A stretch of DNA of 34,153 nucleotides from Wenzhouxiangella sp. (lineage in GTDB: Bacteria > Pseudomonadota > Gammaproteobacteria > Xanthomonadales > Wenzhouxiangellaceae), in contig SLKT01000078.1 of assembly GCA_007134485.1 (NCBI GenBank), positions 1 through 34,153 of the forward strand. Reading direction: 5' to 3'. Below the pieces are notes generated by a model. That model searched no databases and was not told the origin of the DNA. It saw only the letters and a list, made by a program, of their open reading frames with translations. Position 1 is the stretch's first letter. Every line of letters starts with the position of its first letter. Positions 1-34,153 of this stretch are shown in pieces. A program made the position numbers and the translations under genes.

Positions 1-2372
1 ACCTGTTGCTCGTTGAGCTGACGAGTGCGCTCGGCCACCTTGGCTTCGAGTAACAGGTTGCGCCGTGCCTGATGACGACCGCCGATCCAGAGCAGGGCCG
101 GAATCATGGCGACAAACAGCACGGCGGCCGCGCCCAGCATCAGCGGGCTCAGGTACCAGGGGGGTGGTACGTTGAATCGAAAGGTCTCGGTGGAGGCGAT
201 GCGGCCGAAGCTGTCACGCGCTTGCACCCGGAATTGGTATTCACCCGATGGCAAGTGGGTGAACTCGCGTTCCGGCAGGGTATGCCAGTCGGACCAGGTG
301 GCCTGGACGGGCATGAGCCGGTAGCGGTAGCGGGTGCCTTCCGGCCAATCGAAGGCCGGTGCGGCAAACTGGAAAGACAGCGGAAAGTCCGCCACCCGAT
401 CCAGGATTGCCGGAGGGTTGTCGGGATCCAGGGCCAGGGTTCGTGAGCCGGCAAGCGCACTGCGCCACGAGACTTCCAGTTGGCCGGCGCCGATCGGGGT
501 CTCGGCCAGGTCGATCTGGTAGAGCGCATCGGAGCCACCCACCCAGACATGGTTGCGGTCAGGGTAAATGACATAGAACTCCACATCCGGTAGCCGTCCC
601 AGTTGGGCATCCAGCGGATGGGCCTGACCGTCGGGGCCAAGCCGGGCCACGCGCAGACGGTCGGTGATGCCGTCGGTGGCGATCGACCAGACCAGGTCTG
701 CCTCGGATTCGAGCAATCGCTTGCTGCCGGTCATCGGTTCGGTCAGGTATTGGCGCAGATCTTCGCGCGCAACCACGCTGCCGTCTTCCAGCCATTGCCA
801 GATCCGGTCGGGTGATGCGATCAGTTGCTGGCGCTCGTTGATGAGGAAAGTGAGGTCACCCCCGGGTTGCTGGTTGCCGGGTTCAGGAAACCGCCAGCGC
901 ACTTCGGCGCTATCGGGATCAATTCGATACAGTCCGTCCAGCCAGGTTTCCAGCCACAGCAGGCCCTCGTGGTCGACATTCAGGCGACGTCCGGGCGCGG
1001 GCAGGTGGATGAACTCGGTGGGGGTATAGGTGCCGTTGTTCCAGTGCAGGTAGCCCAGTCCATGGTCGTAAGTGGCCACCCACACGCGGTCGGGCTGTGA
1101 TGGCACGACCGCGGTATCCATACTCAGATAACGCTCGGAAACGAGCTCGAGGTTGTGCCCGTGAATTTCATAAATTCCGTAGGAGCTGGAGGCGAGCAGG
1201 ACCTGCAAGCCATCGGGCCGCGTCCAGGGTCTGAGCGACCAGACTTCGGAATCGATGCCGGGGATCGGTTCGAAGCGTCCACCTTCGAGCACGAACAGGC
1301 CCAGTGTGGTGCCGACATGCAGACGCCCGGCGAGTCGGGCCACGCTCAGCGGCGCGCCGTCCAGTCCGGTGCGCAGGTCCCAGCGACTGATCGCTGATTG
1401 CAGATCGAGTCGGGCGATGCCCGAATCCAGGGCGATCCACAGTCCGTCGTCACGATCAACGAACAGATGGCGCAAGCGGTTGTCGGGCATGCCGCGGTCA
1501 CGGTCAATGACCTGGTAGTGTTCATTTTCCAGGTCGACCAGCACCAGTCCACCGCGCAAGGTGGCGAAGGCCAGCCGTCCATCCGGCAATTGGGTGCCGT
1601 GATAGATCTGGTGTTCGGCAAGATAGCGGCTGGATTCGGTGTCAAGGTTTTCAATGGTTTGAGAGTCCGGGTCGAAGATGCGCAGCCCTGCCTGGCGAGT
1701 GCCGATGACCAGCCGCCCGTCACCGGTTGGTAGCAGGGCGTAAACCGACCGTTCACCGACCGCATCGACGAGAGGCTTGTATGCGCGATTGTGCAGTTCG
1801 GCCAGACCGGCAGGGTGAATATCGGTATACAGGCGGCCGTCGATCAGAAACGTTCCGCCGGCGCCATGTTCTTGATGCGGATGAACTGAAATCTCGTCGC
1901 CTCCAAAGCGAAAGAGCGCCTGGGGCGATGAGAAGTACCAGTCATCACCATCTACCAGTACCTGCCAGACATCCGTGAACGCCGGGGCATCCGCGGGCAG
2001 GCGATCAACCAGCGAGACATAGCTCAGCGAGCCGTCCTCTTGCGCATGCAGGTAGCCGAAGTCCGCTTGCAGTCCGACCAGAATGCGACCATCCCGGGCG
2101 CGGGCCAGCGACCGGACCGCCATCCCGGGGGTGACCGGAACCTGTCCCCAGCGCGCACCATCGAAGGTCAGCACCAGACTGTCGTTGCCGAAGTACATGA
2201 CGCCGTCGAGCCCCTGGGTCACCGCCCAGTTCTGGGTGCCGGCTGAATAGTCGCGGGGTGAATAGAACGAGATGAATGGCAGGCCTTGCTCGACGCTTCG
2301 CGCCTGGTGCGGGACGAACAGTGCGATCGTCGCGATCGTGATCAATGTAACCGCACGCCATGTGCCGCCCAT
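1..2372 (-). CDS. Periplasmic propeller / Y_Y_Y-domain sensor protein, C-terminus beyond window edge
   Basis: This frame is open from ATG at 2372 to the left edge (790 codons visible, no stop), so the gene is truncated by the window. The start has a good Shine-Dalgarno (GAGGGGA, about 8 bases upstream). Residues 1-26 form a signal peptide or N-terminal anchor. Most of the visible protein is repeated propeller-like blades of the two-component-regulator-propeller kind (for example DGRLVIGTRQAGLRIFD and DDGLWIALDSGIARLDL). Near residues 675-730 lies a Y_Y_Y-like immunoglobulin-type domain (YRYRLMPVQATWSDWHTLP and SGEYQFRVQARDSFG). One transmembrane helix follows, then the start of a coiled coil (VAERTRQLNEQQ) where the window ends. 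In this family the output is a histidine kinase, GGDEF or DNA-binding domain, and it lies outside the window. The role is sensing a periplasmic ligand; the ligand is unknown. The gene may be co-transcribed with the NERD gene 95 bases upstream. Confidence 0.85.
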   Translation of the reverse strand, partial: MGGTWRAVTLITIATIALFVPHQARSVEQGLPFISFYSPRDYSAGTQNWAVTQGLDGVMYFGNDSLVLTFDGARWGQVPVTPGMAVRSLARARDGRILVGLQADFGYLHAQEDGSLSYVSLVDRLPADAPAFTDVWQVLVDGDDWYFSSPQALFRFGGDEISVHPHQEHGAGGTFLIDGRLYTDIHPAGLAELHNRAYKPLVDAVGERSVYALLPTGDGRLVIGTRQAGLRIFDPDSQTIENLDTESSRYLAEHQIYHGTQLPDGRLAFATLRGGLVLVDLENEHYQVIDRDRGMPDNRLRHLFVDRDDGLWIALDSGIARLDLQSAISRWDLRTGLDGAPLSVARLAGRLHVGTTLGLFVLEGGRFEPIPGIDSEVWSLRPWTRPDGLQVLLASSSYGIYEIHGHNLELVSERYLSMDTAVVPSQPDRVWVATYDHGLGYLHWNNGTYTPTEFIHLPAPGRRLNVDHEGLLWLETWLDGLYRIDPDSAEVRWRFPEPGNQQPGGDLTFLINERQQLIASPDRIWQWLEDGSVVAREDLRQYLTEPMTGSKRLLESEADLVWSIATDGITDRLRVARLGPDGQAHPLDAQLGRLPDVEFYVIYPDRNHVWVGGSDALYQIDLAETPIGAGQLEVSWRSALAGSRTLALDPDNPPAILDRVADFPLSFQFAAPAFDWPEGTRYRYRLMPVQATWSDWHTLPEREFTHLPSGEYQFRVQARDSFGRIASTETFRFNVPPPWYLSPLMLGAAAVLFVAMIPALLWIGGRHQARRNLLLEAKVAERTRQLNEQQ

Positions 2373-2467
2373 GGGCCGCTTCCCCTCGGTTGAATAACGA
2401 AGCCAAGGTGAGCATAGCACGTGGAGAATCGATGCCAGCCGCCCTCGAACTGCGAATGAAACTTCGA

Positions 2468-3268
2468 TCAGGCTGCTTGCTGTCCGAGACGCTCTTTGCC
2501 CGACAGCAGTGCGATCAGATTATCGTACCTGGCCTTTCTCAGGATTCCCTGGTCTTGTGTCTCGGACAGGGTTTTTTCGATCAATTCGGGCACGATGACC
2601 GGCACCTGCGAATGATCGGCGTTTTCGATGATCACCCCCGGATTTGAAAAGCAGACCATGGGTTGAACCGGGATGCTCAGACCGTGGCTGAGCAGCCAGC
2701 GATCCAGTGCGTCGACCTGGGCTCTGACCTGATTGACCGGATTATCCAGCGCATTCCAGCCGGGGCGGCTGCCACAGCCGGCCCTTCGGGCTGTCTGCCA
2801 TTGCCTCTTGTCGGGGTCGACATAAATGATGCCGGGGGTGTTCTTGACCTCAATGACGCTGATGCCGTTTGGTCCGACCACGATGAAGTCGAGTTCTCGT
2901 TCGCCATTGGGCAATCGCGGATCGGGGACCATGACCTGGTTGAACAGCACATGGTCTTCGGGTAGGGCCTTGAGCGCCTTGAGCGTACGCACCTCGCCTT
3001 CCACCCCGCTGAGCACATGGGCAGGAATCGAGGATCCTCCGGTAATCGCGGCAAAGAATAGCGCCATGGCGCCGATACCGGCCAGCATGATGCCCAGTGG
3101 CGGCATGACCAGGTATCCACCGGCGGTCACTGCGGCCACGGCCAGCAGCCCCAGTCCCAGTCGTTGGCGTTGACGACGTCTCAACGCCGTCATCTCGCGA
3201 CGATGATGCGCCAGCGGCGCATACTCGGTCAGAAATCGACAATCAGCCATCCGGCAATTGTGCCACAC
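2468..3268 (-). CDS. Membrane-anchored NERD-domain (nuclease-related) protein
   Basis: The product is 266 residues. A basic N-terminus precedes one or two hydrophobic helices at about residues 38-76. A NERD domain follows at about residues 88-200, with the acidic/basic pattern of PD-(D/E)XK-like folds: E92 in GVEGE, D127 in RELDFIVV, and E140 and K142 in VIEVKN. NERD domains are thought to be nuclease-like and are often membrane-tethered; the biological role of this class is poorly known. The chosen start is GTG at 3268, with AAGGGA only 3-4 bases before it. An ATG at 3250 would remove six residues but has no visible ribosome site. The gene lies 30 bases after the phospholipase D gene and 95 bases before the sensor gene, all on the same strand, so they may form one operon. 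Confidence 0.8.
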   Translation of the reverse strand: MWHNCRMADCRFLTEYAPLAHHRREMTALRRRQRQRLGLGLLAVAAVTAGGYLVMPPLGIMLAGIGAMALFFAAITGGSSIPAHVLSGVEGEVRTLKALKALPEDHVLFNQVMVPDPRLPNGERELDFIVVGPNGISVIEVKNTPGIIYVDPDKRQWQTARRAGCGSRPGWNALDNPVNQVRAQVDALDRWLLSHGLSIPVQPMVCFSNPGVIIENADHSQVPVIVPELIEKTLSETQDQGILRKARYDNLIALLSGKERLGQQAA

Positions 3269-3298
3269 TCGTCCCTTCAGCCCACTCCCCCCTCATCT

Positions 3299-4672
3299 TC
3301 ACAAATACGGCGAGAACAACCAGCACACCGAATCCCGCAACCGGACCGGCAACCCGCGACCGTCGACTTCTTCCAGTGTCACTTCGCTGCCGGATTCAAA
3401 GGCATGGTCGAAATACTCGATCAGGCCAGAGGCGAATTCGCGCCCGTAAACCTCGACTTGCAGCTCGAAGTTCAGCCGCAGGCTGCGCGGGTCCCAGTTG
3501 GCCGAGCCGACCAGGCTGTAATAACCATCGACGATGAACAGCTTGGCATGGTTGAATGGTGGTGGCTGGTACACCACCCTGGCTCCGCGGAACAGGATTT
3601 CCCAGAGCATGTTGCGGGTCGCCCAGTGCACGTAGGGCAGGTTGTTTTTCTCCGGCAGAACCACGCTCACACTCACGCCGCGAACGGAGGCTGCCTGAAT
3701 GGCGCCGATCAACTCGCGCGGGGGCAGAAAGTAAGGGGTCATGATGCGTACCGAGTGGCGCGCTTCGGCAATGGCGGCGGTCAGCAACATGGTCAGGCGG
3801 TCCAGATCCTCATCTGGCCCATCGGCCACGGTCCGGCACAGCAGTGTTCCGGTCGGTGGCGTGGACAGCCGCGGTGGCGCATCTTCGTTCCCGGTGGCGA
3901 AGGTCCACAAACGCAGGAATTCCTCGCGCATCTGTGCGACTGCCGGTCCTTCGATGCGGAAGTGCACATCAGCAGTGGGACGGGGATTGGAATCGAGCTC
4001 GAGGCAGTGCCGGTCACCAATATTCATGCCGCCGGCAAAGCCGATCCGGTCATCGATAATCAGGGTCTTGTGGTGGTTGCGCATATTGATCGCCAGCGAA
4101 GGCGGAAACAGGCGCGGAGCCAGAAAGCGTGCCACCTTCAATCCGGCCCGCCTCAGACGCCGGCTGCTCTTGGGCCAGGAGTACCAGTCGCCGAATCCAT
4201 CGAGCAGGACGCGCACATCCACGCCTCGCCCGGCCGCCTTGCTGAGCGTCTCGGTAAAGGTTTGTCCGGTCCAGTCATTATCGAGCAGATAGGTGGTCAG
4301 AAGCACATGAGACCGGGCTGAGGCGATGGCTTCCAGCATGGCCGGATAAGCCTGTTCGCCGTTGACCAGCGTGTCGACTCGATTGCCATCGGACAACGCA
4401 TGTCGGCTCAGGCCTTGACCGACTTGAGCGAGGTTTCGAAATTGTGGCTGCACCGAATCCGGGATGGCCTCTAATGCGGCCAGTCGATGGCCGCGCTCGT
4501 AGCCGAGTCGAAAGCCGGTCAATCCCAGATCACGGGCGCGTCCGCGCACCCGGTTCAGTCCAAAGAACAGGTATAGCACCGGCCCGGCTACCGGTGCGAG
4601 AACACAAACCGCGATCCAGCCGAAAGCCGCACGAGAATCGCGCTTGTAAAGCAGCGCATGCACGGCGGTCAA
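3299..4672 (-). CDS. cls: Cardiolipin synthase-like phospholipase D family protein
   Basis: This is a membrane phospholipid-synthesis enzyme that would join phosphatidylglycerol units into cardiolipin. Two HKD phosphodiesterase motifs are complete: H200/K202/D207 in HHKTLIIDD and H375/K377/D382 in NHAKLFIVD, each followed by the usual G(G/S)xN segment (GGMN, GSANWD). An N-terminal hydrophobic region (residues 16-38, GWIAVCVLAPVAGPVLYLFF) precedes a basic loop, as in ClsA-type enzymes. The start given is TTG at 4672. The same frame continues open upstream to a TGA near 4789 and encodes another convincing hydrophobic helix (TLILILFHAILAPL), but it contains no ATG, GTG or TTG. The true start may therefore be a rarer codon upstream. 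The first codon is 202 bases from metK, which diverges. Assignment to the family is firm; the exact lipid product is inferred. Confidence 0.88.
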   Translation of the reverse strand: MTAVHALLYKRDSRAAFGWIAVCVLAPVAGPVLYLFFGLNRVRGRARDLGLTGFRLGYERGHRLAALEAIPDSVQPQFRNLAQVGQGLSRHALSDGNRVDTLVNGEQAYPAMLEAIASARSHVLLTTYLLDNDWTGQTFTETLSKAAGRGVDVRVLLDGFGDWYSWPKSSRRLRRAGLKVARFLAPRLFPPSLAINMRNHHKTLIIDDRIGFAGGMNIGDRHCLELDSNPRPTADVHFRIEGPAVAQMREEFLRLWTFATGNEDAPPRLSTPPTGTLLCRTVADGPDEDLDRLTMLLTAAIAEARHSVRIMTPYFLPPRELIGAIQAASVRGVSVSVVLPEKNNLPYVHWATRNMLWEILFRGARVVYQPPPFNHAKLFIVDGYYSLVGSANWDPRSLRLNFELQVEVYGREFASGLIEYFDHAFESGSEVTLEEVDGRGLPVRLRDSVCWLFSPYL

Positions 4673-4874
4673 AGGCGCCAGGATGGCATGGAACAGGATC
4701 AGTATCAGGGTTTCGGGATTCAGGGTCGAGATGGCCGGTGTGGTCGTATTGGCATGATATCGGCAATATCGGCCGAGCGTGCCGGCTCAATAATCGGGGG
4801 TGGGGATGCATCCTCACGCGCTCTGCGTTAGACTATGTATCTTTCTATCCGAATCAAAAGATAAATACCCTGAA

Positions 4875-6092
4875 ATGAGCGCATACCTGTTTACTTCCGA
4901 ATCCGTTTCCGAGGGTCATCCAGACAAACTGGCCGACCAGATTTCCGATGCCATCCTGGACGCCATCCTGACCCAGGACCGCCATGCCCGCGTGGCCTGC
5001 GAGACATTCATCAAGACCGGCGCGGTCGTGGTGGGTGGCGAAATCAGCACTACCGCCTGGGTCGACCTGGAAGACCTGATCCGCCAGGTTGTCAACGATG
5101 TGGGTTACAACTCCTCGAAGGTTGGCTTCGACGGTCAGACCTGCTCGGTGATCAACATGATCGGCAAGCAATCGCCGGACATCGCCCAGGGTGTCGACCG
5201 GGAGATCCCGGAAGATCAGGGCGCTGGCGATCAGGGGCTGATGTTCGGTTATGCATCGAACGAAACCCCGGAATTGATGCCGGCGCCGATCTTTTATGCG
5301 CATCGCCTGGTCGAGCAGCAGACCCGGTTGCGCAAGCACAGCGACAATCCGCTGCCCTGGCTGCGCCCTGATGCCAAGAGCCAGGTGACCCTGCGCTACG
5401 AGGACGGCAAACCGGTGGCCATCGACGCGGTGGTGCTGTCGACTCAGCATGATCCGGGCATCGAGCTTGACGAAATCCGTGAAGGGGTGCGCAAGCACAT
5501 CATCGATCCGGTGTTGCCGAAAGAATGGCTGCACAGCAACACCCTTTTCCACATCAATCCGACCGGCAAGTTCGTCATCGGTGGTCCGGTGGGCGATGCA
5601 GGTCTGACCGGGCGCAAGATCATTGTCGACACCTACGGCGGCATGGCTCGCCATGGCGGGGGTGCCTTCTCGGGCAAGGATCCATCCAAGGTAGACCGTT
5701 CAGCCACCTACGCGGCCCGCTATGTGGCCAAGAACGTGGTTGCGGCCGGGCTGGCCGACAAGTGCGAGCTGCAGGTCAGTTACGCCATCGGGGTGGCCGA
5801 GCCGACCTCGATCTCGGTGACCACCTTCGGCACCAACAAGATTCCCGAGGAACAGATCGAGAAGCTGATTCGCGAGCACTTCGATCTGCGTCCCTTTGGC
5901 ATCATGAAATCACTGGATCTGTTGCATCCAATGTACCGGCAGACGGCCACCCACGGTCATTTCGGCCGCCATCCCGAGCAGAGCTCGGCCATGGTCATCC
6001 GGGATGGCAAGAAATACGAGGATCACTTCACGACCTTCAGTTGGGAGAAAACTGACAAGGCCGACGATCTGCGCAACGCCGCCGGGATCTGA
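4875..6092 (+). CDS. metK: S-adenosylmethionine synthetase (methionine adenosyltransferase)
   Basis: This enzyme makes SAM from methionine and ATP, the entry step of the methyl cycle. It has 405 residues, close to the family norm. The N-terminal signature ([12 protein letters not shown], with catalytic H15), the ATP motif [12 protein letters not shown] near residue 116 and the phosphate-binding [16 protein letters not shown] near residue 262 are all intact. The start at 4875 ([10 protein letters not shown]) matches the family. An in-frame upstream start at 4800 would add 25 non-conserved residues and is rejected. No strong Shine-Dalgarno is visible before 4875, which is unusual for this highly expressed gene. 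I looked for SAM- or SAH-riboswitch cores in the leader (4790-4874) and saw none. It is followed 80 bases later by ahcY on the same strand. Confidence 0.97.
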
Positions 6093-6101
6093 TTACCGGA
6101 A

Positions 6102-6124
6102 AGCGGGGCAGGAATTGCCCCGCT
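6102..6124 (+). terminator. 9-bp hairpin between metK and ahcY (possible attenuator)
   Basis: AGCGGGGCA (6102-6110) pairs perfectly with TGCCCCGCT (6116-6124) across a five-base loop, ten bases after the metK stop. The downstream tract is pyrimidine-rich (a run of five T near 6140), but the T-run does not directly abut the stem. It could be a partial terminator or an mRNA-processing or stability hairpin that tunes metK against ahcY. The pairing is seen directly; the function is inferred. Confidence 0.45.
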
Positions 6125-6172
6125 ACTTTCCCGCTTCCCTTTTTCAAACAAGCTTCAAGAGGATTTTTCAAA

Positions 6173-7633
6173 ATGAGTGCCAAAGCAGAAGATGTACGCA
6201 AGGGCGTGTTGTTCGACGACTCCATCTCGCCGACCGACCACGATTACGTGATTGCCGATCTCGGCCAGGCCGACTTCGGACGCAAGGAAATCGCCATTGC
6301 CGAGACGGAGATGCCCGGCTTGATGCAGACTCGTGAAGAGTTTGCCAAGGACAAGCCATTGAAGGGCGCGCGCATCGCCGGTTCGTTGCACATGACCATT
6401 CAGACCGCGGTGCTGATGGAGACCCTGATCGATCTGGGTGCTGAAGTCCGCTGGGCTTCGTGCAACATTTACTCCACCCAGGACCACGCCGCAGCCGCCA
6501 TGGTCAAGCGCGGCGTGCCGGTATTCGCGTTCAAGGGCGAAAGCCTGGTCGAATACTGGGAGTACACTCATCGGATCTTTCAGTGGCCTGACGGCGAGAC
6601 CGCCAACATGATTCTCGATGACGGCGGTGATGCCACGCTGCTTCTCAATCTGGGCGCCCAGGCCGAAAAGGATCCATCAGTGCTGGATAACCCCGGCAGC
6701 GAAGAAGAAGAAGCCCTTTTTGCGGCTATCAAGAAGCGTCTGGATACCAATCCGGGCTGGTACTCGAAGGCCCTGGCCAACATTCAGGGTGTCACCGAGG
6801 AAACCACCACCGGGGTCAACCGTCTGTATCGCATGCAGAAGGAAGGCACCCTGAAGTTCCCGGCCATCAACGTCAACGATTCAGTGACCAAGTCCAAGTT
6901 CGACAACCTGTATGGTTGCCGCGAGTCGCTGGTCGATGCGATCAAGCGTGCCACCGATGTCATGATCGCGGGCAAGACCGCCATCGTGTGTGGCTATGGT
7001 GATGTCGGCAAGGGTTCGGCCCAATCGCTTCGGGCACTCTCGGCCAATGTCTGGATTACAGAAGTTGATCCCATCTGCGCACTGCAGGCTTCCATGGAAG
7101 GCTACAAGGTGGTCAATATTGAAGATGAAGGTGTGGTCGAAGCGGCCGACATTTTTGTCACCGCCACCGGCAACTACAACGTCATCAACCATGACCACAT
7201 GTTGCGCATGAAAGACGAGGCCATCGTCTGCAACATTGGCCATTTCGACAACGAGATCGAAGTGGTCAGCCTGGAACAATACGAATGGGATGAGATCAAG
7301 CCGCAAGTCGATCACATCACCTTCCCCGATGGCAAGAAGATCATCCTGCTGGCCCGTGGCCGCCTGGTCAACCTGGGTTGTGCCACCGGTCATCCGAGCT
7401 TCGTGATGTCGAATTCGTTCACCAACCAGACCCTGGCACAGATCGAGCTGTGGAAGAACGGTGATCGCTACGATGACGAGGTCTATGTCCTGCCCAAGCA
7501 TCTGGATGAAAAGGTCGCCCGCTTGCACCTGGAGCGCGTCGGCGCCCGCTTGACCGAGCTCAAGCCGGACCAGGCCGACTACATCGGCGTGCCGGTGGAA
7601 GGGCCTTACAAGCCGGATCATTATCGGTATTAA
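6173..7633 (+). CDS. ahcY: S-adenosylhomocysteine hydrolase (adenosylhomocysteinase)
   Basis: This cytosolic enzyme splits S-adenosylhomocysteine, the product inhibitor of methyltransferases, into adenosine and homocysteine using tightly bound NAD. It has 486 residues, the longer bacterial form. The substrate-domain motif [13 protein letters not shown] (about residues 99-111) is present. The Rossmann NAD motif ([10 protein letters not shown]) lies near residue 274, and the C-terminus ends in the family's hallmark KPDHYRY. The start has an AGAGGA ribosome site about nine bases upstream. It forms a functional run with metK upstream and metF downstream: SAM made, used, SAH cleared, and homocysteine remethylated. 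No SAH-riboswitch core is visible in the 80-base gap before it, although this gene is a common target of that riboswitch in related bacteria. Confidence 0.97.
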
Positions 7634-7644
7634 GGCAGGTAAGA

Positions 7645-7781
7645 GGTGAAAGGTAAAAGGTGAAAGGTAAAAGGGCTAAGGGTTAAGGTTTAAGGTTTAA
7701 GGCAAAGAGGTTTTCCTCTTAGCCCCTTAACCCCTTAGCCCGTTAGCCCCTTCACCCATTGGCCCGTTCACCCGTTTTCCC
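7645..7781 (+). repeat. Large imperfect hairpin built from 7-base (left arm) and 8-base (right arm) tandem units
   Basis: The ahcY-metF gap is dominated by this structure. The left arm (7645-7707) is nine consecutive heptamers of the form GGTGAAA, GGTAAAA, GGGCTAA, GGGTTAA, GGTTTAA. A perfect six-base stem with a TTTT loop (AAGAGG 7705-7710, CCTCTT 7715-7720) forms the tip. The right arm (7718-7781) is eight consecutive octamers such as CTTAGCCC, CTTAACCC, CTTCACCC and GTTCACCC. The arms are complementary in kind and in order: TTAA/CTAA-type units lie near the tip and GTGAA-type units lie outside. Because one arm has period 7 and the other period 8, pairing must slip or bulge. It may act as a partial terminator, an mRNA stabiliser between ahcY and metF, or be a dispersed repeat. 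Confidence 0.85.
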
Positions 7782-7834
7782 CAACCAGCGCCACTGTCCT
7801 ATCACGCAGCAGTTAACGTCAAGAAAGGCATCCA

Positions 7835-8710
7835 ATGACCAACCGTAGTCCCCAACTCAGTTTCGAATTCTTTCCGCCCAAGAACGATGATCAATTGAAG
7901 TCGTTCAAACTGGCGCGGGATCGATTGGCGAGCCTGAAGCCGGAGTACATGTCGGTGACTTTCGGGGCGGGCGGTTCTACGCGTTCGCGAACGCGCGAAA
8001 CCGTGCTGAGCATCGAGCAGGAAACAAGAGTGCCGGCTGCGCCGCATATTTCGTGCATGTCGGAAGATACCGACAGTATTCGCCGGCTGCTGGATGACTA
8101 CCGCGATGCGGGGGTCAAGCGCCTTGTCGTGCTGCGTGGGGATCGTCCCTCGGGTGGTGGATCGGGCGTATTTGACTATGCCGTGGATCTGGTGAAGTTC
8201 ATCCGCGAGCACTACGGCGATCACTTTCTTATGGAAGTCGCCTGTTACCCGGAGCACCATCCCGAGTCCCGATCGCCGGCCGAAGACCTGGTGCACTTCA
8301 AGGCCAAGGTCGATGCCGGTGCGCACAGTGCGATCACCCAGTATTTCTTCAGTGCCGAAAGCTACTTTCGCTTCGTCGACGAAGCACGCGCTCTGGGTAT
8401 CGAAATCCCCATCGTGCCGGGCATCATGCCGATTACCAATTATTCGCGCCTGGCGCGCTTTTCGAAAATGTGTGGGGCCGAAATACCGATGTGGATCCGC
8501 AAGCGCATTCAGGCATTCGAAGAGGATGGTGACAGTGAATCATTGCTGGCCTTCGGAGAAGAGGTTGTGACCCATCTGTGTCAACGCCTGCTGGAAAGCG
8601 GCGCTCCGGGTATTCACTTTTACACCCTCAACCGTTCCAAGTCTTCGCTGGCTCTGTGCCGCAACCTGGGCCTTGGGCACAAGCCCGCGCTGGTGCGCGA
8701 ATCGGCTTGA
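7835..8710 (+). CDS. metF: 5,10-methylenetetrahydrofolate reductase
   Basis: This flavoenzyme reduces methylene-THF to methyl-THF, the methyl donor for remaking methionine from homocysteine. It has 291 residues, typical of MetF. It begins with SFEFFPPK (the conserved catalytic Glu lies in FEFFPP), then SVTFGAGGSTR, LRGDRP and the C-terminal GIHFYTLNRS. The start has an AAAGG ribosome site seven bases upstream. It lies 201 bases after ahcY on the same strand, separated by the tandem-unit hairpin, so it may be expressed partly from its own promoter. Its stop lies only three bases from the stop of the convergent membrane EAL gene. Confidence 0.96.
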   Translation: MTNRSPQLSFEFFPPKNDDQLKSFKLARDRLASLKPEYMSVTFGAGGSTRSRTRETVLSIEQETRVPAAPHISCMSEDTDSIRRLLDDYRDAGVKRLVVLRGDRPSGGGSGVFDYAVDLVKFIREHYGDHFLMEVACYPEHHPESRSPAEDLVHFKAKVDAGAHSAITQYFFSAESYFRFVDEARALGIEIPIVPGIMPITNYSRLARFSKMCGAEIPMWIRKRIQAFEEDGDSESLLAFGEEVVTHLCQRLLESGAPGIHFYTLNRSKSSLALCRNLGLGHKPALVRESA

Positions 8711-8713
8711 GCG

Positions 8714-11437
8714 TCAACGTTTTCGACTGATTCTTGCGTACTTCTTGATGTCGATAGTGGTTGCCGGGTGTTGCACTCGGCGATCCAGGCCAAGCGTATT
8801 GTCCAGCCATTCAAGTACCCGCTCCGCCGGTTCAGCGCGCATCAGGTAATGCCCCTGGATCAGATCGGCGCCCAGTTCGACAAGCCGATCGACAATGGCC
8901 CGGCTTTCCACCCCTTCTGCGACCACTTCGTAGCCGAGCGCGTGGCACATATCGATGGTGGTGCGCACGATCGTATCGTTGTTGGATGATTCCAGCATAT
9001 TCATGACGAAAGAGCGGTCGATCTTGATCTCGTCCACCGGCAATGTACTCAGGTAGGCAAGAGAAGAGTGACCGGTCCCGAAGTCATCGATTGAAAGGCG
9101 GATGCCGGCTTTTTGCAGTTTCTGCAACTGTGCTTGGGTCATGTCGGGGTCGGCCATGGCTGCCGACTCGGTGACCTCGATCACCAGTCGTTGGCCGGGC
9201 ACATCGAATTGCCTGACCCGTTCGAGTACACGATCGGCAAAGTCCGGGTCTCTCAGGCTCAAGGGCGAGATATTGACCGCTACCTTGATCGGGTGCCCGG
9301 CCTGCTCGAGTCGGCGGATGAAATGCAGTGCCTGGGTAATGACCCAGTAGGTCAATGGCTGCATCAGTCCGGCTCTTTCAGCCAGCTTGATGAACTCATC
9401 AGGCGGCACCATCCCATGTTCCGGATGTGGCCATCTCAGCAGGGCTTCGGCGGCACTGACTCTTCCATTGGCAAGGGTCATTTGTGGCTGGAAATACAGT
9501 TCAAGTTCATCATTCTCAATGGCGCGACGAAGGTCGGTCATCAGGGTCAGTCGGCGTGGGCTATACGGGTTGGCGTTTGCCGAATACACGGCCATTCCGC
9601 GTACGTCCCGACCCGCCTGGTCGAAGGCGATCATGGCGTGGCGCAGCAGGGTTTTGGCATCCGCGCTGTCATCCGGGCAGACCGCACAGGCGCCATTCAC
9701 GCCAACACTCAGTCGCAGCCCCATGTACTCGACTGGACTGCGAACGAAATCGGCCAGCTCGCACATCATCGGGGTGGGATCTTCAGCAGGGGCGAGTCGT
9801 ACGGCAAAGGCAAACACGTAGCCCTCGACATGTGCCAGGGCATGCCCGGGGCCGCCCTGACGGTCAACAAAGGTGAGGTGATGGTCCCTGCCGCGGATTA
9901 GTTGATCCAGCCGCTGTGCGATCAGGCCCAGCAGGCCGTCGGCATTTTCGTGACCAAGCGTCTTGTTGATGTCGTCAAATCCGCGCAACCTGAACAGCAC
10001 GAGCGCCAGTCGCTCGGTGCGGGTTGCGGGCTGATTGAGCGCCTGGTTGAGATATTGCTCGAGTGCGGAACGATTGGGTAAACCGGTAGCGGCATGGCGC
10101 CTGGCCTGCTCGAGCATGCGTCGCTCGACACGTTCGCGTCCATGCAAGGCCTGCAATCGGGCTTGTTGCTCCTCGAAGCGCGCCTGGCGTTCACGGTGGA
10201 AGCGGTCGCCAAGCGCAAAGGAAAACACCAGTGACGCGAGTATTGCCCCAGTCTCCATGGCGTAATTCATGAGGAATGGACTGTGCAGCAACCCGCTCAA
10301 GGTAAAGATGTGACCAACGACGCCAAGCAGCAACAGGAACCAGCCGGCCACGAAGTACAGCCCCTGGCGATCTCCCCGAATTGCCCTGGCCAGGCCGATC
10401 GCCAGAATCAGCAAACACACCATGGCAATCAGGTTGACCGAGATGCGTGTCGATATACCGTAGGGCAATACCAACCCACCCACAGTGGCCGCGCCACACA
10501 ACCAGGTACATATCCGCGCCAGTTGCTCTCCGCGAGGCGATCGCTGCTTCAGGTCAAGAAAGTCCCTGCAGAACAGGCAGAAGAACATCACTGACAGCGG
10601 CACACCAACCAGGATAGTGAGCTCATGCAATTCAGGATGCTCGGGGATCAGGTACATGAAGGTCACCCCGTGCAGGGTGGCCATGCTTGCCAGCAGGGCA
10701 AACTGCACTCCGACAAAGTACAGAAAGCTGCGATCTCCGAATGCCCGCCACAGGAACAGATTGAACAAGGCCATGATCAGCAACATGCCGTAGAACATTC
10801 CGCGGCTGGTCATGTCGCGCCGGTCTTGTTCGTGGAATGCCTCGGGCTCCCAGAGCTTGATCGGGACCTGGTGTGAGCCGGAGGTCTCGATACGCAGGTA
10901 GACACGTTGATCCAGGCCGGGATTCATGGCCAGCGGAAAAACGAAGGTCCGCTGGCTCAAGGGGCGCTGATCGTGCGGCAGATTGTCACCGGTCAGGTGG
11001 GAAACCACGACCGATTCACCCTCGACGTGATGAAACTCGAGTCTGTCCAGCAATGGATAGGCGATCTCGAGGTAGCGGGTCAGGAGTTGATCCGAATGAT
11101 TGTCAATGCTGATTCGGTACCAGGCAGCCTGATCCTGATAACCTCTGTTGATGCGTTCATCCTTGGGTTGCCAGGTCAGTCGCCCGGATTGACGGAGGAT
11201 GTGCGAGATGCTGTCGGCATCGGCAGCGGGTTCGACTAGGTGCTCGACAAGACCAATTCGGGCTTCGACCGGGTCCGGCATGGTCGAAGCTGATGGCGCC
11301 AAGGAGACGCCGATCAACACAGTGGCCAGGAGAACCGCTGCTGCCGAGTGAATGCTGAAGCGCTGGGCTAGTGACGTTTGATGATGACAGATCCCCTTCA
11401 TGACGTCATTCTCAATGCCGGGACCTGGGACGGTCAT
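8714..11437 (-). CDS. 7TMR-DISM membrane protein with degenerate GGDEF and intact EAL domain (probable c-di-GMP phosphodiesterase)
   Basis: The protein has up to 907 residues. After an N-terminal hydrophobic segment (about 30-50) comes a periplasmic DISM-type sensing domain (about 60-200), then seven predicted helices (about 212-410), a coiled coil, a GGDEF-like domain (about 445-620) and an EAL domain (about 630-880). At the GGDEF site the sequence is VEGYVFAF (537-544), so cyclase activity is unlikely. The EAL catalytic set looks complete: EALLRW with E664, VNIS, EVTES, DDFGTG, KID and AEGVE. Predicted output is hydrolysis of cyclic di-GMP in response to a periplasmic ligand. There are two possible starts, ATG 11437 and ATG 11401; neither has a clear Shine-Dalgarno, and the second sits at the end of an inverted repeat. 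Confidence 0.9.
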   Translation of the reverse strand: MTVPGPGIENDVMKGICHHQTSLAQRFSIHSAAAVLLATVLIGVSLAPSASTMPDPVEARIGLVEHLVEPAADADSISHILRQSGRLTWQPKDERINRGYQDQAAWYRISIDNHSDQLLTRYLEIAYPLLDRLEFHHVEGESVVVSHLTGDNLPHDQRPLSQRTFVFPLAMNPGLDQRVYLRIETSGSHQVPIKLWEPEAFHEQDRRDMTSRGMFYGMLLIMALFNLFLWRAFGDRSFLYFVGVQFALLASMATLHGVTFMYLIPEHPELHELTILVGVPLSVMFFCLFCRDFLDLKQRSPRGEQLARICTWLCGAATVGGLVLPYGISTRISVNLIAMVCLLILAIGLARAIRGDRQGLYFVAGWFLLLLGVVGHIFTLSGLLHSPFLMNYAMETGAILASLVFSFALGDRFHRERQARFEEQQARLQALHGRERVERRMLEQARRHAATGLPNRSALEQYLNQALNQPATRTERLALVLFRLRGFDDINKTLGHENADGLLGLIAQRLDQLIRGRDHHLTFVDRQGGPGHALAHVEGYVFAFAVRLAPAEDPTPMMCELADFVRSPVEYMGLRLSVGVNGACAVCPDDSADAKTLLRHAMIAFDQAGRDVRGMAVYSANANPYSPRRLTLMTDLRRAIENDELELYFQPQMTLANGRVSAAEALLRWPHPEHGMVPPDEFIKLAERAGLMQPLTYWVITQALHFIRRLEQAGHPIKVAVNISPLSLRDPDFADRVLERVRQFDVPGQRLVIEVTESAAMADPDMTQAQLQKLQKAGIRLSIDDFGTGHSSLAYLSTLPVDEIKIDRSFVMNMLESSNNDTIVRTTIDMCHALGYEVVAEGVESRAIVDRLVELGADLIQGHYLMRAEPAERVLEWLDNTLGLDRRVQHPATTIDIKKYARISRKR

Positions 11438-11453
11438 CGGGAGAATGGCGTCA
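11401..11453 (-). promoter_or_regulatory. 13-base inverted repeat around the start of the DISM-EAL gene
   Basis: TGACGTCATTCTC (11401-11413) and GAGAATGGCGTCA (11441-11453) are inverted copies matching at 12 of 13 positions, separated by 27 bases. In the mRNA they would fold into a hairpin whose 3' arm ends at the A of the downstream candidate ATG (11401) and covers the only purine-rich stretch that could serve as its ribosome site. It could limit translation, or be a binding site for a dimeric regulator. The pairing is seen; the role is inferred. Confidence 0.5.
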
Positions 11454-11455
11454 AT

Positions 11456-11502
11456 ATGACTAGGAAATGTACCAGTATCGCCTAGGAAAATGACCTAGAA
11501 AG
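11456..11502 (-). promoter_or_regulatory. CTAGGAAA-type direct repeats upstream of the DISM-EAL gene
   Basis: Three related words, CTAGGAAATG (from 11460), CTAGGAAAATG (from 11482) and CTAGAAAG (from 11495), lie 20-65 bases upstream of the gene start. Two of them share the extended form ATGAC(C)TAG(G)AAA. Repeated words at this distance are typical of operator sites, but no regulator can be named. The rest of the 11454-11613 gap shows nothing else I can assign. Confidence 0.3.
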
Positions 11503-11613
11503 CGACTGCAAAAAGCTGCGCGGTGCCCGTTTCCGAGTCCGCTCGGCGCACTACCCCTTAAACGCCTGAATGCCAATGTACGGATGCTTCCCCGGGGTGA
11601 ATCTGGTTTGGGA

Positions 11614-12612
11614 TCACGGTTCGGGTGAATGCCCCTTTTCATCGGCGTAAATAGCGACTTCCAGCTGTCCGTCGCCGTGAATTGCGGCCCGATACATGCC
11701 GGCGGTATTGAAAGGCATGGTGATGCGTCCGTGCTGGTCAATCGCAATCACGCCACCATTTCCGCCGGCATCCTTGAGCACTTCGTTGACGACTTCGTCG
11801 GCAGTTTCGACCAGGGGTTTGCCCGTGTAGGCCATGCGCGCACAGATATCGTATGCGACGACATGGCGGATGAAGAACTCCCCGTGGCCGGTGGCCGAGA
11901 CCGCGCATGTGCGGTTGTTGGCATAGGTTCCGGCACCGATGATCGGTGAGTCGCCGACTCGTCCCCAGCGCTTGTTGGCCATGCCCCCGGTCGATGTGGC
12001 TGCAGCCAGGTTGCCGTCACGGTCCACGGCGACCGCGCCGACCGTGGAGTACCAGTCCTCGGACAGTTGCGTGGCCGCTTGATCGCTGCTCTTGATTTCT
12101 TCGAGCTGGTCACGCCGAAAATCGGTCTTGAACCATTCGTCGTCTTCGAACTGCAACTGACGATTGCGGGCGAAAGTCTCCGCCCCTTCACCGATCAACA
12201 TGACGTGCGGCGAATCGGTCATGACCAGGCGCGCGGCCTCGATCGGATTGCGAATGCCTCGGACACTGGCCACCGCGCCGGCGTCCAGGTTCTTCCCGCT
12301 CATGATCGAAGCGTCCATTTCAACCCTGCCCTGGTTGGTCAGGACCGATCCGCGGCCGGCATTGAATTCCGGAGCATCTTCGAGGATGCGAACAGCGGCG
12401 GCGACTGCATCCAGGCTGCTGCCACCCTCTTCGAGAATGGCATGGCCGGCATTGACTGCAGATTCCAGGGCCGTGCGGATGGCTTGCTCGCGCTCAGTGC
12501 CCAACTGGTCGCGCTCGATGGTGCCGGCGCCGCCGTGAATGGCAATTGCGATGGGTTGCTCAGCCATGGCCAGCCCTGATATCAATAAGAGTGCTGCGCA
12601 GAAAATCCTCAT
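11614..12612 (-). CDS. iaaA: Isoaspartyl peptidase / plant-type L-asparaginase, exported
   Basis: This is an N-terminal-nucleophile hydrolase of the EcAIII family, which cleaves isoaspartyl dipeptides and L-asparagine after self-processing. It has 332 residues. An amino-terminal signal peptide with an AMA cleavage site near residue 17 is followed by the conserved IAIHGGAG. The autocleavage and catalytic threonine is T190 in STVGAVAVD, followed by GNLAAATSTGG. Substrate-site motifs GRVGDSPIIGAGTYA and TGHGE are intact. The residue before the nucleophile is Ser, whereas E. coli has Gly. The signal peptide suggests a periplasmic enzyme. It is divergent from the MAPEG gene and may help scavenge damaged-protein peptides. 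Confidence 0.93.
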   Translation of the reverse strand: MRIFCAALLLISGLAMAEQPIAIAIHGGAGTIERDQLGTEREQAIRTALESAVNAGHAILEEGGSSLDAVAAAVRILEDAPEFNAGRGSVLTNQGRVEMDASIMSGKNLDAGAVASVRGIRNPIEAARLVMTDSPHVMLIGEGAETFARNRQLQFEDDEWFKTDFRRDQLEEIKSSDQAATQLSEDWYSTVGAVAVDRDGNLAAATSTGGMANKRWGRVGDSPIIGAGTYANNRTCAVSATGHGEFFIRHVVAYDICARMAYTGKPLVETADEVVNEVLKDAGGNGGVIAIDQHGRITMPFNTAGMYRAAIHGDGQLEVAIYADEKGHSPEP

Positions 12613-12647
12613 GGTTCAATGACCGGTCCTTGTTGAGTTGGGTAAAT

Positions 12648-12676
12648 TTGGCCAGAGTCTAGCATGGGGCTATACT
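12648..12676 (+). promoter_or_regulatory. Sigma-70-like promoter for the MAPEG gene
   Basis: TTGGCC (12648-12653) and TATACT (12671-12676) are separated by exactly 17 bases, a good match to the housekeeping -35/-10 pattern, and lie 35 bases before the ATG. The region is also flanked by an eight-base inverted repeat, TGGTTCAA (12612-12619) and TTGAACCA (12682-12689). The latter overlaps the expected transcription start and could be an operator. Confidence 0.5.
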
Positions 12677-12710
12677 AATCCTTGAACCACATTTCTTCGA
12701 GGGATCTCCC

Positions 12711-13121
12711 ATGAGCGCCTTGATCACCGGCTTTTATGCCGGATTGCTGACCGTTATTCTGCTGGGTTTGTCGATCCGGGTGGTGATGTTGCGACGGCGA
12801 CACCATGTTGGCATTGGAACCGGGGGGCACAGCAGCCTGGAACTGGCCGTGCGAGCCCAGGCCAATTTCTGTGAATATGTACCGATTGCCTTGTTGCTGT
12901 TGCTCACACTGGAGCTGACGGGGTCGGTGGCTGCACCGGTGCTGCATGTGCTGGGAATCATGCTGGTGGTCGGGCGTGTGCTGCATGGCTTTCTTGGTCT
13001 TAACCGGTCGCCGGGCACCTCAACGGGTCGTTTCGTCGGAACACTTCTGACCTGGTTGATGATGGCCGGGGCAGCGCTATTCGTGATCGGCCTGGCTGCA
13101 GGCTACTGGCTGGCGAGTTAG
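12711..13121 (+). CDS. MAPEG-family membrane protein
   Basis: The product has 136 residues and four predicted membrane helices (about 5-27, 50-72, 76-95 and 110-133). The family signature RAQANFCEYVPIALLLL after the first loop matches the R-x-Q-x-N-x-x-E-x-x-P pattern of MAPEG proteins (membrane-associated glutathione and eicosanoid enzymes). Bacterial members are small inner-membrane proteins, some with glutathione-transferase activity; the substrate here is unknown. The start has a strong GAGGGA ribosome site seven bases upstream. Its stop codon directly abuts the stop of the convergent Nudix gene. Confidence 0.88.
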   Translation: MSALITGFYAGLLTVILLGLSIRVVMLRRRHHVGIGTGGHSSLELAVRAQANFCEYVPIALLLLLTLELTGSVAAPVLHVLGIMLVVGRVLHGFLGLNRSPGTSTGRFVGTLLTWLMMAGAALFVIGLAAGYWLAS

Positions 13122-13640
13122 CTAGCTTTTGATCGACCAGTAAAGCGCGGCATAGATTTTTGGATCAATACCCAGGCCGTGGGACCGTCTCTCGTCCAGC
13201 CACTGGTCAATGAAGGATTTGCGAACCCGGTGCACCACAATATCCTCGCTGTCGTCACCTCCACCACGGCCGACCTGGACGAGGTTTTCGGCCAGCACGA
13301 ACATCACGGTCTCATCGCTCATTCCGGCCGAGGTCGGACAGGTCATGAATTCAGTGAGTTGTCCCGCTCTCCAGCCGGTTTCTTCCTCGAGCTCGCGGGC
13401 GGCGGCGTCCAGAAAGTCTTCATCTTCAAGCTCCGATTCATCGCCAACCAGCCCGGCCGGCAATTCGATCACCCTGCGGCCCAACGGTTCGCGATATTGC
13501 TCGACCAGCAACAATTCGTCCTCGACCGTCCATGCGATGATGACGGCCACCTGGTGTTGGCGTGCGACAAACTCCCAGCCATTTCTGGATTTCAGGGTCA
13601 GGTAAGCACCCTGGTAGAGTACTTTGTCACGGGTGTTCAT
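13122..13640 (-). CDS. Nudix hydrolase, ADP-ribose pyrophosphatase type
   Basis: The product has 172 residues when started at ATG 13640 (MNTRDKVLYQGAYLTLK). The pattern is that of ADP-sugar pyrophosphatases: an N-terminal strand region, then VEQYREPLGRRVIELPAG, then the Nudix helix ending in AARELEEETGW. The Nudix spacing between the first Glu and REL is about two residues longer than the strict GX5EX7REUXEEXGU consensus. It would hydrolyse ADP-ribose or related nucleoside diphosphate sugars in the cytosol. An in-frame ATG at 13676 would add 12 residues; neither start has a clear ribosome site. The 190-base gap to the divergent gene at 13831 carries a short GGCCGGGCCGTTAACCCGGC-type palindrome but no recognised motif. 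Confidence 0.88.
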   Translation of the reverse strand: MNTRDKVLYQGAYLTLKSRNGWEFVARQHQVAVIIAWTVEDELLLVEQYREPLGRRVIELPAGLVGDESELEDEDFLDAAARELEEETGWRAGQLTEFMTCPTSAGMSDETVMFVLAENLVQVGRGGGDDSEDIVVHRVRKSFIDQWLDERRSHGLGIDPKIYAALYWSIKS

Positions 13641-13830
13641 GATTGAGCGGCGAGCTGGAGTTCTGAGTGATGCCATGATAAACGATTCGGCCGGGCCGTT
13701 AACCCGGCGGTCATGTAGATCACATTCAGGTGGATTCTCGCCTGTCAGTGGAACGATTCCGGTTCCCGGAAGTCCCAAGTCCCGTCTGACCCAAGTCGCA
13801 CGATACCCAACGAACGAACAGGATTTCTGA

Positions 13831-15216
13831 ATGATGCTCAACAGATTCCGATCACTGACCGGGCTGGCCGCATTGATGCTGGCCGCTTCCAGCCTGGCCG
13901 GTTCCGATCGCCCGCCGCTCGAGGAGATGCCGCAACAGTTCCAGCTTGCATTCTGGTTGAATCAGGCTGCTCTGGCCTACGAGGAAAGCGATTACGGCGA
14001 TTGGGCGCGCGCCACCGAAAAGCTGCATGCGCTCAGGCCCTACAACCAGGATTTCATGACCCACCTGGTGACCGCCTACTCCAGAACCGGTGAGACTTCC
14101 AAGGCCTTCAACATGATGCTGATGATGCAGCAACAGGGACTGGCCCAGGATTGGGAAGAGATCGACGGACTCGATGAGCTACGTCAGCACCGCCTCTACA
14201 ACCATCTCAACGACCTGATGATCGAGGCCGGCCAGCCGTTTGGCGAGGCCAGCGTATTTGCCGAACTCGGACCGGATCACGCCATGCCCGAGGCAATGGC
14301 CCATGATCACCAAAGCGAGCGAATCTTCGTGGGGACCGTGCGAGACGGCCTGATCCTCGAGACCGTCGATGGCAAGGAGTGGAAGGAATTTGCCTCACCG
14401 GCCAGCGTGGATGGCCTGCGTGCGGTGTTCGATCTGGTCGTGGACAGTGAGCGCGGAAGATTGTGGGTGGCGACCGGCCTGGTCTCGCACTTTCAGGCTG
14501 ACGAACCCGGACCGCGTGGCACTGCACTGCTCAAACTGGACCTGGAGTCAGGTGAGTTACTCGAGTCTTATCCCGTGGAGTCCGATGGACAGCCACGCAT
14601 GCTTGGCTCCATCGCCATCAACAGTGAAGGCATGGTGTTCGCTGCCGATAGCGCGACACCGATGATCTACCGCCTCGACCCGGAACAGCACAGTCACCCG
14701 CAGCCGTTCTTCAGTCATCAGAATTTTGCCAGTCTGCGCGGCATCGCGATTTCCGACGATGATCAGCGCTTGTATGTGGTCGACTATGAGATCGGTATCC
14801 TGGTGCTGGCAGCCGATGATTCGCAGCGCGCCTGGAAGCTGGCCGTACCCGAGACCCTGAACGAGGGCGGGATCGATGGGATCGAATACTGGGATGACCA
14901 CCTGATCGTGATCCAGAACGGGGTGACACCGGAACGGGTCCTGAAGCTGGAGCTCGGGCCCGATGGACTGGGTGTGGTAAGCGTTGCGCCTGTGGTCGCA
15001 GCCCTGGACGAATTCGATGTGCCGACGTTTGGCACCATGGTGGGGAACGATCTGGTTTTCCTGGCGGCCAGCCATTGGCAGAAAGTGGACAATCGCGGCC
15101 GTCCGCGCGACGGGGATTTGCCGCCAATCCCGATCATGCGGGCCGATGTCGACGCCACCGATGTGCGCGTCGTGGGCCAGGATGTGCTCGACAAGATGCG
15201 CGATCAGACTCAGTAG
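13831..15216 (+). CDS. Exported hypothetical protein with helical-repeat N-terminus and beta-propeller
   Basis: I cannot name this 461-residue protein. Residues 1-24 form a signal peptide ending near SLAGS. Residues 40-125 look like a TPR-type helical region (WLNQAALAYEESDYGDWARATEKL, then HLVTAYSRTGETSKAFNMM). From about residue 140 to 440 the sequence has regular propeller-like blades (RIFVGTVRDGLILETVDG, GRLWVATGLVSHF, GMVFAADSATPMIYRLD, QRLYVVDYEIGILVLA), reminiscent of SMP-30/NHL folds. It is probably periplasmic; a ligand or enzyme activity cannot be predicted. The start has an AGGAT ribosome site. Its 3' end overlaps the convergent Xni gene by seven bases. Confidence 0.8.
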   Translation: MMLNRFRSLTGLAALMLAASSLAGSDRPPLEEMPQQFQLAFWLNQAALAYEESDYGDWARATEKLHALRPYNQDFMTHLVTAYSRTGETSKAFNMMLMMQQQGLAQDWEEIDGLDELRQHRLYNHLNDLMIEAGQPFGEASVFAELGPDHAMPEAMAHDHQSERIFVGTVRDGLILETVDGKEWKEFASPASVDGLRAVFDLVVDSERGRLWVATGLVSHFQADEPGPRGTALLKLDLESGELLESYPVESDGQPRMLGSIAINSEGMVFAADSATPMIYRLDPEQHSHPQPFFSHQNFASLRGIAISDDDQRLYVVDYEIGILVLAADDSQRAWKLAVPETLNEGGIDGIEYWDDHLIVIQNGVTPERVLKLELGPDGLGVVSVAPVVAALDEFDVPTFGTMVGNDLVFLAASHWQKVDNRGRPRDGDLPPIPIMRADVDATDVRVVGQDVLDKMRDQTQ

Positions 15217-16124
15217 TTTTCGCGATGGCCGTGCAACCGCTCACGTAGCGGTCGGCCAAATCCAAGGCCATCGAGCAATGCATCCAGGGCATCGGCATTT
15301 CCGGTGTCCCGTTCAATGCGCGGATGGTTGAGCACGTCCTCGATGCTGTCGGTCAAGCCGGTCAACCGGCGAGCCAGACGAGCGGCCGCCTCGTGTTCGC
15401 GCAGTCGTGACGCCAGCGTTTTCGCCCCGCGAATCTTGAGCCAGGCGACCTCGTCCAGGCGGTTGAATAGACCGTCGAGGTCGCCGAAATGGTTCAACAG
15501 GGCGGCCGCTGTCTTGGGACCGACCCCCGGAATGCCGGGGATGTTGTCGACACTGTCCCCGGTCAGGGCCAGATAGTCGGCCACCTGGTGCGGGTGAACC
15601 CCCAGGCGTGCGTGGACACCCTGCGCGTCGAGGCGATTGTTGCGTGCAAAATCCCACCAACTGTCGTGTTCGCCAACCAATTGGGTCAGATCCTTGTCAC
15701 CGGTGACCACGCAGTAGGCCTGCTGTCGCTCCCGGCAGTGGCGCGCCAGGCTGGCGATCAGATCATCGGCCTCGAAACGTGCATGCGAGTAAACGGGCAG
15801 GCCGGCATGCAGGGCCAGGTCACGGCACCAGCCGAACTGTCTCTTGAGTTCTTCAGGGGCCGGCTCACGGTTGGCCTTGTATTCGGGATAGATCTCGTTG
15901 CGATACGAAGTGGTCAGGGATTCGTCAAAGGCCACGGCGAGTCTTCGCGCGGAGGTCTTCTCGATCAGTTCACACAGAAAGCGGGCAAAGCCATAGACGG
16001 CGTTGGTGGGTCGCCCGGCATGGTCGGCAAAGCGATCGGGCATGGAATACCAGGCTCGGAAAATGTACATGCTGGCATCGACCAGGTACACCGGACGGGC
16101 GGCGTTTGAACGGGAATCCGGCAT
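15210..16124 (-). CDS. xni: 5'-3' exonuclease / flap endonuclease (Xni/ExoIX family)
   Basis: The product has 304 residues, longer than the roughly 250 of E. coli Xni. The PIN-like acidic pocket is complete: VDASMYIFRAWY, AFDES, the arch residues YPEYKANREP, EADDLIA and TGDKDLTQLV. The DNA-binding helix-three-turn-helix is GDSVDNIPGIPGVGPKTAAALL. This family processes flaps and 5' ends during DNA replication and repair without a polymerase domain. It lies 18 bases after the HNH nuclease gene on the same strand and is likely co-transcribed with it. No clear ribosome site precedes the ATG, consistent with coupling to the upstream gene. Confidence 0.92.
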   Translation of the reverse strand: MPDSRSNAARPVYLVDASMYIFRAWYSMPDRFADHAGRPTNAVYGFARFLCELIEKTSARRLAVAFDESLTTSYRNEIYPEYKANREPAPEELKRQFGWCRDLALHAGLPVYSHARFEADDLIASLARHCRERQQAYCVVTGDKDLTQLVGEHDSWWDFARNNRLDAQGVHARLGVHPHQVADYLALTGDSVDNIPGIPGVGPKTAAALLNHFGDLDGLFNRLDEVAWLKIRGAKTLASRLREHEAAARLARRLTGLTDSIEDVLNHPRIERDTGNADALDALLDGLGFGRPLRERLHGHRENY

Positions 16125-16142
16125 GCAGACCGGGCCGCGCGC

Positions 16143-16757
16143 TCAGGCCCGAGCGCGCGCCAGACGTTGGCGGAGCACGCTGTTGCGCGGGAAGTGAGCC
16201 AGCAGAAAGTCCATCTGGTCAGCCAGAATGCGACGCCCCTGCAGGTAGACATATTCGGCATGGGTGGGCGCAAAGGGAATGGCCAGTAGTTGCATGCCTG
16301 CCTGCTCGGGCGTGCGCGAACCCTTGTGGTTGTTGCAACGCTTGCACGAGGTCACCACGTTTTCCCAGGTATCGATGCCGCCCTGCGAGAGTGGTTTGAT
16401 GTGGTCGCGAGACAAATCACGAATCTGGAAGCGATCGCCGCAATACATGCAGATGTTCTCGTCGCGTCGAAACAGTGCGCGATTCGACAGCGGCGGGGTG
16501 TAGCAGTCGTAGAACTTGTGGGCATCGGGATGCGAACCGGCGGTCGCGACAATGGCATTGACCGGAATCTCCGTTCGCTTGCCCGAAATTGCGTTGATCC
16601 CGCCATGCATGCGATAAAGCACCCGGCCCAGGGCATAACTGACCTGGCCGAGCACGATCAGCTTGACGGCATCGCGGTAACCGATCCACTCCAGCGGCAT
16701 GCCGGTGACGTCGGTACGCAGGACTTGCTGTTGCAGGTTTTGCTCTTGACTCAACAT
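16143..16757 (-). CDS. HNH endonuclease domain protein
   Basis: Started at ATG 16757 it has 204 residues. An ATG at 16769 adds four more, but GGGA six bases before 16757 makes the later start better. The C-terminal half holds a zinc-stabilised HNH nuclease: CMYCGDRF, then DHIKPLSQGGIDTWENVV and SCKRCNNHKGSRTPEQAGM. That gives two Cys pairs, the catalytic DH, the middle Asn and the last His. Proteins with this layout are common solitary chromosomal HNH proteins of unknown role in proteobacteria. Its upstream region is shared with the DegQ-like gene and contains strong inverted repeats. Confidence 0.88.
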   Translation of the reverse strand: MLSQEQNLQQQVLRTDVTGMPLEWIGYRDAVKLIVLGQVSYALGRVLYRMHGGINAISGKRTEIPVNAIVATAGSHPDAHKFYDCYTPPLSNRALFRRDENICMYCGDRFQIRDLSRDHIKPLSQGGIDTWENVVTSCKRCNNHKGSRTPEQAGMQLLAIPFAPTHAEYVYLQGRRILADQMDFLLAHFPRNSVLRQRLARARA

Positions 16758-16784
16758 CTTGTGTCCCATTCAGGTTTCGGGCCC

Positions 16785-16893
16785 AGTATGTTGGGTGGCC
16801 AATTTCCGGCTTGTGACTATATGACCATTGTTTGATGACAATTGCAAGTCATTGCCGCCAACTTGGCAATTGTCGGGAACGCCTCAACATACT
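16785..16893. promoter_or_regulatory. Nested inverted repeats in the HNH / DegQ divergent promoter region
   Basis: The outer pair AGTATGTTG (16785-16793) and CAACATACT (16885-16893) is perfect. The inner pair GACAATTGC (16837-16845) and GCAATTGTC (16866-16874) is perfect and continues inward as AAGT (16846-16849) with ACTT (16861-16864) after one unpaired G. GGGCCC words lie just outside on both sides. This is much more symmetry than an ordinary 160-base promoter region holds. It could be a pair of operators for a dimeric regulator, a cruciform, or the remains of a small inverted-repeat element. Confidence 0.6.
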
Positions 16894-16930
16894 TCAAGTC
16901 CAAGGCCGCGGGCCCAATCAGGATTGAAAC

Positions 16931-18295
16931 ATGATGCCGATTCGACGGATTTTTTGTCCATTGGTTGTCGGGTTGACGCTGGTGTATGCCACTTCAGCCG
17001 GGGCCGCCCTGCCGGCCGAGGTCGATGGAAAGCCGCTGCCCTCGCTGGCTCCGATTCTGGAGGATGTCACACCGGCAGTGGTCAACGTGCATACGCGTAC
17101 CCGGGTCCAGGTCCGCAGCAGTCCGTTTTTCGATGATCCATTCTTCCGGCGTTTCTTCGATTTTCCCAGCGTGCCGCGTGAACGGGTGCAGCAATCCCTG
17201 GGTTCGGGTGTGGTCGTGGACGCCGATGCCGGTTTCATCCTGACCAACAATCATGTCATCGACGGGGCCGAAGACATTGCCGTCACCTTGAAGGACGGGC
17301 GCGAATATTCGGCCGAATTCGTCGGTTCGGATCGAGACACCGATCTGGCGGTCATCCGCATCGACGCCGACTCGTTGCATGAATTGCCCTTGTCGGATTC
17401 CGATCGACTTCGTGTCGGCGATTTCGTGGTTGCGGTCGGCAATCCATTCGGCCTGGGCCAGACGGTGACCTCCGGTATCGTCTCGGCGCTGGGTCGCTCC
17501 GGTCTGCGTGGCCTGGAATACCAGAATTTCATTCAGACCGATGCCTCGATCAACCCCGGCAACTCCGGTGGCGCGTTGATCGATCTGCGCGGTCGACTGG
17601 TGGGCATCAACACCGCGATCTTCGCCCCATCCGGCGGAAATGTCGGCATCGGATTCGCCATTCCGGCCAGTACCGCCGAGTACGTGATGGCCCAGTTGGT
17701 CGAGTATGGTGAAGTGAGGCGCGGTTCGTTCGGGGTGGAGGTGCAGGATATCGACAGTGATTTGCGTGACGCCCTGGACCTTGATGATCAGAATGGTGCC
17801 GTCATCACCCGGGTCAAGGACGGCTCGGCCCTGCATGAGGCCGGACTTCGCGCTGGCGATGTCATTGTCGGGGTCGATCAGCGCGAGGTTCGCAACAGCC
17901 GGTCATTGCGTAACATCGAGGGCCTGCTGGCCGTTGGTTCGCAGGTGCGCGTGAGCTACTTGCGTGAGGGTCGCGAGCATGAGGTCGAAGTGCGCATCGA
18001 GGAGGATCTCGATGCTCGCATCGCTGGCCATCGCCTTGATGAGCGCATGGAAGGCATGCTACTGGTCCGGATTCCGGATCGCTCGCGCATGCAAGGAGTG
18101 TTGATCGAAGAGGTTCGCCGCAACACCACAGCCTGGGAAGCCGGCCTGCGTGCCGGCGACGTTGTGGTTGCAATCAACCGCCAGGCGGTGCGCAACCTTG
18201 GCGAGTTGCGTGCCCAGTTCCCGATCTCGGAGGACCGAGAACTGGCCCTGGAAATTCGCCGTCGCGGAGTTGCCTACCTGGTCTTGCTGGATTGA
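16931..18295 (+). CDS. degQ: DegP/DegQ (HtrA) family periplasmic serine protease
   Basis: The product has 454 residues. A signal peptide (1-26, cleavage near SAGAA) is followed by a trypsin-like domain with the complete triad: H108 in TNNHVID, D138 in DTDLAVIRID and S212 in NPGNSGGAL. Two PDZ domains follow (about 255-345 and 370-454) with the usual EAGLRAGDVIVGVD and EAGLRAGDVVVAIN loops. The family degrades or refolds misfolded envelope proteins; two PDZ domains indicate the DegP/DegQ group rather than DegS. The start has an AGGA ribosome site eight bases upstream. The last 22 bases overlap the end of the convergent MASE1 gene. The choice between DegP and DegQ is not certain from sequence. 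Confidence 0.93.
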   Translation: MMPIRRIFCPLVVGLTLVYATSAGAALPAEVDGKPLPSLAPILEDVTPAVVNVHTRTRVQVRSSPFFDDPFFRRFFDFPSVPRERVQQSLGSGVVVDADAGFILTNNHVIDGAEDIAVTLKDGREYSAEFVGSDRDTDLAVIRIDADSLHELPLSDSDRLRVGDFVVAVGNPFGLGQTVTSGIVSALGRSGLRGLEYQNFIQTDASINPGNSGGALIDLRGRLVGINTAIFAPSGGNVGIGFAIPASTAEYVMAQLVEYGEVRRGSFGVEVQDIDSDLRDALDLDDQNGAVITRVKDGSALHEAGLRAGDVIVGVDQREVRNSRSLRNIEGLLAVGSQVRVSYLREGREHEVEVRIEEDLDARIAGHRLDERMEGMLLVRIPDRSRMQGVLIEEVRRNTTAWEAGLRAGDVVVAINRQAVRNLGELRAQFPISEDRELALEIRRRGVAYLVLLD

Positions 18296-20559
18296 AAATC
18301 CAATTCCCCGGGTTCCTCGAATGTTTGCAAGGGCGCCGGTCGACCAAAGTGGTAGCCTTGGGCATAGTCGATCCCGTGACTCTTGAGTATCGACACCGAC
18401 TCGGCGCTTTCCACGCCTTCGGCCACGGTCAGGATATTGCAGTCGCGGCCGATATCGGCAATGGCGCGCACAATGGCTTCGTTCATGGGGCGTTCGCTGA
18501 CCTGGCGGATGAACCGGGCGTCGATCTTGACGTAATCGACAGACAATTCGTGCAGGTGACCGAAGGAGGCCATGCCGCTGCCAAAGTCGTCCAGGGCGAT
18601 TCCGGCGCCAACTTCACGCAATTGATGTATCAGGCGTCGGGCAGCCATGTAATTGGAGATGGCTGCGGTCTCGGTGATTTCGAAGACCAGAATTTTGGCA
18701 TCGACCCGGAACGTCTGAATACTGTCGAGCAGATCGGCAACGAACTGTCGGTCGGCAATGGATATTGCCGATAGATTGATGAAGCAGCGATCGGGCGGGT
18801 TAGGGCAGGAATTCAGCCATTCGAAAGTGCGCTTGATGACCAGACGATCAATCTGCGGCATCAAGCCGGACCTCTCAGCCACGCCGATGAAGACATCCGG
18901 GAACACGATTCGGCCATCTTCGTCGAGCAATCGACACAATACCTCCAGGGCCTGACCACCCGGTGCGCCCGGGTTGAGCCTGATCAGCGACTGTCCGTGC
19001 AGCTCGATGCGCTGGTCGTCAAGTGCTGCCTGAATGAGTGGAATCTTCTGCACCTGGTTCAATCGGCGCGCGACCCGATCCGGACCCCGACTGTAAAGCA
19101 CCTGGTTGCGACCATGTTCCTTGGCGGTGATGCAGGCCGTGTCGGCGGTGCTGAGCAGGCGTCCGAAGTCTTCGGGCAGACCTTTCAGATCAGTCACACC
19201 GATGCTGGCGCGCAAGGAAAAGGAGCGCCCCGAATGGTTGTAGCGGAATGCCTGGATTTCGTCGACGATTCGCTCGATGTACTGGCGCCCCCGGCCATCC
19301 CAGGAACCCTGGACTAGTAAACCGAATTCATCGCCACCCAGGCGCGCGATGCAGTCCTCCGGACCCAGCACTTCGATCAGTTGGTTCGAAAGCTTGACCA
19401 GCAATTCATCACCGGCTGTATGTCCCAGTGAGTCGTTGACGATCTGGAACTGATCCAGGTCCAGATAGGCCAGAAGTCGCTGATCATCGTGGTCATCATC
19501 GGCCAGCCATTGACGGGCTTTCTGTTCAAAGGCTCGGCGGTTGAGCAGACCGGTGAGCGGGTCATGATCGGACTGAAAGCGCAGCCGCCGTTGCAGGAAA
19601 TAGCGTTCGCGTCTTCCGGCTTCGATCAGCAGCGAGGCGACGGTCATCACCAGTACGGCTGGCAACAGCACCAGCCATTGCATGAAAAGACTGAGGGTTT
19701 GAATGGCGCTCAGTTCCACCAGCCCGAACTTGATGGCGCTCACCGCACCCAGCGGCAGCACGGCAAATACCAGTATCGAGGGCAGTCGAAGCGCCGACCA
19801 GATCATCAGCATGAACACTGTCAGCATGACCAGTGGCAGCCATTGCAAGTCGGTCCCGCCCGGTCCCGTGATCAGGAATTCCCGAATGGGGGGTAACCAT
19901 ACGGCTATCGCCAGAATCATGAACAGGCCGGTAACCAGCATGCTTTCGAGACGGCTGGAATGCTGACGCACGGCGAGTACTCCGGAAAACCCGCACAAGA
20001 CCACTCCGGCCGACATGAACAGTGGAGCAAAGACCGCAATGCCCAGCGTATCGCCCAGCCACCAGGAGCCAATCAGTACGGTTAGTGGAAAGGACTGCCA
20101 AATGCCGGTCTGGATCACATGGACCGTGCCGAATGTTGTGGTCACGATGGCGACCAGTGGGCCGATCACCAGTAACAAGGCAGCCGTCTCCTTGACGGTC
20201 TGGGGCAAGGGCGATTTCGAGACCAGCAATCGATAGGCGATCGCGCCAATCAGCGGGCCAACGATATTGCCCACTGAAATGATGGGCATGAGTGGCAGTC
20301 CGTTGACATGCAGCGCAACCAGATCGGCGATCAGAATCACAGGAATCATCCACCAGCCGGCCAGAACGAAAGCTGCCAGTGCCAGTGCCGCCGGGGGCCA
20401 CATGGCCGCCATCGGACCGACCCCGAAAAGGTTCAGGCCGATTGTGGCCGAAGCGATGTAGAGTGAGAACACCCCCAGGGAAAACACCCACCACGGCACC
20501 CGCCCCACCGGCTCGGTGGGCCTGACTCGCGGCAACCATTCTGTTTCCCTCTTACTCAT
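18274..20559 (-). CDS. MASE1 membrane sensor with GGDEF and EAL domains
   Basis: The product has 761 residues from ATG 20559 (MSKRETEWLP). An upstream in-frame start would run deep into the neighbouring gene and is rejected. Residues 20-315 form a MASE1-type array of eight or more membrane helices (GVGPMAAMWPPAALALA is typical). The GGDEF domain (about 325-490) has the canonical ARLGGDEFGLL at 405-415, with LTGLLNRRAF before it, so cyclase activity is plausible. The EAL domain (about 500-755) carries EVL instead of EAL but keeps the catalytic Glu and the other metal and substrate residues (INLS, FEITET, DDFGSG, KID, AEGVE). It is a bifunctional c-di-GMP candidate. It lies 94 bases after the cNMP/CBS/DUF294 gene and could be the last gene of that operon. 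Confidence 0.92.
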   Translation of the reverse strand: MSKRETEWLPRVRPTEPVGRVPWWVFSLGVFSLYIASATIGLNLFGVGPMAAMWPPAALALAAFVLAGWWMIPVILIADLVALHVNGLPLMPIISVGNIVGPLIGAIAYRLLVSKSPLPQTVKETAALLLVIGPLVAIVTTTFGTVHVIQTGIWQSFPLTVLIGSWWLGDTLGIAVFAPLFMSAGVVLCGFSGVLAVRQHSSRLESMLVTGLFMILAIAVWLPPIREFLITGPGGTDLQWLPLVMLTVFMLMIWSALRLPSILVFAVLPLGAVSAIKFGLVELSAIQTLSLFMQWLVLLPAVLVMTVASLLIEAGRRERYFLQRRLRFQSDHDPLTGLLNRRAFEQKARQWLADDDHDDQRLLAYLDLDQFQIVNDSLGHTAGDELLVKLSNQLIEVLGPEDCIARLGGDEFGLLVQGSWDGRGRQYIERIVDEIQAFRYNHSGRSFSLRASIGVTDLKGLPEDFGRLLSTADTACITAKEHGRNQVLYSRGPDRVARRLNQVQKIPLIQAALDDQRIELHGQSLIRLNPGAPGGQALEVLCRLLDEDGRIVFPDVFIGVAERSGLMPQIDRLVIKRTFEWLNSCPNPPDRCFINLSAISIADRQFVADLLDSIQTFRVDAKILVFEITETAAISNYMAARRLIHQLREVGAGIALDDFGSGMASFGHLHELSVDYVKIDARFIRQVSERPMNEAIVRAIADIGRDCNILTVAEGVESAESVSILKSHGIDYAQGYHFGRPAPLQTFEEPGELDFQSSKTR

Positions 20560-20653
20560 TGAAAAACGAGCCTTCAACTGATACCCGGCGGCCTGGGATG
20601 GGATGCACCCATGACCCGGATTCAGCCAGTGTACTTCAGATTGCCGCCATGGT

Positions 20654-22465
20654 TTACAACTGGTAGCGCTGGGCCAGGGCCTTCTGGGCATCGCGCACGA
20701 TGCCGAAGGCAGAGCGCAGATAGCGTCGATGCAGGCCGGACAGTTCTTCCGGACTGACCAGGTGATCGGGTTGCCGGCCCTGCTCGTATTGCTGCACCTG
20801 GTGGCGCAGGCGCACGTTGCCGATAAAGCGCAGCGCGTGAATGAGGTCTTTGGCATCGCGTTCGTTCATCGGGCCGTCGCTGGCAGCGGCGCGTATACGC
20901 GCTTCGGTGTGGACTTCGACAATCGCGCTTTCCAGGGCGCGTACCCGGGCCAGATCGACGATCGGTAGAACCCCGCGTTTTTTCAGGTTGATGCCCTTGC
21001 CCTCGCCATCACGGTCTTCTTGCAGGAATTGGCGAAACAGGCCCACTGGCGGCGTATGGCCGATGGACTCGGCCGCCAGAAATCTCAGAAAGATGCGGCT
21101 GGTCCTGGCCTGGGCCAGCACTTTCTCCTGCATGTCCCGGGCCAGGGCCATGTTGCCGGCGATCCCGCGCTGGTCAAAGAAGATCGAGCAGTTCATCACT
21201 GACTCGGGTTCAGGCTCACCCATCCAGCGGTCGAATGTCTTCAGCCAGTCCGAAAGCGACATGCGCCACTTCTTCATGGCCATGACATCGCCCTTGCAAT
21301 AGACGTAGCCGCAAGCATCCAGGCCGTCGCAGACAAAGGTCGCAAGCTTGAGGAAATACTCGGCGTCATCACCCTCGGGGCGTTCGGCCAGCAACAGGCC
21401 GTTGTCCTGGTCGCTGATCAGTCCCTGTTCCATGCGCGCCTGCGAACCGAACGCCATCCAGCACCAGTCGAAGGGTGCATCGCCGTATTCGCGCAAGGCC
21501 AGTCCCAGCAGTCGGCGAGTGCAGGCATCGGTAATCATGCTGGCCATGCGCCCGACCTCGAACACCTGGTGGCCCTGACCGACCAGGCGGGCCAGCAGCC
21601 CCGGGCCCTGGCGGGCAAAAGCGGCGATCTGTTCAACCGTTGCCGCGCGCTGAATGTCGCGCACCAGGCGCAACGGGTGGGGAGATTCATGCCGGATCAG
21701 GTCGCCGGCGCTGATCACACCGACCAGGCGCCGGTTCTCATCAATGACCGGCAGGTGATGAATGGCCAGGCGCATCATTTCGACCACGGCATCATCAAAG
21801 CGCGTGTCACGACCCACGGTGACTGGCTCGGCGGTCATGATTTCGGCGATCGGTCGTTCCGGATCCAGTCCCTTGGCCAGGACCCTGGAGCGCAGATCGC
21901 GGTCGGTGACGATGCCGACCAGGGATTGATCATCGACCACCGGCAGGCAACTGACCCGCTCGCTCGCCATCAAGGCAGCGGCGGCGCGAATGGACAACCC
22001 GGGTGCGGCAGTGACCGGTGCGCGCAGCTCAAGATCGCGCAGGGTGCCGGTGCGTTGCACCGTCTCGGCCTGCAGGCGCTCTCCGGGGCGGCCACTCAGG
22101 AAACGCCCAAGCAGCTCGTGGGATTCGCTGGCCGCTGCCAGTGCCTTCGGCGGCAACCACAGCAACCGACACTTTTCCAACGCCTTGACCCGATAGCCAA
22201 TGACTCCATCTTCAAAGCCTATGGCATGCCCGAACAACTCGGATGACCCGCGCTGCTCCAGCGCCTGACGGTCCAGATCAAACAGTTCGACCGCACCATC
22301 GACAATCACAAACAGACCATCCCGGCCCGGCGGATCAAAAACGCCGATCTCATCATCGGCACTGGCCTCACGCACCTCGAACTCACCGGTCAGCGCTGAG
22401 CGTTGGTCAGAAGACAGCTCCGAAAACGGGGCGACATTGGCGAGGATTTCAGTAATCTCGTTCAT
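20654..22465 (-). CDS. cNMP-binding-like / twin CBS / DUF294 nucleotidyltransferase-like protein
   Basis: The product has 603 residues. A cyclic-nucleotide-binding fold (1-115) has a weak phosphate cassette, with FGH where FGE is usual. Two CBS domains follow (about 150-200 and 205-260). Then comes a DUF294 nucleotidyltransferase-like domain with GS at 340-341 and the D352-x-D354 pair in SDQDNGLLL. A helical DUF294 C-terminal domain ends the protein. Such proteins recur next to symporter-type sensor kinases and DnaQ-like exonucleases in gammaproteobacteria. Their target is unknown; GlnD-like nucleotidylation of a partner is a guess. The ATG overlaps the stop of a short open frame through the upstream repeat element (ATGA overlap at 22462-22465). 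A second DUF294 gene opens the same operon at 29348. Confidence 0.9.
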   Translation of the reverse strand: MNEITEILANVAPFSELSSDQRSALTGEFEVREASADDEIGVFDPPGRDGLFVIVDGAVELFDLDRQALEQRGSSELFGHAIGFEDGVIGYRVKALEKCRLLWLPPKALAAASESHELLGRFLSGRPGERLQAETVQRTGTLRDLELRAPVTAAPGLSIRAAAALMASERVSCLPVVDDQSLVGIVTDRDLRSRVLAKGLDPERPIAEIMTAEPVTVGRDTRFDDAVVEMMRLAIHHLPVIDENRRLVGVISAGDLIRHESPHPLRLVRDIQRAATVEQIAAFARQGPGLLARLVGQGHQVFEVGRMASMITDACTRRLLGLALREYGDAPFDWCWMAFGSQARMEQGLISDQDNGLLLAERPEGDDAEYFLKLATFVCDGLDACGYVYCKGDVMAMKKWRMSLSDWLKTFDRWMGEPEPESVMNCSIFFDQRGIAGNMALARDMQEKVLAQARTSRIFLRFLAAESIGHTPPVGLFRQFLQEDRDGEGKGINLKKRGVLPIVDLARVRALESAIVEVHTEARIRAAASDGPMNERDAKDLIHALRFIGNVRLRHQVQQYEQGRQPDHLVSPEELSGLHRRYLRSAFGIVRDAQKALAQRYQL

Positions 22466-22485
22466 TGGTTGGTTTCCGAAAAGCT

Positions 22486-22712
22486 AAAAGCGGCTCGCGC
22501 AGAGGCACACAGGCGAAATAAAAAGCAGGTCGCGCAGAGGCGCAGAGGTGCAGAGGAAAAAATCCTGCAAAACACCGAAGAAACCGAATGGGATTCAGGA
22601 AAATTTCGGTGTATTCGGTGTTTTCGGTGGTTCCCAGGTTTTGTTTTTAACATCTCATAATTGTTTTCTCTGCGTCTTTGCGCCTCTGCGCGAGATTGCT
22701 TTTTCTTTGAAG
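22486..22712. repeat. Nested inverted-repeat element (CGCAGAGG outer arms, CACCGAA inner arms)
   Basis: Almost the whole 256-base gap between two operon genes is this element. The outer left arm is present twice (about 22486-22519 and 22521-22557), built on eight-base words of the CGCAGAGG type. The outer right arm (about 22664-22712) is complementary to the second left copy over about 46 bases with few mismatches and one small indel. Inside it, AAAACACCGAA-type sequence at 22569-22588 pairs with 22605-22624 at 17 of 20 positions. I recall CGCAGAG and CACCGAA repeats of this kind from many unrelated genomes, where they generate spurious peptides such as AEAQRR; that is memory, not a search. 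On the minus strand one frame (ATG 22722 to stop 22462) is open across the entire element. Confidence 0.85.
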
Positions 22713-22721
22713 TTGCCATCA

Positions 22722-24905
22722 TCAATACTTCACCCGCGCATACCAGGTCTTGCGTGAGGCCTCCAGTGCCTCGCCCAACGTGAGGATGCCGCGGTCTTCG
22801 AGTAGCGGGATCAGTTTTAGAAAGATCTCGGCGGTCACCAGCGCATCGCCGATGGCGGTATGGCGGCCGATGATGGTCAGGCCGAAGCGTTCGGCGATGT
22901 CATCAAGATTATGGGTGTTCTGGTTTTCGTGGACCACCGCACTCAACAGCAGGGTATCGAGCACAGGGTGATCGAAAACCACTCCGCAGGCGTCCTGCTT
23001 GAGTTCCAGGCAGCGCATGTCGAAGGCGGCATTGTGGGCGACCAGCACGCTATCGGCGCAGAAGGCATGAAAGGCCGGCAATACTTTTTCGATGGCGGGT
23101 TGGCCGCGCACCATCTCATCGGTGATGCCGTGTATGGGAATACCGGCTTCGGGAATCTTTCGTTGCGGGTCGACCAGTTGGTCAAAGCTTTCGCGCTTGA
23201 GGATCTTGCCGTTGACGATGCGCACCGCGCCAATCTGGATGATCTGGTCGCCGCCGGCCGGGTTCAGGCCGGTGGTTTCGGTGTCGAATACGGTAAAGCC
23301 CAGATCGCGCAGCCTGCTGTCTTCCTGGGCGCGCGTGCGCTCGCTTGGGCGGAACAGATCGAAGTCATAGAACTCGGGTCGATCCTCGTGATGCTGGAAT
23401 GTCGAGGCTGGTTGTTCCTCCTGTGGCGTGGCCAGCGGCAGTAGCAGGCGAAAGCATCGTCGGGTCTTTTCGCCCTGGCATTCTTCCTCGATCCAGCATT
23501 CTCCGCCGTGCCGGTCGAGCACATCGCGCAGGCTCATGACCATGGTTTCGCCGCCACTGATGATGGGCTCGTTTTCCCAGCTCAGATCGGGCTTTTCGCC
23601 GGACTCTTCGGAAATCGGCCAGACCAGGTCGAGCCGGGCGCGTCCCTCGTGGGTTGACAATCGCAGGGTCAGATTCTTGATTCCGCACTCCTGGCTCAGT
23701 TTTCCGGCCAGGTGGGTCAGCGCCTGCAACAGCGAATAGCTTTCCAGCCGCAGCCAGATCGGCTCTTCGTCGGCCTCCCGTATGACATGAATTCCGGACT
23801 CCGTTTCGATGCGTCCGATGGCGACCTCGATCAGATCGCCGCCCAGCATGTCTTCCAGCGGCCAGCGCGAACGCCAGGCGGCTGACGAGGACTGGCGCAA
23901 CTCGTCCAGACGTCGGCTCAAGCCCTGGATCTCCTCGCGAACGACACCCAGCAGGCGCTCGCGCATGGCCTCATCGATATCGGCGTCCTCGAGAATCTCG
24001 ACCGCGGCCCGGGTATTGGCCAGGGCCGAGCGGCTGCCTTCGGTCAAGTCTTTGAGCAATCGATCCTTTTCAGCATCAGCCTGCATTTCGTTGGTGATGT
24101 TTTCGATCAACAGCACGAACCCGTTCAGGTTCGTGGTGCTTTCCCCGGATTCCGGGTCCACGCCACGCACCGGGCTCATCTGTATGCGCAACAGCCTGCC
24201 CGACGCGGTGGCGGTGACGAACTGGGCCGATGGACTGGCTGCACCCCGGGCCAGGCGACGCTGGACATTTTCGACCGCATGCGCGACCAGTTGGCGATCC
24301 AGTACGGTGTAGATCGAGCGACCCAGCCCGATCAGCTCGCTGCCGCCGGTTACCTGGGCGGCCTGTGACAGGCGCTTGAACTGCAATCGGGCACGCTGAT
24401 TGTAGAGCAGGATGCGGCCGTCGAGGTTGCACACCACCACGCTGCGGTCCAGCTCCGACATCAGCGCGGCCAGTCGATTTTTCTCCAGTTCGGTCTGGCG
24501 ACTGGCCTGGCGAATACGCTCATCCATTTCCGAGCGCAACTGATCGTGGCGCTTGAGCAATTCATTGATCGGCTCGGTCAGTTGCTCCATTTCGCGACTG
24601 CCCTGAATATTCAACGGTTGGCTGACCTCGCCATCGGTGCGTAGACGAATGTCTTCGGCCAGCCGGGCCGGAGCGCGCACATACAGATCAATCAGGTAAC
24701 GCAGTGCCGCACTGATTGGCAACAGTGAGAATGCCCACAGCATGACCAGCAACCCGGCCCGGTTGCCCAGCGCCTCGGTCAGGGCCGACCAGTTCTGTTC
24801 GGGCAGTACCGCCCAAAGCATGAGTGCTGCGATGAACAACCAGGCCAGGCCGGCCAGCCCGACCACGGCCGTCCCGATCAGCAATCGCCACTCCAGCCGC
24901 CGCAT
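22722..24905 (-). CDS. Membrane PAS / pseudo-histidine-kinase fused to a DEDDh 3'-5' exonuclease domain
   Basis: The product has 727 residues. Two membrane helices (about 6-34 and 50-76) precede a HAMP-like linker, a PAS domain (about 140-275) and a region shaped like a histidine kinase (about 278-490). The phosphoacceptor His is replaced: DLTEGSRSALANTRAA stands where DVSHELRTPL is expected, putting E289 at the His position. The ATP-binding boxes are also eroded, although the DVLDRHGGECWIEEE segment is recognisable. Residues 530-727 are a DnaQ-like exonuclease with all DEDDh residues: D541 and E543 in FDTETTGL, D629 in HNAAFDM, and H682 and D687 in HTAIGDA. It starts two bases after the receiver gene, so expression is coupled. 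It is probably an exonuclease whose activity or location is set by the membrane sensor. Free-standing exonucleases occupy the equivalent place in related loci. Confidence 0.9.
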   Translation of the reverse strand: MRRLEWRLLIGTAVVGLAGLAWLFIAALMLWAVLPEQNWSALTEALGNRAGLLVMLWAFSLLPISAALRYLIDLYVRAPARLAEDIRLRTDGEVSQPLNIQGSREMEQLTEPINELLKRHDQLRSEMDERIRQASRQTELEKNRLAALMSELDRSVVVCNLDGRILLYNQRARLQFKRLSQAAQVTGGSELIGLGRSIYTVLDRQLVAHAVENVQRRLARGAASPSAQFVTATASGRLLRIQMSPVRGVDPESGESTTNLNGFVLLIENITNEMQADAEKDRLLKDLTEGSRSALANTRAAVEILEDADIDEAMRERLLGVVREEIQGLSRRLDELRQSSSAAWRSRWPLEDMLGGDLIEVAIGRIETESGIHVIREADEEPIWLRLESYSLLQALTHLAGKLSQECGIKNLTLRLSTHEGRARLDLVWPISEESGEKPDLSWENEPIISGGETMVMSLRDVLDRHGGECWIEEECQGEKTRRCFRLLLPLATPQEEQPASTFQHHEDRPEFYDFDLFRPSERTRAQEDSRLRDLGFTVFDTETTGLNPAGGDQIIQIGAVRIVNGKILKRESFDQLVDPQRKIPEAGIPIHGITDEMVRGQPAIEKVLPAFHAFCADSVLVAHNAAFDMRCLELKQDACGVVFDHPVLDTLLLSAVVHENQNTHNLDDIAERFGLTIIGRHTAIGDALVTAEIFLKLIPLLEDRGILTLGEALEASRKTWYARVKY

Positions 24906-24907
24906 GT

Positions 24908-25264
24908 TCAGTCCAGCATCTGCCTGACCTGCTCGGCCAGCTCACGGGTGGAAAACGGCTTGACCACGTAGGCATCGGCGCCCAGCGCCTGGCCTTTGGC
25001 GATATCGGTATCGCGTCCCTTGGCGGTCAGCATGATGATCTTGAGATCCGGGTGCTCGGCCCGCACCGCTTGCAACACCTCGAAGCCGGATTTCTTCGGC
25101 ATCATGGCATCCAGCAGCACCAGGTCGGGCTCGTGCTCGCTGATCATCTGCAATGCTTCCTCGCCATCGCGCGCCACCAGCACCTCATGGCCTTCGCGCT
25201 GCATCAGGTATTCCAGCGAGATCACGATATTCGGTTCGTCGTCGGCGATCAGTATCTTCTTCAT
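24908..25264 (-). CDS. Stand-alone response-regulator receiver domain (CheY-like)
   Basis: The product has 118 residues and is a single receiver domain with no output domain. The acidic pocket D8/D9, the phosphoacceptor D52 in [10 protein letters not shown]80 and K102 in VVKPFS are all present, so phosphorylation is expected. It lies between the symporter-type kinase (stop 71 bases upstream) and the exonuclease fusion (start two bases downstream), so the kinase is its likely donor. The start ATG 25264 ([11 protein letters not shown]) matches the family. The frame is also open upstream, through the hairpin element, to ATG 25375 inside the kinase's 3' end, which would add 37 residues of repeat-derived sequence. 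In CbrB or CrbR the receiver carries a DNA-binding output; here any effect must pass through protein contact or phosphotransfer. Confidence 0.93.
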
Positions 25265-25292
25265 AAGCTTGCTCTCTTTTTCAAAAGCATCC

Positions 25293-25371
25293 TCTCGCAG
25301 AGACGCAGGGATGCAGAGGGAAAGCAATAAAATCTCATTTCTTTTCTCCGCGTCTCTGCGTCTCTGCGAGA
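25293..25371. repeat. Hairpin element of CGCAGAGA words between kinase and receiver genes
   Basis: The left arm (25293-25318) and right arm (25346-25371) are inverted copies matching at 23 of 26 positions, with a 27-base loop. Both arms are tandem eight-base words of the CGCAGAGA/TCTCTGCG type, the same family as the 22486-22712 element. The right arm is translated: it encodes the last dozen or so residues of the symporter-type kinase ([12 protein letters not shown]). Insertion has therefore replaced the original kinase C-terminus, or the kinase reads into it. Confidence 0.87.
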
Positions 25372-28097
25372 ACATTTCTTTCTTTCCGCGGCAGAAAGAA
25401 CCCGAACGTCGCCCCCCGGCCGGGTTCGGATTCGACCCACATCCGCCCGCCGAAATGCTCGATGATCTGCCGGCTGATCGGCAGGCCCAGGCCGGTGCCC
25501 TGGTGTTGCTGGTCGCCGACCTGGCGGAACTTGTCGAAGACCTGGGCCTGTTCGGCCGGCGCGATGCCGACGCCGTTGTCACTGACCGTCACGGTCACGC
25601 CATCGGGCTGGTCGCTGATGGTCACTACCACCCGGCCATTGTCTTCGGGCAGGTACTTCAGGGCATTGGACAACAGATTCAGCATGACTTGCACCAGCCG
25701 GTCGGCATCGGCGCGCAAACTCCTGACCTGGTGGGGTCCCTGGATCTCCAGGCGCGCGGATTTTTCGTCGTAGCGGGCCTTGATGCTGTCCGCGGCCTGG
25801 CGAACAATGACGGCCAGGTCGACATCCGAGTTATGCCACTCGGCATGGCCGGCCTCGATCCGGGCCAGGTCCAGCACCTGTCCGACCAGCCGGCTCAGGC
25901 GCTCGCTCTCTGAAACCATGATGTCGAGAAACTCGCGCCGTTGATCGGCCGGCATGTCCTCGTCATCGCGCATCATTTCGGTCAGCGCCCGGATCGAGGT
26001 CAGCGGGGTGCGCAGCTCGTGGGTGACCGAGGACATGAAATCGTCTTTCAGGCGATCCAGGCTCTTCAATTGTTCGTTGGCGGCCTTGAGTTCCTCGGTG
26101 GCCTGTTCCAGCGAGCGGGATTTCTCTTCCAGCGCCCTGGAGTAGGCGCGCAGTTGCGAGGCCTCCTCGAGAATGCGCACGACATCATCCAGCTCCAGTG
26201 TTTCTTCTTCGACTGCCGAGGCCACCATCACTCGTGCAGAAGCCGAACCAATCGCACCGGCCAGTTGCGTTTCCACCCGCTGGACCAGGCGGGCATCGGC
26301 CGGCATGTTGGCCACCGAATCCACACCGATGGCGTGCGCATGCTCCTCGAACAGGCGATCGGCGGACCGTGCGCCAAGAAAGCGCTCGGTCAGATCCTTT
26401 AGATCCTCGACCCGCGCCCGGCCCTGCCAGAATACCGGTTCGTGTCCACCACGCCGATCGAATACATCGACGAACAATTGCGCCTGGCTGGCCTCGCGCG
26501 CCGTGGGCCGGGTCAACAGCGAAATGGCGACAAAGGCGGCGATATTGCCGAACAGGCTCCAGAACAGCGAATGGGTGAGCGGGTCCAGGCCGCTCAGGCC
26601 GAGGAAGGATTCGGGCTTGAGCCAGGCCAGCCCGGCCGGGCCGTAATCGAGAAAGTCGGTGGCCATCCAGCCCGACTTGGCAATCGAGGGCAGCATCAGG
26701 GTATAAACCCAGAATCCGAAACCGACCAGCAATCCGGCCAAGACACCGGCGCGAGTGGCGCCTTTCCAGTACATCCCGCCGAGCGCGGCCGGGGCAAACT
26801 GGGCCACGGCGGCAAAGCTGATCAGGCCGATCGAGACCAGCGCATAAGCCTCGCCGGCCAGGTAGAAATACAGGTAACCGAGCAACAACAGCCCGACGAT
26901 GGCCAGGCGGCGAATGGTTTTCAGCAGTCGGGTCAGATCACCGCCGGAGCGGCCGCCGAATCGTTTGGTCTTGAGCAGGGCCGGCATGACCAGGTCATTG
27001 CAGATCATGGTCGAAACGGCAATGGATTCGACGATGACCATGCCGGTGGCCGCACTCAAGCCGCCGATGAACACGAACAGCGCCAGCACCATGGCGCCCT
27101 CGGCCAGCGGCAATGAGAGTACGAACAGGTCCGGGTTGGCTTGCCCCGCACCGAAGTAGATCAGCCCGCCAATGGCGATCGGCAGCACAAAAAGGTTGAT
27201 CAGGAACAGATACAGCGGAAATACCCAGGCGGCGCGCTTCAAATGTCGCTCGTCGACATTTTCGACCACCATGACCTGGAACTGGCGCGGCAGGAACAGG
27301 ATCGACAGCATCGCCAGCAGCACCAGGGCGAACCACTGCGAATAGATGAACTGGCTGGCGCCATGGTCGAACCGCAGCAGTTGGGCCAACCCTTCGTCGG
27401 CCATGGCCCGGCCGAACAGATCGCCCAGGCCGTCGAACAGCCAGTAGGTCACGAACAAACCAACGGCCAGAAATGCGATCAGCTTGACAATGGACTCGAA
27501 GGCAATGGCTGCGACCATGCCCTCGTGGCGTTCGGTCATGTCCAGGTGGCGGGTGCCGAACAGAATGATGAATCCGGCCAGGGCGAGGGCCAGGTAGAGT
27601 GTGGAATCCTGCCACCAGGGTCGGGTGACACTCGGTAACTCGGTCCCGGCCGGCGTGGTCAGCAAGGCATAACCGGACGAGATGGCTTTCAGTTGCAGGG
27701 CGATGTAAGGCACGATGCCGACCACAGTGATCAGGGTGACCAGTCCGGCAATCAGAGGGCTCTTGCCATAGCGGCTGGCGATGAAGTCGGCCACCGAGGT
27801 GATGCGGTAGGTTTTGGCGATACGCACCATCTTGCGAATCACCACCCAGGCCAGGATCATCGCCAGCATGGGTCCAAGATAGATGGGCAGAAACCACACC
27901 CCTTCCACCGAGGCGCGGCCGACGCTGCCGAAATAGGTCCAGGCGGTGCAGTAAACCGCGATCGACAGAGCATACACCCACGGACTGGAAATGATGGAGC
28001 GACCTGCGGCCGCGCGCTTGTCGCCCCACCAGGCAATCGCGAACAACAGCGCCAGGTAGGCGAAGGAGATGGCGATGACCAGACCGACCGACATCAT
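25335..28097 (-). CDS. Sodium/solute symporter-like sensor histidine kinase (CbrA/CrbS type)
   Basis: The product has up to 920 residues. The N-terminal ~500 residues are an SSSF (SLC5) transporter-like domain of about 13 helices (for example [20 protein letters not shown] and [20 protein letters not shown]). A STAC-like linker follows ([20 protein letters not shown]), then a coiled coil, a HisKA domain with the phosphoacceptor H693 in [11 protein letters not shown], and a complete HATPase ([26 protein letters not shown]). Relatives CbrA and CrbS link carbon-source, histidine or acetate sensing to gene control. No periplasmic PAS domain is seen. The start is ATG-ATG (28097 or 28094), one base after the stop of the small membrane gene. 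The last ~13 residues come from a repeat arm and are not expected to be conserved. Confidence 0.93.
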
Positions 28098-28098
28098 G

Positions 28099-28293
28099 TC
28101 AGTGTTCCCTTCGTTCCATCAGCCAGGCCAGCACGACAATCAGTAGCGCCCAGCACGCGAACAACCCGGCCGGAAACAGCGGCAGGCCGAACACGACCAG
28201 GTCGCGATCCCACAGCGACAGCAACGGAAAGCTGAACAGCAGCCAGCCCAGGCAGAAAAGGGCGATCAGTCGGGCCGGACGCCGGCGCTTCAT
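28099..28293 (-). CDS. Small two-helix membrane protein upstream of the symporter-type kinase (CbrX-like position)
   Basis: The product has 64 residues from ATG 28293 (MKRRRPARLIALF). A basic N-terminus and two hydrophobic helices (about 9-27 and 33-58) end in a charged tail (MERREH). The start overlaps the stop of the upstream DUF294 gene in an ATGA arrangement. The stop is one base from the kinase ATG, so all three are translationally coupled. Small genes in this position are known before cbrA in Pseudomonas (cbrX), and small partner subunits accompany some SSSF transporters. Homology to either is not established here. It may assist folding or gating of the kinase's transporter domain. Confidence 0.82.
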   Translation of the reverse strand: MKRRRPARLIALFCLGWLLFSFPLLSLWDRDLVVFGLPLFPAGLFACWALLIVVLAWLMERREH

Positions 28294-29348
28294 TGAAAGG
28301 CCTCGGCGCGAAACTGCCGGATCAAGGCCTGCTGGCAAGCGGCAATCTGTTGAAATGAATGCTGGAGGGCCGTTTCATCCTGTTCGGTCAGCTCTTCACG
28401 GATGATTCGGTAATCCGGCTGTTGACCGGCACGAACCTGGCGCGCTTGGTGGGCGATGCGCAGTCGGCTTGCGGTTACAAAGGCATTCTCCAGGTCCTCG
28501 AAGCGCTCGCTGTCGGCCGGGTGATGAGTTTTCAGTGCCTGGAGACGAGCCAGTGTGCCAACCTCGTCCAGGCCCGCGGCCAGGCTCCAGGCCCGGGCCA
28601 GGTCAACCACGGGGGTGATGGCGTGCTTTTTCAGATTGATACGGGCCTGTCCCTGTTCATTGCTCTTGAAGCGCAGGCGACCGAACCAGCTCAAGGCCGG
28701 CCGGAAATGCAGGGCTGCCGCGGCCAGGTGGGCCTGGAACAGCGGGCTTGTGCGGGTCCGGGCCAGGAAGTCACGGCGCAGCGCATCGACCAGGCCGGCA
28801 TCGCCATGAATGGCGCGCAGATCGAAGAATATGCACAGGCGCACCAGGGCTCCGGGCTCGGGCTGCTCGATCCAGCGCTGGAAATCGTCTTGCCAGGCGG
28901 TCAGAGTCATCCGCCAGCGCGGATTGCTCGCCATGATGTCGCCTGGACACAAGCGATAACCACACTTATCTAGCTGACGGCAGACCTGGTCGGACAGCCG
29001 GGAGAAATAATCACCATGCCGGTCTTCACGATATTCATCGGACAGCACCAGCGCATTGTCCTGGTCCGAGCCAAGGATCTGCTCACCGCGGGCCAGCGAA
29101 CCGGCAACGGCAAAGGCGTAGGGAATGGGCGGCTCACCCAGCTCGAGCTCGGCCAGCTGCAGCAGCCGCACCGCAATTCGCTCCCCGGAGGTGCTGATGG
29201 CGTCGACAATGTCCAGCGCGCTCTGTCCGGCATCTTCCAGTTCGGCCAGCAGTGCCGGCAGGGTTCGGGCACAGGCAGAAACCGCCTCGGCCTGTTCGGC
29301 TTCGTCAATCGAGCGCAGCAGGGCCCGGGCTTTCCGGCTCGCCATCAT
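28290..29348 (-). CDS. DUF294 nucleotidyltransferase-like protein without regulatory domains
   Basis: The product has 352 residues. After a helical N-terminus (1-70) comes a nucleotidyltransferase-like domain with the GS motif (G83, S84) and the D95-x-D97 pair in SDQDNALVLSDE. A DUF294 C-terminal helical domain follows (about 180-345; INLKKHAITPVVDLARAW). It is a shorter paralogue of the 603-residue protein at 20654-22465, sharing the motif order (for example the INLKK/GINLKK segment and the PRWRMTL/KWRMSL segment) but lacking the cNMP and CBS parts. It is first in the operon and overlaps the next gene by four bases. The start is ATG 29348 or 29345; no strong ribosome site is visible. Substrate and partner are unknown. 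Confidence 0.88.
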   Translation of the reverse strand: MMASRKARALLRSIDEAEQAEAVSACARTLPALLAELEDAGQSALDIVDAISTSGERIAVRLLQLAELELGEPPIPYAFAVAGSLARGEQILGSDQDNALVLSDEYREDRHGDYFSRLSDQVCRQLDKCGYRLCPGDIMASNPRWRMTLTAWQDDFQRWIEQPEPGALVRLCIFFDLRAIHGDAGLVDALRRDFLARTRTSPLFQAHLAAAALHFRPALSWFGRLRFKSNEQGQARINLKKHAITPVVDLARAWSLAAGLDEVGTLARLQALKTHHPADSERFEDLENAFVTASRLRIAHQARQVRAGQQPDYRIIREELTEQDETALQHSFQQIAACQQALIRQFRAEAFQ

Positions 29349-30139
29349 GATGCACCGGCCTGACTTGCCATCGCCTCATCCTCGCAGCTTGCAGTCGAAC
29401 TCCATCATGCAAGCTACCAAGTCTGTGGGCAAGATGCACTTCGACTTTGGTCGTGAAGCAAAATATATGTAAACCACCTAAGAGGGTGGTCGGAATCTAT
29501 GGGGTTTGATCGGCTTCGGTTGGAGTTTATGGGGGCAGGGCGCCGAGTGGCCTTGCCCGGTGCCGCGCTCGAGGTGAACGGCTTGGTCGATACTTTGAGT
29601 TCAGGGGCGTTCTGGTGCCTATCGAATTGCCTTTGATCCTATGGATAGGGGCTTGTCTTTAGCCGGAATTTCAGGCGCTCCAAGTACGGAAAGGCTCTGC
29701 CCGCTTCCGCCACCTCGATCCCGGCCCCGGTCAAGCCCACTCGTCGCTTGTCGGTTGGGAGTTGGTTGATAGGGGAGTTAGATCGAAGCCACCGCCACAG
29801 CTCTCAGTTTTCTCCTCACTGTCGCAGCGGGTGGTATCTGACCGATCACGGACTGACCGGGTGCGGCGGAGCGCAGAAAGTCTTACCCGGACCCTCCATG
29901 TCACCGACCTTCGGATCAAAGCCACTCCGCTTGCAATCGACAACTCGCAGACGTTACCGACCCCAAGGCCACCAAACAGGAAATCATCGACTCAGCCGAT
30001 CGCCCGGTCAGGCTGTGAGCGGTCGGATGCCACCCGATGCTTCTCCCAAATCCCATCCTGTTTGTAAAGGGATAGCGGGCCCGGTAACGGGACTGAAGAC
30101 TCCGTGGTGAATTCAATAGTCTGTTCCATGAAAGCCACT
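29349..30139. other. 791-base intergenic region without a recognisable gene
   Basis: This is the longest non-coding stretch in the window. It should contain the promoter of the DUF294/kinase operon at its left end and the fhs 3' region at its right end. Short open frames exist on both strands, but none has a family motif or a convincing ribosome site. One minus-strand frame ending at a TAG near 29641 (…VAEAGRAFPYLERLKFRLKT) has a protein-like composition and might be the tail of a decayed gene. I see no tRNA, riboswitch, terminal inverted repeat or clear rho-independent terminator. Confidence 0.5.
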
Positions 30140-31792
30140 TCAGAACATCCCGCTGATCACACCATCCTCGTCGACATCGACATTCAATGCATTGGGGTGG
30201 GCCGGCAGGCCGGGCATCAGCATCATGTTGCCGCATACCGGGATCAGGAAACCGGCCCCGGCCGACAGGCGCATGTCGGTGACCGTCAACGTCCAGCCGG
30301 TGGGGGCGCCCAGCAGGTTGGGCTTGTCGCTCAGTGAGCTCTGGGTCTTGGCGATACAGACCGGCAAATGGCCAAAGCCAAGGCGCTTGAAGCGCTCCAG
30401 GGCAATGCGCGCGCGGTTTTCGAAGTAGATGTCATTGGCGCCGTAGATCCGGCGGGCGATGCGTTCGATTTTCTCCTCCGGGCCCATGTCTTGATCGTAG
30501 AGCGGAGTGATGGTCGAGAGTTGATCGGCTGCGCAGCGAACGGCTTCGGCCAGGGCGGCCGCGCCTTTGCCGCCTTCGGCATGCCCGCTATGGACTTCGC
30601 ACGCCACGCCGCGTTCGCCACACCAGGCCTTGAGCCAGTTGATCTCGGTATCGCCGTCGTTGTCGAAACGGTTGATGGCCACCACCACATTGGCACCAAA
30701 GGCCTTCAGGTTGTCGATGTGGCGGGCCAGGTTGATGGTGCCGGCCTCCAGGGCGTCGAGGTTTTCGCGCGTGATGTCTTCGGCCGTGGATCCACCGTGC
30801 CACTTGAGCGCCCGCAAGGTGGCGACAAGCACGACCGCGTCCGGCGTCAGTCCGGTGGCCGGCGAGACGATATCGAAGAACTTCTCGGCGCCCAGGTCGG
30901 CCCCGAAACCGGCTTCAGTGACCACGTAATCGGCGAACTTCAGCGCCAGGCGATTGGCGATGACACTGCTGGTGCCATGGGCGATATTGCCGAAAGGGCC
31001 GGTATGGACCAGCGCCGGGACATGCTCACTGGTCTGGACCAGGTTGGGCATGATCGCTTCATTGAGCACCGCGGTCAGTGCATTGGCGACATCCAGATCG
31101 CCGGCATGGATCGGCTCATCCCTGCGAGTAAAGCCTACGATGATGTTGCCCAGGCGTTGCTTGAGATCGCGGCGTGATTCGGCCAGCGCCAGAATGGCCA
31201 TGATTTCCGAGGCGGCGGTAATGATGAAGTTGCACTCGCGCGGGATGCCGTTTGGATGGCCGCCCAGTCCGATAACGACATTGCGCAGCGATCGTTCATT
31301 CATGTCGACCGTGCGGTTCCAGACCGGGCGGGTCAGGTCGATGCCGAGCTTGTTGCCGTGGTGGAGATGGTTGTCGACCAGGGCGGCGAGCAGGTTGTGG
31401 GCGCTGGTGATCGCGTGCAGGTCACCGTTGAAGTGCAGATTGATGCGCGCCATCGGTTGCAGTTGTGATTGGCCGGCGCCGGTGGCCCCTCCTTTCATGC
31501 CGAATACCGGGCCCAGCGAGGGCTCACGCAAGGTGACCATCGGGCGCGCGCCGATTGCGCGCAAACCCTGACCCAGCGCAATACTGGTCAGGGTCTTGCC
31601 TTCACCGGCCCGGGTCGGTGTGATGGCGGTGACCAGGATCAGCTTGCCGTCGGGTTGATTACGGCGATTGTGTAGTGCATTGAGTCGAAGCTTGCCGGTG
31701 TACTTGCCGTAGAACTCGAACTCGTCCTCGGCCAGGTCCATTTCGGCCATGAAATGGCGCATGTGTTTCATCTGCGCTTGGTCTGTGGTCAT
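30140..31792 (-). CDS. fhs: Formate-tetrahydrofolate ligase
   Basis: This enzyme joins formate to tetrahydrofolate with ATP, giving 10-formyl-THF for purine synthesis, formyl-Met or one-carbon recycling. It has 550 residues, close to the usual ~556. The P-loop-like ATP motif ITPTRAGEGKTLTS (57-70), the TLREPSLGPVFGMKGGATGAG segment, DLTRPVWNRTVDMN and the C-terminal VDVDEDGVISGMF are all typical. The start ATG 31792 has a strong GGGAGAG ribosome site; a longer upstream start is rejected. It complements the metF branch of folate metabolism elsewhere in the window. I looked for a ZTP (pfl) riboswitch in its leader and saw none. Confidence 0.96.
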   Translation of the reverse strand: MTTDQAQMKHMRHFMAEMDLAEDEFEFYGKYTGKLRLNALHNRRNQPDGKLILVTAITPTRAGEGKTLTSIALGQGLRAIGARPMVTLREPSLGPVFGMKGGATGAGQSQLQPMARINLHFNGDLHAITSAHNLLAALVDNHLHHGNKLGIDLTRPVWNRTVDMNERSLRNVVIGLGGHPNGIPRECNFIITAASEIMAILALAESRRDLKQRLGNIIVGFTRRDEPIHAGDLDVANALTAVLNEAIMPNLVQTSEHVPALVHTGPFGNIAHGTSSVIANRLALKFADYVVTEAGFGADLGAEKFFDIVSPATGLTPDAVVLVATLRALKWHGGSTAEDITRENLDALEAGTINLARHIDNLKAFGANVVVAINRFDNDGDTEINWLKAWCGERGVACEVHSGHAEGGKGAAALAEAVRCAADQLSTITPLYDQDMGPEEKIERIARRIYGANDIYFENRARIALERFKRLGFGHLPVCIAKTQSSLSDKPNLLGAPTGWTLTVTDMRLSAGAGFLIPVCGNMMLMPGLPAHPNALNVDVDEDGVISGMF

Positions 31793-31809
31793 TATTCTCT
31801 CCCTTGAAA

Positions 31810-31834
31810 GCCGACTCAGTTTGTATCGGTCGGC
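31810..31834 (-). promoter_or_regulatory. Short inverted repeat in the fhs leader
   Basis: GCCGAC (31810-31815) and GTCGGC (31829-31834) form a perfect six-base inverted repeat with a 13-base loop, ending about 18 bases before the fhs start codon and just upstream of its ribosome site. It could be a small operator or leader hairpin. The remaining divergent region (31835-31943) shows no convincing promoter. Confidence 0.3.
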
Positions 31835-31943
31835 GACAGAACTCAAGTGCAAAAGGACGGTCACCATGGAGTTGCTTCGATCGACCATGACAACAGGACC
31901 CGATATGATGTACGCCTTGTTTCATGCGCTCGTGACCTGACTG

Positions 31944-34153
31944 ATGTTTTCCGCCACCCTGATCATCCTGGTATCGCTGGCCTACGTGGGTCTGCTGTTC
32001 CTGGTGGCCTGGTGGGGAGACCGGCGTGCCGAGCGCGGTCAATCGATATTCAACCAGCCATTGATCTACTCGCTGTCGCTGGCGGTCTATTGCACGTCCT
32101 GGACCTTCTATGGGGCCGTCGGTCAGGCGGCGACCAGTGGTTGGGATTTCCTGCCCGTCTACCTGGGCCCGATCCTGGTTTTTGCCGTATTCGGCGGCTT
32201 CATCCTGCGTATCGTCCGGGTCAGCAAGGAGCAGAACATCACCTCGATTTCGGACTTTCTCGCGTCGCGTTTCGGCAAGACCCAGAAGCTGGCGGTACTG
32301 GTCACCGTGGTTGCAGTGCTGGGTGTGTTGCCGTACATCGCTTTGCAACTGAAGGGCATTGCCATGGGCTTTACCCTGCTGACCGCCGACCCGACCACCG
32401 GCATACTGTTGCCCGAAGAGCCTGGGCCGGTCTGGCATGATACGGCCTTGCTGGTGGCCTTGCTGTTGGCCGCCTTCACCATACTGTTCGGGACCCGTCA
32501 ACTCGATGCCACCGAACATCATCCCGGGCTGATGCTGGCGGTGGCCTTCGAGTCACTGGTCAAGCTGCTGGCCTTTCTGGCGGTTGGGGTATTCGTTACC
32601 TGGTTTTTGTTCGACGGACTGGACACGGTGCTGCCTCACGCGATTGACGATGACGCGATTGCGGCCATGTTCGCCCCGGACAATCTCCGCCTGAGCTTTT
32701 TCACCATTCTGCTGTTGTCCATGCTGGCGATTTTCTGCCTGCCGCGGCAGTTTCACGTGGCCGTGGTCGAAAGCACCAGTGAGCGCGAGGTTCATGTCGC
32801 GCGCTGGCTGTTTCCGGTCTACCTGGTGCTGATCAGCCTTTTTATAGTTCCGGTGGCGGTCGCCGGTCTGTTGACCTTCGATGCCTCGGTCGAGGCCGAC
32901 ACATTCATGCTGGCCCTGCCAATGTTTGCCGATCAGCAGGGGTTGACCCTTCTGGCCATGCTGGGCGGCTTTTCAGCCGCCACCGGCATGGTCATCGTCG
33001 CGGCCGTGGCGCTTTCGATCATGGTTTCCAATGACATCGTCATGCCGGCGCTTCTGAGGAGTCGATTGGTTGATGCCGGCGCCGGCGGTGACCTGGGGCG
33101 TCTGCTGCTGATGGTCCGGCGCTGTGTCATCGTCTTGTTGCTGCTGCTGGCCTGGGCTTATTACCGCCTGTTCGCCTATGACGAAAGCCTGGCCGGTATC
33201 GGGCTGTTGTCATTTGCTGCGGTCGCCCAGTTCGCGCCGTTGGTGGTCGCAGCCATATTCTGGCGCGGGGGCAACCGCAATGGCGCCATGCTGGGGCTGG
33301 GCCTGGGATTTGGCGTGTGGTCTTATTGCTTGTTGTTGCCGGTGATTCTGCGCGCCAGCGGCGCCGGCGAAGCTTTTCTTGACGCCGGGCCACTGGGTAT
33401 CGAAGTCTTGCGGCCCGAAGCACTGTTCGGATGGTCATTTTCCGATTCCCTGAGTCACGGTGTTTTCTGGTCACTGACATTCAATGTGCTGGGTCTGATC
33501 GTGGGTTCACGGTTTGGCGCAGCCCGACCGATTGACCGTATCCAGGCCAATGCGTTTGTGGGAGCCGCCAGTGGCATGGGCACCGATTCCCTGCCGCGCA
33601 GCGGGATCGCCACGGTCGGGGATTTCATTCAGCTCACGGCCCGTTTTCTTGGTGAGCGTCGAACTCGACAGTTCTTCAGTGATTTCGTCAAGCAGCGGGA
33701 TGGAGAGCTGGTCGAGTCGCAACCGGCCGATGCCGAACTGGTGCGCTATACGGAGCGCGTGTTGTCCGGGGTGATCGGTGCCAGTTCGGCGCGGCTGGTG
33801 TTGTACTCGGCATTGGCCGGAAGCGGAATGAAATTCGACGAGGTCGTCAGTCTGCTGGACCAGACCTCGCAGAAGCTCAAGTTTCGCCAGGAATTGCTGC
33901 AATCGGCCATGGAAAATCTGTCCGAGGGCGTCAGCGTGGTCGATGGGGAGCTCAGGCTGGTGGCCTGGAACAAGAGCTATCTGGACATGTTCGACTATCC
34001 CGACGGACTGATTCACGTTGGTCGACCGATTCGCGATGTGCTGGAGTTCAATGCCCGGCGCGGCCGGCTGGGCGAGGGCGATGTCGCCGAGCTGGTTGAG
34101 CGGCGCATCGATTGGCTCAGGAAACGCAGCCCGCATTTCTATGAAAGAGTCCA
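31944..34153 (+). CDS. Second sodium/solute symporter-like sensor kinase (SSSF-STAC-PAS), C-terminus beyond window edge
   Basis: The frame is open from ATG 31944 to the right edge (736 codons visible), so the kinase part is missing. A TGA two codons upstream fixes ATG as the first standard start. Residues 1-520 are an SSSF transporter-like domain parallel to the kinase at 25335 ([39 protein letters not shown]). A STAC domain follows near 555-585 (GDFIQLTARFLGERRTRQFF), then a short coiled coil and a PAS domain of the PAS_7 kind from about residue 650 (LLQSAMENLSEGVSVVDGEL and LVAWNKSYLDMFDYP). In this family a HisKA/HATPase, often with a receiver, comes next. This layout is closest to CrbS-like sensors. 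It is divergent from fhs. Confidence 0.9.
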   Translation, partial: MFSATLIILVSLAYVGLLFLVAWWGDRRAERGQSIFNQPLIYSLSLAVYCTSWTFYGAVGQAATSGWDFLPVYLGPILVFAVFGGFILRIVRVSKEQNITSISDFLASRFGKTQKLAVLVTVVAVLGVLPYIALQLKGIAMGFTLLTADPTTGILLPEEPGPVWHDTALLVALLLAAFTILFGTRQLDATEHHPGLMLAVAFESLVKLLAFLAVGVFVTWFLFDGLDTVLPHAIDDDAIAAMFAPDNLRLSFFTILLLSMLAIFCLPRQFHVAVVESTSEREVHVARWLFPVYLVLISLFIVPVAVAGLLTFDASVEADTFMLALPMFADQQGLTLLAMLGGFSAATGMVIVAAVALSIMVSNDIVMPALLRSRLVDAGAGGDLGRLLLMVRRCVIVLLLLLAWAYYRLFAYDESLAGIGLLSFAAVAQFAPLVVAAIFWRGGNRNGAMLGLGLGFGVWSYCLLLPVILRASGAGEAFLDAGPLGIEVLRPEALFGWSFSDSLSHGVFWSLTFNVLGLIVGSRFGAARPIDRIQANAFVGAASGMGTDSLPRSGIATVGDFIQLTARFLGERRTRQFFSDFVKQRDGELVESQPADAELVRYTERVLSGVIGASSARLVLYSALAGSGMKFDEVVSLLDQTSQKLKFRQELLQSAMENLSEGVSVVDGELRLVAWNKSYLDMFDYPDGLIHVGRPIRDVLEFNARRGRLGEGDVAELVERRIDWLRKRSPHFYERV

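Follow-up and report, generated by a model that had tools for sequence, protein, structure and literature searches.

The gene described here codes for a membrane histidine kinase that has lost its kinase residues and is fused to a DEDDh exonuclease whose active-site residues are intact. On balance we favour a two-component system whose output is a nuclease and in which the pseudokinase reads a free receiver, but this rests on no binding data and no model of the complex. The dead kinase most likely reads the receiver, because its hairpin is complete wherever the receiver gene is present, and mostly cut or lost where it is not. The window, that is, the whole stretch of DNA analysed, is 34,153 nucleotides long and comes from Wenzhouxiangella sp. 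On its minus strand, positions 22722-24905 are an open reading frame of 727 aa, and the plus strand there is full of stops. The first-pass annotation had proposed the pseudokinase/DEDDh fusion at this place; the fusion held, and the strand was corrected to minus. A frameshift or pseudogene reading was rejected, as the frame is open and conserved across hundreds of genomes. The features are listed in Table 1.

Table 1. Features of the fusion gene and of its neighbours in the window; residue numbers refer to the 727-aa protein.
Feature	Position	Strand	Basis
Pseudo-histidine kinase / DEDDh exonuclease gene, membrane, 727 aa	22722..24905	-	ORF, domain search, conservation, model
N-terminal membrane hairpin	24690..24902	-	helices from residues 2 and 36 (model secondary structure)
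PAS-like domain, residues ~145-270	24096..24473	-	sub-threshold PAS_4, alpha/beta pattern in model, strong conservation
Helical hairpin, DHp-like, residues 271-339; putative docking site of the receiver	23889..24095	-	model, fold matches, co-retention with receiver gene
Glu289 codon, phosphoacceptor His position	24039..24041	-	His in none of 162 homologues
CA (HATPase)-like fold lacking the ATP-binding boxes, residues 350-492	23430..23858	-	model, fold matches, column counts
Conserved linker (RPEF)YDFDLF, residues 507-518	23352..23387	-	homologue alignment
DEDDh exonuclease domain, residues 537-704	22794..23297	-	Pfam, profile searches, column counts
Single-domain response regulator, 118 aa	24908..25264	-	Pfam, ORF position, alignment
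Symporter-type (SSS/SLC5-like, CrbS/CbrA-like) membrane sensor histidine kinase	25335..28097	-	Pfam, alignment, locus tblastn
Small two-helix membrane protein (HYP81 family)	28099..28293	-	apparent 4 bp overlap with DUF294 stop codon
Short DUF294 nucleotidyltransferase-like protein	28290..29348	-	Pfam
cNMP-like/CBS/DUF294 protein	20654..22465	-	Pfam; domain-level relative of CBS protein PP_0354 (PMC9927547)

How is the protein built? Its N-terminal part had been read as a sensor kinase with two helices, a HAMP-like linker, a PAS domain and HisKA-like and HATPase-like parts. The helices, the PAS-like domain and the HisKA/HATPase folds held. The HAMP-like linker remains unproven, because no HAMP domain of the protein was detected by Pfam. 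The hydropathy peaks of the membrane hairpin lie at residues 6-36 and 49-72. The PAS_4 match is below the Pfam threshold (E 0.044) and is supported by the predicted structure, in which a PAS-like alpha/beta segment is visible; this region is among the best-conserved parts of the protein, with C159, N160 and G163 invariant. Ahead of the exonuclease lies a linker in which Y513 is kept in 203/222 homologues, and D514 and F515 in 220/222 each. Since much of the linker is kept in every form of the protein, it may help to restrain the exonuclease. A minimal form was also observed, a 287-aa frame (locus L263) with one membrane helix, the RPEFYD linker and the DEDDh exonuclease, from which PAS and pseudokinase are gone.

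The kinase region is invisible to single-sequence searches of Pfam and NCBIfam, and only the family profile and the structure reveal it. A profile of residues 262-498 from 76 homologues matches solved histidine kinases. The best is the CovS/VicK-like 4i5s, matched over the whole region (E 5e-7; E 2e-14 with the full profile), with the family Glu aligned to the kinase His. The AlphaFold2 model of the region (mean pLDDT 84) has a DHp hairpin and a CA fold; its matches include HK853:RR468 and DivL in Foldseek (E about 1e-10), and kinase CA domains in VIA-align (Z 13-14, rmsd 2.4 A over 127 residues). Thus residues ~270-495 are shown by profile and fold match, and predicted by the model, to be a histidine-kinase fold with a DHp hairpin and a Bergerat-type CA domain. 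Structural matches over the whole region have a high rmsd, about 7-15 A, possibly because hairpin and CA domain are hinged differently here.

Is it still a kinase? At the phosphoacceptor position, 162 homologues with full DHp carry Glu (113), Asp (33), Ala (5), Pro (5), Gln (2), Thr (2), Gly (1) or Met (1), and never His. By homologue column counts, no N, G1 or G2 box is conserved as such, and DNGxG and GxGLGL are absent. At the level of sequence the protein therefore fails as an active histidine kinase, and the earlier claims of Glu289 in place of His and of eroded ATP boxes both held. When the pseudokinase profile was searched against the genome of the window, the sole other match was the sensor kinase of the operon (E 0.003), whose profile aligns with it at an hhalign probability of 98. 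The similarity suggests, without proving it, that the pseudokinase derives from that kinase.

The exonuclease domain, in contrast to the kinase region, was found by single-sequence Pfam search (PF00929, residues 539-695, E 1.4e-37). D541, E543, D629, H682 and D687, the D, E, D, H and D of motifs Exo I-III, are identical in 222/222 homologues, as had been claimed for the single protein. Fold and motifs thus place the domain in the DEDDh (DnaQ-like) 3'-5' family, while two-metal activity is inferred from sequence alone. The invariance indicates that the nuclease is under selection. Its nearest solved relatives are the exonucleases of PolC type (2p1j), Pol III epsilon and DinG, with PolC the nearest (E 9e-46 in profile search). 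This relatedness leaves undecided whether DNA or RNA is the substrate, because DinG of Listeria is reported to act on rRNA (PMC12774634). The domain also resembles CRISPR-associated and candidate defence DEDDh models; a defence role was set aside, as the gene context is metabolic.

The first-pass annotation had called for a structure comparison of residues 275-490 with HisKA/HATPase, and had named two outcomes that would refute it: homologues with a conserved phosphoacceptor His and an intact ATP site, or an exonuclease without conserved metal ligands. The comparison, run on the kinase region, matched histidine-kinase folds, and in the homologue alignment the His is always lost and DEDDh always kept, so neither outcome was met.

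There is a further question of what surrounds the gene. The receiver gene ends two bases before the exonuclease ATG, as already noted in the earlier reading, and its phosphoacceptor Asp55 and Lys105 are kept in 86/86. The sensor kinase of the operon keeps HELRTPL together with the N, G1 and G2 boxes. It has a multi-helix N-terminus of about 540 aa followed by HisKA/HATPase; the Pfam symporter model was not matched, and the symporter label rests on architecture. Mapping by tblastn of the window proteins against fetched homologue loci showed a recurrent block of DUF294 or CBS-DUF294, small two-helix protein, symporter-type kinase, receiver and exonuclease, often accompanied by an acetate-type symporter plus its small partner. 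This wider module, which hints at the signal, was absent from the earlier reading. Annotated examples are found in Paracoccus denitrificans, P. yeei and Marivivens, the P. yeei row being acs, DUF485, acetate symporter, DUF294, receiver, exonuclease. Of 94 loci with a length of 9 kb or more, 76 have the receiver upstream of the exonuclease and 63 contain the symporter-type kinase, which never occurs without the receiver. The kinase is upstream, downstream or absent depending on lineage, and the receiver-exonuclease adjacency persists.

Some other observations on the locus may be recorded. The two-helix protein, conserved and of about 64 aa, sits between DUF294 and the symporter-type kinase and precedes the kinase in about 46 loci; it resembles the small symporter partners DUF485/DUF4212, as if the sensor had retained the small subunit of a transporter. 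In kinase-less receiver-exonuclease operons, a membrane-type protein of about 163 aa and unknown family (HYP163) takes the place of the symporter-type kinase beside the receiver (L104:8003-8491, L144, L145, L094), and it is also found in receiver-less operons. A MASE1-GGDEF-EAL protein (window 18274-20856, minus strand) comes after the CBS-DUF294 gene with overlapping frames, and its membership of the operon is not established. A second symporter-type sensor kinase (31944-33929, plus strand), 45% identical to the operon kinase over residues 1-669, is divergent from a formate-tetrahydrofolate ligase gene and apparently truncated by the contig end; a 287-aa minus-strand ORF overlying it (31659-32522) is probably spurious. 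Palindromic repeats on CTCTGCGTCTCTGCG, with arms of 26-34 nt and an inner AACACCGAA-type palindrome, occupy two gaps of the operon (22494-22694 and 25293-25371), and one of them overlaps the 3' end of the kinase gene. The core of the CTCTGCGTCTCTGCG repeat has 15 exact copies in the genome, against 9 for a reversed control pattern. An ORF at 22462-22725 was rejected as a gene because it is repeat-derived. Consensus promoter scans gave no match above chance.

Might the pseudokinase target the sensor kinase itself, by heterodimer or sequestration as RetS does on GacS, with the nuclease as a by-function? In favour of this, the operon's own kinase is the most similar to the pseudokinase among the kinases of the genome, and the RetS-GacS complex (7n0e) is among the fold matches. 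However, the full hairpin stays with the receiver where no symporter-type kinase is linked (13/94 loci, among them L104, L144 and L145; also P. yeei), and the invariant DEDDh residues indicate selection on the nuclease. We regard this alternative as very unlikely.

Does the dead kinase depend on the receiver? The idea of co-loss arose from a handful of alphaproteobacterial loci and was then tested on newly added genomes. Of the 148 proteins with an upstream receiver gene, all have a complete hairpin and none a truncated one. Where the receiver gene is absent (n=74), the hairpin is truncated or absent in 60 and complete in 14, and 11 hairpin-cut proteins still keep the CA domain. The hairpin is thus lost before the CA domain, the order of decay expected if it is the docking site of the receiver. 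Arg292, at His+3, is found in 145/148 proteins with the receiver, 10/14 receiver-less proteins with full hairpin and 2/11 with cut hairpin. As many of the counted loci share ancestry, phylogenetically independent pairs were used, on 121 alphaproteobacterial and related sequences with hairpin cut-offs of 45 to 62 positions. Over these cut-offs, on average 6.1-8.4 of the 10 pairs differing in the receiver were concordant and 0-0.5 opposed (median p 0.016-0.03); lowering the cut-off to 30 raised the median p to 0.06-0.13. The CA domain tracks the receiver less tightly (4/10 independent pairs). On a tree of the exonuclease domain only, there were too few supported events (3/3 concordant, p 0.25), and one alphaproteobacterial family alone, before further genomes were added, gave up to 5/5 concordant (p about 0.06).

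One limitation of the co-loss test should be noted, that the truncation events are few and mostly alphaproteobacterial, and the p values are modest and dependent on the cut-off. Because the cut-off was varied after the data had been seen, and the first loci had prompted the idea, the co-loss is support and not proof. What is more, the 14 receiver-less homologues with a full hairpin count against the docking reading, though their receiver may sit elsewhere in the genome.

Two further alternatives bear on the same counts. One is that the pseudokinase only anchors a housekeeping exonuclease and serves as its dimerisation scaffold; the receiver would act elsewhere, and the genes would merely be co-expressed. 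For it speak the Rhodobacteraceae-like proteins of about 470-500 aa, which lack hairpin and CA domain and keep membrane helices, linker and exonuclease, so the exonuclease can be retained without the pseudokinase. Against it, the hairpin is cut or lost solely where the receiver is missing, and Arg292 is retained along with the receiver; we consider the scaffold unlikely. The other is that the PAS domain senses a ligand and gates the nuclease, with the hairpin merely relaying and the receiver fine-tuning. The strong conservation of the PAS region, with its three invariant residues, is in accordance with this. But it leaves unexplained why the hairpin is cut only in the absence of the receiver while PAS and CA are kept, and we consider it very unlikely.

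Then how might the receiver-reading pseudokinase work? The symporter-type sensor kinase would respond to a small substrate, probably a monocarboxylate such as acetate or pyruvate, by autophosphorylating; the signal is inferred. It would then phosphorylate the single-domain receiver, the dependence on phosphorylation again being inferred. The receiver would dock on the DHp hairpin, so that the former kinase would now be its receptor, as DivL is for DivK~P. By way of the dimer and the YDFDL linker, this docking may reach the membrane DEDDh exonuclease and alter the activity of the nuclease or its access to substrate; the sign of control and the choice of DNA or RNA are likewise inferred. The regulatory idea of the first-pass annotation gains independent support from the co-loss as to the receiver, and control of the nuclease by a membrane signal is still an inference. 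A bolder reading, for which we see as much to doubt as to believe, is that of a widespread two-component class in which free receiver~P binds a kinase-turned-receptor and switches an exonuclease tethered to the membrane; monocarboxylate use would then be controlled post-transcriptionally, or at the DNA level, without a transcription factor. If true, no more than one phosphotransfer step would lie between a nutrient sensor at the cell surface and its effect on RNA or DNA ends at the membrane.

The family is not confined to the window. Homologues on Wenzhouxiangella contigs are 65-66% identical, and most genomes of the genus carry the gene. It is common, occurring in 53/398 sampled Pseudomonadota genomes (E 1e-45) and in 89/199 genomes of one alphaproteobacterial family, and it is present in Paracoccus denitrificans PD1222, which is amenable to laboratory work; no full-length copies were found in phage records. 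In public records the protein bears only the label 'exonuclease domain-containing protein' or 'DNA polymerase III subunit epsilon'. Full-text search, with most subscription journals outside its scope, returned no relevant publication on the pseudokinase-exonuclease architecture. Receiver-sensing pseudokinases (DivL) and acetate symporter-kinases (CrbS) are known, and the coupling of a pseudokinase to a nuclease is likely undescribed in the literature searched. To our knowledge there is no characterised two-component system with a nuclease as its direct output, and no such paper was found either.

How does the protein compare with known systems? With the DnaQ/PolC-type DEDDh exonucleases (2p1j, Pol III epsilon, DinG exonuclease, ExoX) it has the catalytic fold and all five active-site residues in common, but the gene here has no polymerase or helicase partner, and a membrane pseudokinase is fused instead. 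DivL of Caulobacter crescentus, described as a transmitter converted into a receiver sensor, likewise has PAS and a DHp-CA fold with the phosphoacceptor His replaced (PMC4211667). It is among the top fold matches, the ligand presumed here is likewise a single-domain receiver, and Arg at His+3 is conserved in both; Arg553 (Tyr550+3), the equivalent of Arg292, is required for DivK binding (PMC4211667). Since the same Arg is the R of HExR in active kinases, it marks receiver docking generally and not kinship with DivL. In DivL, Tyr stands at the His site, the N/G1/G2 boxes are kept and the target of modulation is the kinase CckA, while the pseudokinase here has mostly Glu/Asp at that site, has lost the ATP boxes and has the fused exonuclease as output. 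Without the Tyr and the intact boxes, it is not a DivL orthologue. It does have the features of a DivL-type pseudokinase, namely the replaced His, the DHp fold and the dock-site Arg, receiver binding being inferred from co-loss and not from binding data. It would be the second likely case, after DivL, of a kinase converted to a receiver sensor.

The CrbS/CrbR (MxtR/ErdR) acetate system, with its target operon pp_0354/pp_0353 (PMC9927547, PMC8402216, PMC5715377), shares the symporter-type sensor kinase, assigned here by architecture, the CBS protein, an RNase_T-type exonuclease and the acetate/pyruvate context. In Pseudomonas putida, pp_0353, a putative RNase_T exonuclease, shares an operon with pp_0354, a CBS gene to whose promoter ErdR binds (PMC8402216, PMC9927547). 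Loss of pp_0353 delays growth on pyruvate, which speaks for the proposed system, and leaves growth on acetate normal, which speaks against it; the authors speculate on mRNA degradation (PMC9927547). By analogy, an active symporter-type kinase may cause the module to trim, at the membrane, transcripts for monocarboxylate metabolism; this is an inference, and orthology to pp_0353 is not established. In CrbS/CrbR, promoters are the targets of the response regulator, and the exonuclease is reported merely as an RNase_T-family protein, whereas here the 118-aa receiver lacks a DNA-binding domain and a membrane pseudokinase is fused to the exonuclease. The present module may bear on the puzzling pyruvate phenotype of the short P. 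putida exonuclease.
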